DNA of 64,000 nucleotides from Microtetraspora malaysiensis. GTDB lineage: Bacteria > Actinomycetota > Actinomycetes > Streptosporangiales > Streptosporangiaceae. The stretch lies in assembly GCF_001528665.1 (NCBI RefSeq), contig NZ_BBYJ01000006.1, positions 434,001-498,000 on the forward strand, in the 5' to 3' direction. The notes beneath the pieces were generated by a model. It was not told the DNA's origin. It saw nothing but the letters and a program-made list of their open reading frames with translations, and did not search any database. The position numbers and the translations under genes were made by a program. This document shows positions 1 to 64,000 of this stretch, in pieces (the first letter of the stretch is position 1; every line of letters begins with the position of its first letter).

Positions 1-3238
<3,238 letters not shown>

Positions 3239-3307
3239 GGCCGATGACCGACGTCCGCTTCGCCGTCCACCGTTCGACCGACGCACACCGATAAGGGGGG
3301 TACACCG

Positions 3308-4774
3308 ATGGCTGACCCGAAGGGTTTCCTCACGCACGACCGCGAGCTGCCGGCGCGCCGCCCGGTCGACGTGCGCATCCGCGACTGGCGGGAGGTCTAC
3401 GAGGACTTCCCGAAGCCCGCGCTGACCAAGCAGGCCGCCCGCTGCATGGACTGCGGCATCCCGTTCTGCCACAACGGCTGCCCGCTCGGGAACCTCATCC
3501 CCGAGTGGAACGACCTGGTGTACCGGGACGACTGGCGCGAGGCGGCCGAGCGGCTGCACGCGACCAACAACTTCCCGGAGTTCACCGGACGCCTGTGCCC
3601 GGCTCCCTGTGAGGCGGCCTGCGTCCTCGGCATCAACGCCGACCCGGTCTCGATCAAGCGGGTCGAGGTCGAGATCATCGACCGCGCCTTCGCCGAGGGC
3701 TGGGTCGCGCCGCGGCCGCCGGAGAGGAAGACCGGCAAGCGCGTCGCCGTGGTCGGCTCCGGCCCGGCGGGGCTGGCCGCCGCCCAGCAGCTCACCCGCG
3801 CCGGGCACGACGTCGTCGTGTTCGAACGCGCGGACCGGATCGGCGGCCTGCTCCGGTACGGCATCCCCGAGTTCAAGATGGAGAAGCGCCACCTCGACCG
3901 CCGCCTGGCGCAGATGGAGGCCGAGGGCACCGAGTTCCGCACCGGCGTCAACGTCGGCGTGGACGTCCCGGCCGCCCGCCTGCGCGAGGAGTTCGACGCG
4001 ATCGTGCTCGCCGGTGGGGCGACCGCCTGGCGCGACCTGCCGGTGCCCGGGCGCGAGCTCAAGGGCGTCTACCAGGCGATGGAGTACCTCCCGCCCGCCA
4101 ACCGGGACCTCGCCGCGTCGCCGATCTCGGCGGAGGGCAAGCACGTGGTCGTGATCGGCGGCGGTGACACCGGCGCCGACTGCGTCGGCACGGCGATCCG
4201 CCAAGGGGCCGCCTCGGTCACCCAGCTGGAGATCATGCCGCGGCCGCCGGCGGACCGGCCCGGATCCCAGCCGTGGCCGACGTACCCGATGCTGTTCAAG
4301 ATGGAGAGCGCGCACGAGGAGCTGGAGGCGGGCGGCGGCGCCCGCGTCTACGCCGCCTCCACCACCGAGTTCCTCGCGGACGAGCACGGCAACGTCCGGG
4401 CGCTGCGCCTGGTCGACGTCGAGGGGCCGGCGGCCGGGTTCCGGCCGATCCCGGGCAGCGAGCGGGAGATCCCCGCCGAGCTGGTCACCCTCGCGATGGG
4501 CTTCGTCGGCCCGGAGCGTGGCCCGCTGCTCACCGGCCTCGCGTCGCTCGCCTCGCGCGACTTCTTCGACGCCCGGGGCAACGTGGCCCGCAGCGTGTCG
4601 TACGAGACCGCCGTGGAGGGCGTCTTCGCGGCCGGTGACATGGGGCGCGGCCAGTCGCTGATCGTGTGGGCGATCGCGGAGGGCCGGTCGGCCGCCGCGG
4701 CGGTGGACGAGTACCTCTCGGGCCGTACCGCCCTGCCGGTCGCGGTCCCGCCGACGGCGCGCCCGCTGGTCTGA
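3308..4774 (+). CDS. gltD: Glutamate synthase small subunit
   Basis: 488 residues, the usual length. It transfers electrons from NADPH through FAD and Fe-S clusters to GltB. The N-terminal region carries the cluster cysteines ([17 protein letters not shown] near residue 40, and more near residues 99-108). A first dinucleotide-binding motif, [12 protein letters not shown], lies near residue 150 (FAD) and a second, [13 protein letters not shown], near residue 285 (NADPH). The ATG at 3308 is preceded by a purine-rich ribosome site (AAGGGGGG) at good spacing. It is cotranscribed with gltB and followed directly by a strong hairpin terminator. A 16-codon open frame in the gap between the two genes has no support as a gene. 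Confidence 0.97.
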
Positions 4775-4787
4775 CACCTGCGTGAAC

Positions 4788-4826
4788 AGACGTGACCACG
4801 CGGCCGCCGGCCGCGTGGTCACGTCT
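4788..4826 (+). terminator. gltBD transcription terminator
   Basis: Perfect inverted repeat with 18-bp arms (4788-4805 and 4809-4826) and a 3-base loop, 13 bp after the gltD stop. It is followed by a short T-containing stretch (ATTGTTGT) rather than a full T tract, as is common in high-GC actinomycetes. Confidence 0.85.
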
Positions 4827-4871
4827 ATTGTTGTGGCCGGAGCCGCCTGCGCACGTCCCCCAGGCGAAAAT

Positions 4872-4901
4872 CCGACAAAACGGGAATACCTCTCGTATGG
4901 T
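4872..4901 (+). promoter_or_regulatory. Candidate promoter of the serine protease gene
   Basis: CCGACA at 4872-4877 and TATGGT at 4896-4901 are separated by 18 bp, a plausible sigma-70-like pair. A start just downstream would give a leader of roughly 55-60 bases before the TTG at 4965. This is called by eye only. Confidence 0.4.
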
Positions 4902-4964
4902 CGGTGGCGAGCTCACGCTGTCAGGCTCCTCCCGGGACGGGCGGGCCAGAACGAGGAGGGGTCG

Positions 4965-6671
4965 TTGAACGTACGGGGACGTCTCACCGCCGCGGTCCTC
5001 GCGGTGGCGATGTCGGGCACGGCCTGCGCGGCCGGCCCGAGCGATCCCGGCGCGGGCCGGGACGCCCACGGGGCGCGGACGGCGACGCCCGGGACGGCGC
5101 GGCCGACAGGGGCGAGCGGGGAGTTCCTCGTCTTCTACACCCAAGGTGGCCGGGACGCGGCGGCCCGCGCGGTCGCCGCCAGCGGCGGCGTGGTCACCGG
5201 GGACGAGCCGCGGCTCGGCTACCTCGTGGCCGAGTTGTCCGCGCCGGAGAAGCTCGGCACGACCCCGGCGATCGCCGGCGTCACCCCCGACCGCAGGATC
5301 GGCGAGACGGCGAGCGTGCCAACGCCGCCCCCCGCCTCGCCGCCGGCGTCGCCCACCCCCGCACCCTCCGCGGCCACGTCGGGGCCCGCGGCGCTGGCCG
5401 ACCCGCTGTCCGGCCGCCAGTGGGACATGAAGATGATCGGCGCCACCGCCACCGGTTCCTACGCCCACCCCTCGGCGCGGGGCAGGCGGGTGCTCGTAGG
5501 CGTCATCGACACCGGCATCGACGGCAAGCACCCCGACATCGCGCCCAACTTCAACCGCGAGCTGAGCCGCAACTTCGTCACCGACCGGCCCAAGGACGCC
5601 AACGGCAAGACGTTCGACGGTCCCTGCGAGGCCAAGGACTGCAAGGACCCCGTGGACGTGGACGACGACGGACACGGCACGCACGTCGCCAGCACGATCG
5701 GCTCCCCGCTCAACGGGATCGGGGTCGCCGGGGTCGCCCCCGAGGTGTCGCTGGTGAACATCCGCGCCGGCACCGACTCCGGCTACTTCTTCCTCAAGCC
5801 CACCCTGGACGCCCTCACGTACGCCGCCGACATCGGCGTCGCGGTGGTCAACATGAGCTTCTACGTGGACCCCTGGACGTTCAACTGCCCGAACAACCCG
5901 AAGGACACGCCCGCCGAACGGCTCGAACAGCGCGGCATCATCGAGGGCATGCGCCGGGCCGTGGCGTACGCGCACGCCCACGGCGTCACGCTGATCACGG
6001 CCATCGGGAACAGCGGCACCGACCTCGGCCACCCGGCGAAGGACACCGCGAGCCCCGACTACCCGCTGGGCGCCGAACACGAGCGCAAGGTCGACAACAC
6101 CTGCATCAACGTGCCGGCGGAGCTGGAGCACGTCATCTCGGTCTCCGCCGTCGGCCCCACCGAGCGCAAGGCGTCCTACTCCGACTACGGCGTCGAGCAG
6201 ACCGACATCGCCGCCCCGGGCGGCGACCTGTTCGCCAAGGACGGGCGGCTCACCGGCGTGGGCAGGGAGATCCTGGCCGCGGCCCCGGCCCGGGCGCTGC
6301 GCCAGAAGGGCCTCGTCGACGCCCGCGGGGTGCCCCAGGACCCGTCCGTGGTCCGGGAGTGCCCGCACGGCGGGACCTGCGCCTACTACCAGTACCTGGA
6401 GGGCACCTCCATGGCCTCGCCGCACGCCGCCGGCGTCGCCGCGATCATCGTCGGCCGCTTCGGCACCCCCGGGAAGAACGGCCTGAAGATGGACCCCGCC
6501 GAGGTCGAACGCATTTTGTACGAGACCGCGGTGCCCCGGCCCTGCCCGGAGCCCCGGGCGTACAAGTACGCACAGAACGACGTGCAGACCTGCGAGGGCG
6601 GCCGGGATCACAACGGCTTCTTCGGCCACGGCATCGTCAGCGCCGCCCGGGCCGCGACGTTCACCCGCTGA
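4965..6671 (+). CDS. Secreted S8 (subtilisin-like) serine protease, probable lipoprotein
   Basis: I place the start at TTG 4965 because AGGAGGGG lies just upstream and the product then begins with a signal sequence; the open frame runs further back, but into the gltD terminator. The resulting 568 residues start with a basic n-region and hydrophobic core ending at a weak lipobox (SGTAC), then a Ser/Thr/Pro-rich linker. The catalytic triad of family S8 is clear: Asp in VIDTGIDGKHPD, His in DDGHGTHVAST and Ser in GTSMASPHAAGVA. An N-terminal segment before the catalytic domain resembles an inhibitor/prodomain. It is monocistronic, between the gltBD terminator and pyk. It is an exported protease; the substrate cannot be read from sequence. 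Lipid attachment is less certain than export. Confidence 0.9.
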   Translation: MNVRGRLTAAVLAVAMSGTACAAGPSDPGAGRDAHGARTATPGTARPTGASGEFLVFYTQGGRDAAARAVAASGGVVTGDEPRLGYLVAELSAPEKLGTTPAIAGVTPDRRIGETASVPTPPPASPPASPTPAPSAATSGPAALADPLSGRQWDMKMIGATATGSYAHPSARGRRVLVGVIDTGIDGKHPDIAPNFNRELSRNFVTDRPKDANGKTFDGPCEAKDCKDPVDVDDDGHGTHVASTIGSPLNGIGVAGVAPEVSLVNIRAGTDSGYFFLKPTLDALTYAADIGVAVVNMSFYVDPWTFNCPNNPKDTPAERLEQRGIIEGMRRAVAYAHAHGVTLITAIGNSGTDLGHPAKDTASPDYPLGAEHERKVDNTCINVPAELEHVISVSAVGPTERKASYSDYGVEQTDIAAPGGDLFAKDGRLTGVGREILAAAPARALRQKGLVDARGVPQDPSVVRECPHGGTCAYYQYLEGTSMASPHAAGVAAIIVGRFGTPGKNGLKMDPAEVERILYETAVPRPCPEPRAYKYAQNDVQTCEGGRDHNGFFGHGIVSAARAATFTR

Positions 6672-6765
6672 GTCTCCGCTGGGGGAAAGCCCTGCTGGCG
6701 GTCCGGCGGATTCGGTAGCCTGAATTGGGCGCGCGAAGCCGCGACGGCGGGCGCCGGGTCCGCGC

Positions 6766-6784
6766 CACCCCGCAGGGCGGGGTG
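6766..6784 (+). terminator. Hairpin after protease gene
   Basis: CACCCCGC and GCGGGGTG form a perfect 8-bp stem with a 3-base loop, about 95 bp after the protease stop. There is no T tract. It could end the protease transcript; a regulatory role upstream of pyk is also possible. Confidence 0.4.
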
Positions 6785-6870
6785 CGAAGGACACCCGGAT
6801 GAGCCCGATACGTCATCGACAATTTGGCCACAGCTCCATGCGCCGTCACAATCAAGTGGTCTGTACCAAT

Positions 6871-6876
6871 TAGGCT
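6871..6876 (+). promoter_or_regulatory. Leaderless -10 box of pyk
   Basis: TAGGCT lies exactly six bases before the GTG at 6883. This places the transcription start at or next to the start codon, so the mRNA would be leaderless. The same spacing is seen before polA and coaE in this window. Confidence 0.6.
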
Positions 6877-6882
6877 AGGACC

Positions 6883-8313
<1,431 letters not shown>

Positions 8314-8460
8314 CCGGCGGCTCCGTACCGGCCCGACCCGGTGGCCCACGGCCGCCGGGTCGTCGGCGTGTACGCGCGGCATGGGCGATGGCTCCGGGAC
8401 CCGGAGAATCGCCGCGGCCATCCGCGAGATCAAACACCATCATCACCGTCTGGCCGTCAC

Positions 8461-9973
8461 GCCAATGCCGTTTAGTTAACGATCATTGTCTGGCTCGGGG
8501 TTGTCGGGGCAGCAGCGCGACGGTGGGCGGTCCTGCGTGCCGGATGCCCTTGTCAGAGGGGCGACGTTCTCTGTAGCTGCTGCGTCGGATGCGTTTGACG
8601 GCTCGGGGGTAGCTGCGGTGGCGGCGGGCGGGGTTGCGGTTGCGGGGCCGGCCGACCTGGTAGACGGTGCGGGTCCAAAGGTCGTCGTGGGGCTCAGGGG
8701 GAAAAGGCCGCCCGGTCGGTGACCGAGCGGCGCACGATGCGCAGGGTGGCCAGGAACTTGATCCGGTCGGGGTCGATCCCGGCGGTGGTGGCCGCGACGC
8801 AGATCAGGGTGGCCAGGGCCCAGTGGGTGAGGAGATAGGCCCAGATCTCCTGGCGCACCAGGTCGGGAGTGCGGGAGCGCAGGATCCGGCCCGGCCCACG
8901 CAGATGGGTCTTCAGCTGGTCGAACCCGGTTTCGGCTTCCCACCGCTGGTGGTAGCAGGAGGCCAGGTGCTCGGCGGTGGCCTCGGCCGGGTCGAGGATG
9001 CTGGTGATCAGCCTGATGTGGTCGCCTTTGCGATCGGGCACGGTGTAGTCGACCACCCGGACGACCATCGCCCGGTCGGGGTCGAGGGGCTGGCCCTGGC
9101 GGGCGTCTTCACGCAGCCGGTCCTTCTGTGACCTGTGCAGGCCGATCACGGGGTTGGTGATGACCGCGAGCCAGGATCCATCCTCTAGGTCCCGCAGCCA
9201 GTACGGGCGCAGCCCGGCCTGCACCCGCCACAGCAGCTGGGCGCCGCTACGGCTGGCCTGACCCCAGGCGTAGAAGCTGTAGAAGCCGCGATCGGCGAGC
9301 AGCAGCATGTCCTGCTCCAGCCGCTCATACAGGGAGTAGGCCAGGGTCTGTTCACCGTCCCAGCAGCCCGACACGTCTGCCGCGACGATCGCGTGACTGG
9401 CGCACTCGCTGATGGCCACGACCCGGGCCTGCGCAAATGCCGTCTCGTAGCCGCCCGCGCTGTCCTTGGGGAACTCCTCTAAGTTCGCCTCAGTGTCGGG
9501 CAGGTCGAGCACGAACCCGTCGATCGCCATCAGCCGCCACCTCCCCAGCCAGGCACCCGCCGTCGCCGGGGAGGCGGCTGGGCGGGCCACCCGCTCGAAC
9601 ACCTCCTTGACCGGCTCGGCACCCAACCGCTGCCGGGCCTGCGTCACCGCCCCTCGCGTCGGCGGCTCCCACCGCGAGCCCGGCATCCAGGCGAGCATCC
9701 CGGTCAGCTTCTCGGCGACCTCCTCGTAGTCATCGTCAGGAAACAGGCACAGCGCGATCAGGAGATAGACGACCACGTGCGCAGGGAGCTTCCGCACCCG
9801 CCGCTCACGGCACCCGTACTTCTCGATCGCCCCGTCCAGGACCTCCCGCGGCAGCAACGACGTCAACGCACCCAGCGCCACCAGATCCGTCAACCGGGAC
9901 GGCCCACCGGTCTTGATCCACTCCGCCACCAGCGGAAGCTATCAGCCCAAACCCCTATCTAAACGGCATTGGG
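8461..9973. mobile_element. Intact IS4-family insertion sequence
   Basis: About 1.51 kb with terminal inverted repeats: CCAATGCCGTTTAG at the left (8462-8475) and its reverse complement at the right (9959-9972). The target duplication GCCGTCAC flanks it at 8453-8460 and 9974-9981; depending on where the tips are drawn it is 8 or 9 bp. It holds one transposase gene on the minus strand. The 8461-8693 part has no convincing gene. It has inserted into copy A of the local inverted repeat, and the sequence rejoins cleanly when it is removed, so the insertion looks recent. Confidence 0.9.
8694..9929 (-). CDS. IS4-family transposase
   Basis: 411 residues from a GTG at 9929. The N-terminal part (WIKTGGPSRLTDLVALGALT to about residue 100) resembles the IS4 transposase N-terminal domain. 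The DDE catalytic core follows, with Asp in LMAIDGFVLDLPDT and Asp in LLADRGFYSFYAW. The family signature Y-x2-R-x3-E-x6-K is intact in YHQRWEAETGFDQLK. There is no frameshift or internal stop, so the element may be active. Transposases of this type cut and paste their own element via the terminal repeats. Confidence 0.93.
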   Translation of the reverse strand: MAEWIKTGGPSRLTDLVALGALTSLLPREVLDGAIEKYGCRERRVRKLPAHVVVYLLIALCLFPDDDYEEVAEKLTGMLAWMPGSRWEPPTRGAVTQARQRLGAEPVKEVFERVARPAASPATAGAWLGRWRLMAIDGFVLDLPDTEANLEEFPKDSAGGYETAFAQARVVAISECASHAIVAADVSGCWDGEQTLAYSLYERLEQDMLLLADRGFYSFYAWGQASRSGAQLLWRVQAGLRPYWLRDLEDGSWLAVITNPVIGLHRSQKDRLREDARQGQPLDPDRAMVVRVVDYTVPDRKGDHIRLITSILDPAEATAEHLASCYHQRWEAETGFDQLKTHLRGPGRILRSRTPDLVRQEIWAYLLTHWALATLICVAATTAGIDPDRIKFLATLRIVRRSVTDRAAFSP

Positions 9974-10089
9974 GCCGTCACCGGCTTGAAACTACACCTT
10001 GAATGGATACCTGACCTGCGATGAAGACTTTGCGGGTCACCCTTGGGACGCCCTGGCACCGATCACCAATAGTAACGTTTCGCCCACCC

Positions 10090-10114
10090 TAGCCAGTCTT
10101 GCTAGTCAGTCTTG
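10090..10114 (+). repeat. Tandem 12-bp direct repeat overlapping the -35 box
   Basis: TAGCCAGTCTTG (10090-10101) and TAGTCAGTCTTG (10103-10114) differ at one base and lie 13 bp apart. The second copy overlaps the first bases of the -35 hexamer of the peptide promoter, a natural place for a regulator to bind. Confidence 0.6.
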
Positions 10115-10141
10115 ACGTCCTCTTACTCTCTCGCATAAAGT
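10112..10141 (+). promoter_or_regulatory. Strong promoter of the six-cysteine peptide gene
   Basis: TTGACG (10112-10117) and TAAAGT (10136-10141) are 18 bp apart, near consensus for the housekeeping sigma factor. Initiation near 10148 would give a leader of about 85 bases. The region is clearly richer in A and T than the chromosome around it. Confidence 0.65.
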
Positions 10142-10198
10142 ACGATCATCGCAATCGGGGCAATCCACTAGTCAAACTCTCGAAAGTCGTAAACGCAC

Positions 10199-10213
10199 GG
10201 ACAATAATTGTCC
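10199..10213 (+). promoter_or_regulatory. Perfect palindrome next to the ribosome binding site
   Basis: GGACAATAATTGTCC has 7-bp arms about a central A. It ends immediately before the Shine-Dalgarno sequence AGAAAGGA (10214-10221). It could be an operator within the transcribed leader or a small RNA hairpin affecting translation; the sequence does not decide between these. Confidence 0.5.
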
Positions 10214-10232
10214 AGAAAGGAAAGTGAACGAT

Positions 10233-10445
10233 ATGAAGTTTGCCATCGGTCGCATTGCCGACCGTATCCTCGCGTCGTTCGTGCCGGAGTTGCGTGCGTC
10301 TGCCGCAGGAAAATGCGTGAGGTCGACCTGGTCGACGACCGTCGGGTGCCCGGGTACAGGTGTCAAGAAATGTACCGATTGGGAGGACTGCACTAGCGGC
10401 CGTGGCCTGGGTTACACATGCGAGCCATGTATCCCAATGGGGTGA
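10233..10445 (+). CDS. Six-cysteine small peptide, putative exported disulfide-rich precursor
   Basis: 70 residues from ATG 10233, chosen over GTG 10224 because the Shine-Dalgarno AGAAAGGA at 10214-10221 fits the ATG (about 9 bases after the virtual GGAGG) and would touch the GTG. Residues 1-24 are charged and amphipathic (IGRIADRILASFVPELRASA) without a Sec-type hydrophobic core, and end in ASA, a signal-peptidase-like site. The remaining ~46 residues carry Cys at 28, 39, 47, 53, 63 and 66, enough for three disulfides, plus Gly, Thr and Trp. It has its own promoter with repeat elements. Nearby are an S26 peptidase, ABC exporter, TlpA-like thioredoxin and MauE-like protein, with no lanthipeptide, lasso or radical-SAM enzymes. 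I do not recognise a named family. Role as antimicrobial or signal peptide is inference. Confidence 0.7.
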   Translation: MKFAIGRIADRILASFVPELRASAAGKCVRSTWSTTVGCPGTGVKKCTDWEDCTSGRGLGYTCEPCIPMG

Positions 10446-10564
10446 CCCGCAAAGTCTTCATCCGCTGGTCAGGCATCCATTCAGGGTGTAGTTTCAAGCC
10501 CGTGACGGCCAGAAGCCGGTGAGGATGGTGTTTGATCTCGCGGATAGCCGCGGCGATTCTCCGG
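10432..10564 (-). repeat. Copy B of the ~130-bp inverted repeat
   Basis: The reverse complement matches copy A (8401-8460 plus 9974-10048). It overlaps the last codons and the stop of the six-cysteine peptide gene. On the minus strand it reads RRIAAAIREIKHHPHRLL and then, a few residues on, LKLHPEWMPDQRMKTLRVTP without interruption. No function is recognised. It may be the residue of a mobile or duplicated unit. Confidence 0.75.
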
Positions 10565-10740
10565 GCGGGGCTGACGGACGAGCCCGATGGTGGTGTTACG
10601 GAGCGCAGCAATAAGGCGGGGCCGAGACCCGGTAGTGACAGCTGAGGCGTCTTCGCGGACCTCGTGAATTCATCGGCCATCGGGTGATCGTCATTTAGTG
10701 TCATATATGGTGAGAGGTGCCGCTCTGGCCTGGCATGATC

Positions 10741-11060
10741 TGGATTGTCTAGATCTCGATCCTGCGGGAGAACGGCACCTCGAAAGTGAAGCCTACGACA
10801 CCCGCCGGATTGCGGCGATAGATCAAGCGTGCTAAAGAACGGCGGCGTCGCCGGGAACTGGAAAAGCGTACGTCAGCGTGGTCGACAGGACTGGAGCTGA
10901 CCGACGGCGCCACCGGACTGGTCCCCGCCGCCGGTGTCCCCCTGCTCCGGCTGTTCGCCGAGAAATCCGGCCTGCGCGGCCACGCCTCCACGGCGCTGGC
11001 CGTGCCCGGGTTCCCGCCAGACGCGCGGCCTGACGCCGAATACGCCGATGAGCGGGTGAT
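10741..11060 (+). pseudogene. N-terminal transposase remnant, IS1380-like
   Basis: Bases from about 10788 translate to KPTTPAGLRR, an in-frame stop, then IKRAKERRRRRELEKR and further on GLVPAAGVPLLRLFAEK and GLRGHASTALAVPGF, like the N-terminus of IS1380-type transposases; this is from memory of the family, so the type is tentative. The homology stops near 11060 where a different transposase remnant begins. A 9-bp inverted repeat, GAGGTGCCG (10714-10722) and CGGCACCTC (10773-10781), lies just upstream and may be part of the old element end. Confidence 0.55.
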
Positions 11061-11772
11061 GGTGCAAAGGGCGGCGACAAGTTCCTGCCCGGCTGGCCCT
11101 ATAGCCTGCTGGTAGGCGTGCAGTGGGGAGACTCCTCCTGGGTGGACCCGATCGAGGCGCGCCGGCTCTGGCCGGGTGACGAGCACCGATGTCACCATCG
11201 AGCAGATCACCGGCTTGCTGGCCGACCCGGAGGTGGCCGGTCGGCTCACCGCGGCGATCCGCCGCCGCTGATCATGCTGGACGCCGGGAACTACGCCACC
11301 GACATCTCCCACGCGCTGGCCGACCGGTACGTTCAGGTCCTGGTCCGGCTGCGCGCCACCCGCGTCTTCTACGCCGACCCCGAACCCCGTCGGCCTTTCG
11401 ACCAAGAGCATTTCACCGGTTCGGCAGGGTCTATCTGGGCATGGCCCGCGCCCATCTGGCCTCGGCGCGAGCCGCCGATCGCTGGATGCATCTGATCATG
11501 GCCGCTACGCCCACCTCCGGCTGGCCAGCCCGCACGTCGACGACCTGCGCCGTCCCTGGCATCCACGTCCCCAACCGGGAAGACCGCTCAGCCCCTACCG
11601 GGTCCGCCTCGGCTTTCGCCGTCTCCGCGCAAAGCTCGGGACACCTGCCAGCTCGCCGATACTCACCCGACCCGGCCCCGGATGTCCCAAGGGGTCAAGG
11701 AACGGCCGAAGGACAAGCGTCCGCCCGCCTTACCGAAAGACCGTAACGACCAACAACGAACACCGAGAGTGA
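11061..11772 (+). pseudogene. C-terminal DDE transposase remnant with frameshifts
   Basis: Pieces in several frames give GGDKFLPGWPYSLLVG, WVDPIEARRLWPGDE, DVTIEQITGLLADPEVAGRL, LIMLDAGNYATDISHALAD and, near the end, GFRRLRAKLGTPASS then RPGPGCPKGSRNGR, with a stop at 11770-11772. This order and tail are those of large actinobacterial transposases of the IS701-like group. At least two frameshifts and loss of the N-terminal half make it non-functional. Both this and the preceding piece show that the island has accumulated several elements in turn. Confidence 0.7.
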
Positions 11773-11872
11773 CGTTAAATCGTAAGCTAAGGGTCGGTTC
11801 CGGGCGCGGATGGAGGGAGTCTCAGCGCCCGCGTCGGTACTGGTATGAAGGGCCGAATCGGGGGCCAGCCCG

Positions 11873-11901
11873 GGTTGCGGAAAGATGATGTTTCCACAAC
11901 C
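11873..11901 (+). promoter_or_regulatory. Hairpin in the mauE-like leader
   Basis: GGTTGCGGAAA (11873-11883) pairs with TTTCCACAACC (11891-11901), 11 positions with one mismatch and a 7-base loop. It ends 10 bases before the ribosome site of the MauE-like gene. Possible operator or RNA structure; weak evidence. Confidence 0.3.
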
Positions 11902-11921
11902 GACCTCGCCCGGAGGGTCCA

Positions 11922-12482
11922 ATGCACGATGTTATGCTCATTATCACGCCGATCATCGAGATCGCCGCCCGATCCGCACTGGTCCTCGTCTTCGCCATCG
12001 CGTCGTGGGCTAAGCTAACCGACCGGGAGCGCTATGCCGCTTTCGCTACATCACTTGGCGAGATGGGGGTTCTGCCCCGTCGACTTGTCCACTCAGCCGC
12101 CATGATTTCGGCCGCTGCCGAAGTGGTGACTGCCACACTTTTAGTGATTCCCGTCGATGCCGCAGGCACCGCTGGTTTCACACTTGCGGTGACGCTCTTC
12201 ACCGCCTTCACCGCTGCTATCGGCGTCTCGCTCAGGCGTGGCAATCGCGAGCCGTGTGCGTGCTTCGGGCGCTCCCAAACTCCCCTCGGGCGGATTCACA
12301 TTGTGCGGAACATCGGGTTGCTATCCATCGCTGTCCTCGGCCTCACGGCAACACACGCTGGTGGTGACGTGCCACCACCAGCGGCGTTCACCATCGCAAT
12401 AGCCGTAGGTCTCGTCCTCGGCCTCCTCGCAGTAATGGCAGACGACCTCGCGGGACTCCTTCGCGTCGAGCCTACTCCGTAG
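11922..12482 (+). CDS. MauE/DoxX-like redox-associated membrane protein
   Basis: 186 residues, ATG 11922 with GGAGGG five bases upstream. About five membrane segments (near residues 9-31, 54-77, 80-104, 124-145, 152-178). The motif EPCACFG with Cys112 and Cys114 sits in the loop before the fourth segment, as in MauE-type proteins that pass electrons to or from periplasmic thioredoxin-like partners and are needed for disulfide formation in methylamine dehydrogenase. No methylamine genes are here; instead a TlpA-like protein, a peptide exporter and a six-Cys peptide lie nearby, so I infer a role in forming the peptide's disulfides. Codon 74 (12141-12143) is TTA, rare in such genomes. The gene is flanked by IS debris on both sides. 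Confidence 0.85.
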   Translation: MHDVMLIITPIIEIAARSALVLVFAIASWAKLTDRERYAAFATSLGEMGVLPRRLVHSAAMISAAAEVVTATLLVIPVDAAGTAGFTLAVTLFTAFTAAIGVSLRRGNREPCACFGRSQTPLGRIHIVRNIGLLSIAVLGLTATHAGGDVPPPAAFTIAIAVGLVLGLLAVMADDLAGLLRVEPTP

Positions 12483-12490
12483 GTAGGAAT

Positions 12491-12518
12491 GAAGTTCGAC
12501 CAACGCCTCGCGAACTTC
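12491..12518 (+). terminator. Candidate terminator after the MauE-like gene
   Basis: GAAGTTCG (12491-12498) and CGAACTTC (12511-12518) form an 8-bp stem with a 12-base loop starting 9 bp after the stop. A second small hairpin (GATCAC / GTGATC, 12566-12582) follows. No T tract. Confidence 0.4.
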
Positions 12519-12936
12519 CGTCTCAAGCTGAGCGACGAGCGTTAGTAGTACTTCATTAACTTAACGATCACTTAGCGTGATCATTCTGAAAAGTCGCTTC
12601 GGAATCATGATCTCGCGACACCCGACGAGATGGCGCAGGTATGCCAACTGCTTGAGAAGTTCGCAGGTCAAATGTCGCGAAGAGTACTTCGTCGCCGCGA
12701 TCTGATGACGCCCTGTGATTTCGACTCCGACGCTTTCTGTGTGGAGGCGTTACGGTGTGTGATCAGATCGTGTTCAGGAATCGGATCTGGAGCAGGTCGC
12801 AGAACCGGAATACCACGGGGCAGTCGCATTTACATGCAGAAGGCCGCTAAAGTGCAATCACAGCGGACGCTGCCCGCTCGAAGCCCAAGCCACGCTCTGT
12901 AGCTGTTCCACAGAGAAAGCGTCAGAGCAGATTTCG
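12519..12936. other. Gene-poor, lower-GC stretch in the island
   Basis: No convincing gene. A 90-codon open frame at 12630-12902 on the plus strand has no ribosome site, no recognisable motif and actinomycete-unlike codon use, so I do not call it. Composition is visibly more A/T-rich than the flanking chromosome. Probably decayed foreign or IS-derived DNA. Confidence 0.5.
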
Positions 12937-13225
12937 CCGATCGTGTGGCATCTGACCGACGATCCGGGCCTATCTGAACGGCGAGCGGGTGCCGGGGCAA
13001 AGGCGGCGGAGCACAGCCGATCCGTTCGAGCCGTTCGCCGAGTGCTGTCGGCTGCGGCTGGATGCCGAGGTCGGGGATCCGCGGCTGTGGGCCACGACGC
13101 TGTTCGACGAGTTGATCGAGCTGGGAAATGGGGCAGCTATTCCACGGCACGGGGCAGAGCCGAGTGCGACCGTCTCCATCTCCCAGATGGCGCGGGAGAA
13201 GAACTGGTGCGCCCGCGACCAGTAA
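12937..13225 (+). pseudogene. IS21-type transposase (IstA) fragment
   Basis: Translation gives AYLNGERVPGQRRRSTADP followed by FEPFAECCRLRLDAEV and DPRLWATTLFDELIELG, which I recognise as the region following the helix-turn-helix of IS21-family IstA proteins. The upstream HTH part is frameshifted (WHLTDDPGLS then the NGERVPG frame), and downstream the reading degenerates and stops at 13223-13225. Only about 95 codons of a ~400-codon gene remain. The 187 bp from here to the S26 peptidase gene hold nothing I can identify. Confidence 0.65.
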
Positions 13226-13412
13226 CAGCGGCCCGCCAGCCCCGCAGTGCTCCACATCCCAGTGACCGTACGCGCACCCGAACTGCCCAAGGTGTAGGAA
13301 CCAGGACCACCGGCGCTTCCGTCTCTTCGGGCGGCGCGTTCCCCATTCAGGGAATTTTACGGAGCGTCATCAACGCCCGCCGCTTCCGATCATGAAAATG
13401 GCGAAACTTCAG

Positions 13413-13937
13413 TTAAGAGCCAGGTGGTTCTCTCCGATCGCGGTCATCCGCTCGAGCGCCAAGAGGTCCGATGTCCGATCTCCCGAACGGTCCAGAACCA
13501 ACCGGCCGGGAACGCGGGTCGAGCGGGCGGCGCGAAAACATGCGGCGGACTGCGCAGGCGTACACATCGGCTAGGGCGAAGGGACCATGGATCCGCGAGT
13601 CGAAGCTATGCGTGGTGTTGTCCCCGAGAAGGATCACCTGACCGGCGCGTACCGTTTCGCCCTCCCAGGTGTGGCCGGGCAGGGCGGCCACACGCTTCAC
13701 CAAGTAGCGCGTGATCCCACGGTGCCGTGGCGCGACAGCGCCGGGCGGCAATTCCTTGCCCCGGTTAACCACGGCGACGATGTCCCCCGCCCGGAGGTCG
13801 CGTCCGGCGACGCGCGCCGTGCCTCGCCGGTGACGTACTCGCCGGGCGAGCAACCGGTCGCCGTCGCGCAGGGTCGGTTCCATGCTAAGGCCTTCGACGG
13901 TGAGCACGGTGAGCCAGTAACCGAGCAGGCGCTTCAT
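13413..13937 (-). CDS. S26-family signal peptidase
   Basis: 174 residues. The catalytic Ser is in VEGLSMEPTLRDGD (Ser18) and the general-base Lys in RYLVKRVAALPG (Lys81); the conserved VILLGDNTTHSFDSR box and a second short domain follow. The short hydrophobic N-terminus (LLGYWLTVLTV) may dip into the membrane. The last ~40 residues are basic and poorly conserved-looking. Its ATG overlaps the stop of the ABC exporter gene (ATGA), so the two are translationally coupled. An S26 enzyme tied to an ABC exporter that lacks a peptidase domain suggests a dedicated leader peptidase; the ASA site of the six-Cys peptide nearby is a natural candidate substrate. That link is inference. Confidence 0.87.
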   Translation of the reverse strand: MKRLLGYWLTVLTVEGLSMEPTLRDGDRLLARRVRHRRGTARVAGRDLRAGDIVAVVNRGKELPPGAVAPRHRGITRYLVKRVAALPGHTWEGETVRAGQVILLGDNTTHSFDSRIHGPFALADVYACAVRRMFSRRPLDPRSRPVGSGPFGRSDIGPLGARADDRDRREPPGS

Positions 13938-15892
13938 CGGCTCCCCTCTCCCGCCGGGATCCCACCGTGCCCGGTGGGAGGCACACCAACAGCATTAGCG
14001 CCAACCTCCGCGGCGTCGGTGTAGCCAGCGGACTGGAGGCGGAACATGCGGGCGTACGTGCCGCCGGTCGCCATGAGTTGGTCGTGGGTGCCCTGCTCAG
14101 CGACGACCCCGTCACGCAGGACGACTATGAGATCGGCATCGCGGACTGTGTTGAGCCGGTGGGAGATGAGCAGGCTTGTACGTCCGGCGCGGTGAGCGCG
14201 CATGCGGGCGTGGACATCGGCCTCGGATTCTGGGTCCAGCCCAGATGACGGCTCGTCAAGGATCATCAGGTCGCGGTCGGCGCGCAAGAACGCCCGCGCG
14301 AGCGCGGTGCGCTGCCACTGGCCGCCGGAGAGCACCACGCCGGTCTCCGGATCGTCCTTGTCGGTCTCGGAGGTAAAGATCCGCGACAGCTGCGTCTCAT
14401 AGCCGCGAGGCAGGGCGTCGAGGACGTCGTCGATCCCGGCTCGCCGAGCGGCCACGCGGATCCGATCGAGATCGTGGAGGGCGTCGAGGGAGCCGAGGCC
14501 GACGTTCTCTCGGGCGGTCAGGTCGTACGTCATGTGGTCCTGGAAGACGCCGCTGATCCGGTCCCGTAGTGCGGCCGGATCCATGTCCCGCAGATCCACC
14601 CCGTCCCACGTGATCGAACCCTGCTGCGGATCGTAGAACCGCAGCACCAGCTTGACCAGCGTGGACTTGCCCGCCCCGTTCACTCCGACGATGCCCACCG
14701 TGGCCCCATGAGGGATCCGTAGCGAGACTCCGCGTAGGATCCACGGGTGGTCCGGCGAGTACCGAAACCAAACATCGCGCAGCTCCAACTCACTGGTGAG
14801 GGGCCGCAGCGGCGTCGGTACGGCCGGCACTGGCAGGTCGGGGGCAGCACGGACGATCGCCACGTGGTGGCTGAACATGAGCAACCCGCTGTACATCCTG
14901 CCCGCCTCGGAGATCAACGCAGCGGCCCCGCCGAGCATAGAACCTATGGCTATGGCGAACATCGACACATCCCCCACCGACAGGGATCCGGCGCGGGCGG
15001 CGAACGTTGCCCACACCAGACCGCCTGCGGAGATGACCGCACCCAGCGTGCCGAGCAGCCCCTTGGCGCGCAGCTCCCGACCGTCCATCCGCCGCCGCTC
15101 ACTGTTGATCAGTGTGAGTTCGCCCAGCAGCCGGTCGCGCAGCCAACCGCCGGTGCCGAACAACCGGATCTCCTTGGCCGCCCGGTAATCGGTGAGTAGC
15201 CCCCCGTAGAAGAAGTGCCGCCGTTCATGGGGCGACATGTCCATCATCATGAGGTTGCGCTGCTTGGACAGCTTCACCTGCACGATCAGGCCCGGCACCG
15301 CGGCCACCATGGCCACCAGCGTCATTACCGGCGACACCACCCATAACGCAGTTGCGAACCCGATCAGGCTGATCACCGACTCCACAGCCATAAACCCACC
15401 CGTGATAAGCGCCTCACCTGCCGCCGCCGCCTGCTGCCCCAGCCTGAGCCGGTCCAGCACGCCCGGATCTTCGAACCGTGCCAGCCCGGCGAACCGCACA
15501 GTCGCCGAGAACAGATCGGCTGCGGCCCGCACCGTGAACGCCCGCCCGAGGCAGCCTCCCAGATACTGCGACAGATGCGGCAGTCCGGCGGTCGCCACCG
15601 CGAGCACCCCCAACAGGCCCACCCGCCAGGCCAGCGCGGCCGGGGTGACCGCCGGGTCAGGGATCCCGTCTACCAATAGCTTCATCGCCCACGCAGACGC
15701 CACCGGGGCCAGACCCTGCACCACGACCACTAACGCGTACGCGGTCATCACTCCCGGCGCAGATTGCGCCGAAATCCGTACGATTTCGGCCAGCGAGGCG
15801 CCCAGCCCCGCCTCGTACAGCGCTGCGGCACCCTCATCACGCGCTGCTGCCCGCGGCGAGCCGAAGAGCTTCTCTGCGGCCTCAGGCTCCAT
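13934..15892 (-). CDS. ABC exporter (fused membrane and ATPase domains), peptide-export type
   Basis: 652 residues starting at ATG 15892; the frame is open further upstream but only as a shadow of the preceding gene. The N-terminal half has about six membrane segments; the ATPase half shows Walker A GVNGAGKSTLVKL, signature VLSGGQWQRTALARAF, Walker B LMILDEPSSGLDPE and the switch His in LLISHRLNTV. There is no N-terminal C39 cysteine peptidase domain, so leader removal must come from another protein; the S26 peptidase gene overlaps its 3' end. Its start overlaps the end of the TlpA-like gene by 11 bp. These three genes form one tight minus-strand operon. It resembles exporters of RiPP and bacteriocin clusters; the actual cargo is not shown by sequence. 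Confidence 0.9.
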   Translation of the reverse strand: MEPEAAEKLFGSPRAAARDEGAAALYEAGLGASLAEIVRISAQSAPGVMTAYALVVVVQGLAPVASAWAMKLLVDGIPDPAVTPAALAWRVGLLGVLAVATAGLPHLSQYLGGCLGRAFTVRAAADLFSATVRFAGLARFEDPGVLDRLRLGQQAAAAGEALITGGFMAVESVISLIGFATALWVVSPVMTLVAMVAAVPGLIVQVKLSKQRNLMMMDMSPHERRHFFYGGLLTDYRAAKEIRLFGTGGWLRDRLLGELTLINSERRRMDGRELRAKGLLGTLGAVISAGGLVWATFAARAGSLSVGDVSMFAIAIGSMLGGAAALISEAGRMYSGLLMFSHHVAIVRAAPDLPVPAVPTPLRPLTSELELRDVWFRYSPDHPWILRGVSLRIPHGATVGIVGVNGAGKSTLVKLVLRFYDPQQGSITWDGVDLRDMDPAALRDRISGVFQDHMTYDLTARENVGLGSLDALHDLDRIRVAARRAGIDDVLDALPRGYETQLSRIFTSETDKDDPETGVVLSGGQWQRTALARAFLRADRDLMILDEPSSGLDPESEADVHARMRAHRAGRTSLLISHRLNTVRDADLIVVLRDGVVAEQGTHDQLMATGGTYARMFRLQSAGYTDAAEVGANAVGVPPTGHGGIPAGEGSR

Positions 15893-16481
15893 GGGCGCTA
15901 GCCCGCTCGATCCCGCGCATCGAACGGTCAGACGTGCGGACGACCCCGCCAGCGTCCACCAGGAACACCAGCGGGAACCCGTCCACGGCGAACGCCTCCT
16001 GCAGCGGGCGGCCCTGCATTGTCTCCACAACTACCCTTGCCACTGGGGCGAGACGCTCCGCGTACGCCAGTGCGCCCTTCCCGTCGGCGCCGTCCACGAC
16101 CGCGACCACCTTTTCGCGGTCAAGGGTCGAGGCGTACGTGGTGAACACTGGTAGGAGCTCCTCGCACGGCTTGCAACCCGGGGAGAAGAAGCCGAGCAGT
16201 GTGCCGTCGCCCAGCCCGTCACGGGTCAGTTCGGCGCCCTCGTGATCCACGACCGTGAACTCCCCGGCCTGCTCCCCCGCTTGCACGTGGGTGTCGCCCA
16301 TGCCTGACCCGCCGCCCCGCTCCAGCAGGTGGTTGAGGCGCTCGGTGTGGACCCGCAGCCGGCGGATCACGGCGAACGTCAGCAGCAGGTTGAGCAGGCA
16401 GAGCAGGCCGACCAGGACGACGGCGGCGGCGAGATAACCCATGAAGAGCACCCAATCTGAGTAGTTTATGTACCCTTTCAA
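15882..16481 (-). CDS. Membrane-anchored TlpA-like thioredoxin
   Basis: 199 residues if started at TTG 16481; an ATG at 16442 (residue 14) is the alternative, and neither has a clear ribosome site. One membrane segment near residues 11-39, then a linker and a thioredoxin-like domain with active site SPGCKPCEELLP (Cys103, Cys106) and the cis-Pro loop DGFPLVFLVD. Such proteins reduce or oxidise disulfides outside the membrane, often with MauE or DsbD/CcdA-like partners. First gene of the minus-strand operon with the ABC exporter and S26 peptidase. An IS5-type remnant begins about 140 bp upstream, so the original promoter may have been lost or replaced. Confidence 0.85.
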   Translation of the reverse strand: MKGYINYSDWVLFMGYLAAAVVLVGLLCLLNLLLTFAVIRRLRVHTERLNHLLERGGGSGMGDTHVQAGEQAGEFTVVDHEGAELTRDGLGDGTLLGFFSPGCKPCEELLPVFTTYASTLDREKVVAVVDGADGKGALAYAERLAPVARVVVETMQGRPLQEAFAVDGFPLVFLVDAGGVVRTSDRSMRGIERASAHGA

Positions 16482-16619
16482 TATAGCTTGGGCAAATCCG
16501 GTAGATCTTTGTCTCGTTCGTGACGATCCTCCGCCGCTACCATGAGCACAGCAGGAATGGCGAGGTCAACTGATACGTGGTCAGAGGGTGTTTGATTCCA
16601 TAGGTTCCGTTTGATTGAA

Positions 16620-17117
16620 GTTATACGCCTCGCCAGGTAGGGGTGGATTCGTCGGTGAGGTGTCGGGCCATGAGGTCGAGGTCGATTATGGCCAGGTGGA
16701 TTACGGCTTCGGAACGGGCGGGCAGGACTTCGTAGTTGCGTGCCAGGCGGCGATGGAACATCAGCCAACCGAAGATGCGCTCCACGGCCCAGCGGCGTGG
16801 AAAGGAGTAAATCCCCTGGTCGCGGGGTCGCGGCGAACGACTTCCACATCGATGCCGAGCACGGCAGCGTGTTCGATGAGGGTGGTTCTGTGGGCGCTGT
16901 CGGCCCAGGCCTTGGTGATCGTCGGGTAGCGGCGGCGACAATTGTCAGCAGTTGCCGGCCAGCGGTGCCGTCGGACATGCTGGCGGCTGTGACCAGCACC
17001 GCGAGCAGCAGCCCAAGGGTGTCGGTGACGATGCTGCGCTTGCGGCCGACAATCTTCTTGCCAGAATCGATGCCGTGGGTGGATGCGGGCGCATTGGCCA
17101 AGGTCTTGACGCTCTAG
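16620..17117 (-). pseudogene. IS5-family transposase remnant
   Basis: Minus-strand pieces read ANAPASTHGIDSGKKIVGRK, LGLLLAVLVTAASMSDG and, after a frameshift, RWAVERIFGWLMFHRRLARN and HLTDESTPTWRG, the typical C-terminal half of IS5-type transposases of actinomycetes. The N-terminal half is missing and at least one frameshift separates the parts. It lies between the TlpA-like gene and the chromosomal ABC pair and marks the right edge of the island. Confidence 0.75.
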
Positions 17118-17269
17118 CTAGTCGGCTTTCCGGTGGAAAGCGGCTGATCGCGCCACATTTCCATTACGTCCCGTTATGATGTCATAGCGGTAAGTGGCGA
17201 AAAACCGGTTGATCGGACGTGAGCCGTAAGGAACCATGGCGGGAGCGAGCCGTCCCCCTTAGGTGAGGA

Positions 17270-19066
17270 GTGTCACGCCCGGTCATGCCGTCACGATCAG
17301 GACCCACCTCAGACGCTCGAAAACCCTCCTGGTCCTCGCTGTGGCGGCTCAAGTCGTATCTGCGCCCCTACACCCGGCCGGTGGTCCTCATGTGGGCGGC
17401 GGCCGTGCTCGGCATCGCGGCCGCCATCCTGACCCCGCTCGTCGGCAAGGAGATCATCGATGGTCCGGTGGCGCACGGCGACCAGGACGCGCTGCTGCCG
17501 CTGGGGCTGCTCGCGCTCGCGCTCGGCGTGGCCGAGGCCCTGCTCACCTTCCTGCGCCGCTGGTCCCAGGCCGCCCCCGTGCTCGGCCTGGAGACGGCGA
17601 TCCGCGACGACCTGTACCGCCACCTGCAGCGCCTGCCGATGCGCTTCCACGACGAATGGCAGTCCGGGCAGCTCCTCTCCCGCGCGACCACGGACCTGTC
17701 CACGATCCGGCGGTTCCTCGGGTTCGGCGTGCTGTTCCTCGTCATGAACGTCCTCCAGCTCACCACCGTGACCGTGGTGCTGCTGCGGATGTACTGGCCG
17801 CTCGGCCTGCTCGTCGCCGGTTCGGCGATCCCCGTCATCATCCTGTCGAATCGCTTCGAGAAACGGTACATCCGCATCTCCCGCCAGGTGCAGGACGAGC
17901 AGGGCGACCTCGCCACCTTCGTCGAGGAGAGCGCCCTCGGCGTCCGCACGATCAAGGCGTTCGGACGGCGGCGCCACGTGGCCGCGACGTACGACGGCCT
18001 GGCGGGCAAGGTGTACCGCACCTCCCTGGAGAAGGTGCGGCTGTCCTCCCGGTTCTTCACCTTCCTGGAAGTGGTGCCGAACGTCACCCTCGCCATGGTG
18101 CTGCTCCTCGGCGCGCTCGCCGTCGGCGGCGGCTGGCTGACCCTGGGCACGCTGGTGGCCTTCACCACGCTGGTGCTCCAGCTCGTCTGGCCGGTCACCT
18201 CGCTCGGGTACATCCTGGCGATGGGCCAGGAGGCCATGACGTCGGCGGACCGGGTCGTCGAGGTGCTCGACACCGTGCCCGAGATCGACGGCGGGGCGCA
18301 GGTCGTCGCCGAGCCGCGCGGCCACCTGCGTTTCGAGGGCGTCGGCTTCCGGTTCCCCGGCGCCGAGCGGCCCGTGCTGCGCGACGTCTGGCTTGAGGTG
18401 GAGCCGGGAGAGACCATAGCCATCGTCGGCGCGACCGGCTCGGGCAAGACCACGCTCACCGCGCTGGTGCCGCGGCTGGTCGACGTCACGGCCGGGCGCG
18501 TCACCGTCGACGGGCACGACGTGCGCGACCTGTCCCTGCCCTCGCTGCGTTCGGTGGTCGCCACCGCCTTCGAGGAGGCCACGCTGTTCTCGATGAGCGT
18601 CCGGGAGAACCTCACCCTCGGCCGCGGGGACGCCACCGACGAGGAGATCCGCGCCGCGCTGGAGATCGCCCAGGCCACCTTCGCGTACGACCTGCCCTGG
18701 GGGCTGGACACCCGCATCGGCGAGCAGGGCATGTCCCTGTCCGGCGGCCAGCGGCAGCGGCTCGCCCTGGCCCGCGCGGTGCTCGGCCGGCCCCGGATCC
18801 TCGTCCTGGACGACACCCTCTCGGCGCTCGACGTGGAGACCGAGGCCCTGGTCGAGGAGGCGTTGCGCGCCGTCCTCGCCGACGCCACCGGCCTCGTCGT
18901 CGCGCACCGGGCCTCGACCGTGCTGCTCGCCGACCGGGTCGCGCTCCTGCAGGACGGCACCATCACCCACGTCGGCCGCCACGCGGACCTGCTGGCCGAG
19001 GTCCCCGAATACCGGGCGCTCCTCGCGCAGGACGCCGATCTCGACCAGGAGGAGGCACTGCGGTGA
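17270..19066 (+). CDS. ABC exporter half-transporter, first of a pair
   Basis: 598 residues from GTG 17270, or 593 from ATG 17285; AGGTGAGGAG lies at 17261-17270, a little too close for the first and a little far for the second. Six membrane segments, then an ATPase domain with Walker A GATGSGKTTLTAL, canonical signature SLSGGQRQRLALARAV, and Walker B ILVLDDTLSALD. The residue after the Walker B Asp is Asp, not the catalytic Glu. With the partner's altered signature this is the pattern of a heterodimeric exporter with one degenerate and one active ATP site. It overlaps the next gene by four bases (GTGA). Substrate (drug, lipid or other) is not determined by sequence. Confidence 0.92.
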   Translation: MSRPVMPSRSGPTSDARKPSWSSLWRLKSYLRPYTRPVVLMWAAAVLGIAAAILTPLVGKEIIDGPVAHGDQDALLPLGLLALALGVAEALLTFLRRWSQAAPVLGLETAIRDDLYRHLQRLPMRFHDEWQSGQLLSRATTDLSTIRRFLGFGVLFLVMNVLQLTTVTVVLLRMYWPLGLLVAGSAIPVIILSNRFEKRYIRISRQVQDEQGDLATFVEESALGVRTIKAFGRRRHVAATYDGLAGKVYRTSLEKVRLSSRFFTFLEVVPNVTLAMVLLLGALAVGGGWLTLGTLVAFTTLVLQLVWPVTSLGYILAMGQEAMTSADRVVEVLDTVPEIDGGAQVVAEPRGHLRFEGVGFRFPGAERPVLRDVWLEVEPGETIAIVGATGSGKTTLTALVPRLVDVTAGRVTVDGHDVRDLSLPSLRSVVATAFEEATLFSMSVRENLTLGRGDATDEEIRAALEIAQATFAYDLPWGLDTRIGEQGMSLSGGQRQRLALARAVLGRPRILVLDDTLSALDVETEALVEEALRAVLADATGLVVAHRASTVLLADRVALLQDGTITHVGRHADLLAEVPEYRALLAQDADLDQEEALR

Positions 19067-20892
19067 GCGTGGAAGCGACCGGGGACGGCTGGCGCGGCGT
19101 CGCCGCGGAGGAGCAGGACCATCTCTCCGACCGGGTGTCGCTCCTGCTGCGTACCCGCTCACGCCGGCTGCTCGGCGACCTGCTCCGCCCGCACCGGCGC
19201 GGCATGGCGCTGCTGGTCGCGATCATCGTGCTGTCCAGCGCCGCCGGGCTGGCCATCCCGTACCTCGTCGCGGTCGGCATCGACGACGGCATCCCGCCGA
19301 TGCTGCGCGGCGGCGGGCCCGGGACGCTGTTCGTCATCGTCGCCGCGGTCGTCGCGGCCGCGCTGACCCAGGCGCTCACCCGGCAGGCGTTCCTGCGGCT
19401 GTCCGGCCGCATCGGCCAGGACATCCTGCTCGAACTCCGCCGCCGCGTCTTCGACCACTTCCAGCGGCTGTCCCTGTCGTTCCACGAGAAGTACACCTCC
19501 GGGCGGGTGATCTCGCGGCTCACCTCGGACGTCGAGGCGATCGCCGAGCTGCTGGCGTCCGGCCTGGACGGGCTGGTCACGGCGGTGCTCACGCTGGTCG
19601 GCACCGCGGCCATGCTGCTCCTGCTCGACGCGCACCTCGCCGTGGTCGCGCTGCTGCCGCTGCCCCTGCTGCTGCTGTTCACCCGCTGGTTCCGGCGCGG
19701 GTCCAGCGTCACCTACCGCAGGACCAGGGAGACCGTCGCCCTGGTCATCGTCCACTTCGTCGAGTCGATGACCGGCATCCGCGCGGTCCAGGCGTTCCGC
19801 AGGGAGCCGCGCAACCAGGAGATCTTCGAGCGGCTCAACCAGGACTACCGCGACGCCAACATGCGCGGCATGCGCCTCGTCGCGGTCTTCATGCCCGGCG
19901 TCAAGCTGATCGGCAACGTGACCGTGGCCGCGGTCCTGCTGTACGGCGGATGGCTCGCGCTGCACGACGCCGTCACCGTCGGCGTGCTGGCCGCGTTCCT
20001 GCTCTACCTGCGCCAGTTCTACGAGCCCATGCAGGAGATCAGCCAGTTCTACAACACGCTCCAGTCGGCGAGCGCGGCGCTGGAGAAGCTGTCCGGGGTG
20101 CTGGAGGAGGAGCCCGCCGTCGCCGAGCCCCGCCACCCCGCGGCCCTGCCGTACGCGAAGGGGGCGGTGCGGTTCGAGGCGGTCGAGTTCGCCTACCCGG
20201 ACGGGCCTCCGATCATCCCGGCGCTCGATCTGGAGCTCCCGGCCGGGCAGACCATGGCGGTGGTCGGCACCACGGGCGCGGGCAAGACCACCCTGGCCAA
20301 GCTGATCTCCCGGTTCTACGACCCGGTGGACGGCCGCGTCCTGCTCGACGGGGTGGACCTGCGCGACCTCGACGAGGCCGCGCTGCGCCGCTCGGTGGTC
20401 ATGGTCACCCAGGAGAACTTCCTGTTCTCCGGCACGATCGCCGAGAACATCAGGTTCGGACGTCCGGACGCCACCGACGAGGAGGTGGTCGCCGCCGCCC
20501 GCGCGATCGGGGCGCACGCGTTCGTCGCGGCGCTGCCGGACGGCTACGACACCCAGGTCGGCAAGCGCGGTGGCCGGATGTCGGCCGGGCAGCGCCAGCT
20601 TGTGGCCTTCGCGCGGGCGTTCCTCGCCGACCCGGCGGTCCTCATCCTCGACGAGGCGACCTCCAGCCTCGATGTGCCGAGCGAGCGGCTGGTCCAGCGG
20701 GCGCTGCGCACCATCCTCGCGGACCGGACCGCCGTGATCATCGCGCATCGGCTGTCCACCGTGGAGATCGCTGACCGCGTGCTCGTCATGGAGGGCGGCC
20801 GCGTGGTCGAGGACGGCCCGCCGCAGCGGCTGATCGCCGGAGCGGGCCGATTCGCCCGCCTGCACCGCGCCTGGGTCGAGAGCCTCGCCTGA
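19063..20892 (+). CDS. ABC exporter half-transporter, second of a pair
   Basis: 609 residues, GTG 19063 coupled to the end of its partner. Six membrane segments, then Walker A GTTGAGKTTLAKL, Walker B AVLILDEATSSLD with the catalytic Glu present, and His in IIAHRLSTVEIADRV. The signature is MSAGQRQLVAF instead of LSGGQ. Its Walker sites paired with the partner's good signature would form the active ATP site. It is followed by an intergenic stretch holding a minus-strand tRNA-like gene. Together with the upstream half it forms a complete exporter of the multidrug type. Confidence 0.92.
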   Translation: MSVEATGDGWRGVAAEEQDHLSDRVSLLLRTRSRRLLGDLLRPHRRGMALLVAIIVLSSAAGLAIPYLVAVGIDDGIPPMLRGGGPGTLFVIVAAVVAAALTQALTRQAFLRLSGRIGQDILLELRRRVFDHFQRLSLSFHEKYTSGRVISRLTSDVEAIAELLASGLDGLVTAVLTLVGTAAMLLLLDAHLAVVALLPLPLLLLFTRWFRRGSSVTYRRTRETVALVIVHFVESMTGIRAVQAFRREPRNQEIFERLNQDYRDANMRGMRLVAVFMPGVKLIGNVTVAAVLLYGGWLALHDAVTVGVLAAFLLYLRQFYEPMQEISQFYNTLQSASAALEKLSGVLEEEPAVAEPRHPAALPYAKGAVRFEAVEFAYPDGPPIIPALDLELPAGQTMAVVGTTGAGKTTLAKLISRFYDPVDGRVLLDGVDLRDLDEAALRRSVVMVTQENFLFSGTIAENIRFGRPDATDEEVVAAARAIGAHAFVAALPDGYDTQVGKRGGRMSAGQRQLVAFARAFLADPAVLILDEATSSLDVPSERLVQRALRTILADRTAVIIAHRLSTVEIADRVLVMEGGRVVEDGPPQRLIAGAGRFARLHRAWVESLA

Positions 20893-20977
20893 CCGTACGC
20901 GCCGCGCCTGGGCGGCCGTACGGGAGAACCGGAGGCGGACGGAGCCGATGATCCCGGCTCGGTGACTGGTGAAAAAG

Positions 20978-21052
20978 TGCCCCGGGTGGGACTCGAACCC
21001 ACACTGTACGGGTTTTGAATCCGCTCCCTCATGCCAATTGGGGTACCGGGGC
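20978..21052 (-). tRNA. tRNA-like gene, anticodon CAA (Leu), but with a short variable arm
   Basis: 75 bases. Acceptor arms GCCCCGG and CCGGGGC pair perfectly (7 bp); T arm GTGGG-TTCGAGT-CCCAC is intact; discriminator is A; CCA is not encoded. The D stem has three good pairs, and the D loop contains GG. With the usual 7-base loop TTCAAAA the anticodon is CAA (plus-strand bases 21015-21017), reading UUG Leu, but the closing pair of the anticodon stem is an A-C mismatch. Leu tRNAs normally have a long variable arm; here it is only five bases. It could be an unusual functional tRNA, a tRNA-derived regulator or a decayed copy. Confidence 0.75.
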
Positions 21053-21157
21053 TTCAATCCGGACACTGTGTGACATGTCCGAACCCGTCGCTCGGAGCCT
21101 AGCGGATGAACGATCAACCACAAGCCCCGTGCGTGGTCCTACTGTAGTGGACATCGG

Positions 21158-21163
21158 TAACCT
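21158..21163 (+). promoter_or_regulatory. Leaderless -10 box of pdtaR
   Basis: TAACCT seven bases before GTG 21171. Fits the leaderless pattern seen elsewhere in the window. Confidence 0.45.
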
Positions 21164-21170
21164 CTTGTGC

Positions 21171-21752
21171 GTGACTACGCAGCGGCGAGTGGTGATCGCG
21201 GAAGACGAGGCCCTGATCCGCCTCGATCTCAAGGAGATGCTCGAAGAGGACGGCTACGCCGTCGTGGGGGAGGCCGGAGACGGTGAGACGGCCGTCAAGA
21301 AAGCCATCGAGCTGCGCCCCGATCTGGTGATCCTCGACGTGAAGATGCCCGTGCTCGACGGGATCTCGGCCGCCGAGCGGATCGTCTCCGAGCGCATCGC
21401 GCCCTGCCTCATCCTGACCGCGTTCTCACAGCGCGACCTGGTGGAGCGGGCCAGGGACGCGGGAGCCATGGCCTACCTGGTCAAGCCGTTCACCAAGGGG
21501 GACCTCATCCCCGCGATCGAGATGGCGGTCAGCCGCCACGAGGAGATCGCCGCGCTGGAGAAGGAGGTCTCCGGACTCTCCGAGCGGCTGGAGACCCGCA
21601 AGCTGGTCGAGCGGGCCAAGGGCCTGCTCATGGCGCAGCACGGCTGGACCGAGCCGCAGGCGTTCCGCTGGATCCAGAAGGCGTCGATGGACCGCCGCAT
21701 GAGCATGCGGCAGGTGGCCCAGGTCGTCGTCGACGACGCGGCCGGTAGCTGA
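21171..21752 (+). CDS. pdtaR: ANTAR-domain response regulator PdtaR
   Basis: 193 residues from GTG 21171, which gives the typical N-terminus TQRRVVIAEDEALIRLD; the frame stays open further upstream through the tRNA-like gene, which argues against an earlier start. Receiver domain with acidic pair AEDE, phospho-acceptor Asp in DLVILDVKMPVLDG and the Lys in MAYLVKPFTKGDL. A C-terminal ANTAR RNA-binding domain follows (ERAKGLLMAQHGWTEPQAF onward). ANTAR regulators bind tandem RNA hairpins to prevent transcription termination; the mycobacterial homologue responds to the kinase PdtaS. No PdtaS is in the window. The position near pyk and polA matches the mycobacterial order. Confidence 0.93.
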   Translation: MTTQRRVVIAEDEALIRLDLKEMLEEDGYAVVGEAGDGETAVKKAIELRPDLVILDVKMPVLDGISAAERIVSERIAPCLILTAFSQRDLVERARDAGAMAYLVKPFTKGDLIPAIEMAVSRHEEIAALEKEVSGLSERLETRKLVERAKGLLMAQHGWTEPQAFRWIQKASMDRRMSMRQVAQVVVDDAAGS

Positions 21753-22076
21753 GGACGGGGACGGCTCCGCCCGGTGCTTCGTGTGGCGCCGGGTCGTACG
21801 CCGCACTACAGACGGGGCCGTACATGGACAAAAGCACCATCTTGGCGACCGCCCGTCCCCGATAAAAAGCGTAATTAACGTATTTTGCCAGGTTTGTTAC
21901 CAGATTGATTTTGGGCTGGAGCGATCTACATAACAAAGCCATAACTGTGATGGGCTCTGTACCGACCTGTGACTTCGCGAGGTTGTACTACCGCTCACGA
22001 CCCCTGGGCTGACCGCTGTCTTGGGGCGGACGCGTATCCGATCCCCATGGGGGGATCAAGCGAAAGGAAGGCAACC
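21753..22076. other. Intergenic region upstream of the liv operon
   Basis: 324 bp without a gene. The middle (about 21860-21955) is AT-rich for this genome and probably holds the liv promoter, though I could not settle on a -35/-10 pair. A hairpin GATCCCC (22040-22046) / GGGGATC (22051-22057) with a 4-base loop lies just before the ribosome site AAAGGAAGG of the binding-protein gene and may influence translation. Confidence 0.5.
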
Positions 22077-23270
22077 TTGCGATCCACGATCGCTCGCCTC
22101 GGTGGCGTCGTCGCTGCCGGTACAGCGCTTGTCCTCGGCCTCGCGGCCTGTGGGAGCGGCACTGAGGAGGCTTCGCCGACCGGTGCTCAGAACGGTGACG
22201 CTGTCACCACCCTCAAGATCGGGTTCATGGGTGACCTGACCGGGCAGGACTCCGCGCTCATGATCCCGCCGTCCCAGGGCGCGCAGCTCGCTGTCGACGA
22301 GTTCAACGCCAAGTCGACCAAGGTCAAGGTCGAGATGGTGAAGTACGACAGCCAGGGCAACCCCGACCAGGCCGTGACCCAGACGCAGCAGGCCCTCACT
22401 CAGGACAAGATCACCGCCCTCGTCGGCCCCGGTTTCTCCGGCGAGTCGCGCAACGTCGGCCCCATCCTGGAGCAGGCCAAGATCCCGAGCATCTCGGCCT
22501 CGGCGACCAACCCCGGGCTGGCCGAGAACGAGTGGAAGTTCTGGCACCGCGTCGTCGCCAACGACGGCGTCCAGGGCCCGGCCATCGCCGAGTTCCTGGT
22601 CAAGGCCAAGTCGGCCAAGAAGGCCTTCGTCATCGACGACGCTCAGGAGTACGGCGCCGGCCTCGGTGACGTGGTGGCCAAGGCCTTCGAGTCCCAGGGC
22701 GTCAAGGTCGAGCGCGACAAGATCGACCCCCAGGGCTCGGACTACTCCTCGACCGTCACCAAGGTGAAGGCGTCCGCGCCGGACGTCATCTTCTTCGGCG
22801 GCTACTACGCTCCGCTCGGCCGGCTGCTCAAGCAGCTCCGCGACGGCGGCGTGACCGCGGTCGTCTCCTCCGGCGACGGCTCGGTCGACCAGGCGCTCGT
22901 CGAGGGCGCGGGCAAGGACGCCGCCGAGGGCGCGGTCCTCGGCTGCCCCTGCCTCATCCCGTTCGGCTCGGACGTGCCGGAGCTGAAGACCTTCAGCGAC
23001 AACTACAAGGCGAAGTTCGGCACCGACCCGCTGATCTACGCCACCGAGGGCTATGACGCGATGTCGGCCTTCCTGAAGGCGATCGAGGCGGGCAACACCA
23101 CCTCCGAGAAGATCAACGAGTACCTCTCGACGATCGACTTCCCGGGTGTCTCCAAGCAGATCAAGTTCAACCCGAACGGTGAGATCGCCGCGAGCGTCAT
23201 TCACATCTACGAGGTGAAGGACGGCAAGGTGACCTGGCTGGGCGACACCTCGAAGGCTCAGCTGAGCTGA
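22077..23270 (+). CDS. livK: Branched-chain amino acid ABC transporter, substrate-binding lipoprotein
   Basis: 397 residues from TTG 22077, six bases after AAAGGAAGG; this start yields a clean lipoprotein signal with lipobox LAAC. The rest is a type I periplasmic-binding fold of the Leu/Ile/Val-binding family (KIGFMGDLTGQDSALMIP at the mature N-terminus, and ALVGPGFSGESRNVGPIL). It binds leucine, isoleucine, valine or related ligands outside the cell and delivers them to LivHM. First gene of a five-gene operon in the standard order. Ligand range within the family cannot be told from sequence. Confidence 0.93.
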   Translation: MRSTIARLGGVVAAGTALVLGLAACGSGTEEASPTGAQNGDAVTTLKIGFMGDLTGQDSALMIPPSQGAQLAVDEFNAKSTKVKVEMVKYDSQGNPDQAVTQTQQALTQDKITALVGPGFSGESRNVGPILEQAKIPSISASATNPGLAENEWKFWHRVVANDGVQGPAIAEFLVKAKSAKKAFVIDDAQEYGAGLGDVVAKAFESQGVKVERDKIDPQGSDYSSTVTKVKASAPDVIFFGGYYAPLGRLLKQLRDGGVTAVVSSGDGSVDQALVEGAGKDAAEGAVLGCPCLIPFGSDVPELKTFSDNYKAKFGTDPLIYATEGYDAMSAFLKAIEAGNTTSEKINEYLSTIDFPGVSKQIKFNPNGEIAASVIHIYEVKDGKVTWLGDTSKAQLS

Positions 23271-23374
23271 GGCGACGAGTAGCGACCTGAGAACGCTGAG
23301 GAGCGGGAGCGACCCCCGGCTCCCGCTCCTCACTGCCCGGCGACCCCGGTTGCCCCAGTTCGAAAGCGACCACC

Positions 23375-24343
23375 GTGCTCAACGACTTCATCAGCCAGGT
23401 CGGGCCGTCCACCGTCGGAGGTCTGGCCAGCGGCGCCATTTACGCCTTGATCGCCCTCGGCTACACGATGGTGTACGGCGTGCTGCGCCTCATCAATTTC
23501 GCCCACTCCGAAATCTTCATGATCGGCTCCTTCGCGGCGCTTTTCGTGATCAACCTGATGGGGATCACGGGCCCGCTCAGCGGGATCGCGCTGGTCGGGA
23601 CGATGCTCCTGCTCCTGCTGGCCTCCATGGCCGCCTCGGGCGGCGCGGCCGTCGTGCTGGAGCGGGTGGCCTACCGGCCGCTGCGCAGGCGCGGCGCCTC
23701 CAGGCTCGCGGCGCTCATCTCCGCGATCGGCGCCTCGATCTTCCTCCAGGAGCTCTTCGCCCTGGTGATCATCCCCGAGGTGTTCGACCGCCCCTCCCAG
23801 GGCCGCAACCAGGTCCCCGTCCCGCGGCTCTTCGACCGTGAGACGGTCTTCTCGATCGGCAACACCGACATCAGGAACGACCACCTGTTCATCATCGTCG
23901 CCGCCGTGGTGATGATGGTCCTGCTCGACATCTTCGTGAACCGCACCAGGATCGGCCGCGGCATCCGGGCGACCTCCCAGGACCCCGAGACCGCCGTGCT
24001 CATGGGCGTGAACATCGACAGCATCATCCGCACCACCTTCCTGGTCGGCGGCGCCATGGCCGGCGTGGCCTCGCTGCTCTACGCCATGGAGTTCGAGAAC
24101 CTCCGCTTCAACGTGGGCTTCCTGCTCGGCGTCAAGGCGTTCACCGCGGCGGTGCTGGGCGGCATCGGCAACCTACGTGGGGCGCTCCTCGGCGGGCTCA
24201 TGCTCGGTCTCATCGAGAACTGGGGCTCGATCTTCTTCGGCTCCGAGTGGAAGGACGTCATCGCCTTCTCCGTCCTCGTCCTCGTCCTCCTGTTCCGTCC
24301 CACCGGCATCCTCGGTGAATCCCTCCAGCGAGCGCGCGCATGA
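23375..24343 (+). CDS. livH: Branched-chain amino acid ABC permease
   Basis: 322 residues, GTG 23375. Mostly hydrophobic with about eight membrane segments. Typical LivH features are the N-terminal GLASGAIYALIALGYTMVYG, NFAHSEIFMIG, and a cytoplasmic EAA-like loop (RGIRATSQDPETAVLMGVN) that contacts the ATPases. It pairs with LivM to form the membrane channel. It ends overlapping livM by four bases (ATGA). Confidence 0.95.
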   Translation: MLNDFISQVGPSTVGGLASGAIYALIALGYTMVYGVLRLINFAHSEIFMIGSFAALFVINLMGITGPLSGIALVGTMLLLLLASMAASGGAAVVLERVAYRPLRRRGASRLAALISAIGASIFLQELFALVIIPEVFDRPSQGRNQVPVPRLFDRETVFSIGNTDIRNDHLFIIVAAVVMMVLLDIFVNRTRIGRGIRATSQDPETAVLMGVNIDSIIRTTFLVGGAMAGVASLLYAMEFENLRFNVGFLLGVKAFTAAVLGGIGNLRGALLGGLMLGLIENWGSIFFGSEWKDVIAFSVLVLVLLFRPTGILGESLQRARA

Positions 24344-25476
24344 ACGCTAACTCCAACGTCCGATCAGGAAACCCGCTGACGGCCCTCAGGCGGACCGTCG
24401 GCGGCTACACCGACGGCGTGCGCGACTGGTGGGCGACGGCCCCCCGCTGGGCCCGCTGGACTGTGTACGCCCTGCTGATCGCGCTCGCGATCGTCGCGCC
24501 CAGCGACGCCATCGGGTCGTTCATGTCCCCGCACTCGCACTGGGCGTCGCTGCTGTTCAGCCCGATCGGGACGTACGTCCTGCTGGCGGTGGGCCTGAAC
24601 GTGGTGGTCGGGCAGGCCGGCCTGCTGGACCTCGGATTCGTCGCCTTCTACGCCATCGGCGCCTACACCATGGCGATCTTCGGCACCAAGTACGGCTGGA
24701 ACTTCTGGCCGGTGCTCGTGGTCGGCATCTTCATGACGGCGGTGTCGGGCATCATCCTGGGCTCGCCGACGCTGCGGCTGCGCGGTGACTACCTGGCGAT
24801 CGTCACGCTCGGATTCGGCGAGATCGTCCGGGTCACGGCGCAGAACACCGAGTCCATCGGCGGCTCGCGCGGCATCACGAACATCCCGCACCCGGAGCCC
24901 ATCTTCGGCGTGGAGTTCTTCCTCGACCCGCTCCCGTACTACTACCTGCTGCTCGCGGCGATCATCCTTGTGGTCATCTTCGCGAAACGGCTGGAACGGA
25001 GCCGGGTCGGCCGAGCCTGGGAGGCCATCCGCGAGGACGAGGACGCCGCCGAGCTGATGGGCGTGCCGACGTTCAAGTTCAAGCTGCTGGCCTTCTTCAT
25101 CGGGGCCATGATCGGCGGACTCACCGGCGTCATCTGGGCCAGCAAGGTCATCGCGATCCAGCCGCCCAACTTCCCGTTCATCCTGTCGGCCACGATCCTG
25201 GCCGCCGTGGTGCTCGGTGGCTCGGGCAACCTGCCGGGCGTGATGATCGGCGCGTTCCTGATCGCCTGGCTGCCCGAGCGCTTCCGGGGCTTCGCCGACT
25301 ACCGGATCCTCATCTTCGGCGCGGCGCTCGTGCTGACGATGGCGCTGCGCCCGGAGGGCCTGCTGCCGCCCCGCCGTCGCCGCTCCATCAGCGGATCCGT
25401 CACGAAGCCCGAGACGCCCCCCGCGGGCGGTGACGAGGCCGGCGACGACCGGCCCGCCGAGGAGGTGGCCAAGTGA
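24340..25476 (+). CDS. livM: Branched-chain amino acid ABC permease
   Basis: 378 residues, ATG 24340 coupled to livH. An N-terminal soluble extension of about 40 residues precedes the membrane domain. Characteristic LivM stretches include LNVVVGQAGLLDLGFVAFYA, LRGDYLAIVTLGFGEIVR and the coupling loop GRAWEAIREDEDAAELMGV. The C-terminus is hydrophilic and acidic/Pro-rich (SISGSVTKPETPPAGGDE). It ends overlapping livG by four bases (GTGA). Confidence 0.95.
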   Translation: MNANSNVRSGNPLTALRRTVGGYTDGVRDWWATAPRWARWTVYALLIALAIVAPSDAIGSFMSPHSHWASLLFSPIGTYVLLAVGLNVVVGQAGLLDLGFVAFYAIGAYTMAIFGTKYGWNFWPVLVVGIFMTAVSGIILGSPTLRLRGDYLAIVTLGFGEIVRVTAQNTESIGGSRGITNIPHPEPIFGVEFFLDPLPYYYLLLAAIILVVIFAKRLERSRVGRAWEAIREDEDAAELMGVPTFKFKLLAFFIGAMIGGLTGVIWASKVIAIQPPNFPFILSATILAAVVLGGSGNLPGVMIGAFLIAWLPERFRGFADYRILIFGAALVLTMALRPEGLLPPRRRRSISGSVTKPETPPAGGDEAGDDRPAEEVAK

Positions 25477-26276
25477 GCCTGCCGGAAAACGCGAGCTCGC
25501 CGGCGAAGACGCTCCTGGAGCTCCGCCAGGTCACCATGCGCTTCGGTGGCGTGCAGGCGCTCGGCGGAGTCGACCTCGCCGTCAAGGAAGGGGAGATCTT
25601 CGCGCTCATCGGCCCGAACGGCGCCGGCAAGACCACGGTCTTCAACACGATCACCGGCGTCTACCGGCCGACCTCGGGCGAGGTCGTCTTCGACGGCCAG
25701 AAGATCAGCGGCATGAAGCGGTTCAAGGTGACCAAGCGCGGTGTCGCCCGCACGTTCCAGAACATCCGGCTGTTCCACAACATGTCGGCCCTGGAGAACG
25801 TCCTGGTGGGCGCGGACGCGCATCACCGGACGGGTGCGGTCGGCGCGGCGCTCGGGCTGCCCTGGCACCGCCGCGAAGAGAAGCGCGGGCGCGAGCGGGC
25901 GATGGAACTGCTCGAGTTCGCCGGCATCGCCCACCGCGCCGACGAGACGGCCAAGAACCTGCCCTACGGCGACCAGCGCAGGCTGGAGATCGTCCGGGCG
26001 CTCGCGACCGAGCCCCAGCTCCTGCTGCTCGACGAGCCCGCCGCCGGCATGAACCCGGCGGAGAAGATCGAGCTGCAGACGCTCATCAAGGCCATCCGCG
26101 ACGCGGGCCGCACGATCCTGCTGATCGAGCACGACATGGCCCTAATCATGGGCATCAGCGACCGCATCGCGGTGCTGGACTTCGGGCAGAAGATCGCTGA
26201 CGGCCTCCCGGCCGAGGTGCAGAACGACCCGCGGGTCATCGAGGCGTACTTGGGAGCTCCCGCAGATGCTTCTTGA
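25473..26276 (+). CDS. livG: Branched-chain amino acid ABC ATPase LivG
   Basis: 267 residues, GTG 25473. Walker A IGPNGAGKTTVFN, the LivG-type signature NLPYGDQRRLEIVRAL, Walker B LLLLDEPAAGMNP, and His in LLIEHDMALIMG. It hydrolyses ATP with LivF to drive uptake. It overlaps livF by 11 bp. Confidence 0.95.
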   Translation: MSLPENASSPAKTLLELRQVTMRFGGVQALGGVDLAVKEGEIFALIGPNGAGKTTVFNTITGVYRPTSGEVVFDGQKISGMKRFKVTKRGVARTFQNIRLFHNMSALENVLVGADAHHRTGAVGAALGLPWHRREEKRGRERAMELLEFAGIAHRADETAKNLPYGDQRRLEIVRALATEPQLLLLDEPAAGMNPAEKIELQTLIKAIRDAGRTILLIEHDMALIMGISDRIAVLDFGQKIADGLPAEVQNDPRVIEAYLGAPADAS

Positions 26277-26982
26277 GATCAAGGACATTCACGTCCATTA
26301 CGGCAAGATCGAGGCTCTCAAGGGCGTTTCGCTGGAGGTCGACGAGGGTGAGATCGTCACCCTGATCGGCGCCAACGGCGCGGGCAAGACCACCACGCTC
26401 AAGACCATCTCGGGCCTGCGCGGGCTGTCGTCCGGCAGCATCACGTTCGACGGCAAGGACATCAGCCGCCTGCCCGGGCACAAGCGGGTACTCGTCGGCA
26501 TCGGCCAGTCCCCGGAGGGCCGGGGCGTCTTCCCCGGCATGACGGTCACCGAGAACCTCCTCATGGGCGCGTACGCCCGGCGCGGCGACTTCTCCAAGGA
26601 CCTGGCCGAGGTGTTCGAGCTGTTCCCGCGCCTGGCCGAGCGCAAGGACCAGGCCGGCGGCACGATGTCGGGTGGCGAGCAGCAGATGGTCGCCATCGGA
26701 CGGGCGTTGATGAGCAAGCCCAAGGTGCTCCTGCTCGACGAGCCGTCGATGGGACTGGCGCCGATGCTGGTCGCCCAGATCTTCTCGATCATCAAGGAGA
26801 TCAACACGCGGGGGACCACGGTCCTGCTGGTCGAGCAGAACGCGCAGCAGGCGCTCCAGCTCGCCCACCGGGCGTACGTCCTGGAGACCGGCAGGGTGGT
26901 CAAGTCCGCCCCGGCCGCCGAGCTCCTGGACGACCCGCAGGTGCGCGAGGCGTACCTGGGCGGGGCGCTCGGGCAGCACTGA
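26266..26982 (+). CDS. livF: Branched-chain amino acid ABC ATPase LivF
   Basis: 238 residues, ATG 26266. Walker A IGANGAGKTTTLKTISG, signature TMSGGEQQMVAIGRAL, Walker B VLLLDEPSMGLAP. The second ATPase of the importer and last gene of the operon, followed 16 bp later by a long GC hairpin. Confidence 0.95.
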   Translation: MLLEIKDIHVHYGKIEALKGVSLEVDEGEIVTLIGANGAGKTTTLKTISGLRGLSSGSITFDGKDISRLPGHKRVLVGIGQSPEGRGVFPGMTVTENLLMGAYARRGDFSKDLAEVFELFPRLAERKDQAGGTMSGGEQQMVAIGRALMSKPKVLLLDEPSMGLAPMLVAQIFSIIKEINTRGTTVLLVEQNAQQALQLAHRAYVLETGRVVKSAPAAELLDDPQVREAYLGGALGQH

Positions 26983-26998
26983 CGACGCGACGCGGCGC

Positions 26999-27031
26999 GG
27001 GCCGGCCGGGGGACGCTCACCCGGCCGGCCC
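26999..27031. terminator. Bidirectional terminator between livF and a convergent lipoprotein gene
   Basis: GGGCCGGCCGGG (26999-27010) and CCCGGCCGGCCC (27020-27031) form a perfect 12-bp stem with a 9-base loop. It lies between two convergent genes (stops at 26982 and 27047). Confidence 0.75.
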
Positions 27032-27046
27032 TACGCGTGCGCGCGC

Positions 27047-27601
27047 TCAGCGGACCGGCAGCTCGACGCCCTCGGACGGCGTGACCGAGCCGAACGGCGG
27101 CGCGCCGAAGAGCCGGACCTTCGTGATCCGCGCGTCCTTCGGCACGTCGAACCACAGGTCGAACTCCGTGCGGACGAAGCTGCCCATCATCATCTCGTCG
27201 GGCTGCCGCTTCATCGCCTGCGTGAAGGAGTCGACGTGGAAGACGCGGCCGTCGGAGGCGACGAGGAGCTGGCGCTTGGCCTCGAACTTCTGATTGGTCC
27301 GGTCGACGTTCTGCACGACGATCCTGGCGCTGGCGAACTGCCCTTTGGCGTTCCACTCCGCGTGGCTGCCGATCAGGCTCGACATGCCGTCCTGGAAGCC
27401 GATGAGCCAGAAGCGGGTGGCGCCGTCTGTCACGAGGGAGGGGCGGAGCACGCTCTCGCCGGGGCGGGCGGTCTCGGCCGGGAGTGAGTAGGTGTGCGGG
27501 GTCGCGGCTGGTTTCGCCGGCGGATCCGAGCATCCGGTCGTGAGGGCGGCTGTGGTCACGGCGACGACCGCGAGCAGTCCGGCCCGGGCAAACCACGGCA
27601 T
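27047..27601 (-). CDS. DUF4352-like lipoprotein
   Basis: 184 residues from ATG 27601. That start is supported by TATCGT (minus strand, 27608-27613) six bases upstream, a leaderless signal, and by the lipoprotein signal it gives (AVVAVTTAALTTGC). The mature part looks like the beta-sandwich of DUF4352 extracellular proteins: a strand with ASARIVVQNVDRTNQKFEAK, then LLVASDGRVFHVDS and DLWFDVPKDARITKVRLFG. The upstream open frame (to 27787) is Arg/Pro-rich and unlikely to be translated. Function unknown. The 299 bp between this and the thioesterase gene contain only its promoter and nothing else I can identify. Confidence 0.8.
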   Translation of the reverse strand: MPWFARAGLLAVVAVTTAALTTGCSDPPAKPAATPHTYSLPAETARPGESVLRPSLVTDGATRFWLIGFQDGMSSLIGSHAEWNAKGQFASARIVVQNVDRTNQKFEAKRQLLVASDGRVFHVDSFTQAMKRQPDEMMMGSFVRTEFDLWFDVPKDARITKVRLFGAPPFGSVTPSEGVELPVR

Positions 27602-27900
27602 TACCGCACGATAGATCCACGCCCGGCGTCGGCGCACCGGCATGTGATCAGGCGTATCCGGATCGTTTCCTCGGCGCGACCCGGGCGTCTCCGGAGTCGC
27701 GGGCGGGGGAGGGCGGGGCGGCGCCGCTTCGTCTCGTCGAGCCCGTGGCGGCCTTTGGGACCGTGCGCAGCTTCCCCGGCTCCGCACGTTGTCTACTCAG
27801 CTCGCCACGGGCTCCGAGCCGGACCAGGCTAGCGACGGCACCGCCCGTCGTGCAAAGAAACGGCGCGATCCGTTCCGATCGGATCGGGGACGGCCGTCGG

Positions 27901-28320
27901 TCAGCCGGCGTCGCGCAGCATGCAGGTGAGTCGCGCGGTGCAGACGCGGCGGCCCTCGTCATCGCTGATCTCGATGTCGTAGGTGGCGAGGCTGCGTCCT
28001 CCGTGGACCCGGGTGGCCACCGCCGTGACGTGGCCCGACGTGGCCGAGCGGTGGTGCGTGGCGTTGATCTCGATGCCGACCGCGACCCGTCCGGGCCCCG
28101 CGTGCAGCGCCGCCCCCATCGAGCCGACCGACTCGGCCAGCACGCAGGAGGCGCCCCCGTGGAGCAGGCCGTACGGCTGGGTGTTGCCCTCCACGGGCAT
28201 CCGCCCGATGACCTTCTCGGCGGTCGCCTCCAGGAGCTCGATGCCCATCCGCTCCGGAAGGTGCCCGCGGCTGATCTGGTTGAGGAAAGTCACGGAGTCG
28301 TCGGGATTGGTCAGGGTCAA
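27901..28320 (-). CDS. PaaI-family hotdog thioesterase
   Basis: 139 residues from TTG 28320 (TLTNPDDSVTFLNQ), which has AGGAGG seven bases upstream. Single hotdog-fold domain with PYGLLHGGASCVLAESVGSM, the HGG helix typical of acyl-CoA thioesterases of the PaaI/YdiI type, followed by VAVGIEINATHHR and GRRVCTARLTCML. These hydrolyse acyl- or aryl-CoA. It is divergent from polA with about 63 bp between starts; a thioesterase-type gene near polA is a familiar arrangement in actinobacteria. Substrate unknown. Confidence 0.88.
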   Translation of the reverse strand: MTLTNPDDSVTFLNQISRGHLPERMGIELLEATAEKVIGRMPVEGNTQPYGLLHGGASCVLAESVGSMGAALHAGPGRVAVGIEINATHHRSATSGHVTAVATRVHGGRSLATYDIEISDDEGRRVCTARLTCMLRDAG

Positions 28321-28371
28321 GGGGATGCCTCCTGTACGCAAGAGCCTGCGGTTTCTGTCGTAGATGGAGAC

Positions 28372-28377
28372 TAGGCT
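28372..28377 (+). promoter_or_regulatory. Leaderless -10 box of polA
   Basis: TAGGCT six bases before GTG 28384, identical in sequence and spacing to pyk and coaE. Confidence 0.6.
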
Positions 28378-28383
28378 GCGGAT

Positions 28384-31062
28384 GTGCCGAACACCGAAGC
28401 GACCCCCGACCGTCCGTGCCTGTTGCTCCTGGACGGTCATTCCCTTGCCTACCGCGCCTTCTACGCCCTGAAGGACGCGAATCTGATGACGACGGACGGT
28501 CAGCACACGGAAGCGGTGTACGGCTTCACCTCGATGTTGACCAACGTCCTGCGCGATGAGCGGCCGAGTCACGTCGCGGTCTGTTTCGACCGGAGCGAGC
28601 CGACCTTCCGGCACGAGGCGTTCGAGGCGTACAAGGCGAACCGGTCCGAGACGCCGGAGGACTTCCGCGGTCAGGTGCAGCTCATCTTCGAGTTGCTCGA
28701 CGCGCTGCGCGTCCCGCACCTGTCGCTGGCGGGCTTCGAGGCGGACGACCTGATCGCGACGCTCGCCACCCAGGCGTCCGGCGCGGGGATGAATGTACTG
28801 ATCGTCACCGGTGACCGCGACGCGCTGCAGCTTGTCAACGACAAGGTGACGGTGCTGATGACGCGGCGCGGCATCAGCGACATGACCCGGTTCACCCCCG
28901 AGGCCGTGGTGGACAAGTACGGTCTGACTCCGGCGCAGTACCCCGACTTCGCCGCGCTGCGCGGCGACCCGAGCGACAACCTGCCGAGCATCCCCAGCGT
29001 GGGGGAGAAGACCGCCACCAAGTGGATCTCCGAGTACGGCTCGCTCGACGAGCTGGTCCGCCGGGCCGACGAGGTCAAGGGCAAGGTCGGCGAGAAGCTC
29101 CGCGACCACCTCGGCCAGGTGATCCACAACCGGATGCTGACCGAGCTGCGGCGCGACGTCCCCCTCGACGCCACCCCGGACGCGCTCACCATGGGCGAGT
29201 GGGACCGCGAAGAGATCAACAAGCTGCTCGACTCGCTGCAGATCCGCGGCGAGCTGCGTGATCGGCTCTTCAAGACCCTCGGCACGGCCGAACCCGAGAC
29301 GAGCGAGGGCTTCGAGGTCGAGGTCACCGTGCTCGGCCCCGGCGAGGTCGGCGGGTGGCTGGCCGCGCTGCCGGAGGGCCGGGCCGGCCTGGAGTTCCGC
29401 GGCTCCTACGGCAGCGGCACCGGGCGGCTGGACGGCATCGCCATCGCGGACGGGACGGGCGCCGCTTACATCGACCCCACCCAGCTCACGCCGGAGGACG
29501 AGGCGGCCCTCAGCGCGTGGCTCGCCGACGAGTCCCGGCCGAAGGCCGTGCACGACGCCAAGGGCCCGCTGCTCGCGCTGTGGGAGCTCGGCATGGACCT
29601 GCGCGGGCTGACCTGCGACACGGCCGTCGCCGCCTACCTGGCGCTGCCGGGGCAGAGCTCGTTCCCGCTCAACGACCTCGTCCTGCGTTACCTGCACCGC
29701 GAGCTGCGCAGCGAGACCGAGACCAACGGCCAGACCAGCCTCTTCGAGGAGGACGACGCGGCCGCGGCCGAGCTGGCGCTGCGGGCCCACGCCGTACGCG
29801 ACCTCGCCGACGAGCTGGAGGCGCGCCTGTCGAGCCGGGGCGGCACCCGCCTGATCACCGAGGTCGAGCTGCCCCTGATGCGGGTGCTCGCCTCGATGGA
29901 GCGGGCCGGCATCGCGGCCGACGGGCAGTACTTCGCCGCGCTCGAAGCCGAGTTCGGCGCGGCGGTCAAGCAGGCGGTGGAGGCGGCGCACGCCTCGGTG
30001 GGCGAGCAGTTCAACCTCGGGTCGCCCAAGCAGCTCCAGGAGATCCTCTTCGTCCGGCTGAACCTGCCCAAGACGAAGAAGACCAAGACCGGCTACACCA
30101 CCGACGCCGACGCGCTGACCTGGCTGGCGGGCCAGACCGACCACGAGCTGCCGACGATCATGCTGCGGCACCGCGACCAGATGAAGCTGCGCATCACCGT
30201 CGAGGGCCTGATCAAGGAGATCGGCGACGACGAGCGCATCCACACCACGTTCAACCAGATCAAGGCGGCGACCGGGCGGCTCAGCTCGGAGAAGCCCAAC
30301 CTGCAGAACGTGCCGATCCGCACCGCCGAGGGCCGCCGGATCCGCAAGGGCTTCGTCGTGGGGGCGGGCTACGAGACGCTGCTCACCGCCGACTACAGCC
30401 AGATCGAGTTGCGGATCATGGCGCATCTGTCCGGTGACGAGTCGCTGATCGCGGCCTTCGAGTCCGGCCACGACTTCCACCAGGCGACCGCGGCGCGGGT
30501 CTTCGACCTCCCGCCCGAGCAGGTGGACGCCGACCTGCGCGCCCGGATCAAGGCGATGAACTACGGCCTGGCCTACGGCCTGTCCGACTTCGGGCTGTCC
30601 GGCCAGCTCGGCATCCCGGTCGCGGAGGCGCGCGCGCTCAAGGACGAGTACTTCCAGGAGTTCGGCGGGGTCCGCGACTACCTGGAGGAGGTCGTCTCCC
30701 GGGCCCGCACGGACGGGTACACCGAGACCATCCTCGGGCGGCGCCGTTATCTGCCGGACCTGACCAGCGACAACCGGCAGCGCCGCGAGATGGCGGAGCG
30801 GATGGCGCTGAACGCGCCGATCCAGGGCTCCGCGGCGGACGTCATCAAGGTGGCGATGCTCGACGTGCAGCGGGCGATCGAGGGCATGCGCTCGCGGATG
30901 CTGCTCCAGGTGCACGACGAGCTCGTCTTCGAGGTCGCCCCCGGCGAGCTGGAGGAGCTCAAGCGCGTCGTGGTCGAACAGATGTGCGGCGCATTCCAGT
31001 TCCGCGTCCCGCTCGACGTGTCCGTGGGCGTCGGCCCGACCTGGGAGGACGCCGGTCACTGA
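28384..31062 (+). CDS. polA: DNA polymerase I
   Basis: 892 residues. Repair and Okazaki-fragment processing polymerase. Residues 1-300 are the 5' nuclease (CLLLLDGHSLAYRAFYAL, LAGFEADDLIATLA, VTGDRDALQL, PGDPSD-type loop). Residues 300-490 are the exonuclease-like domain, but the DxE metal motif is absent (GLEFRGSYGSG at the expected place), so no proofreading is expected, as in other actinobacteria. The polymerase domain has motif A DYSQIELRIMAHLSGD near residue 670, motif B region RIKAMNYGLAYGLSD, and motif C VHDELVFEV near 842. GTG 28384 fits the leaderless box. Confidence 0.97.
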   Translation: MPNTEATPDRPCLLLLDGHSLAYRAFYALKDANLMTTDGQHTEAVYGFTSMLTNVLRDERPSHVAVCFDRSEPTFRHEAFEAYKANRSETPEDFRGQVQLIFELLDALRVPHLSLAGFEADDLIATLATQASGAGMNVLIVTGDRDALQLVNDKVTVLMTRRGISDMTRFTPEAVVDKYGLTPAQYPDFAALRGDPSDNLPSIPSVGEKTATKWISEYGSLDELVRRADEVKGKVGEKLRDHLGQVIHNRMLTELRRDVPLDATPDALTMGEWDREEINKLLDSLQIRGELRDRLFKTLGTAEPETSEGFEVEVTVLGPGEVGGWLAALPEGRAGLEFRGSYGSGTGRLDGIAIADGTGAAYIDPTQLTPEDEAALSAWLADESRPKAVHDAKGPLLALWELGMDLRGLTCDTAVAAYLALPGQSSFPLNDLVLRYLHRELRSETETNGQTSLFEEDDAAAAELALRAHAVRDLADELEARLSSRGGTRLITEVELPLMRVLASMERAGIAADGQYFAALEAEFGAAVKQAVEAAHASVGEQFNLGSPKQLQEILFVRLNLPKTKKTKTGYTTDADALTWLAGQTDHELPTIMLRHRDQMKLRITVEGLIKEIGDDERIHTTFNQIKAATGRLSSEKPNLQNVPIRTAEGRRIRKGFVVGAGYETLLTADYSQIELRIMAHLSGDESLIAAFESGHDFHQATAARVFDLPPEQVDADLRARIKAMNYGLAYGLSDFGLSGQLGIPVAEARALKDEYFQEFGGVRDYLEEVVSRARTDGYTETILGRRRYLPDLTSDNRQRREMAERMALNAPIQGSAADVIKVAMLDVQRAIEGMRSRMLLQVHDELVFEVAPGELEELKRVVVEQMCGAFQFRVPLDVSVGVGPTWEDAGH

Positions 31063-31156
31063 ACAGGCTCCTCGCGGCCTGAGATTGCCTGCGATTCACC
31101 CGGAATTCGGACAGAGATGACCTTCTGCGATTTTGCCGCAGTATGGTCAAATCATT

Positions 31157-32233
31157 GTGCGGAAACTTGCTCGGGTGACAGTGGTCGCCAACGCGGCGGT
31201 GATCGCGGTGGGGCTGGTGGCGCTGATGCTGCTGCCCCCCGCAGGAGATGACGAGTCCGGGGAGAGGAGGATCCCGGCCAGGGCGGCCCCTGCGCCGGCG
31301 AGTGAACCCGACCCGCCTCCGCCGGTCATCGCGACCGTGGAGTCGGCCCGCGCGGTCGGTGCGAACGAGCTCGGACTGGTGCCGGTGATCATGTATCACC
31401 GGCTGCTGAAGAAGCGGATCGCGTCTATCGACCGGACGCCCGCCCAGCTCCGGGCCGAGCTGGTGAAGCTGGCCAAGGCGGGCTACGTGCCGGTCACGGC
31501 GGCGGAGTTCGTCAGCGGCAGGATCGACATCCCGGCCGGAGCACACCCGGTCGTGCTCACCTTCGACGACGGGCACCCCTCGCACTTCGCGCTGGACGCC
31601 GACGGCCGGCCCAAGCGCGACACCGCGGTCGGGGTCATCTACGAGGTCGCGGAGAAGTACCCGGACTTCCGTCCCGTCGCGACCTTCTGGGTGAACCGCG
31701 CGCCGTTCGGGCTGCCGGACCGGGCGCAGCAGGAGGCGGCGGTGAAGTGGCTGGTGGACCACGGTTTCGAAGTGGCCAACCATACCTATACGCATCCTGA
31801 CCTGCGCCGGCTGTCCACCAAGGGGGCGGCCGAGCAGATCGTCAGGCAGGAGCGGCTGCTGAAGAAGCTGGGCGCCCCGCCGTCCACCACGATGGCCCTG
31901 CCGTACGGCTCCCGCCCGCGCAAGGCGAAGATCGCCCGCGAGGGGAAGTGGGACGGCACGCGTTACCGCTTCGACGGCGTCTTCCTCGCCGGGGCCGAAC
32001 CGTCGGTTCCGCCGTACGCGAAGAGCTTCGACAGCACCGCGATCTGGCGCATCCAGTCCAACGGCAAGCAGGGAGAATGCCGCCGCTGGTGCTCGGCCTA
32101 CTGGCTGGAGTGGCTGAACGAACACCCCAAGGAGCGCTACACATCGGATGGGGATCCTGAGCACATCTCCATACCGAAGAGGCTTCGAGGTAATATCATT
32201 TCAAAGGCGGCGAAAAAGGTCATCGCTTACTAG
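31157..32233 (+). CDS. Membrane-anchored polysaccharide deacetylase (NodB-type)
   Basis: 358 residues from GTG 31157; TATGGT (31142-31147) lies nine bases upstream, implying a very short leader. N-terminal membrane anchor (ANAAVIAVGLVALMLL), a Pro/Ala linker, then the NodB fold: LVPVIMYHRLLKK, metal-site Asp pair in VVLTFDDGHPS and the His pair in VANHTYTHPDLRRLS. It probably removes acetyl groups from a cell-wall or surface polysaccharide outside the membrane. A Cys pair (GECRRWCSAYW) lies near the end. It is between polA and rpsA on the same strand. Substrate is inferred only at class level. Confidence 0.88.
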   Translation: MRKLARVTVVANAAVIAVGLVALMLLPPAGDDESGERRIPARAAPAPASEPDPPPPVIATVESARAVGANELGLVPVIMYHRLLKKRIASIDRTPAQLRAELVKLAKAGYVPVTAAEFVSGRIDIPAGAHPVVLTFDDGHPSHFALDADGRPKRDTAVGVIYEVAEKYPDFRPVATFWVNRAPFGLPDRAQQEAAVKWLVDHGFEVANHTYTHPDLRRLSTKGAAEQIVRQERLLKKLGAPPSTTMALPYGSRPRKAKIAREGKWDGTRYRFDGVFLAGAEPSVPPYAKSFDSTAIWRIQSNGKQGECRRWCSAYWLEWLNEHPKERYTSDGDPEHISIPKRLRGNIISKAAKKVIAY

Positions 32234-32246
32234 TGCTGCGGCCGGA

Positions 32247-32275
32247 TTGACCTGGGACGCGTCGTCTCATATGCT
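32247..32275 (+). promoter_or_regulatory. rpsA promoter
   Basis: TTGACC (32247-32252) and TATGCT (32270-32275) with 17-bp spacing, close to the housekeeping consensus. This gives an untranslated leader of about 135 bases before the ATG at 32415, in contrast to the leaderless neighbours. Confidence 0.7.
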
Positions 32276-32414
32276 GATCGCTGCGCTGTGGGTTCGCGTG
32301 CGCCTCGGACGGAGCGGGCTCACACTCGATCATCCATCGCCATGGTTGAACGGAAAAAAAGCCCACCGCGCCTTGGTCACAACGACATCTGTCCGGTTCG
32401 GAGCAATTCCACAC

Positions 32415-33881
32415 ATGACGAGCAGCACTGAGGCCACCTCGAGCACCCCGCAGGTAGCGGTCAACGACATCGGTTCCGAGGAGGCCTTCCTCGCCGCGAT
32501 CGACGAGACCATCAAGTACTTCAACGACGGCGACATCGTTGAAGGCACCGTCGTCAAGGTCGATCGAGACGAGGTCTTGCTCGACATCGGCTACAAGACC
32601 GAGGGTGTCATCCCTTCGCGTGAGCTCTCGATCAAGCACGATGTCGATCCTGCCGACGTCGTCGAAGTCGGCGAGCACGTCGAGGCCCTTGTCCTCCAGA
32701 AGGAGGACAAGGAAGGCCGCCTCATCCTGTCCAAGAAGCGCGCGCAGTACGAGCGGGCCTGGGGCACGATCGAGAAGATCAAGGACGAGGACGGCATTGT
32801 CACCGGCACCGTCATCGAGGTCGTCAAGGGTGGTCTCATCCTCGACATCGGCCTCCGTGGCTTCCTGCCGGCGTCCCTGGTCGAGATGCGTCGCGTCCGC
32901 GACCTGCAGCCGTACGTCGGCCGCGAGCTCGAGGCCAAGATCATAGAGCTGGACAAGAACCGCAACAACGTGGTTCTTTCCCGCCGCGCCTGGCTGGAGC
33001 AGACCCAGTCGGAGGTCCGCCAGACCTTCCTCAACACCCTGCAGAAGGGTCAGGTCCGCAAGGGCGTCGTCTCCTCGATCGTCAACTTCGGTGCGTTCGT
33101 GGACCTCGGCGGCGTCGACGGACTGGTCCACGTCTCCGAGCTTTCCTGGAAGCACATCGACCACCCGTCCGAGGTTGTCGAGGTCGGCCAGGAGGTCACC
33201 GTCGAGGTTCTCGACGTCGACATGGAGCGCGAGCGCGTCTCCCTCTCGCTCAAGGCGACGCAGGAAGACCCGTGGCAGCAGTTCGCCCGCACCCACCAGA
33301 TCGGCCAGGTCGTGCCGGGCCGCGTCACCAAGCTGGTGCCGTTCGGTGCGTTCGTCCGGGTCGAGGAGGGCATCGAGGGCCTGGTCCACATCTCCGAGCT
33401 GGCCGAGCGCCACGTGGAGATCCCGGAGCAGGTCGTTCAGGTCGGCGACGAGATCTTCGTCAAGATCATCGACATCGACCTGGACCGTCGTCGCATCTCC
33501 CTCTCGCTGAAGCAGGCGAACGAGGGCGCGCTGGGCGCCGACGTCGAGTTCGACCCCACGCTGTACGGCATGGCGGCGACCTACGACGACCAGGGCAACT
33601 ACATCTACCCGGAGGGCTTCGACGCCGAGACCGGCGAGTGGCTCGAGGGCTTCGACAAGCAGCGCGAGGAGTGGGAGCGGCAGTACGCCGAGGCCCAGGC
33701 CCGCTTCGAGGCCCACAAGTCGCAGGTCGAGAAGGCCCGCGCGGAGGAGGCGGAGGCCAGCGAGGCCGCCCCGTCGACCTACTCCGGTGAGACCACGGGC
33801 GCGGCCCAGACCGGTGGCGCGCTCGCCTCGGACGAGGCGCTCGCCGCCCTGCGCGAGAAGCTGGCCGGAGGCCAGAGCTGA
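32415..33881 (+). CDS. rpsA: 30S ribosomal protein S1
   Basis: 488 residues from ATG 32415, the start that gives the conserved N-terminus (VNDIGSEEAFLAAIDETIKY); a weak GGAG lies 11 bases upstream. Four S1 RNA-binding domains: near residues 38-107 (DGDIVEGTVVKVDRDEVLL), 123-190, 207-278 (RKGVVSSIVNFGAFVDLGG) and 294-364 (PGRVTKLVPFGAFVRVEEG), then an acidic, Ala/Glu-rich tail of about 100 residues. Binds mRNA on the ribosome. Four-domain S1 with a long acidic tail is usual in actinobacteria. A canonical terminator follows. Confidence 0.97.
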   Translation: MTSSTEATSSTPQVAVNDIGSEEAFLAAIDETIKYFNDGDIVEGTVVKVDRDEVLLDIGYKTEGVIPSRELSIKHDVDPADVVEVGEHVEALVLQKEDKEGRLILSKKRAQYERAWGTIEKIKDEDGIVTGTVIEVVKGGLILDIGLRGFLPASLVEMRRVRDLQPYVGRELEAKIIELDKNRNNVVLSRRAWLEQTQSEVRQTFLNTLQKGQVRKGVVSSIVNFGAFVDLGGVDGLVHVSELSWKHIDHPSEVVEVGQEVTVEVLDVDMERERVSLSLKATQEDPWQQFARTHQIGQVVPGRVTKLVPFGAFVRVEEGIEGLVHISELAERHVEIPEQVVQVGDEIFVKIIDIDLDRRRISLSLKQANEGALGADVEFDPTLYGMAATYDDQGNYIYPEGFDAETGEWLEGFDKQREEWERQYAEAQARFEAHKSQVEKARAEEAEASEAAPSTYSGETTGAAQTGGALASDEALAALREKLAGGQS

Positions 33882-33908
33882 CCGCTCAGGACGTGAGGTA
33901 AGCACACG

Positions 33909-33935
33909 AAAGGCCCCGCTTCGGCGGGGCCTTTT
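33909..33935 (+). terminator. rpsA intrinsic terminator
   Basis: AAAGGCCCCGC / GCGGGGCCTTT with TTCG loop (33909-33934) running into TTTT. The only textbook stem-loop plus T-run terminator in the window. Confidence 0.93.
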
Positions 33936-34040
33936 CGCGTCTGCGCTCCTCGCGTCCGAGCTTCGTGTCCGCATGCCCGGCGCCGGTGGCCCGGCCGGTC
34001 CGCCTCAGCCCTCACCCCGATGCCGCGGGAGCGGGGCCGA

Positions 34041-34046
34041 TAGGGT
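34041..34046 (+). promoter_or_regulatory. Leaderless -10 box of the GNAT gene
   Basis: TAGGGT six bases before GTG 34053. Confidence 0.5.
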
Positions 34047-34052
34047 GCCCCC

Positions 34053-34577
34053 GTGACGGACATAGAGAGGGCGTCGCCCGAGGACGCGGGCGAGATCCTC
34101 ACCTTGCAGCGCGCGGCGTACGTGACCGAGGCTCAGATGTACGGCGACCCCTTCATCACCCCTCTCGTCGAGTCGCAGGAGCAGCTTCGCCGGGCGATCG
34201 AGACCGGCGTGGTGCTCAAGGCCGTCGAAGGCGCCCGCGTCGTCGGGTCGGTGCGCGGCAGGCTGCCGGACCCCCTTGGGCAGGAGGGTGTCCAGGCACG
34301 GACCGGACGGCGCGAGGCGCCCTCATCCGGCCCCACGTGCCTCGTGGCCCGCCTCGTCGTCGCCCCCGACCGGCAGGGCGGCGGCATCGGCACCGCGCTG
34401 CTAGAGGCGCTGCACGAGGCGGTCCCGGAGGCGGTCGCCTTCGACCTGTTCACCGGGCACCTCTCGGAGGGCAACCTGCGGCTGTACCGCCGCCTGGGAT
34501 ACCGCGAGACACGCCGGGAACGGGTGCAGGACCACCTCACGCTGATCCACATGCGGCGTGCGGCGTCGCCGCGCTGA
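34053..34577 (+). CDS. GNAT-family N-acetyltransferase
   Basis: 174 residues, GTG 34053, supported by TAGGGT six bases upstream. The acetyl-CoA-binding motif is in CLVARLVVAPDRQGGGIGTA (R/Q-x-x-G-x-G/A type), followed by ALLEALHEAVPEAVAFDLFT and EGNLRLYRRLGYRE. It transfers an acetyl group from acetyl-CoA to an amine; the acceptor is unknown. It lies between rpsA and coaE, a place where many actinobacteria carry a small extra gene. Confidence 0.85.
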   Translation: MTDIERASPEDAGEILTLQRAAYVTEAQMYGDPFITPLVESQEQLRRAIETGVVLKAVEGARVVGSVRGRLPDPLGQEGVQARTGRREAPSSGPTCLVARLVVAPDRQGGGIGTALLEALHEAVPEAVAFDLFTGHLSEGNLRLYRRLGYRETRRERVQDHLTLIHMRRAASPR

Positions 34578-34653
34578 CCGTCCGGCGCCCGCGCGTCCGA
34601 CGTGTGGCCCGGCGGTCGATATGGGGCGCCTGCCGGATATGGCGGGGTCCCGA

Positions 34654-34659
34654 TAGGCT
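34654..34659 (+). promoter_or_regulatory. Leaderless -10 box of coaE
   Basis: TAGGCT six bases before GTG 34666, same as pyk and polA. Confidence 0.6.
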
Positions 34660-34665
34660 GCGGGC

Positions 34666-35262
34666 GTGATGAAGGTGGGTCTCACGGGCGGCATCGGGTC
34701 GGGTAAGAGCGAGGTCTCCCGGCGCCTCGCGGAGCATGGGGCGATCGTCATCGACGCCGACAAGGTCGCCCGCGAGGTGGTGGAGCCCGGCACCGAGGGG
34801 CTCAAGGAGATCGTCGAGGCGTTCGGCGAGGACGTGCTCCGCCCGGACGGCAGCCTCGATCGGGAGCGGCTCGGCGCCATCGTCTTCACCGACGCCGGCC
34901 AACTGGCCGTGCTGAACGGGATCGTCCATCCGAAGGTCGGCGCGCGGGTGCAGGAGCTCCAGGACGCCGCGCCGCGGGACGCGATCGTGGTGTACGACGT
35001 CCCGCTGCTCGCGGAGAACGGGCTCGCGCCGATGTACGACCTCGTCGTCGTCGTGGACGCGTCGGATGAGACCCGCCTGGAGCGGCTGACGCGGATGCGG
35101 GGCATGTCCGAGCCGGACGCGCGGGCGCGCATCGCCGCGCAGGCCACGCGGGAGGACCGCCTGAAGGTCGCCGACGTGGTGATCGCCAACGAGGGGCCGC
35201 TGGAGGACCTCGACGCCCGGGTCGCCGAGCTGTGGGAGGACCTGCGCGCCAGGGCCGCCTGA
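34666..35262 (+). CDS. coaE: Dephospho-CoA kinase
   Basis: 198 residues. Catalyses the last step of coenzyme A synthesis, phosphorylating dephospho-CoA. P-loop [19 protein letters not shown] at the N-terminus, then [33 protein letters not shown] and the lid region [19 protein letters not shown]. The GTG at 34666 is immediately followed by ATG, and the leaderless box favours the GTG. It lacks the long C-terminal GrpB-like extension found on some mycobacterial homologues. Position between rpsA and uvrB is conserved. Confidence 0.95.
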
Positions 35263-35407
35263 CCCGCGGACCCCGGGGGCGCGGGAGCGCGGAACAGGCC
35301 CACGCCTGGGCTGCGCGCCGTCGGCTCGGGGCGGGGCCATCGTCGTGCGGGCGGTGGGGCGGGCCCGAGGCGAGAAATGTCGGTGGCCCGGCGTAGGTTA
35401 TGCAGAC

Positions 35408-37519
<2,112 letters not shown>

Positions 37520-37531
37520 CCGCTCCGGCAC

Positions 37532-37549
37532 GCCGCCCCGCCGGGCGGC
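37532..37549 (+). terminator. Hairpin after uvrB
   Basis: GCCGCCC / GGGCGGC with a 4-base loop, 13 bp after the uvrB stop, no T tract. Confidence 0.5.
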
Positions 37550-37620
37550 CGGCCATGGCTCCCGGCGGGTGCCCCACCGAGATGGGCTGCGAGTGTGCGA
37601 CCGGCCGTGGACGGCAGTCC

Positions 37621-37670
37621 ACGGCGTTGCCAGGGGTGACCGGCCGCCCGCGACCGGTCACGGCGTTGCC
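37621..37670 (+). repeat. Short direct repeat in the uvrB downstream gap
   Basis: ACGGCGTTGCC occurs at 37621-37631 and 37660-37670, each followed by a similar G-rich and GACCGG-containing stretch, with 39-bp period. No gene is evident in the 233-bp gap. Confidence 0.5.
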
Positions 37671-37752
37671 CTGGGGGGCGACCGGGGCGAGCGCTGCGAG
37701 CGGGGCGGTGCCGTACCGCGACGGGGTGCGGCTGGTTCGGTGTGGGGCGGCC

Positions 37753-38358
37753 TCAGGTGGGCTGCGCCGTACGGGCGGCCCGGCGGGAGGCGCGATGGCG
37801 GCGCACCCGGCGGACCAGGCGCCAGCCGACGAAGGCGAGCACCGCGACCGCAACGATGACCAGCACCGGCAGGAAGATCGCGATGAGGCTCATGCCCAGC
37901 GCGCCCGCGTCCTCGACCGTGCTGATCACCGGCGCGCCCACGCCGGCCGTGGTGACGTTCACCACCGGGCGGGCACTCGCCTTGACCGCGTGGACGACGA
38001 GGGCGACGGCGATGCCGAGGACCCACCCGACGGCGGGATGCTCCGCCATCCAGGCCGAGTTGTCCAGCTCGGCGGCGGCCGCCGTGGCACTGAAGACCAC
38101 TCCGCCGGACGCGGGCCGTACGGCGGTCTGGATGATGTCGTTGACGTGATCGACGACCGGCACCTTGTCGAGCACGATCTCCGCGACCAGGAGAACGGCG
38201 ACGATCAGCAGGACCCAGCCGTTGGAGAGCCACTCGTAGCCCTGCGGCAGCCGTACGGCGTCGGTGAAGTGGGCGGCCAGCCCGACGACGAGCAGCGGGA
38301 TATAGGCATTCAGCCCCGCGGCGGTAGACAGGCCGAGCCCGGTGAGTGCGGCGAACAT
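37753..38358 (-). CDS. DUF4126 family membrane protein
   Basis: 201 residues from ATG 38358, four bases after GGAGG; a GTG three bases earlier is the alternative. Typical DUF4126 beginning FAALTGLGLSTAAGLNAYIP, and the conserved VAEIVLDKVPVVDHVNDI segment, with about five hydrophobic segments and a basic C-terminal tail. Function unknown in the family. It stands alone on the minus strand between uvrB and another membrane protein gene. Confidence 0.85.
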   Translation of the reverse strand: MFAALTGLGLSTAAGLNAYIPLLVVGLAAHFTDAVRLPQGYEWLSNGWVLLIVAVLLVAEIVLDKVPVVDHVNDIIQTAVRPASGGVVFSATAAAAELDNSAWMAEHPAVGWVLGIAVALVVHAVKASARPVVNVTTAGVGAPVISTVEDAGALGMSLIAIFLPVLVIVAVAVLAFVGWRLVRRVRRHRASRRAARTAQPT

Positions 38359-38495
38359 CACCCCTCCAACGAACGTGTCCGCGTGCCGGTGCCTGGTGCG
38401 GCGCGGAAGTCCGGCAGGGGTCCATCATCCCCGGTTCGCGCACAACCCGGCGCGGCCGCCGGCACGAGGCCGGCGGCCGTAGCGGTTGGCGGGCG

Positions 38496-38589
38496 CCTCA
38501 TCTGCTCGTGGCGCGATGCGAAGCGGCCTCACCGGCTCGTGGCGGGATGCGAAGCGGGCCTCACCTGCTTGTGGCGGGACGCAAAGGGG
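38496..38589. repeat. Three tandem 31-32-bp repeats overlapping a gene's 3' end
   Basis: Units begin at 38496, 38527 and 38559 and share CTCAC/T-TGCTCGTGGCG and GATGCGAAGCGG cores with a few substitutions. The third unit contains the stop codon and last codons of the membrane-protein gene on the minus strand. There are no unique spacers, so it is not CRISPR. Confidence 0.75.
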
Positions 38590-39304
38590 GAAGGTCGAAG
38601 TCGTCGTTCCGCATCCGCAGCAGCGCGTACGAGGCCCCGGCGAAGCCGGCCGCGGCGACCAGCAGGCCGACGCCCTGGGCCACGTGGCCGGGGAGGAACG
38701 GGTGGGTGAAGCCGCCCACCGCCAGGGCGAATCCTGTCCAGGCCGGGGCGACGCGGCTGCGCCACAGCGCGAGACCCAGCAGAAGCAGGCCGATGACGAT
38801 GCCCACGATGAACAGCAGGCCCGCCACCATCTGCACCGGATCGTTCTCCAGCACGTCGTCGGAGAGCTTGGTCATGACGCCCACGTCGAGTCCCGACCGG
38901 ACGGTGTGATACGCGAGCGGGTCGCCACCGATGATCAGCGCGATCCCGGAGAAGGAGCCCAGCAGCGAGATGAAGGCACCGAACGAGGTGAGCCTCGGGG
39001 CGCCGCGACGGGCCGCCCAGATGACCGCGAACGTGGCGGCCGGGAGTCCGACGACGAAGACGGCGCCGGCCAACCTGAGGACGTCCAGGAGCTGCTGATC
39101 GGCCGTGTAGGCCGTCACCGTCTCGGCGAAGGAGGCTCCTCCGTCGATCGGGTTGAGCAGGTAGTACACGGCCTGCGCGAGCATGGGCAGTGGCGCGATC
39201 ACCGCGAGCAGGACGCGCCAGAAGCCGCGCACATCGCGCGGCCGCGCGGTGGGCGACGTGCGGTCGCTCGTCGTCGCCGGGTCGGGCCGGGTGCCGGGGT
39301 GCAT
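38561..39304 (-). CDS. Multi-pass membrane protein, function unknown
   Basis: 247 residues from ATG 39304, five bases after GGAGG. A hydrophilic N-terminus of about 30 residues (MHPGTRPDPATTSDRTS) precedes about six membrane segments, e.g. LLAVIAPLPMLAQAVYYLL, LAGAVFVVGLPAATFAVIW, LLFIVGIVIGLLLLGLALW. I do not recognise a named family. It is divergent from the sensor kinase gene 173 bp away and might be part of its sensed or regulated set. Its 3' end falls in a tandem repeat array, which could have altered its C-terminus. Confidence 0.75.
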   Translation of the reverse strand: MHPGTRPDPATTSDRTSPTARPRDVRGFWRVLLAVIAPLPMLAQAVYYLLNPIDGGASFAETVTAYTADQQLLDVLRLAGAVFVVGLPAATFAVIWAARRGAPRLTSFGAFISLLGSFSGIALIIGGDPLAYHTVRSGLDVGVMTKLSDDVLENDPVQMVAGLLFIVGIVIGLLLLGLALWRSRVAPAWTGFALAVGGFTHPFLPGHVAQGVGLLVAAAGFAGASYALLRMRNDDFDLPPLRPATSR

Positions 39305-39476
39305 GGTGTCCTCCGAGGGGTGTCGTTCGTCCTGCGGTTCCCTGCGCTTCGGAGCTTGGCGGGCGCTCGCCCCCGCCGTCGTGGGCGTCGGCCCCCGGAT
39401 CGGTCCCAGATGCTCCCGGACGAGATGGGAGTACACACCCATGGTCATCGGGGCGGACGGCCCCGATGATTGGCGC

Positions 39477-41441
39477 ATGGCGGTGAAACGAGCCGGACCT
39501 GTCGCGGCGGTCGCGGTCACGGGTCTCCTGGACGCCGCGAGCTGGGGGGCGTGGTTCGCGGGCGGTCTCAGCGTGGCCGACGCGGCGGGGGCGTACCTGC
39601 TGACCAACACCGCCATGTCGGTGACGTTCACCGCCTTCGGCGCGCTGGTGCTGGCCCACCGGCCGCGGCATCGGATCGGGCTGCTCTTCGTGGCCTACGG
39701 CGCCTGCTACACCGTGAGCGTGGCCTGCCTGGGCCTGCTGTCGGGAGTCTTCGCGCTGTCGCCCGGGTGGGAGCGGGCCGTCGACCTCGTCGGCATCACC
39801 GTGTGGATCCCGGCGCCGGTGGTCTGCCTGCCCCTGATCCTGCAGCTCTTCCCCGACGGTCACCCGCTGTCCCCCCGGTGGCGCCCGCTGGCGGCGGTGA
39901 CGCTCGCGCTGGCCCTGCTCGCCCCGGCGGTGACGCTGCGGCCGGGCGGCGACGCGGGCGACCCGACGGCCGATCACAGCCCGCTGCTGCCCGCGGCCGT
40001 GGGGCGGGTGGCGGAGGCCCTGGTGCCCGTGTTCGTCGCCGCCGCGGCTCTGGTGCTGCTGGGCAGCCTCGTCGCGCTCGGGCTGCGCGCCCGGCGGTCG
40101 GGCGGCGCGGAGCGGCTGCAGGTGATGTGGCTGCTGTGGGCGGTGGTGCTGTTCGTGGTGCTGAACCTGCAGCGCATCGTCACCACCGACGGTCCGGTCC
40201 TGTTCCTGCTCACCCTGCCGCTCGTCCCGGCGGCGGCCACGGTGGCGATCGTGCGCCACCAGCTCTACGACATCCGGCTGATCGTCAACCGCTCCCTGGT
40301 GTACGGCCTGCTCACCGTGGGCGTGGTGGGGGCGTACCTCGGCATCGTCGCGGGCCTGGCCCCGCTGGCCCGAGAGTGGCTGTCGGCCAGCCCGTTGGTG
40401 GCGACCGGCGTGATCGCGGTGACGTTCGCGCCGGCGAGGTCCGCCCTGCAGTCCTTCGTGGACCGGCTCATGTACGGGCGGCGGCGCGACCCGGCCGAGG
40501 CGGCCGCGCGGGTGGGGGCGCGCCTGGCGACGGGGCTGGACGGCGTACTCAACGCGGTCTGCGAGGCGCTGCGGCTGCCCTACGCCGCCGTCAGGTCGGA
40601 CGGTCGCCTGATCGCGGCGTGCGGCAGCCCCACGCCGGCCTGGCACGTGGTGGCCCTCGAGGTGGCCGAAGGAGAGAAGGCCGACCTGCTCGTCGGCCTC
40701 CGGGCGGGCGAGGCACGGTTGTCCACCGTCGACCGGCGCGCTCTCGACCTGCTGGCCGCGCCGGTCGGCCTCGCTCTTCAGGCCGTACGCCTGTCGGAAC
40801 GCCTGCGCGAGTCCCGCAGGCACATCGTGGCGGCCAGGGAGGAGGAGCGGCGGCGGCTGCGCCGGGACCTGCACGACGGCCTGGGCAGCGCGCTGGCCGC
40901 GGTCACCCTGAAGGCCGACGCCGCGCACAACCTGTTGCGGAGCGATCCGGAGCACTGCGGACGGCTGCTGCTCGACCTGCGCGACGACCTCGCCGACGCG
41001 ATCGCGGACATCCGGAGGCTGGTCTACGACCTGCGCCCGCCCGATCTGGACGAGTTGGGGCTCGCCGGAGCGCTGCGGCAGCGCGCCCAGCAGTCCTGGC
41101 GTCGCGACCAGGCCGGGTTCGTGGTCACCGTGGACATCCCCGACGACCTGCCGTCGCTGCCCGCCGCCGTCGAGGTCGCCGCGTACCGGATCGCCACCGA
41201 GGCGGTCACGAACGCCCTGCGCCACAGCCGGGCGAACACCTGCGAAGTCTCGCTGCGCGCCGACGGCGCGCTGCACCTGGAGATCCGCGACAACGGCGCC
41301 GACGCCTCCGGCGCGTGGTCCCACGGCGTGGGCCTGCGCTCGATGCGCGAGCGCGCCGCGGAGCTGGGCGGCACGCTCACCGCCGGACCGACCAACCAGG
41401 GGGGACTCGTCCACGCCCTGCTGCCATTGGAGGGCGTATGA
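39477..41441 (+). CDS. Membrane sensor histidine kinase (NarL-type partner)
   Basis: 654 residues from ATG 39477; GATGAT six bases upstream could be a leaderless -10, and an ATG at 39441 is the alternative start. About seven membrane segments fill the first ~280 residues, followed by a GAF-like region and the HisKA_3 dimerisation domain with phospho-accepting His about residue 466 in RDLHDGLGSALAAV. The HATPase domain has the N box EAVTNALRHS and GVGLRSMRERAAELGG. It phosphorylates the response regulator whose gene overlaps its stop by four bases. The signal is unknown. Confidence 0.92.
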   Translation: MAVKRAGPVAAVAVTGLLDAASWGAWFAGGLSVADAAGAYLLTNTAMSVTFTAFGALVLAHRPRHRIGLLFVAYGACYTVSVACLGLLSGVFALSPGWERAVDLVGITVWIPAPVVCLPLILQLFPDGHPLSPRWRPLAAVTLALALLAPAVTLRPGGDAGDPTADHSPLLPAAVGRVAEALVPVFVAAAALVLLGSLVALGLRARRSGGAERLQVMWLLWAVVLFVVLNLQRIVTTDGPVLFLLTLPLVPAAATVAIVRHQLYDIRLIVNRSLVYGLLTVGVVGAYLGIVAGLAPLAREWLSASPLVATGVIAVTFAPARSALQSFVDRLMYGRRRDPAEAAARVGARLATGLDGVLNAVCEALRLPYAAVRSDGRLIAACGSPTPAWHVVALEVAEGEKADLLVGLRAGEARLSTVDRRALDLLAAPVGLALQAVRLSERLRESRRHIVAAREEERRRLRRDLHDGLGSALAAVTLKADAAHNLLRSDPEHCGRLLLDLRDDLADAIADIRRLVYDLRPPDLDELGLAGALRQRAQQSWRRDQAGFVVTVDIPDDLPSLPAAVEVAAYRIATEAVTNALRHSRANTCEVSLRADGALHLEIRDNGADASGAWSHGVGLRSMRERAAELGGTLTAGPTNQGGLVHALLPLEGV

Positions 41442-42118
41442 CCGCGGACGGCACGATCCGCATCGTCGTTGTGGACGATCACCCGCTGATGCGTGAGGGG
41501 CTGCGCGCCCTGGTCGCCTCCCTGCCCGACATCGACGTGGTCGGCGAGGCCGGAGACGGTGCGGCCGCCCGGCGTGAAGCCCTGCTCGCCGCCCCCGACG
41601 TCGTGGTCATGGACCTGCACATGCCCGGGACCAACGGGGTGGAGGCGACCAGGGCGATCCTGCGGAGCGCGCCCGCGACCCGGATCCTGGTGCTGACCAT
41701 GTTCGAGGACGACGAGTCGGTCTTCGGGGCCATGCGGGCCGGCGCCTCCGGATATCTGGTCAAGGGGGCGCGGCAGGAGGAGATCGTCCGCGCGATCCGC
41801 TCCGTCGCCGCGGGGCAGGCCGTCTTCGGCCCGAGCGTCGCGCGCCGGATCATCGACTTCTTCGCCGGCGCGCCACGGCCGGCGCCGGCCGCCGAGCCCT
41901 TCCCCGAGCTGACCGCGCGCGAGCGCGAGGTCCTCGACCTGATCGCCGCGGGCCACTCGAACTCCGCGATCGCGCGGCACCTCGTCATCAGCGTCAAGAC
42001 CGTCAGCAACCACATCTCGGCGATCTTCGCCAAGCTGCGGGTCGCCGACCGGGCCGAGGCCATCGTCCGTGCCCGCCAGGCCGGACTCGGTACGCGATCA
42101 CGCCAAGGAGATTCCTGA
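41438..42118 (+). CDS. LuxR/NarL-family response regulator
   Basis: 226 residues, ATG 41438 overlapping the kinase stop (ATGA). Receiver domain with RIVVVDDHPLMREGL, phospho-acceptor Asp in DVVVMDLHMPGTNG and Lys in GYLVKGARQ, then a LuxR-type helix-turn-helix (LTAREREVLDLIAAGHSNSA, VKTVSNHISAIFAKL). Cognate partner of the preceding kinase by gene overlap. Targets unknown; the divergent membrane protein is a candidate. Confidence 0.94.
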   Translation: MTADGTIRIVVVDDHPLMREGLRALVASLPDIDVVGEAGDGAAARREALLAAPDVVVMDLHMPGTNGVEATRAILRSAPATRILVLTMFEDDESVFGAMRAGASGYLVKGARQEEIVRAIRSVAAGQAVFGPSVARRIIDFFAGAPRPAPAAEPFPELTAREREVLDLIAAGHSNSAIARHLVISVKTVSNHISAIFAKLRVADRAEAIVRARQAGLGTRSRQGDS

Positions 42119-42274
42119 CCCGGCGGGCAGCGGAAGCGGGTGCCGCGTGGGCGCCGCCCGGGGCGACCCGTAATGGCCGGCGGTCGGAAATGCGAACGCC
42201 GCACGTATTGCGCTCACGGGATCGGGTTGCAATGCTCTCCGACAGGATAGGCGTAGAAGGCTGGAATCGGATCG

Positions 42275-43041
42275 ATGGCGGATATCGGTGGGCGGGAACG
42301 TCCCGCGCCGGGCGCGCCATTGGAATTACGGCTGAGTCGCATCGCCATTTTGATCCTGGTGATTTTCATCTTCTCGCGATCCATGCTCGTTCTGGTCTCC
42401 CAGGGGCCGCCGGCGCAGCGGATCATCGGCCTCGCGCTCTGTGTGGCCGTCATCACGCTGTACGTCCTGGCCGCCACCATGGTGCCGACCAGGTGGGCGG
42501 TCGGTGCCATGGCCGTGCTCGCCTACTGCCCGCTGCCTTCCTCGGCGCGTGGTGGACGACCGTGGTGCCCTTCCTGGCCTCGATGGCCCTGGGGTTGCTC
42601 CGCCGGCCGTACTCCTTCGTGGTGTTCGCCGCGGTGATCGTCGCGGAGTTCCCTGTGGCGCTGCTCCTGGGCGACGCTCCGCCCGCCGCCCTCTACACGG
42701 CTCTCCTGGTCGTGGTGGTCGCGTTGCCCCTCTACGGGCTCACGCGTTTCGCGGAGACCGCGCGGACGCTGTACGAGACCAGGGCGGAGCTGGTCGCGGC
42801 CGAGGTGGACGGCCAGCGCGTCAGGATCGCCGGCGAGCTCCAGGCGCTGCTGGGGGAGCGGCTGGACGACATCGGCACCCGCGGTGCCCGGGCGCTGGCC
42901 CAGGTGGACGGCGATCCCGAGCGGCTGCGCGAGGAACTCTCCGGCATGTTGACCCTGGCCCGTGATGTGCAGCGGGAGATGCGGGATTTCGCGCATCGGG
43001 AGCAAATGTCGGAATCGGGAACGGACGATTATCCGAAATGA
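42275..43041 (+). pseudogene. Frameshifted sensor-kinase-like gene lacking His and ATPase domain
   Basis: Frame 2 from ATG 42275 gives several membrane segments (RIAILILVIFIFSRSMLVLV) up to about 42530; the homologous reading then continues in frame 1 (LPAAFLGAWWTTVVPFLA) to a stop at 43039-43041. TAC-CTG reduced to TACTG near 42524-42528, a one-base deletion, explains the shift. The cytoplasmic part aligns with the dimerisation helix of the kinase at 45068, but RIAGELQALLG replaces ARELHDLLGQ, so the phosphorylated His is Gln, and no HATPase domain follows. Either a decayed kinase or, if the shift is a sequencing error, a sensor lacking catalysis. It precedes an ABC exporter operon. Confidence 0.7.
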
Positions 43042-43251
43042 TGAATATCACGACATATGAGTGTTAGTTGCTTCTGGTGGTAATTGCCAGATAGCGCGAA
43101 TCTGGTCACGCAAGGGGCAGCGGGGCGGCGGAGCCTGACGTCTTGATCATCGTCACCTCGCGCGGGGTCGGCGCTCACCGCGTGGACCGTGGGATCCGGC
43201 GGCTCCTGACGGCGAAGCCGCAGGCGGCGCCGCGCGAACCCGGAGGTGAGT

Positions 43252-44169
43252 ATGGGCGAGACGGTGATCGAGGTCGCCGGGCTGCGGAAGCGCTACGGCG
43301 ACTTCACCGCCGTCGACGGGATCTCGTTCGAGGTGATGAGGGGCGAGGTGTTCGCGCTGCTCGGCACGAACGGCGCGGGCAAGACGACCACGATCGAGAT
43401 ACTCGAGGGGTACCTCAAGCCATCCGGCGGGACCGCCACGGTTCTCGGCCACGACCCGTCCGACCGCCGGGCGCTGCGCGCCAGGACCGGCCTGGTCCTG
43501 CAGGAGTCCGGTCTGTTCGGAGAGCTGTCGGCGGCGGAGACGGTGAACGCCTGGCGCCGGTTCACCTCCGGTGCGCGGAGCACTGACGAGGCGCTCGACA
43601 TGGTGGGGCTCACCGATCGGTCGCGTACCAGGGTCAAAGACATGTCCGGCGGCGAGAGGCGCAAGCTGGACATCGCCCTCGCCGTCCTGGGCCGTCCGGA
43701 GCTGCTGTTCCTCGACGAACCGACTTCGGGCCTCGACGCCGAGGCCCGCCACCGGGTACGCGACCTCGTCGCCGACCTCGCCGCGGGCGGGACCGGCGTG
43801 CTGCTGACCACGCACTATCTGGAGGAGGCGCAGGACCTCGCCGCCAGGGTGGCGATCATGGACAAGGGCCGGATCGTGGCCTACGGAACGATGGCCGAGG
43901 TGCTCGGCCGAGGCACGGGGCGGGTCGGCTTCGAGTTGCCCGAGGGCGTGCGGCCGGACGGCCTGTCCCTCGGTCTGGAGGCCACCCTGACGAGCCAGGG
44001 ACGGCGCTGCGTGGTCGTCACGCCCGACCCGGAGGCCGTGGCGCACACCGTGCTCGCCTGGGCCCATGCGCACGGCGTCAAGATCACCGGCCTGGACGTC
44101 CGCCAGGCCACCCTGGAAGAGGTCTTCCTCGACATCGCCGATCCGGCCCGACGGGAGGCACGGCAGTGA
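43252..44169 (+). CDS. Drug-type ABC transporter ATPase
   Basis: 305 residues from ATG 43252, five bases after GGAGG (an in-frame GTG at 43246 is too close to it). Walker A LLGTNGAGKTTTIEI, signature DMSGGERRKLDIALAV, Walker B LLFLDEPTSGLDAEA, His in LLTTHYLEEAQDLA, and the C-terminal regulatory region usual in DrrA-like ATPases. It works with the permease encoded next (GTGA overlap) to export a hydrophobic compound or antibiotic. With the kinase and regulator downstream this resembles the LnrLMN/linearmycin or DrrAB type self-contained resistance modules. Confidence 0.92.
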   Translation: MGETVIEVAGLRKRYGDFTAVDGISFEVMRGEVFALLGTNGAGKTTTIEILEGYLKPSGGTATVLGHDPSDRRALRARTGLVLQESGLFGELSAAETVNAWRRFTSGARSTDEALDMVGLTDRSRTRVKDMSGGERRKLDIALAVLGRPELLFLDEPTSGLDAEARHRVRDLVADLAAGGTGVLLTTHYLEEAQDLAARVAIMDKGRIVAYGTMAEVLGRGTGRVGFELPEGVRPDGLSLGLEATLTSQGRRCVVVTPDPEAVAHTVLAWAHAHGVKITGLDVRQATLEEVFLDIADPARREARQ

Positions 44170-44969
44170 AGGCGTACACGCTCTCCCAGTTCCTGCTCCG
44201 CCAGAAGATCTTCTGGCGGACCCCGGCCTCCGTCGTCGTCGCGTTCGGCCTGCCGCTGCTGTTCGGGGGGTTGATGCCGCTCATCATGCCGGATGGCGAG
44301 GTGGGCGGCGCGACGATGAGTGTCTACATGGTCACCGGAGTCATCGTGATGGTGGTGGCGATGACCGGGTTCCTGAATCTGGTGGAGGCGCTCGTCAGCA
44401 GGCGGCAGGCGCTGATACTCAAGCGGCTGCGCGGCACTGAGCTGCCCGACCTGGCCATCTTCGGCGGGGAGATCCTCACGGTGATCGCGGTCGGCCTCCT
44501 TCAGCTGGTGCTGCTCATCGCCATGGCGAAGCTGCTGCACGGCATCGATCTGCCGGCCGATCCCGCCCTGCTCGTGGTCACCCTGATCGCCGGGCTGGCG
44601 GTGTTCGCCGCGCTGGCCGTCGCCGCGAGCGGCCGCGTCCCCGGACAGGGGACGACCGTAATGGTGAGCATGCCGGTTCTGCTCCTCACGATCGGCTTCT
44701 CCGGGTTCGCGTACCCGGTCTCGGAGTTCCCCGGCTGGCTGCGCGCGGTCGCCGCCGTCCTGCCGATCACGCCGATCGCGCAGGGGATACGCACCGCCTA
44801 CGTTGGCCGGGACTTCGTGCACCAGACAGGCTCGGCCGTCCCACCCGAGGTTGGCGTGCTGGAGGGATTCCAGGTCATGGGGTCCGGCTGGCTGGTGCTG
44901 GCCGCGTGGCTGATCGCCGCGCTGTGGGCCGGGAAGAGGTGGTTCAGGTGGGAGCCCCGGCGCGGCTGA
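44166..44969 (+). CDS. ABC-2 type permease
   Basis: 267 residues, GTG 44166 coupled to the ATPase gene. Six membrane segments in the ABC-2 arrangement, including VVAFGLPLLFGGLMPLIMP, VSMPVLLLTIGFSGFAYPV and a conserved-looking FPGWLRAVAAVLPITPIAQG before the last segment. It forms the membrane part of the exporter. The two-component genes start about 100 bp downstream. Confidence 0.9.
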   Translation: MKAYTLSQFLLRQKIFWRTPASVVVAFGLPLLFGGLMPLIMPDGEVGGATMSVYMVTGVIVMVVAMTGFLNLVEALVSRRQALILKRLRGTELPDLAIFGGEILTVIAVGLLQLVLLIAMAKLLHGIDLPADPALLVVTLIAGLAVFAALAVAASGRVPGQGTTVMVSMPVLLLTIGFSGFAYPVSEFPGWLRAVAAVLPITPIAQGIRTAYVGRDFVHQTGSAVPPEVGVLEGFQVMGSGWLVLAAWLIAALWAGKRWFRWEPRRG

Positions 44970-45067
44970 CCGCGGCCGGCCCCCTCGGCGCGGGCGGTTG
45001 ATCGAGAAGGCGGGCTTTGTCACGATTGGGGATACGTCGTGGCCTACCCGGACGTCCGGAGACTTCT

Positions 45068-46240
45068 GTGGCAGAGGAACAGCGGCCCGCCTCCGCGAAC
45101 GATGCGCAGATCAGGCGGCTGACGGGGGTGGTGATCGCGGTCACCGCGGTCCTGTGGAGCACCGTGCCCGTCACCTACCTGCTCGCCGGCGGGGGGCTGC
45201 CCGCCTTGGCCGCCGGCGCGATCCTGTCCGGTCTGCTGGTGCTCTACGGCCGGGCCGTCCATCGCCACGTCGCGGGGGTGCCCCAGGGGCGGGCGCGGGT
45301 GTGGTCTCTCTGGGCGATCGTGGCCGTCGTCTACGGCCTCTGGCCGGTCTTCACGGAGATGTGGATCTACATGCCGAGCATAGCCGGGGCCGCGGCGATG
45401 CTGATGCTGCCGGTCCGCGGCGCCGCCGCCATGCTCATGGTGGTGACGTTGGCGCAGGTCATCGGCTTGACGCTGCTGGGAAAGGGGCCGTCCGAGGTGC
45501 TCTTCGGCACGGTCAACGTGCTCGCCACGGCTGTCGTCCAGTTCGGGGTCGTTCACTACGCCAGGTTTGTACGGGAACTGCGTGAACTGCGGAACTCGCT
45601 CGCCGAGGCGGCGCTCTGCCAGGACCGGCTTCGCGTGGCGCGGGAGCTGCACGACCTGCTCGGGCAGACTCTGACCTCGATCACGCTGAAGTTGGAGCTG
45701 GCGCTCACGCTGGTGGACGTGGACCGCAGCCGGGTCCGCCCGGAGCTCGAGGCGATGATGGAGATCACCCGCGACGCGCGGACCGAGGTGAAGGGCGTGG
45801 TGGACGCGCGGTCGAACCTCGACCTCGGGGCGGAGCTGTCCGCGGCGGTCGCCCTGCTGGAGCTGTCCGGCGCGCGGTGCGCGCTCCATACCGGGATCAG
45901 CGAGGTCGACTCCGAGATCGGCGCCGTACTGGCCCGGGTCGTCAGGGAAGCGGCCACCAACATCGTGCGACACAGCTCGGCGCGGGTCTGCGGCATCGAG
46001 CTGGCCGAGGTGAACGGCCTGATACTCCTGCGGCTGTCCAATGACGGCGTGCCCCCGGAGGGCGGCTCCGGGCCGGGACGGGGAAGCGGGCTTCACGGAC
46101 TGAGGAAACGGGTGGAGCGGATGGGTGGGGAACTCGTCGCGGGCGGGGACGGGGCGGGCGGCTTCTCGGTGAGAGTCGCCCTGCCGGCGGAACAGGGATC
46201 GGAGAGGACAGCCGTCGGTGATTCGCGTACTGCTGGCTGA
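45068..46240 (+). CDS. Sensor histidine kinase linked to the ABC exporter
   Basis: 390 residues from GTG 45068, seven bases after GGAG. About five or six membrane segments (residues ~20-160), short cytoplasmic linker, HisKA_3 domain with His near residue 195 in RVARELHDLLGQTLTSI, and HATPase domain with VVREAATNIVRHSSARVCG and GSGLHGLRKRVERMGGEL. This is the DesK/LnrJ-like architecture used to sense membrane-active compounds. It overlaps the regulator gene by 23 bp. The likely job is induction of the adjacent exporter (inference from context). Confidence 0.92.
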   Translation: MAEEQRPASANDAQIRRLTGVVIAVTAVLWSTVPVTYLLAGGGLPALAAGAILSGLLVLYGRAVHRHVAGVPQGRARVWSLWAIVAVVYGLWPVFTEMWIYMPSIAGAAAMLMLPVRGAAAMLMVVTLAQVIGLTLLGKGPSEVLFGTVNVLATAVVQFGVVHYARFVRELRELRNSLAEAALCQDRLRVARELHDLLGQTLTSITLKLELALTLVDVDRSRVRPELEAMMEITRDARTEVKGVVDARSNLDLGAELSAAVALLELSGARCALHTGISEVDSEIGAVLARVVREAATNIVRHSSARVCGIELAEVNGLILLRLSNDGVPPEGGSGPGRGSGLHGLRKRVERMGGELVAGGDGAGGFSVRVALPAEQGSERTAVGDSRTAG

Positions 46241-46823
46241 GGACCACGGCGTCGTCCGGGGCGCGCTCGTCGCCCTGCTGAACCTCACCGGCGACATAAA
46301 GGTGGTCGGCGAGGCCGCGCGAGGCAACCGGGTGGTGTCCCAGGCGCTCGCGACGCGGCCGGACGTCGCGGTCATCGACATCGAGATGCCGGGCCTCGAC
46401 GGCATCGGCGCCACCATGCGACTCAGGAGCGCCCTGCCCGAGTGCCGGGTGCTGATCCTCACCGGCATGGCGCAGACCGGCCACCTCAGGCGCGCCCTCG
46501 ACGCGGGGGCGTCCGGGTTCATGCTCAAGGACGCGCCCACGGAACGGCTGGCCGAGAGCATCCGCAGGGTCGCGGCGGGGGAGCAGGCCATCGACTCCGG
46601 GTTGGCGGCCGCGGCCGTGAGCAGCCGGGTCAGTCCGCTCACCGAGCGCGAGGCGGCCGTGCTGTCCGCCGTCGCCTCGGGCGCGTCCACCGCCGAGATC
46701 GCCGGACAGCTCTGCCTGTCGGCCGCGACCGTGCGCAACTACATCTCCGCCGTGATCACCAAGGCCGGCGCACGCAACCGGACCGACGCGGTGCGGATCG
46801 CCGCCGAGTCCGGCTGGATCTGA
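46218..46823 (+). CDS. LuxR/NarL-family response regulator linked to the ABC exporter
   Basis: 201 residues, GTG 46218. Receiver domain (IRVLLAEDHGVVRGALVALL; phospho-acceptor Asp in DVAVIDIEMPGLDG; Lys in GFMLKDAPTERL) and a LuxR-type HTH (LTEREAAVLSAVASGAST, SAATVRNYISAVITKAG). Partner of the overlapping kinase. It converges with the nitronate monooxygenase gene, 46 bp apart. Confidence 0.93.
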   Translation: MIRVLLAEDHGVVRGALVALLNLTGDIKVVGEAARGNRVVSQALATRPDVAVIDIEMPGLDGIGATMRLRSALPECRVLILTGMAQTGHLRRALDAGASGFMLKDAPTERLAESIRRVAAGEQAIDSGLAAAAVSSRVSPLTEREAAVLSAVASGASTAEIAGQLCLSAATVRNYISAVITKAGARNRTDAVRIAAESGWI

Positions 46824-46869
46824 CGGACGTGGGCCGGTACGTCGATGACGAACCGCAGGCCGCGGGCGG

Positions 46870-48024
46870 TCAGGAGTCGGTGACGGCGCGGAGCCGTTCG
46901 ACCGCGTCGGCGTACCCCTCGATCATCTCGTAGACCACCTGGCGGGCCGGTTTGACCTGGTTCATCTGGCCGACGACCTGTCCGACGAAGTAGTTCGCCA
47001 GCTCGCGCGCTCCCGGAACCCCCGCTTCGGCGGCGCGTCCCACCCGGGCCATCGCCTCCTCGGCGAGGAGCAGCTGGAGCGGCATGCCGAGGGGCCCGGG
47101 GCTGTCCGGGGCGCCGTCCCATTCCTCCGTCCAGGCGGACCTGAGCTGCCGGGCGGGCTTGCCGGTGCGCGAGCGCGACCTGACGGTGTCACGCGATGTC
47201 GCGGCGAGCATCTTGCGCTTCACCGCCGGGGGCGTCTCGGCCTCGTCCGTGGTGAGCCACACGGAGCCGCACCACACGCCCTCCGCGCCGAGGGCGAGCG
47301 CGGCGGCGACCTGGCGGCCGTCGGCGATGCCGCCGGCGGCGAGGACGGGGACCGGCGCGACGGCGTCCACGACCTGGGGGACCAGGACCATCGTGGAGAC
47401 CTCGCCGGTGTGCCCGCCCGCCTCGGCGCCCTGGGCGACGATGATGTCCACGCCCGCCGCCACCTGCCGCGCCGCGTGCTCGACCGTGCCGACCAGCGCG
47501 GCGACCGGGACTCCGGCCGCCCGTGCCCGCTCGACCATCTCCGGTGGCGGCGGCCCGAGCGCGCTGGCGATCAGTCCGATGGGGTGCTTGAGCGCGACGT
47601 CGATGAGCCTGGTCGCGCCTTCGTGGGTGACCCTCCGGCCTACGTCGTCCGCGTCCCCGGGGCTGCCGGCCCCGGCGGCGCCGATCTCGCCGGGACCGTT
47701 GTGGGCGCCGACGCCGTACTTGCGGAACAGGTGGTCCACGAAGTCGCGGTGCGCCTCCGGGATGAGGTCGGGCAGGCGCGCGCCCGGTGCGGCGGCCGCG
47801 GCGTCGATCTTCCCGGGGACCAGCACGTCCACGCCGTACGGCCGGCCGCCGACCTGGGCGTCGATCCAGGTCAGCTCCTCGTCCAGCCGCTCGGCCGAGT
47901 AGGCGACGGCGCCGAGGACGCCGAACCCGCCCGCGTTGGTCACCGCGGCCACGACGTCGCGGCAATGGCTGAAGGCGAACAGCGGGAACTCCACGCCGAA
48001 GCGCTCGGTGAGCCTGGTGCGCAT
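46870..48024 (-). CDS. Nitronate monooxygenase (2-nitropropane dioxygenase family)
   Basis: 384 residues, ATG 48024; TAGGTT (minus strand, 48031-48036) lies six bases upstream, a leaderless start. FMN-dependent TIM barrel: GGFGVLGAVAYSAERLDEEL near the N-terminus, then VDIIVAQGAEAGGHTGEVS with the catalytic His region, and VLAAGGIADGRQVAAALALG phosphate-binding segment. The family oxidises alkyl nitronates or propionate 3-nitronate, though many members act on other substrates or as enoyl reductases. It is isolated between the ABC/TCS locus and a secreted-protein gene. Confidence 0.88.
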   Translation of the reverse strand: MRTRLTERFGVEFPLFAFSHCRDVVAAVTNAGGFGVLGAVAYSAERLDEELTWIDAQVGGRPYGVDVLVPGKIDAAAAAPGARLPDLIPEAHRDFVDHLFRKYGVGAHNGPGEIGAAGAGSPGDADDVGRRVTHEGATRLIDVALKHPIGLIASALGPPPPEMVERARAAGVPVAALVGTVEHAARQVAAGVDIIVAQGAEAGGHTGEVSTMVLVPQVVDAVAPVPVLAAGGIADGRQVAAALALGAEGVWCGSVWLTTDEAETPPAVKRKMLAATSRDTVRSRSRTGKPARQLRSAWTEEWDGAPDSPGPLGMPLQLLLAEEAMARVGRAAEAGVPGARELANYFVGQVVGQMNQVKPARQVVYEMIEGYADAVERLRAVTDS

Positions 48025-48247
48025 GCCGCGAACCTACGCCCAGAACGATGTTCGGTCCAGGGCCGGCGGTTGTGGAGGGCGGGCGGATCGTCGCCGGCAC
48101 CAAGCGTTCATCCATTCGTCCACGTGCGCATCCGTGATCAGATCCTGTCGTTCGCCCAGCCACGTTGGACTCCCGACTTGGTCATTTCGGTCGGAAGCCC
48201 CCATATTTCTGGTCCTTCGGCCGTTCATCGAGTCACAAGGATGTGCA

Positions 48248-49849
48248 ATGAACAACCGCCGAGCACGGCTTACCCTCGCCGTCGCGGCCATGGCGGCCGC
48301 CACGGCACCGCTGTCGATGACCACGGTCGCCGCCGCGGACGCCCCCTCCACCTCGGCCGAGAAGGCCGCGCCCACCGCGCAGTGGACGACGCGTACCGTC
48401 GCGCCGGGGGTGGAGGTGCGTACCGGCGTCATCACCGACCCCACCGCCGCGCCCAGCTGGGCCGTCACGGTGCAGGCGCCCGTCACGGCCCGGTTCACCG
48501 GCGCTCAGGCATGGGCCGCGGTCGGCACGGAGACGTGGGCCGCGCAGACCTCCGACAAACTGCGCGCCGCGGGGTTCGAGCCGAACCTGACGGGGATCGA
48601 CTGGCCGGACTACACCGACACGCCGCACGGCCTGATGGGCGTACGCGTCCGGGTCGGCACCTACCCGACCCAGGGTGAGGCGGCGAGCGCGGCGGCGAAG
48701 GTCACCGCCGCCGGTTTCCGCACCGCGGTCGAGTGGACCGGCTACGACGCGGACCAGCCGGCCGACCGGGAGAACATCCACGTCGCGGTCATCGACCCGC
48801 GTGCCTTCGACGGCTCGGTCACCGCCACCCACGACGGCAACGTCGCCCAGCGGGAGACGACCTCCTCGGTGGCCGCCAAGCTCGGGTCGCTGGTGGGGGT
48901 CAACGGGGGCTTCTTCGTCACCTCCGACGCGGACGGGGCGCAGGGCATCCAGGCGGGCATCAGCGCCCACGACGGGAGGCTGGCGTCGATGGCGGTGGGG
49001 TCGCGCGCCGCGCTGATCCTCACCGGCGGCGGACGGCACAGCCGGATCGCCGACCTGACCACCACCGTCACCGCCCGGGCCGGCGGCTCGACCTACGCCG
49101 TCCGGGGCATCAACCGCACCCCCGGACTCGTACGGGACTGCGGTCAGGACGGCGGGAGCCCCACCGCCGAGGCGCGCCAGGACGTCACCTGCACCATGGC
49201 CGACGACCTGGTCGAGTTCACCTCCGAGTACGGCCGCAGCCTGCCGGCCGGTCCCGGCAGGCAGGTGACGCTGGACGCCAAGGACCGTGTGGTGGCGGTC
49301 GGCGACCGGGGCGGCGTCGTCGCCCCCGGACAGACCGTGCTCCAGGGCATCGGCCAGGCGGCCGACTGGCTGGGCGGCCACGCCGTGACGGGCGGGAAGA
49401 TCTCCGTGAAGGAGGTCGTCCGCGACACCCACGGCCGGCAGACCAAGCTCGGCGCGGGCGACACCATCGTCAGCGGCGCCCCGACCCTGGTGGAGAACGG
49501 CAAGATCAACATCGACGCCGCCGCCGAGGGCATCGTCGACCCGGCCGACCTGTCCTTCGGGTACGCCTGGTCGAACACCCGCCAGCCGCGCACGATGGCG
49601 GGCCTCGACCGGCAGGGCCGCCTGCTGCTGGTCACCGTGGACGGCCGGCTCAGCGGCGGCAGCGAGGGCTTCACCATCGCCGAGGCGGCGGCCTTCATGA
49701 AGTCCCTGGGCGCGGAGCAGGCGCTGAACCTGGACGGCGGCGGCTCCACCGCGATGGCGGTGAACGGCGAGCTGGTCAACCGTCCCTCCGACGCGGCCGG
49801 TGAGCGTGCCGTCGGCGACACGATCCAGGTCCTGCCGCGCACGCGCTGA
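48248..49849 (+). CDS. Secreted SPOR plus phosphodiester-glycosidase protein
   Basis: 533 residues from ATG 48248, seven bases after AAGGA. Sec signal peptide (RLTLAVAAMAAATAPLSM, likely cut after the AAA/ADA stretch near residue 31). A SPOR-like domain follows (TWAAQTSDKLRAAGFEPNLT to FRTAVEWTGYDA, about residues 95-170), then a NAGPA/phosphodiester-glycosidase domain (GVNGGFFVTSDADG, LLLVTVDGRLSGGSEGFTIA, NLDGGGSTAMAVNGEL). SPOR domains bind denuded peptidoglycan; NAGPA-type domains cleave sugar phosphodiesters. I infer an exported enzyme acting on wall polymers such as teichoic-acid-type or GlcNAc-phosphodiester glycans. A strong hairpin follows. Confidence 0.87.
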   Translation: MNNRRARLTLAVAAMAAATAPLSMTTVAAADAPSTSAEKAAPTAQWTTRTVAPGVEVRTGVITDPTAAPSWAVTVQAPVTARFTGAQAWAAVGTETWAAQTSDKLRAAGFEPNLTGIDWPDYTDTPHGLMGVRVRVGTYPTQGEAASAAAKVTAAGFRTAVEWTGYDADQPADRENIHVAVIDPRAFDGSVTATHDGNVAQRETTSSVAAKLGSLVGVNGGFFVTSDADGAQGIQAGISAHDGRLASMAVGSRAALILTGGGRHSRIADLTTTVTARAGGSTYAVRGINRTPGLVRDCGQDGGSPTAEARQDVTCTMADDLVEFTSEYGRSLPAGPGRQVTLDAKDRVVAVGDRGGVVAPGQTVLQGIGQAADWLGGHAVTGGKISVKEVVRDTHGRQTKLGAGDTIVSGAPTLVENGKINIDAAAEGIVDPADLSFGYAWSNTRQPRTMAGLDRQGRLLLVTVDGRLSGGSEGFTIAEAAAFMKSLGAEQALNLDGGGSTAMAVNGELVNRPSDAAGERAVGDTIQVLPRTR

Positions 49850-49890
49850 CCTCGGCGAGGCCGATCTCGATCAAGAGGACGAGCCGCGGT

Positions 49891-49923
49891 GGACGTCCGG
49901 GCCGCTCGATGGCCCGGACGTCC
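49891..49923. terminator. Bidirectional hairpin terminator
   Basis: GGACGTCCGGGCC (49891-49903) and GGCCCGGACGTCC (49911-49923), perfect 13-bp stem with 7-base loop, between two convergent genes. Confidence 0.75.
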
Positions 49924-50015
49924 TGCCGGCACCGCCGGAAAGGCGATCGGACCCCGGGCGCCGGCGAGCCCGGGAAGGGCGGCTCAGGGCCGTCGTACGG
50001 GCGTCCTGGGGCCGG

Positions 50016-50705
50016 TCACTCGTTCGAGGCCAGGAGGCGCACCGACGGTTCGTCCCGCGCCGCCTCCGGGCCGCCGCCGGGGCGCGGGGAGTGCCAGCCC
50101 TCCTCCGGCGTGTACGTCCGGACGAGCTTGGCGGGAACCCCGGCCACGACGGAGTGGTCGGGGAACTCACCGCGTACCACGGCGCCTCCGGCGACCACCG
50201 ACTGGCGGCCGAGCCGGGTGCCGGGCAGGATGATCGCTCCCGTGCCGAGCCAGGAGCCCGAGCCGATGGAGACGGGGTTGTTGCGCGGCCACTGCCGCCC
50301 GATCGGCGTCTCGGGGTCGTCGTAGACGTGGTTCTGGTCGGTGATGTACACGTACGGCCCGGTGAAGACGTCGTCGCCGATGTCGATCGACTGGTGGCCG
50401 ACGATGTGGCTGCCCCTGCCGATCGAGCAGCCGCGGCCGATCCTGACGATGGAGTCGGGGCCGAGGTCGACACCCGGTCCCATGCCCGCCGAGATCGACA
50501 CGCGCTCCCCGACGAGCGTGTGGTCTCCGATCTCGATCCACGCCTCGCCGAAGATCGCGCCGACGGGGAAGGACAGGCACGCTCCATCACCGAGGCGGCG
50601 GAACCGATAGTCCGCGGGAGAGAGCGGGCTGACGGCCCCCGCCGCCTTCGCGTATGCCCAGCCGCGGTGGAGCAAACGGCCCACGGCGCGCTTCACGATC
50701 GACAT
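50016..50705 (-). CDS. Left-handed beta-helix (hexapeptide) acyltransferase
   Basis: 229 residues from ATG 50705; no strong ribosome site (GAGGAG is about 14 bases upstream), so the start is moderately secure. Repeated hexapeptide-type turns (IEIGDHTLVGERVSISAGMG, IRIGRGCSIGRGSHIVGH, SIGSGSWLGTGAIILPG) and the closing VVAGVPAKLVRTYTPEEGW are typical of maltose/galactoside/sugar O-acetyltransferases and capsular acetyltransferases. Catalytic His likely in TDQNHVYDDP. It acetylates a sugar hydroxyl or amine, probably for cell-surface glycans (inference). It is divergent from pyrG. Confidence 0.87.
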   Translation of the reverse strand: MSIVKRAVGRLLHRGWAYAKAAGAVSPLSPADYRFRRLGDGACLSFPVGAIFGEAWIEIGDHTLVGERVSISAGMGPGVDLGPDSIVRIGRGCSIGRGSHIVGHQSIDIGDDVFTGPYVYITDQNHVYDDPETPIGRQWPRNNPVSIGSGSWLGTGAIILPGTRLGRQSVVAGGAVVRGEFPDHSVVAGVPAKLVRTYTPEEGWHSPRPGGGPEAARDEPSVRLLASNE

Positions 50706-50762
50706 AACGGGACAAGTTACTCCTCGGTCGAAGTGCGGGCTATGGCGGGTTCGTGCACGTAG

Positions 50763-53128
<2,366 letters not shown>

Positions 53129-53163
53129 GTCCGTAGGGGGACGTCCTGAGCGAGACGGAGGCC

Positions 53164-54075
53164 GTGCTGTCCAGCTACCTCGCCCATCTGGCGGTGGAGC
53201 GGGGCCTGGCCGCCAACACGCTCGCCTCCTATCGGCGTGACCTGCGGCGTTACGTGGACCATCTCCGGTCGCGTGGGCTCGACACGTTCGCCGACGTGGG
53301 CGAGTCCGACGTCGTCGCCTTCCTGGCAGCGCTGCGGGAGGGCGACGACGAGCACCCCGCGCTGGTCGCCAGCTCGGCCGCGCGGGCCGTGTCCGCCGTG
53401 CGCGGCCTGCACCGCTTCGCGCTGCGTGAGGGGGTGGCCGGCCACGACCCGGCGCACGAGGTCCGCCCGCCGCGCCAGCTCCGCAGGCTGCCCAAGGCGA
53501 TCACGGTCGCCGAGGTGGAGCGGCTCATCGCCGCCTCCGGCCCCGAGGACTCGCCGCTCGCCCTCCGCAACCGCGCCCTCCTGGAGGTGCTGTACGGCAC
53601 CGGCGCGCGCATCTCCGAGGCGGTCGGCCTCGCCGTGGACGACGTGTCGCTCGGCGTCGGGGCGGAGGACCAGGTCCGGCTGCGCGGCAAAGGGGGGCGC
53701 ACCCGGATCGTCCCTCTCGGGCGGTTCGCCCGCCAGGCGCTCGACGCGTACATCGTCAGGGCGCGGCCTCAGATCGCCGCGCACGGCCGGGGGACCTCGG
53801 GCCTGTTCCTGAACGCCAGGGGTGGCCGGTTGACCCGCCAGGGAGCCTGGGAGGTCCTGCAACAGGCCGCCGAGCGCGCCGGTCTTTCCGGCGTTTCACC
53901 GCATATGTTGCGACATTCGTTCGCAACCCATCTCCTTGACGGAGGGGCTGACGTTAGGGTGGTGCAGGAGTTGCTCGGGCACGCCTCGGTGACCACCACC
54001 CAGGTGTACACCTTGGTCACGGTCGACAAGCTCCGCGAGGTCTACGCGGCCGCCCACCCGCGTGCCCTGCGCTGA
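53164..54075 (+). CDS. xerD: Tyrosine recombinase XerD
   Basis: 303 residues from GTG 53164; the true start may be a little upstream, as AGGGGG near 53136 would also fit a CTG. N-terminal SAM-like domain ([20 protein letters not shown]), then the catalytic set: Arg in [13 protein letters not shown], Lys in [13 protein letters not shown], HxxR in [15 protein letters not shown], His in [11 protein letters not shown] and Tyr in [12 protein letters not shown]. It resolves chromosome dimers at dif sites with a partner recombinase. The setting among chromosome-maintenance genes (parA, scpAB) supports the housekeeping role over an integrase. Confidence 0.93.
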
Positions 54076-54176
54076 AATGCGGCCGAATATCGCGTCCAAG
54101 GGCGCGGCGCCTTGCCGCATACGTGCCAAGCCTTTAAATTCGGTCGAGTTCGTGACCGTCAGGGAGGTTCATCAAG

Positions 54177-55070
54177 GTGACTGCGACCACCGATGCGACG
54201 TGGACCGCGGGACCCCCCGGCCGTGAGATCGGACCCACCGGCCGGGTGCGTCCGGTCTTCCCCACGCCCAGTCCGCCGGAGACCCACGGCCCGGCGCGCA
54301 TCGTCGCGATGGTGAACCAGAAGGGTGGTGTCGGCAAGACCACCACCACGATCAACCTGGGCGCCGCGCTCGCCGAGGTCGGACAGCGGGTCCTCCTCGT
54401 CGACTTCGACCCGCAGGGCGCTCTGTCGGTCGGCCTCGGCATCGACCCGCGACCGCTCGAGGCGACGATCTACGACCTGCTCATGGAGGAGCCCGACGTC
54501 ACCACCGAGGACGTCCTGCTCAACACCACGGTCGAGGGCATGGACCTGTTGCCGAGCAACATCTTCCTGTCCGGCGCGGAGATCAGGCTCGTCAACGAGG
54601 TCGCCAGGGAGTACGCCCTGCAGCGGTCGCTCGAGCCGCTGCTGCCGCACTACGACATCTGCCTGATCGACTGCCAGCCGTCGCTCGGCCTGCTCACCGT
54701 CAACGCGCTGACCTGCGCGCACAGCGTGATGATCCCGCTGGAGTGCGAGTTCTTCGCGCTGCGCGGCGTCGCCCTGCTGATGGAGTCCATCGGCAAGGTC
54801 CAGGAGCGGCTCAACAAGAACCTGGAGATCGACGGCCTGCTCGCCACCATGTACGACCCGCGCACGCTGCACGCCCGGGAAGTGCTCCAGACGATCATGC
54901 AGGGCTTCGGTGACAAGGTCTTCCACACCGTCATCAACCGCACCGTCCGCTTCCCGGATGCGACCCTGGCGGGCGAGCCGATCACCCAGTTCGACCCCGG
55001 CTCCATGGGCGCCACCGCGTACCGGGAGCTGGCGCGCGAGCTGCTCGCGCGCTGGCCCGCCCGCGTCTGA
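54177..55070 (+). CDS. ParA-family ATPase
   Basis: 297 residues, GTG 54177, nine bases after GGGAGG. About 40 variable residues precede the deviant Walker A motif VNQKGGVGKTTTTINLGAAL; VLLVDFDPQGALSVGLG and YDICLIDCQPSLGLLTVNAL follow. Such ParA-like (Soj-like) proteins next to scpA are conserved in actinobacteria and are distinct from the parAB pair near the origin. No parB follows here. Probably acts with the ScpAB-SMC complex on chromosome organisation (inference from context). Confidence 0.93.
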   Translation: MTATTDATWTAGPPGREIGPTGRVRPVFPTPSPPETHGPARIVAMVNQKGGVGKTTTTINLGAALAEVGQRVLLVDFDPQGALSVGLGIDPRPLEATIYDLLMEEPDVTTEDVLLNTTVEGMDLLPSNIFLSGAEIRLVNEVAREYALQRSLEPLLPHYDICLIDCQPSLGLLTVNALTCAHSVMIPLECEFFALRGVALLMESIGKVQERLNKNLEIDGLLATMYDPRTLHAREVLQTIMQGFGDKVFHTVINRTVRFPDATLAGEPITQFDPGSMGATAYRELARELLARWPARV

Positions 55071-55143
55071 CCCCGTCCCGAAACCCCGGCCCGGCGGGCC
55101 GATCCGTCCCCGGGGAGCGACGCCGTACGGGACAATGGGCGAC

Positions 55144-55959
55144 GTGACCGAGCAGCCCGCAACCGCGTTCCAGGTGCATCTGGACGTCTTCGAGGGCCCC
55201 TTCGACCTGCTGCTCGGGCTGATCTCCAAGCACAAGCTGGACATCACCGAGGTGTCCCTGCACAAGGTCACGGACGAGTTCATCTCCTACATCCGCTCCC
55301 GGGGGCCGGAGTGGGACCTCGACCAGACGAGCCACTTCCTGCTCGTCGCGGCGACCCTCCTGGACCTCAAGGCCGCCCGGCTGCTGCCCACCGGCGAGGT
55401 CGAGGACGAGGAGGACCTCGCCCTGCTGGAGGCGCGTGACCTGCTGTTCGCCCGGCTTCTGCAGTACCGGGCGTACAAGGAGGTCGCGAAGATCTTCTCG
55501 GCCCGGATGGCCGAGGAGGCGCTGCGCTTCCCCCGGATCGTCCCGATGGAGCAGCGGTTCGCCAGCCTGCTGCCCGAGCTGATCCTCGGCATCGGCCCGG
55601 AACGGCTGGCCAAGATCGCCGTCAAGGTCTTCACGCCGAAGACTCCGCCGTCGGTTTCCGTGACCCACATGTACCAACCGCTCGCCAGCGTCCGCGAACA
55701 GGCCGCTATCCTTGTCGAGCGGCTCAGGCTGGCCCGCACGGCCACCTTCCGGTCGCTGACCGCCGACTGCGCGGGCACGTACGAGGTCGTCGCGCGTTTC
55801 CTGGCCGTCCTGGAGCTGTTCAGGGAGGCCGCTGTCTCCTTCGAGCAGCTGGAGCCCCTCGGCGAGCTCTACGTGACCTGGACCGGCGCCGCCGACGGGG
55901 ACGTGACCGTCGGCGACGACTACGAAGAGGGCAAGAGGGCCGACGATGAGTCCGAGTGA
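55144..55959 (+). CDS. scpA: Segregation and condensation protein A
   Basis: 271 residues from GTG 55144, seven bases after GACAAT (55131-55136, leaderless box); ATG 55135 is the alternative. Kleisin subunit of the SMC-ScpAB condensin. N-terminal FQVHLDVFEGPFDLLLGLIS and ISKHKLDITEVSLHKVTDEF bind SMC; the C-terminal winged helix includes TFRSLTADCAGTYEVVARFLA and AAVSFEQLEPLGELYV. It overlaps scpB by 14 bp. Confidence 0.94.
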   Translation: MTEQPATAFQVHLDVFEGPFDLLLGLISKHKLDITEVSLHKVTDEFISYIRSRGPEWDLDQTSHFLLVAATLLDLKAARLLPTGEVEDEEDLALLEARDLLFARLLQYRAYKEVAKIFSARMAEEALRFPRIVPMEQRFASLLPELILGIGPERLAKIAVKVFTPKTPPSVSVTHMYQPLASVREQAAILVERLRLARTATFRSLTADCAGTYEVVARFLAVLELFREAAVSFEQLEPLGELYVTWTGAADGDVTVGDDYEEGKRADDESE

Positions 55960-56536
55960 GTCCGAGCGCGTCGAGGACGCGACGGCTCCGGCCGAGCCAG
56001 GCCCCCTCCGATCGGCGATCGAGGCCATCCTCCTCGTCGTGGACGAGCCGGTCGCCGAGGTGACGCTTGCGCAGGTCCTGGAGCGCCCGACCGTAGAGGT
56101 CGCGGCCGTCCTGCGCGATCTCGCCGCGGAATACACCGCGGCCGGGCGGGGTTTCGACCTGCGGGAGGTCGGCGGAGGCTGGCGCTTCTACACTCGGGCC
56201 GATTACGCCCCCGTGGTGGAGCGCTTCGTCCGGGACGGCCAGCAGGCGCGGCTGACGCAGGCCGCGCTGGAGACCCTAGCCGTGGTCGCCTACCGCCAGC
56301 CGGTCAGCCGGGCCAGGGTGGCGGCGGTCCGCGGCGTCAACAGCGACGGGGTCATGCGCACCCTGGTGGCGCGCGGCCTCGTGGAGGAGGCCGGCACCGA
56401 TCCGGAGAGCCAGGCCGTGCTCTACCGGACAACGAGTTACTTCCTGGAGAGGTTGGGCCTGCGGGACCTCGGCGAACTGCCGGAGCTCGCCCCCTTCCTC
56501 CCCGACGATGTGGAAACCCTAGAGGAGCAGAAGTAG
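55946..56536 (+). CDS. scpB: Segregation and condensation protein B
   Basis: 196 residues, ATG 55946. Two winged-helix domains: LRSAIEAILLVVDEPVAEVT onward, and ALETLAVVAYRQPVSRARVA with VRGVNSDGVMRTLVARGLVE, the most conserved ScpB stretch. It dimerises and binds ScpA. It shares one base with the rluB start (TAGTG). Confidence 0.95.
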   Translation: MSPSESERVEDATAPAEPGPLRSAIEAILLVVDEPVAEVTLAQVLERPTVEVAAVLRDLAAEYTAAGRGFDLREVGGGWRFYTRADYAPVVERFVRDGQQARLTQAALETLAVVAYRQPVSRARVAAVRGVNSDGVMRTLVARGLVEEAGTDPESQAVLYRTTSYFLERLGLRDLGELPELAPFLPDDVETLEEQK

Positions 56537-58149
56537 TGGACAGCAGGCGTACCCCGTCCGGTGATGGACGCGGTCGGAGCCGGAGCACCGGCGGGCGCGA
56601 CGGCAGCACGCGAGGCGGATCCCAGGGCGGGTTCCGCGCCGGACGCGGTGGCGGGTTCCGTTCCCAGGCACCCCGTTCTGACAGATACGGCGACCGTGAG
56701 CGCCGGAACGACGACGACCGCGGCGGGTCCTTCCGCGCGGGCGACCGCCAGCCCGGTCGGGGCGGCGAGCGCGACGACTCCCGCGGGTTCTCCCGCGACC
56801 GCGGCCCCGCCGGGGCCGGCCGGGGCGAGCGGGACTCCTTCCGCGCGGGGCGGTTCGGCCGGTCGGCCGGCGACCGTGACCGTGACGTCCGCGATCGGGA
56901 TTCTCGCGACTCCCGCGACTCCCGCGACTCCCGCGACTCCCGCGATCGCGACCGTGACTTCCGGGACCGCGACCGCGATCGTGGTTCACGTGACCGCGAC
57001 TTCGGCCGGCGTGACGCCCGTGACCGGGACAGCCGCGACCGGGACGTCCGCGACCGTGAGCCGCGGGACGTCCGGCGCGACGACCGCGAGCGCGACGGTC
57101 GCCCGTCCGGATCGCGCGGGCGGTACGGCCGCCCCGAGGGCGAGCGCCGCGACCGCCGTGAGCGCCGCGACGACGTGCAGACCATCGGCCGGACCGGCGG
57201 CGGGGAGCGGGGCGGCTCCCGCGGCCGCTTCGGCAAGGACAGCTCGCGCCGTGAGCTGCGCGAGGGCGGGCGCCCCGACTTCCGGGCCAAGCCGGCGGCT
57301 GGGCGGCCCGGCGGCCGCGGGGCCGCCGCGGGCGGGAACCCGTTCAAGAGCGCCCGGCAGCCGCTCCGGGACCCGGACTTCTACGAGCCCGGCTACACCG
57401 ACGAGCGCGACACCACCGAGGTGCCCGGCGGCGACCGGCTGCAGAAGGTCCTCGCCCAGGCGGGCGTGGCCAGCCGCCGCGCCTGCGAGGAGATGATCGG
57501 CGACGGCCGCGTCACCGTCGACGGGCAGGTCGTCCGCCGCTTCGGCGCGCGGGTCGATCCGTCCAAGCAGGTCATCCACGTGGACGGCAAGCGCATCCCG
57601 ACCGCGTCCGACCTCGTCTACTTCGCGCTCAACAAGCCGATCGGCGTGGTGAGCACGATGGAGGACCCCGAGGGACGGCCGTGCCTGCAGGACTTCGTGC
57701 AGGATCTCGCCCCGCGTCTCTTCCACGTCGGCCGGCTGGACACCGAGACCGAGGGCCTGCTGCTGTTCACCAACGACGGCGAGCTCGCCCACCGGCTCAC
57801 CCACCCCAGCTACGGCGTGAAGAAGAAGTACTGGGCGAAGGTTCCGGGTCCGATCCCGCGCGACCTGCACCGGGTGCTGCGCAAGGGCATCGAGCTGGAG
57901 GACGGCCTGGCCAAGGTGGACGAGTTCCACATCATTCAGGAGCACGGCCAGCAGGCGCTGGTCGAGGTGGTCCTGCACGAGGGGCGCAAGCACATCGTCC
58001 GCCGCCTGCTGGAGGAGACCGGCCACCGGGTGCTCGACCTGGCCCGCATCGAGTTCGGCCCGGTCAAGCTGGGCCGGCTGAAGCCGGGCACGGTCCGCGC
58101 GCTCACCCTGCAGGAGGTCGGCGACCTCTACGCGGCGGTCGGCCTGTAG
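56536..58149 (+). CDS. rluB: 23S rRNA pseudouridine synthase with long disordered N-terminus
   Basis: 537 residues, GTG 56536. Residues 1-290 are low-complexity, rich in Arg, Gly, Asp and Ser with RGG-like and RDRD/RDS runs, unusually long for this family (core enzymes are near 250 residues). The S4 RNA-binding domain (DRLQKVLAQAGVASRRACEE) and the RluB/RsuA catalytic domain follow, with the catalytic Asp in HVGRLDTETEGLLLFTNDGE. It isomerises uridine in 23S rRNA. The extension probably binds RNA or promotes assembly (inference). The conserved position after scpB supports the assignment. Confidence 0.92.
   Translation: MDSRRTPSGDGRGRSRSTGGRDGSTRGGSQGGFRAGRGGGFRSQAPRSDRYGDRERRNDDDRGGSFRAGDRQPGRGGERDDSRGFSRDRGPAGAGRGERDSFRAGRFGRSAGDRDRDVRDRDSRDSRDSRDSRDSRDRDRDFRDRDRDRGSRDRDFGRRDARDRDSRDRDVRDREPRDVRRDDRERDGRPSGSRGRYGRPEGERRDRRERRDDVQTIGRTGGGERGGSRGRFGKDSSRRELREGGRPDFRAKPAAGRPGGRGAAAGGNPFKSARQPLRDPDFYEPGYTDERDTTEVPGGDRLQKVLAQAGVASRRACEEMIGDGRVTVDGQVVRRFGARVDPSKQVIHVDGKRIPTASDLVYFALNKPIGVVSTMEDPEGRPCLQDFVQDLAPRLFHVGRLDTETEGLLLFTNDGELAHRLTHPSYGVKKKYWAKVPGPIPRDLHRVLRKGIELEDGLAKVDEFHIIQEHGQQALVEVVLHEGRKHIVRRLLEETGHRVLDLARIEFGPVKLGRLKPGTVRALTLQEVGDLYAAVGL
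56905..56940 (+). repeat. 9-bp tandem repeats inside rluB
   Basis: Four exact copies of CGCGACTCC, flanked by degenerate units, encoding Arg-Asp-Ser repeats in the disordered N-terminal part of RluB. The array can change length in steps of three codons without breaking the frame. Confidence 0.9.
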
Positions 58150-58233
58150 CCTGACCGGACGACAGACGGCGGCGCCCCCGAGCGGCGGAAAGAGCGGCGG
58201 AGCGGGAGCGCGGTGGAACGAGAAGGGGATGAC

Positions 58234-58593
58234 ATGGTGCGGGCGATCCGGGGAGCCATCCAGGTCGACGGCAACGATCGCGAGTCGATCCTGGCCGGGA
58301 CGACCGAGCTGGTGACCGAGGTGATGGCGCGCAACAAGCTCACCACCGACGACGTCATCAGCGTGATCTTCACGGCCACGCCGGACCTGACGGCGGAGTT
58401 CCCCGCGCTGGCCGCGCGGAAGCTGGGCTTCCACGACGTGCCGCTGCTGTGCGCGAGCGAGATCGACGTGCCGGGCGCCCTGCCGCGCGTGGTCCGGTTG
58501 ATGGCCCACGTGGCCACCGACCGGCCGCGGCAGGAGATCCAGCACGTCTATCTCCGGGGCGCGGTCGCCCTCAGGGTCGACATCGCCCAGTAG
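58234..58593 (+). CDS. aroH: Chorismate mutase, AroH type
   Basis: 119 residues from ATG 58234, five to six bases after GAAGGGG; the frame is open from GTG 58213 but that lacks a site. Trimeric AroH fold: VRAIRGAIQVDGNDRESILA, ISVIFTATPDLTAEFPALAA, VPLLCASEIDVPGALPRVVR, and the C-terminal HVYLRGAVALRVD with the catalytic Arg. It converts chorismate to prephenate for Phe and Tyr synthesis. The next gene encodes prephenate dehydrogenase, so the two enzymes are consecutive steps. The 206-bp gap between them holds no gene. Confidence 0.93.
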   Translation: MVRAIRGAIQVDGNDRESILAGTTELVTEVMARNKLTTDDVISVIFTATPDLTAEFPALAARKLGFHDVPLLCASEIDVPGALPRVVRLMAHVATDRPRQEIQHVYLRGAVALRVDIAQ

Positions 58594-58799
58594 ATCGCCC
58601 GGCGGAGCCGACGAGGCCGGCCCGGGCCCCCGGGAGGCGGGCACGCCGCTCGGGTGAAGCGAGCACCATAAGTTGGGCCAGGTATCGCAGCCGGAGAGGG
58701 CGGCACGGAACGCCTCGGGTACGACGGAGCCTGGCGACAGGGATTGGAGGGCCTCCCGCGAGCCGGGGCCCTCACGACACGGCACGGTAGGGCAGCATC

Positions 58800-59891
58800 A
58801 TGACTCCCATCCAGGACGGCACGATCGGCAGCGTTGTCGTTGTCGGCACCGGTTTGATCGGCACCTCCGTCGCGCTGGCGCTGCGCGAGCGCGACGTGCG
58901 GGTCTACCTCGCCGACCGCGACCCCGCCGCCGTACGGCTGGCGCGGGAGCTTGGCGCGGGTGAGGAGTGGACGCCCGGCGTCACCGCCGACCTCGCGGTC
59001 ATCGCCGTGCCGCCCCAGTTCGTCGCCGCGCAACTGCTCGACCTGCAGAAGAACGGCGCCGCCCGCTGCTACACCGACGTGGCGAGCGTCAAGGCGCTCC
59101 CGGTGAGCGAGGCGGAGGAGCTCGGGTGCGACCTGGCCACGTTCGTGCCGGGCCATCCGCTGGCCGGGCGTGAGCGGTCGGGACCCGCCGCCGCCCGGGC
59201 CGACCTGTTCCTGGGCCGTCCCTGGGCGCTGTGCCCCAATTCCGGCACGTCGGCGGCCGCCGTACGGACCGTGCGGGAGCTGGTGGCGCTGTGCGGCGGG
59301 AACGCCGTCACGGTGAACGCCGCCGAGCACGACCGGGCGGTGGCCGTCATCTCCCACGCCCCGCACGTGACCGCGGCGGCCGTGGCGGCGCGGCTGGCCG
59401 AGGCGTCGGAGACGGCGCTCGGGCTGTCCGGGCAGGGCGTGCGCGACGTCACCCGCATCGCGGCGGGCGACCCCGGGCTGTGGACCGGCATCCTGTCCGG
59501 CAACGCCGTACCGGTGGCCGAGGTGCTCGAACGCGTGGCGGCCGACCTCGCCGCCGCCGCGCGCTCGCTGCGCGGCCACGCGGGGGAGGGCACGGCCGTC
59601 TCCGAGGTGACCGACCTGCTGACCCGCGGCGTGGTGGGCACCGGGCGGATCCCCGGCAAGCACGGCGGCCCGGCCCGTACTTATACGGTCGTCCAGGTCG
59701 TGATCGGCGACCGGCCGGGCGAGCTGGCCCGGCTGGTGCAGGCCGCGGGTGAGACCGGGGTCAACATCGAGGACATCCGGCTGGAGCACGCGCCGGGGCT
59801 GCCTCTCGGCGCCGCCGAGCTGTACGTCCAGCCGGAGGCGGCGGCCGGGCTGGCCAAGGCGCTGCGCGCCCGCGGCTGGCAGGTGCCCTGA
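58800..59891 (+). CDS. tyrA: Prephenate dehydrogenase
   Basis: 363 residues, ATG 58800. NAD-binding motif VVVVGTGLIGTSVALAL, catalytic-region VPGHPLAGRERSGPAAA with His, and AVISHAPHVTAAAVAARL. A C-terminal ACT-like domain (VVIGDRPGELARLVQAAG, GVNIEDIRLEHAPG) suggests feedback control by tyrosine or another amino acid. It oxidatively decarboxylates prephenate to 4-hydroxyphenylpyruvate. TAGGGC six bases upstream resembles the leaderless boxes but ends in C. Confidence 0.94.
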   Translation: MTPIQDGTIGSVVVVGTGLIGTSVALALRERDVRVYLADRDPAAVRLARELGAGEEWTPGVTADLAVIAVPPQFVAAQLLDLQKNGAARCYTDVASVKALPVSEAEELGCDLATFVPGHPLAGRERSGPAAARADLFLGRPWALCPNSGTSAAAVRTVRELVALCGGNAVTVNAAEHDRAVAVISHAPHVTAAAVAARLAEASETALGLSGQGVRDVTRIAAGDPGLWTGILSGNAVPVAEVLERVAADLAAAARSLRGHAGEGTAVSEVTDLLTRGVVGTGRIPGKHGGPARTYTVVQVVIGDRPGELARLVQAAGETGVNIEDIRLEHAPGLPLGAAELYVQPEAAAGLAKALRARGWQVP

Positions 59892-60036
59892 CGCGGGGCC
59901 GGCTTCTGGCGCCGTGGCCGTCCCGTGATCGTCGGCGCTCGCCGCCGATGCGCGGGGGATCGGCGAGTGCCGGTACTCTCGGGGGCGGACAACGGCAGAG
60001 TGCATCTTGACGCGCTCTTGAGGCAGAGGAGCGATC

Positions 60037-60705
60037 GTGTCGGGTCTGGTCGTCGCGATGGACGGGCCTTCCGGGTCGGGTAAGTCGAGCGCGTCGCGCG
60101 GCGTCGCGCGGGCGCTGGGGCTGCGTTACCTCGACACCGGCGCGATGTACCGCGCGGTCACCTGGTGGATGCTCCAGCAGGGGGTCGACCTGGCGGACGC
60201 GGACGCGATGGCGGGCCGGGCGGGCGACCCGCGGCTGGTCATGAGCACCGACCCGGACGCCCCGGGCGTCACGGTGGACGGCGTCGACGTGAACGGTCCG
60301 ATCCGCGAGGCCGCGGTCACCGGGGCGGTCTCCGCGGTGAGCGCCGTCCCCGAGGTGCGCGCCCGGCTGGTCGCGCTGCAGCGCGAGATCATCGCCGGGG
60401 CGCTCGCCTCCGGCGGCATTGTCGTGGAGGGGCGCGACATCGGCACGGTGGTGGCCCCGGACGCCGCGGTCAAGGTCTTCCTGACCGCCAGCGCCGAGGC
60501 CCGCGCCGCCCGCCGCACGGCCGAGCTGAACGGCACCACGGTGGCGGCGCAGAAGGTCGAGATGGCGCGGCGGGACAGACTGGACTCAACCCGGCGGGCG
60601 GACCCGCTGGCCAAGGCGGCGGACGCCGTCGAACTGGACACGACGCCGCTGGACCTCGACGAGGTGATCGCCGAGGTGCTGCGACTGGTCAAGGAACGAG
60701 CCTGA
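60037..60705 (+). CDS. cmk: Cytidylate kinase
   Basis: 222 residues, GTG 60037 with GAGGAG at suitable distance. P-loop VAMDGPSGSGKSSASRGVA, then LRYLDTGAMYRAVTWWML, the CMP-binding VVEGRDIGTVVAPDAAVKVF and lid region AARRTAELNG. It phosphorylates CMP and dCMP, linking with pyrG in pyrimidine supply. It is followed by der, as in other actinobacteria; the acyltransferase gene found between them in some genera is absent here. Confidence 0.95.
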   Translation: MSGLVVAMDGPSGSGKSSASRGVARALGLRYLDTGAMYRAVTWWMLQQGVDLADADAMAGRAGDPRLVMSTDPDAPGVTVDGVDVNGPIREAAVTGAVSAVSAVPEVRARLVALQREIIAGALASGGIVVEGRDIGTVVAPDAAVKVFLTASAEARAARRTAELNGTTVAAQKVEMARRDRLDSTRRADPLAKAADAVELDTTPLDLDEVIAEVLRLVKERA

Positions 60706-60790
60706 TCGCCGAAAGGGCCGGGATCCCCGGCCCTGACGGGCAGGAGGGCACGAAGCGAACCTGATCCTCTCCGGATCGGGAGAGGAAGCG

Positions 60791-62212
60791 ATGAGCAGGG
60801 ACGTGACGGGGGAATACGGAGACGAGGCCGGCTGGATCGAGGCCGAGCTCGCCGATCTCGCCGCAGACGAGGCCGAGGAGGCGCCCGACACCGGGCCGCT
60901 GCCGGTCGTGGCCGTGGTCGGCCGGCCCAACGTGGGCAAGTCCACGCTGGTCAACCGGATCATCGGCCGCCGCGAGGCGGTCGTCGAGGATGTGCCGGGT
61001 GTCACCCGGGACCGGGTCACCTATGAGGCGACCTGGCGGGGGCGCCGGTTCACCCTGGTCGACACGGGCGGCTGGGACCCGGACGCCACGGGCATGGCGC
61101 TCCGCATCGCCGAGCAGGCGCAGATCGCGGCCGAGCTGGCCGACGTGATCCTGTTCGTGGTGGACGCCAGTGTCGGCGTGACCGACTCCGACGAGGCGGT
61201 CGGCGCCGTGCTGCGGCGGGCCGGCAAGCCCGTCGTGCTGGCCGCCAACAAGGTGGACAACCAGCTCATGGAGCTGGAGGCGGCCGGGCTGTGGTCGCTC
61301 GGCCTGGGCGAGCCGCAACCGGTGTCGGCGCTGCACGGCCGGTCCAGCGGCGACCTGCTCGACGTGGTGCTCGACGCGCTGCCCGAGACGCCGCCGCAGA
61401 CGTTCGGCGCGCAGAGCGGCCCGCGCCGGGTCGCCCTGCTGGGCAAGCCCAACGTCGGCAAGTCGTCCCTGCTGAACAAGGTGGCGGGCGAGGAGCGGGT
61501 CCTCGTGGACCCGATGGCCGGCACGACCCGCGACCCGGTGGACGAACTGGTCGAGCTGGGCGGCCGGACGTACCGCTTCGTCGACACGGCCGGCATCCGC
61601 CGCCGCGACCGCGAGCTCAAGGGCGCCGACTTCTACGCGGCGATGCGCACGCGGGCCGCCCTGGAGCGGTCGGAGGTCGCGGTCGTGCTGATCGACGCCT
61701 CTGACACGCTGACCGAGCAGGACCTGCGCATCATCAGCCTGGTGATCGAGTCCGGCCGCTGCATGGTCGTCGCGTTCAACAAGTGGGACCTGGTCGACGA
61801 GGACCGGCGCTACTACCTGGAGAAGGAGATCGACCGGCAGCTCGTCCGCACGCCGTGGGCGCTGCGGGTCAACATCTCCGCGAAGACGGGCCGGCACGTC
61901 GAGAAGCTGACCCCGGCCATCGAGCGCGCCCTCGACTCCTGGGGGACGCGGGTGCCCACCGCGCGGCTCAACCAGTTCCTCACCGAGCTGGTGCAGGCGA
62001 CGCCGCCCCCGGTGCGCGGCGGCAAGCAGCCCAAGATCCTGTTCGCGACCCAGGCGTCCAGCGAGCCGCCGAAGTTCGTGCTGTTCACCTCCGGCTTCCT
62101 GGAGGAGACCTACCGCCGGTTCATCGAGCGCCGGATCCGCGAGGAGTTCGGCTTCGCCGGGTCTCCGATCGAGGTCACGATGAAGATCCGGGAGAAGCGC
62201 AAGGGCAAGTGA
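60791..62212 (+). CDS. der: Ribosome biogenesis GTPase Der (EngA)
   Basis: 473 residues, ATG 60791 after GAGAGGAAG. Two consecutive GTPase domains: first P-loop [16 protein letters not shown] with DTGGW and NKVD; second [16 protein letters not shown] with DTAGIRRR and NKWD. A C-terminal KH-like domain follows ([20 protein letters not shown]). An acidic N-terminal extension of about 40 residues is common in actinobacteria. It acts in 50S subunit assembly. A long hairpin follows. Confidence 0.97.
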
Positions 62213-62256
62213 CCCCTTCGGTGCGCCCCGCCGCCGACACCGGCGGGGGCGCCGAG

Positions 62257-62286
62257 CCGGTTGGTAGGGCTGGCCCTACCAACCGG
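62257..62286 (+). terminator. Hairpin terminator after der
   Basis: CCGGTTGGTAGGGC (62257-62270) and GCCCTACCAACCGG (62273-62286), perfect 14-bp arms with only two bases between, 44 bp after the der stop. No T tract. Confidence 0.75.
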
Positions 62287-62325
62287 ACGCCGGTGGGCAG
62301 GCTCGTCCGCCGGTCCGGAAAATCC

Positions 62326-62331
62326 TAGTTT
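62326..62331 (+). promoter_or_regulatory. Leaderless -10 box of the last sensor kinase
   Basis: TAGTTT seven bases before ATG 62339. Confidence 0.5.
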
Positions 62332-62338
62332 GATTGAC

Positions 62339-63586
62339 ATGCGACGTACTCTGCGCCGGCTCACCGCCGACACCGCCTACCTGCTGATCGGTTTCCCCCT
62401 CGCGGTCGCCGTTTTCTGCGTGCTCATCGTCGGAATCTCGGCCGGCCTGGGGACGGCGGTGACGCTGCTCGGCATCCCGGTGCTCGCCGCCACCCTGCTC
62501 GGGGTCCGCACCTTCGGTGACATCGAGCGGGTGCGGATCAGCGGCGTGCTCGGAAAGCCGGTGTCCCGGCCGCGTTACCCGGAGGCGCCCGCGGGCGCCG
62601 GCTGGCTGCGCCGTACGGCCAATCCGGTCCTGAGCGGGCAGTCCTGGCTGGACGCGCTGCACGCGCTCCTGATCTTCCCCGTGGCGATCGGGACGTTCGT
62701 CCTGACCATCGTCTGGTGGGCGTTGGCGCTTGTCGGCCTGCTGTACCCCCTCTACGGCGGGATCACCTCCAACATCCCGGGCAACCATCAGCTCCCCGAA
62801 CTGCTCGGGCTCGGGACGGGATACGTCACCGACAGCGTCTTCTACATCATCATCGGGCTCATCTTCGCGATCACCCTCGCCCCGGTCATGCGGGGCTGTG
62901 CCGTACTGCAGGCGTCGCTGGGCCGGACGCTGCTGAGCGGGGTGGCGGAGCTGCAGGAGCGCATCGAGGGGCTGACCGAGGGCCGCAACGCGGCCGTTCA
63001 CGCGGAGGCGGACGCGCTGCGCCGGCTGGAGCGCGACATCCACGACGGGCCGCAGCAGCGCCTGGTGCACCTGGCGATGGAGCTGTCCCGGGCGCAGCGG
63101 GAGCTGCAGCGGGACGCGTCCGCGGCGCACGAGACCATCGGCCAGGCGATCACCGCGACCCGGGACACCCTCGACGAGCTGCGGGCGCTCTCCCGCGGCA
63201 TCGCCCCGCCGATCCTCGCCGACCGGGGGCTGGCCCCCGCGCTGGCCGCCCTGGCCAGCCGGTGCACCGTACCGGTGGAGCTGGACGTGCAGGTCGAGGA
63301 GCGTTTCCCGGCGCTGGTGGAGAACACCGTGTACTTCCTGACCGCCGAGGCGCTCACCAACGTGGCCAAGCACAGCCGGGCCACCACCTGCGCGGTGTCC
63401 CTCATGAGGGTCGGGGACTCGCTGCTGCTCACCATCGGCGACGACGGGGTCGGCGGCGCGCACGTCGCCAAGGGGCACGGCCTGGCCGGGCTGGCCGACC
63501 GGGTCCGCGTGGTCGAGGGTGAACTGACCGTAAACTCGCCGGCCGGTGGGCCGACGATGATCGTCGCGGAGGTGCCGTGCGCGTAG
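62339..63586 (+). CDS. Sensor histidine kinase with putative-sensor membrane domain
   Basis: 415 residues from ATG 62339, supported by TAGTTT seven bases upstream. The first ~210 residues hold four membrane segments in the arrangement of the 'putative sensor' domain of actinobacterial kinases (YLLIGFPLAVAVFCVLIVGI, SVFYIIIGLIFAITLAPVM). The HisKA_3 domain has His near residue 235 in ERDIHDGPQQRLVHLAMELS; the HATPase domain has AEALTNVAKHSRATTCA and GDDGVGGA. It overlaps the regulator gene by 10 bp. Signal unknown. Confidence 0.93.
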   Translation: MRRTLRRLTADTAYLLIGFPLAVAVFCVLIVGISAGLGTAVTLLGIPVLAATLLGVRTFGDIERVRISGVLGKPVSRPRYPEAPAGAGWLRRTANPVLSGQSWLDALHALLIFPVAIGTFVLTIVWWALALVGLLYPLYGGITSNIPGNHQLPELLGLGTGYVTDSVFYIIIGLIFAITLAPVMRGCAVLQASLGRTLLSGVAELQERIEGLTEGRNAAVHAEADALRRLERDIHDGPQQRLVHLAMELSRAQRELQRDASAAHETIGQAITATRDTLDELRALSRGIAPPILADRGLAPALAALASRCTVPVELDVQVEERFPALVENTVYFLTAEALTNVAKHSRATTCAVSLMRVGDSLLLTIGDDGVGGAHVAKGHGLAGLADRVRVVEGELTVNSPAGGPTMIVAEVPCA

Positions 63587-64000
63587 TCGTGGCGGATGAC
63601 GCCGTCCTGATCCGGGCGGGCCTGGTCCGCCTCCTCGAGGAGTTCGGCTGCGAGGTGGTGGCGGCGGTCGGCTCGGGCGAGGATCTCGTGCGGGCCGTCG
63701 TCGAGCTGCGGCCGGACGTCTCCGTCGTGGACGTGCGGATGCCGCCGTCCTTCACCGACGAGGGGCTGCGGGCCGCCGTCGAGGTCCGGCAGAAGGTGCC
63801 CGGCACGCCGGTGCTGATCCTCTCCCAGTACGTCGAGGTCTCCTACGCCGACGACCTGCTGGCCGACGCCCGGGGCGCGGTCGGCTACCTGCTGAAGGAC
63901 CGGGTCGTCGACGTCGAGGAGTTCATGGAGGGGCTGCGCCGGGTCGCCGGGGGCGGCACCGTCTTCGACCCGCAGGTGGTCTCCCAGCTCATGGTGCGCC
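63577..64000 (+). CDS. LuxR/NarL-family response regulator, 3'-truncated by window edge
   Basis: Starts at GTG 63577 inside the end of the kinase gene and runs off the window; 141 residues visible. Receiver domain with MRVVVADDAVLIRAGLVRLL, phospho-acceptor Asp in DVSVVDVRMPPSFTDEGL, and the Lys in GYLLKDRVVDVEEF. The LuxR-type DNA-binding domain is expected beyond base 64000. Partner of the overlapping kinase. Confidence 0.92.
   Translation, partial: MRVVVADDAVLIRAGLVRLLEEFGCEVVAAVGSGEDLVRAVVELRPDVSVVDVRMPPSFTDEGLRAAVEVRQKVPGTPVLILSQYVEVSYADDLLADARGAVGYLLKDRVVDVEEFMEGLRRVAGGGTVFDPQVVSQLMVR

What the first reader, a model, noticed from the sequence alone, without database searches (positions are those of the whole stretch)
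10090..16481. Candidate undescribed exported disulfide-peptide system
A 70-residue peptide with six Cys (10233-10445), a MauE-like redox membrane protein (11922-12482), and a minus-strand operon of TlpA-like thioredoxin, ABC exporter without C39 domain, and S26 peptidase (13413-16481) lie within 6.3 kb. Together they supply precursor, disulfide formation, export and leader removal. No modification enzyme of known RiPP classes is present. The pieces are separated by transposase remnants, so the original cluster may have been more compact.
Basis: partly seen in the sequence, partly recalled or inferred. Interest (0 to 1): 0.85.

Follow-up and report, generated by a model that had tools for sequence, protein, structure and literature searches.

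The report
Widespread disulfide-peptide export system in actinobacteria
This locus is one member of a widespread, apparently unnamed family of actinobacterial gene clusters that make a small leader-bearing peptide with an even number of cysteines and encode the redox pair, transporter and peptidase to turn it into a disulfide-knotted secreted product.

Summary
Leader-bearing Cys-rich precursors lie beside 68 of 81 orthologous ABC exporters in one family. In a scan of named genomes they lie beside 36 of 41 orthologous exporters (Streptomyces, Micromonospora, Amycolatopsis, even one cyanobacterium) and 0 of 39 other ABC exporters. TlpA, S26 and MauE show the same contrast. All 138 curated precursors have an even number of core cysteines (background ORFs 64% even). 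Leaders are conserved (41%); non-Cys core positions are not (11%). No Pfam, NCBIfam or PDB family covers the peptides; a 2020 machine-learning survey glimpsed MauE/Cys-rich candidates in Streptomyces, uncharacterised. Unexpectedly, TlpA, the MauE CxC loop and most S26 proteins carry charges that predict an inside-facing orientation, opposite to housekeeping counterparts, so oxidation and leader removal may precede export. The window copy is split and inverted by insertion-sequence remnants, and the peptide's last codons come from an IS end, so this copy may be impaired. The product has not been observed.

The parts
10233..10445 (+). precursor peptide gene, 70 aa: leader MKFAIGRIADRILASFVPELRASA (10233-10304) + 46-aa core with six Cys (10305-10442)
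   Evidence: leader HMM built without it, E 2.4e-7, only hit in 1,014 window ORFs; one of exactly three clear precursor hits in the genome, which has three such exporters
11922..12482 (+). MauE-type membrane protein with CxCFG motif (C112, C114)
   Evidence: Pfam PF07291 E 1.5e-23; family-specific HMM E 7e-60; C112/C114 invariant in 19 relatives; AF2 pLDDT 93
15882..16442 (-). TlpA/MauD-like membrane-anchored thioredoxin, CKPC motif
   Evidence: invariant CxxC in 25 relatives; AF2 model matches ResA/TlpA; ATG at 16442 aligns with relatives' starts
13934..15892 (-). ABC exporter, membrane + ATPase half-transporter, no C39 peptidase domain
   Evidence: 46-62% identity to 20 relatives
13413..13937 (-). 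S26 (signal-peptidase-type) leader peptidase, catalytic Ser18 and Lys81 invariant; only 17 residues before Ser18, no room for the usual N-terminal TM helix
9948..10036 (-). end of the IS4-type element left of the peptide gene (inverted copy of 10446-10534)
   Evidence: 84% match, inverted repeat I1, aligned
10440..10565 (+). IS remnant whose end supplies the last codons and stop of the peptide gene
16478..17101 (-). transposase remnant (DDE_Tnp_1) directly upstream of TlpA, where peptide and MauE lie in relatives

Best explanation
A dedicated biosynthesis-and-export system for leader-bearing, disulfide-only peptides (bacteriocin-like secreted small peptides; the activity is inferred). Proposed route: the precursor is made with a conserved non-Sec leader (xxxxLGDRLLxxLVPKATAxA) that targets it to the membrane machinery. 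The TlpA-like thioredoxin oxidises the core cysteines pairwise, and MauE re-oxidises TlpA, passing electrons to quinone. The S26 peptidase cuts after AxA, and the ABC exporter, which lacks its own peptidase, secretes the product. Shown here: gene linkage, conserved leader with AxA, always-even Cys, variable cores, intact catalytic motifs. Inferred: that disulfides form, that TlpA/MauE form them, the cleavage site, secretion, and bioactivity. From charge patterns the oxidation and cleavage steps may well lie on the cytoplasmic face before export (about even odds against the outside version, see rival 1). In this window the operon has been split and one half inverted by IS activity; whether this copy still works is open.
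For: Linkage in the window's family: 68/81 ABC loci with a leader-bearing precursor. Scan of named genomes: 36/41 orthologous vs 0/39 control ABC loci for the peptide, 39/41 vs 0/39 TlpA, 38/41 vs 0/39 S26, 31/41 vs 1/39 MauE. Even Cys: 88/88 regex-collected cores, 138/138 of all curated sequences, against 64% even in 715 background ORFs. Leader 41% vs non-Cys core 11% identity. Three exporters and three precursors in the own genome. Independent public annotation on Streptomyces plasmids shows the same order with the precursor as 'hypothetical protein'. Catalytic residues invariant. SARP/BTAD-type regulator in 48 of 122 loci, typical of secondary metabolism. Charge topology: TlpA K/R 0.06 before vs 4.02 after its TM; MauE basic only in loop 1 and the CxC loop; S26 0.64 vs 2.78; housekeeping peptidases 4 vs 0-1.
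Against: No product, disulfide or activity has been observed. MauE is not near the operon in about a quarter of loci, so it may be dispensable or supplied elsewhere. 13/81 and 5/41 loci have no precursor found at the thresholds used (L199 and L212 show weak candidates). In the window, peptide and MauE are on the strand opposite to the operon and cut about by IS remnants; the peptide's last codons are IS-derived. The actinobacterial cytoplasm is normally reducing, which argues against oxidation before export. No consistent immunity gene was found.
Confidence: 0.85

Rival explanations
1. Same system, but everything happens outside: the ABC exporter secretes the reduced precursor, then outward-facing TlpA/MauE oxidise it and outward-facing S26 removes the leader, as in ordinary signal peptidase and DsbA/VKOR logic.
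For: Established logic of SPase I and Dsb systems; the extracellular side is oxidising; MauE/MauD in methylamine dehydrogenase maturation act on an exported subunit (general knowledge; MauE/MauD role summarised in PMC7794033).
Against: Positive charges follow rather than precede the TM helix in 113/115 TlpA and 56/64 S26 proteins and crowd the MauE CxC loop; the own genome's housekeeping DsbA partner and signal peptidases show the normal pattern. The window's S26 has no room for a TM at all.
Confidence: 0.45
2. The cysteines are not (only) paired as disulfides: the core is a metal-binding or otherwise modified peptide and TlpA/MauE keep cysteines reduced.
For: TlpA-type CxxC motifs other than CPHC are often reductants; Cys-rich peptides can bind metals (general knowledge).
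Against: Strictly even Cys numbers (138/138) with variable spacing are expected for disulfides, not for a fixed metal site; no metal-related or modifying enzyme recurs in the neighbourhoods.
Confidence: 0.1
3. The window copy is a dead relic: a once-complete system broken up by insertion sequences, no longer making a product. (This concerns the copy, not the family.)
For: Split and inverted arrangement, transposase remnants at each junction, IS-derived 3' end of the peptide gene, S26 without its usual TM anchor and with a long tail, transposase remnant directly upstream of TlpA.
Against: All five ORFs are open, catalytic motifs and six Cys are kept, TlpA-ABC-S26 still overlap start to stop, and the exporter is 62% identical to its nearest relative.
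Confidence: 0.4

Closest known systems
decRiPPter mauE-containing candidate RiPP families in Streptomyces (Kloosterman et al. 2020, PMC7794033)
   Same: MauE (one also MauD) next to a Cys-rich predicted precursor in actinobacteria
   Different: Prediction only, three families in one genus, precursors with at least 8 Cys; the main text gives no shared leader, AxA site, even-Cys rule, S26 or ABC identity. Probably overlaps with this family, but the supplementary sequences could not be checked here.
Methylamine dehydrogenase maturation MauE/MauD
   Same: MauE plus membrane-anchored thioredoxin serving a disulfide-rich small polypeptide
   Different: No ABC exporter, S26 or variable peptides; substrate is a conserved enzyme subunit
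TMcin (TmcA/TmcD/TmcP, Staphylococcus; PMC13252029)
   Same: Leader-bearing bacteriocin whose only modification besides leader removal is a disulfide made by a dedicated oxidoreductase
   Different: Transmembrane-helix product, DsbA-type TmcD, S2P-type zinc protease TmcP, one disulfide
Double-glycine bacteriocins with C39 ABC transporters
   Same: Leader peptide plus ABC exporter, Cys-containing cores
   Different: Here the leader ends in AxA not GG, the ABC has no C39 domain, and a separate S26 peptidase is present
Nickel superoxide dismutase maturation protease (S26 family, TIGR02754)
   Same: S26 peptidase without a membrane anchor acting inside the cell (general knowledge); the window's S26 scores E 6e-6 to the model, below its cut-off
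   Different: Different substrate and gene context

Membership tests
RiPP / leader-bearing bacteriocin (broad sense) | short ribosomal precursor with conserved leader and variable core beside export/processing genes | tested here: met
   leader 41% vs non-Cys core 11% identity; linkage
RiPP / leader-bearing bacteriocin (broad sense) | mature, modified product exists | not testable with these tools
   needs mass spectrometry
Known RiPP classes (lanthipeptide, lasso, etc.) | class-defining modification enzyme in the cluster | tested here: not met
   recurrent neighbours are only TlpA, MauE, ABC, S26 and regulators (annotated plasmids)
Double-glycine / C39 bacteriocin export | GG leader and N-terminal C39 domain on the ABC | tested here: not met
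   A22 and A24 invariant (AxA) in 54 precursors; no C39 hit in Pfam
Type I signal peptidase family S26 | Ser-Lys catalytic dyad | tested here: met
   S18 and K81 invariant in 20 sequences
Type I signal peptidase family S26 | N-in/C-out membrane anchor before the catalytic Ser | tested here: not met
   window copy has 17 residues before Ser; 56 of 64 others have the reversed charge pattern; prediction only
MauE (PF07291) | profile match above gathering score | tested here: met
   84 vs 27 bits
Methylamine dehydrogenase maturation | mau structural genes alongside | tested here: not met
   none among annotated or recurrent neighbours
TMcin | transmembrane helix in the mature peptide and DUF3267 protease | tested here: not met
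   cores are Cys-rich and polar; the peptidase is S26
decRiPPter mauE candidate families | sequence identity of precursors and genes | not tested
   their sequences are in a supplement that could not be opened; an S. viridosporus strain does carry this system (L201)

The most novel reading that the evidence does not exclude
A class of disulfide-rich secreted peptides that are oxidised and cut loose from their leader on the cytoplasmic face by an inverted MauE-TlpA relay and an inverted or unanchored S26 peptidase, then exported already folded by the ABC transporter: a bacterial pathway making disulfides inside a reducing cytoplasm.
Probability: 0.4. Interest if true: 0.88.

Novelty: new variant of a known kind. 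Interest (0 to 1): 0.77.

Why it matters
Their stability by multiple disulfides and hypervariable cores make them attractive antibiotic or signalling candidates, and the leader profile makes them minable. The predicted inside-facing oxidation machinery would be an unusual arrangement for making disulfides in bacteria and gives a directly testable question.

Tried and rejected
Peptide against Pfam, NCBIfam, PADLOC, PDB sequences: nothing usable (one member weakly to a defensin model, E 0.006). MauE model in PDB by Foldseek: no significant match; VIA-align put NACHO/TMEM35A first at Z 12.3, within the range of common helical bundles, so no function is drawn from it; VKOR appeared only at Z 6: inconclusive. 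Peptide tblastn alone across 151 genomes gives mostly noise; only hits beside the ABC gene are meaningful. Idea that another MauE 17 kb upstream belongs to the system: rejected, it pairs with a housekeeping DsbA-type protein. Three regex hits judged spurious (no real leader, out-of-frame ORFs) were left out of the 88 by eye, two of which had three Cys; the L197 hit (3 Cys) reads like a frameshifted ORF and was excluded from the 138. A few precursors missed by the regex (L070, L095, L116, L121) were added by eye. Literature search for a named class: none found in 10 searches of open papers; subscription papers are not covered.
Full report
WHAT IS THERE. The window is G000:C6:434001-498000 of an 8.8-Mb genome. 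TlpA is better started at ATG 16442 and the ABC at ATG 15892. The ABC has no C39 domain.

IS IT MORE THAN CHANCE. I first searched the exporter in 151 genomes of the same family. By my count of the table, 56 genomes hold an ortholog at E 1e-118 or better, often several. I fetched 80 such loci. A leader-pattern scan found a short Cys-rich precursor in 68 of 81 loci, the window included. The precursors share a leader, consensus about MxxxxxxLGDRLLxxLVPKATAxA, ending in an invariant A-x-A (P18, A22, A24 invariant in 54 sequences), then a core usually of 31-53 residues with the first Cys usually within 0-4 residues.

CONTROLLED TEST. A scan of named bacterial genomes with an exporter alignment gave 80 loci: 41 orthologs (profile score 550 bits or more) and 39 other ABC exporters. 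With the leader HMM from the first family, 36/41 orthologous loci hold a precursor and 0/39 controls do; TlpA 39/41 vs 0/39, S26 38/41 vs 0/39, MauE 31/41 vs 1/39. Some of these genomes belong to the training family, but Streptomyces, Micromonospora, Amycolatopsis, Lentzea, Nocardiopsis, Embleya and Rhizocola do not. A cyanobacterial MAG (Komarekiella, L203) has the complete set with an eight-Cys core. In a class-wide sample, 23 of 297 genomes had the exporter. In the own genome there are three exporters of this kind and three clear precursor hits.

EVEN CYSTEINES. All 88 regex-collected cores have 4, 6, 8 or 10 Cys; parity was not a criterion, though three spurious ORFs were removed by eye. 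Adding named and plasmid loci, 138 of 138 curated precursors are even, about 94 of them non-redundant, against 64% even in 715 other ORFs with at least four Cys from the same loci. Leaders almost never contain Cys (2/88). Pairwise identity is 41% in leaders and 11% at core positions other than shared Cys. This is the pattern of leader-directed, diversifying, fully disulfide-paired products.

GENE ORDER AND DISTRIBUTION. The usual order is regulator, peptide(s), MauE, TlpA, ABC, S26, seen independently in public annotation on Streptomyces atratus, S. clavuligerus and other Streptomyces plasmids, where the precursor is 'hypothetical protein'. A SARP/BTAD-type regulator recurs in 48 of 122 loci; no immunity gene recurs. 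One locus has at least six precursors (L136).

MECHANISM. S26 keeps the Ser/Lys dyad (S18, K81), TlpA an invariant CxxC and a ResA/TlpA-like fold, MauE an invariant CxC-F-G (C112, C114). Proposed relay: peptide thiols to TlpA to MauE to quinone; S26 cleaves at AxA; ABC exports. The relay and cleavage are inferred from what the families do elsewhere, not shown.

TOPOLOGY. By the positive-inside rule TlpA has almost no charge before its TM (mean 0.06 K/R) and 4.0 K/R after it (113/115 proteins); MauE has 5.2 and 4.4 K/R in loop 1 and the CxC loop but 0.1-0.2 in the other loops; S26 averages 0.64 before and 2.78 after its TM, and the window's S26 has no room for a TM. The same genome's two housekeeping signal peptidases have 4 before and 0-1 after, and its housekeeping MauE sits with a DsbA-type protein that has the normal charge pattern. 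This predicts that the thioredoxin domain, CxC loop and protease face the cytoplasm. A precedent cited in PMC12453122 is Hibender et al. 2017 on Aeropyrum VKOR topology and disulfide formation in two compartments (only the title was seen). It remains a prediction and conflicts with the reducing cytoplasm, so I hold it at about even odds.

THE WINDOW COPY. Peptide and MauE lie in the usual mutual order but on the other strand from TlpA-ABC-S26, with IS remnants between peptide and MauE, and next to TlpA. The simplest history is an operon split between MauE and TlpA with one half inverted (inference; the nearest exporter relatives, L126-L131, have no adjacent MauE except a second system in L129, so MauE may have joined separately). 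The peptide gene sits between inverted IS ends (9948-10036 and 10440-10534), and its last codons and stop come from the IS end. All six Cys remain, but the native C-terminus may be altered.

KNOWN OR NEW. No Pfam, NCBIfam or PDB match for the peptides. The closest report is decRiPPter (PMC7794033): three Streptomyces candidate families with MauE, one with MauD, each with a precursor of at least 8 Cys, not characterised. TMcin (PMC13252029) is the closest worked-out analogue of disulfide-only maturation but uses different enzymes. I rate this a new variant of a known kind (leader-bearing, disulfide-only peptide system), with an unusual predicted topology.

Noticed in passing
G000:C6:428387-428788 (about 5.2 kb left of the window; L281): Housekeeping MauE-family protein followed by a DsbA-type protein with a strongly basic N-terminus; an internal contrast to the inverted charge pattern of the cluster pair.
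   Followed up: partly
window 17270-20892: Two adjacent ABC exporter ORFs (17270-19066 and 19063-20892) beside the operon, not orthologous to the cluster exporter (profile scores 174 and 237 bits); possibly an ordinary efflux pair.
   Followed up: no
L136 3279-9162: A single cluster with at least six different precursors of the same family sharing six-Cys cores; good for studying core diversification.
   Followed up: no
L203 (Komarekiella atlantica MAG, cyanobacterium): Complete peptide-MauE-TlpA-ABC-S26 system outside Actinomycetota; horizontal transfer or an older origin.
   Followed up: partly
L176, L132: Orthologous exporter genes without TlpA, MauE, S26 or precursor nearby; possibly solitary exporters or lost clusters.
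   Followed up: no
L263 6192-6684: Streptomyces clavuligerus large plasmid carries the system with two precursors annotated only as hypothetical proteins.
   Followed up: partly

Follow-up and report, generated by a model that had tools for sequence, protein, structure and literature searches.

An uncatalogued family of cysteine-rich peptides, probably exported by a dedicated ABC transporter and trimmed by an S26 peptidase

In the 64,000-nucleotide stretch of Microtetraspora malaysiensis DNA analysed here (the window), a gene of 70 codons encodes a small protein with six cysteines and a charged N-terminal segment that ends in an AxA site. This architecture raises the question of how such a peptide would leave the cell, how it would mature and what purpose it would serve. 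The analysis places the gene in a large, uncatalogued family of Cys-rich peptides, which are probably exported, trimmed and disulfide-bonded, and which most likely act as antibiotic-like weapons. Clusters of this kind have been glimpsed by genome mining before; the family itself is still unnamed. The features of the locus are collected in Table 1.

Table 1. Precursor gene, partner genes and repeat or insertion features of the window.
Feature	Position	Strand	Details
Precursor peptide, 70 aa	10233..10445	+	Leader 1–24 MKFAIGRIADRILASFVPELRASA, predicted cut after A24, core 25–70 with six Cys
Predicted mature core, residues 25–70	10304..10442	+	C28-x10-C39-x7-C47-x5-C53-x9-C63-x2-C66; cut site predicted from conserved A22/A24
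MauE-family membrane protein, 186 aa	11922..12482	+	PF07291 E=1.5e-23; CxC at C112, C114
S26 signal-peptidase-like protein	13413..13937	-	PF10502 1.5e-16; TIGR02227 3e-14; Ser18/Lys81 dyad, GDN-x3-S-x-DSR box
ABC exporter, transmembrane region and ATPase	13934..15892	-	Without C39 peptidase domain; overlaps both flanking genes
TlpA/MauD-like membrane-anchored thioredoxin	15882..16442	-	MauD TIGR02661 5e-8, ResA 3e-8; CxxC C103/C106
Left arm, ~127-nt imperfect inverted repeat	8400-8461 + 9978-10042	.	Inner end 10020..10042; split by IS4-family element
Right arm, inverted repeat	10440..10566	.	Gives precursor's last codon and stop codon
IS4-family element in left repeat arm	8463-9977	.	Full-length transposase 8694-9929, minus strand
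Transposase remains flanking MauE-S26-ABC-TlpA	10749-11746 and 16478-17101		

The translation of positions 10233–10445 is MKFAIGRIADRILASFVPELRASA-AGKCVRSTWSTTVGCPGTGVKKCTDWEDCTSGRGLGYTCEPCIPMG. A sequence-only reading had described the same frame, and its coordinates, its leader sequence, the A22-S23-A24 site followed by AGKC, and the cysteines at positions 28, 39, 47, 53, 63 and 66 all agree with this translation. The ATG at 10233 is preceded at ~10 nt by a purine-rich stretch, AGAAAGGAAAG, and an in-frame GTG at 10224 lies too near to that stretch to be the start. The leader had been called amphipathic and charged, without a hydrophobic core. Correspondingly, it carries a net charge of +2 and has a hydrophobic moment of 0.74, against 0.27–0.48 for the signal peptides of E. 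coli OmpA, PhoA and MalE (used as yardsticks), and its best 10-residue Kyte–Doolittle mean, 1.46, lies below the 1.9–2.8 of the same three yardsticks. The Kyte–Doolittle scan detected no hydrophobic h-region of the Sec type in this leader.

A scan of genome contigs with the window peptide as a single sequence returned no relative, because the cores are too variable. An alignment of six members from a family-level search (A1) matched 73 of 200 Streptosporangiaceae genomes at the loose limit of E ≤ 0.05. A phylum-wide precursor search, which scored 16 candidates per genome and is weak on absence, was also run. Overall, ~100 precursors were collected across several actinomycete families and one cyanobacterium, and the motif scan gave one background match in 1.3 Mb of reversed control sequence. 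When the 913 stop-to-stop frames of the window were searched with a profile of 94 precursors, built without the window precursor and without its C23 paralogue, the window precursor scored E = 2.6e-12 and the runner-up 0.47; the match is not due to chance. Separate searches with the two halves of the peptide had been proposed as a check, and they diverged: a leader-only, leave-one-out profile found the window precursor (E = 1.5e-6; next, 1.3), and a core-only profile did not. It is thus the leader that defines the family. A second precursor copy (E = 8e-4) lies at C23 of the same genome, adjoining a TlpA-like gene. Searches of Pfam, NCBIfam and PDB sequences with 39 family members gave nothing credible, in keeping with the sequence-only reading, which had recognised no family.

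Family leaders follow the consensus DRLLxxxVPxxxAxA, which the window precursor carries with alanine at −3 and −1. These two alanines are the most strongly conserved feature of the leaders; in 39 aligned precursors, A24 is invariant and A22 occurs in at least 90%. D10, P18, A24 and most of the cysteines are conserved across members. Mean pairwise identity is 0.41 in the leader and 0.15 at non-Cys core positions, and reaches 0.74–0.96 in most Cys columns, while the spacing of the cysteines differs widely between members. Cys counts of 6, 8, 10, 4, 12 and, once, 5 were found in a set of 97 precursors that may include a few spurious entries; 96 of these counts are even, including the six of the window precursor. 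A leader-guided, all-disulfide peptide would be expected to combine a conserved leader with a diversifying core and cysteines in pairs, as is seen here. The smallest members seen, in Actinomadura (L131 and L155), have very short cores with four cysteines and lie beside an ABC gene. At another locus (L085, 9078–14964), six different precursors form one array with one shared set of machinery genes. An AlphaFold (AF2) model places strands of the core at residues 31–35, 43–49 and 61–63 with low confidence (mean pLDDT 66, pTM 0.39), and no solved fold matched it at E ≤ 0.001; the disulfide pattern is left unassigned.

All four partner genes of the family are present in the window, at 11922–16442. 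Searches of Pfam and NCBIfam detected no C39 peptidase domain on the ABC protein, whose subfamily is 45–51% identical among clusters. The S26 catalytic serine (107/108) and lysine (108/108) are conserved. The CxxC of the TlpA-like protein is likewise conserved (116/116), as is the CxC formed by C112 and C114 of MauE (83/83). Residue numbering of the TlpA/MauD-like protein starts at a TTG at 16481; Met14, at 16442, is conserved in 84 of 84 sequences and is the likelier start. This protein scores 32.5 bits against the MauD model, whose cut-off is 188.6.

Linkage of these genes to the precursors was observed in both search directions. Among 40 precursor neighbourhoods of 14–20 kb, a TlpA-like gene was found in 38, S26 in 36, the ABC subfamily in 34 and MauE in 29; two of the seed loci (L069 and L073), which lack all partner genes, are probably false matches. 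Four loci (L053, L057, L059 and L068) have TlpA adjoining S26 and no ABC gene of the subfamily within the fetched stretch. In the reverse search, named genomes were scanned with the ABC alignment (A4), the TlpA alignment having no stretch conserved enough for a genome scan. This yielded 80 loci, with TlpA in 75, S26 in 72, MauE in 52 and a precursor in ~70 (49 by motif, and 21 of the other 31 by profile). The ABC-anchored loci come from Streptomyces, Embleya, Nonomuraea, Actinomadura, Microbispora, Nocardiopsis, Nocardia, Micromonospora, Catellatospora, Lentzea, Amycolatopsis, Stackebrandtia and others, as well as from the cyanobacterium Komarekiella. The locus of Komarekiella atlantica (L170) has MauE, an eight-Cys precursor, a TlpA-like gene, S26 and an ABC gene (40% identical), and places the system outside the actinomycetes. 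Complete clusters also occur on plasmids of Streptomyces clavuligerus (L177, 4192–8417) and S. atratus (L178), where RefSeq labels the genes hypothetical protein, MauE/DoxX family, hypothetical protein, ABC transporter and S26 family signal peptidase; the upstream hypothetical proteins (WP_003953191.1 and WP_009999284.1) read as precursors. Besides the four partners, the sole recurrent genes encode SARP/BTAD activators, found at 23 of 40 and 29 of 80 loci, compared with 32 in the whole 8.8-Mb genome to which the window belongs (~0.065 per 18 kb). SARPs typically activate secondary metabolites. No Lan, YcaO or radical SAM enzyme recurred in the neighbourhoods.

The sequence-only reading had proposed that the leader is recognised by the exporter and removed by the S26 peptidase after the AxA site. 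An improbable alternative is that the peptide takes the Sec route with an unusual signal peptide, the S26 protein serving as an accessory signal peptidase and the ABC protein carrying something else. The AxA site with a proline at −7 does resemble a Sec signal-peptide c-region, S26 proteins are the classic signal peptidases, and for the cinnamycin-type leader, which ends in AFA/AYA, cleavage by the general (type I) signal peptidase has been postulated (PMC12837462). Across 97 precursors, however, the family leaders, of median length 24 and median hydrophobic moment 0.74, lack a hydrophobic core throughout (median best 10-residue Kyte–Doolittle mean, 0.97), and the precursors are consistently linked with one ABC subfamily. 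Export through the ABC protein followed by S26 cleavage is thus well supported by inference, because the family is uncatalogued, its leaders have no hydrophobic core and the alanines at −3 and −1 are conserved, and because ABC and S26 genes are linked to precursors in both search directions, the exporter has no C39 domain and the S26 Ser and Lys are kept. On this view, the mature product would be a secreted peptide of ~46 residues with disulfide bonds. The leader of 24 residues, in which an amphipathic helix (D-R-[IL]-L) precedes V-P-x3-A-x-A, would deliver the peptide, still unfolded, to its dedicated ABC exporter, and the dedicated S26 peptidase would cut after A24 outside the membrane. Recognition of the leader by the exporter and cleavage by S26 after residue 24 are both inferred steps.

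The MauE and TlpA/MauD-like genes, absent from the sequence-only account of this precursor, indicate oxidative folding. As a membrane pair, their products would oxidise the six cysteines into a predicted set of three disulfides. Since MauE and MauD are known from the maturation of methylamine dehydrogenase and the core is Cys-rich with a CxxC, the product might instead bind metal or act as a redox carrier, with mau-like genes maturing it in the manner of that enzyme. This is highly improbable: no further mau gene is recurrent around the precursors, the Cys spacing varies widely, unlike a conserved metal site, and core Cys numbers are even throughout.

The folded product is proposed to be a bacteriocin-like antagonist under secondary-metabolite control. 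Antagonism is the likeliest role because of the variable cores, the several precursors at L085, the plasmid clusters and the SARP linkage, and the precursor arrays and Streptomyces plasmid clusters fit a diversifying product. It is also the part of which we are least sure, and stands about evenly poised, as the argument is indirect: no immunity gene was recognised in the clusters. With antagonism read from context in this way, and with SARP regulators also governing other processes, the same processing could yield a signal or developmental peptide. That reading is unlikely, for antagonism is the better fit to hypervariable cores, a patchy distribution, SARP enrichment and loci with several different precursors.

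Whether the window copy itself still makes a peptide is a separate matter. Its genes run in the order precursor (+), insertion-sequence remains, MauE (+) and then, with overlapping ends, TlpA-ABC-S26 on the minus strand; a similar convergent order is seen at L084. The island sits between a pyruvate kinase gene and an ANTAR response-regulator gene (21015), which in relatives lie within ~2 kb of each other and once only 0.4 kb apart. The inverted repeat brackets the precursor gene and its upstream region; its inner 23 nt are perfect, and it is found nowhere else in the genome. Transposase remains separate the precursor from MauE, ~1.4 kb away. An IS5 remnant directly precedes tlpA, which makes operon expression here doubtful; no clear ribosome-binding site is seen at the conserved ATG, and the remnant may have taken away the tlpA promoter and ribosome-binding site. 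No Rfam RNA was found within 8000–17500.

Insertion sequences have fragmented this copy of the cluster, so that its activity is uncertain. It could be a relic that makes no product, with the genome relying on its other clusters: one is complete (C33:13547–19900, L205), with SARP, MauE, an eight-Cys precursor, TlpA, ABC and S26, and another (C23:82400–85490, L049) has TlpA, ABC and S26. The IS4-family element, the transposase remains and the stop codon supplied by the inverted repeat are in keeping with decay. The idea deserves to be taken seriously but is rather doubtful, given that all five reading frames are intact and the catalytic residues kept. C-terminal truncation by the repeat was considered and judged unlikely, since similar ends are found in other members: the window terminus, CEPCIPMG, resembles the natural ends CGPCIYRP and CGRCMPF.

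Taken as a whole, leader-guided ABC export, S26 cleavage, disulfide folding and an antagonistic product form the best explanation of the locus, and one that we consider quite probable. In general terms, it is somewhat probable that the clusters represent a widespread, unnamed secretion and folding system, in which a non-Sec leader, short and amphipathic, directs Cys-rich peptides of hypervariable sequence to a C39-less ABC exporter, a dedicated S26 peptidase cleaves at AxA once they are outside the membrane, and the MauE/MauD-like pair makes all the disulfides, with leader and machinery as a general chassis for diversifying cores. Such a system would offer a rule, open to test, by which disulfide-rich peptides of antibiotic producers, a large class absent from Pfam and NCBIfam, could be found and produced. 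It would give MauE/MauD a peptide-folding role outside methylamine metabolism, and suggests that an S26 peptidase can stand in for a C39 domain in leader-guided ABC export. With a leader-only profile, ‘hypothetical proteins’ in many genomes can be recognised as predicted secreted peptides.

Kloosterman et al. (2020, PMC7794033) used decRiPPter to detect three mauE-containing candidate RiPP families in Streptomyces, one also with mauD. As described in the main text, these uncharacterised candidates combine MauE with a Cys-rich precursor of at least eight cysteines, a transporter, a peptidase and a regulator, and MauE/MauD were suggested to modify the RiPP precursors. In methylamine utilisation, MauE/MauD are proposed to form disulfides in the methylamine dehydrogenase subunit (cited in PMC7794033). 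The window locus likewise has MauE near a Cys-rich precursor, as in the mauE/mauD criterion of decRiPPter; its precursor has six cysteines, and counts of 8 to 12 occur elsewhere in the family. The main text of that study (PMC7794033) gives no leader motif, S26/ABC logic or spread beyond Streptomyces. By main-text description, the two sets are probably overlapping discoveries, because S. viridosporus, of which decRiPPter names strain T7A, carries the cassette and a family precursor in strain NRRL 2414 (L159). In the literature outside subscription journals and preprints, we found no description of the leader logic, the S26/ABC partnership or the wide spread.

Cinnamycin-type lanthipeptides are also made from actinomycete precursors with leaders ending in AxA, but they differ in a 63-aa leader, in thioether cross-links installed by dedicated enzymes and in having no dedicated S26 protease or MauE/TlpA. 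Methylamine-utilisation MauE/MauD belong to the same protein families; their substrate and neighbours differ. Fulvocin C, a myxobacterial bacteriocin with four disulfides, was considered as a further comparison. Class II bacteriocins have double-glycine leaders, C39-peptidase ABC exporters and often disulfides. They share with the present family a small peptide and leader-guided ABC export, and differ in their GG site and C39 domain, in place of which the present family has AxA and a separate S26 peptidase; neither a GG/GA processing site nor an exporter C39 domain is present in the window system. The sequence-only interpretation holds up: the family would work like leader-guided bacteriocin export, with AxA and S26 apparently replacing GG and C39, and with a putative oxidative folding pair of its own.
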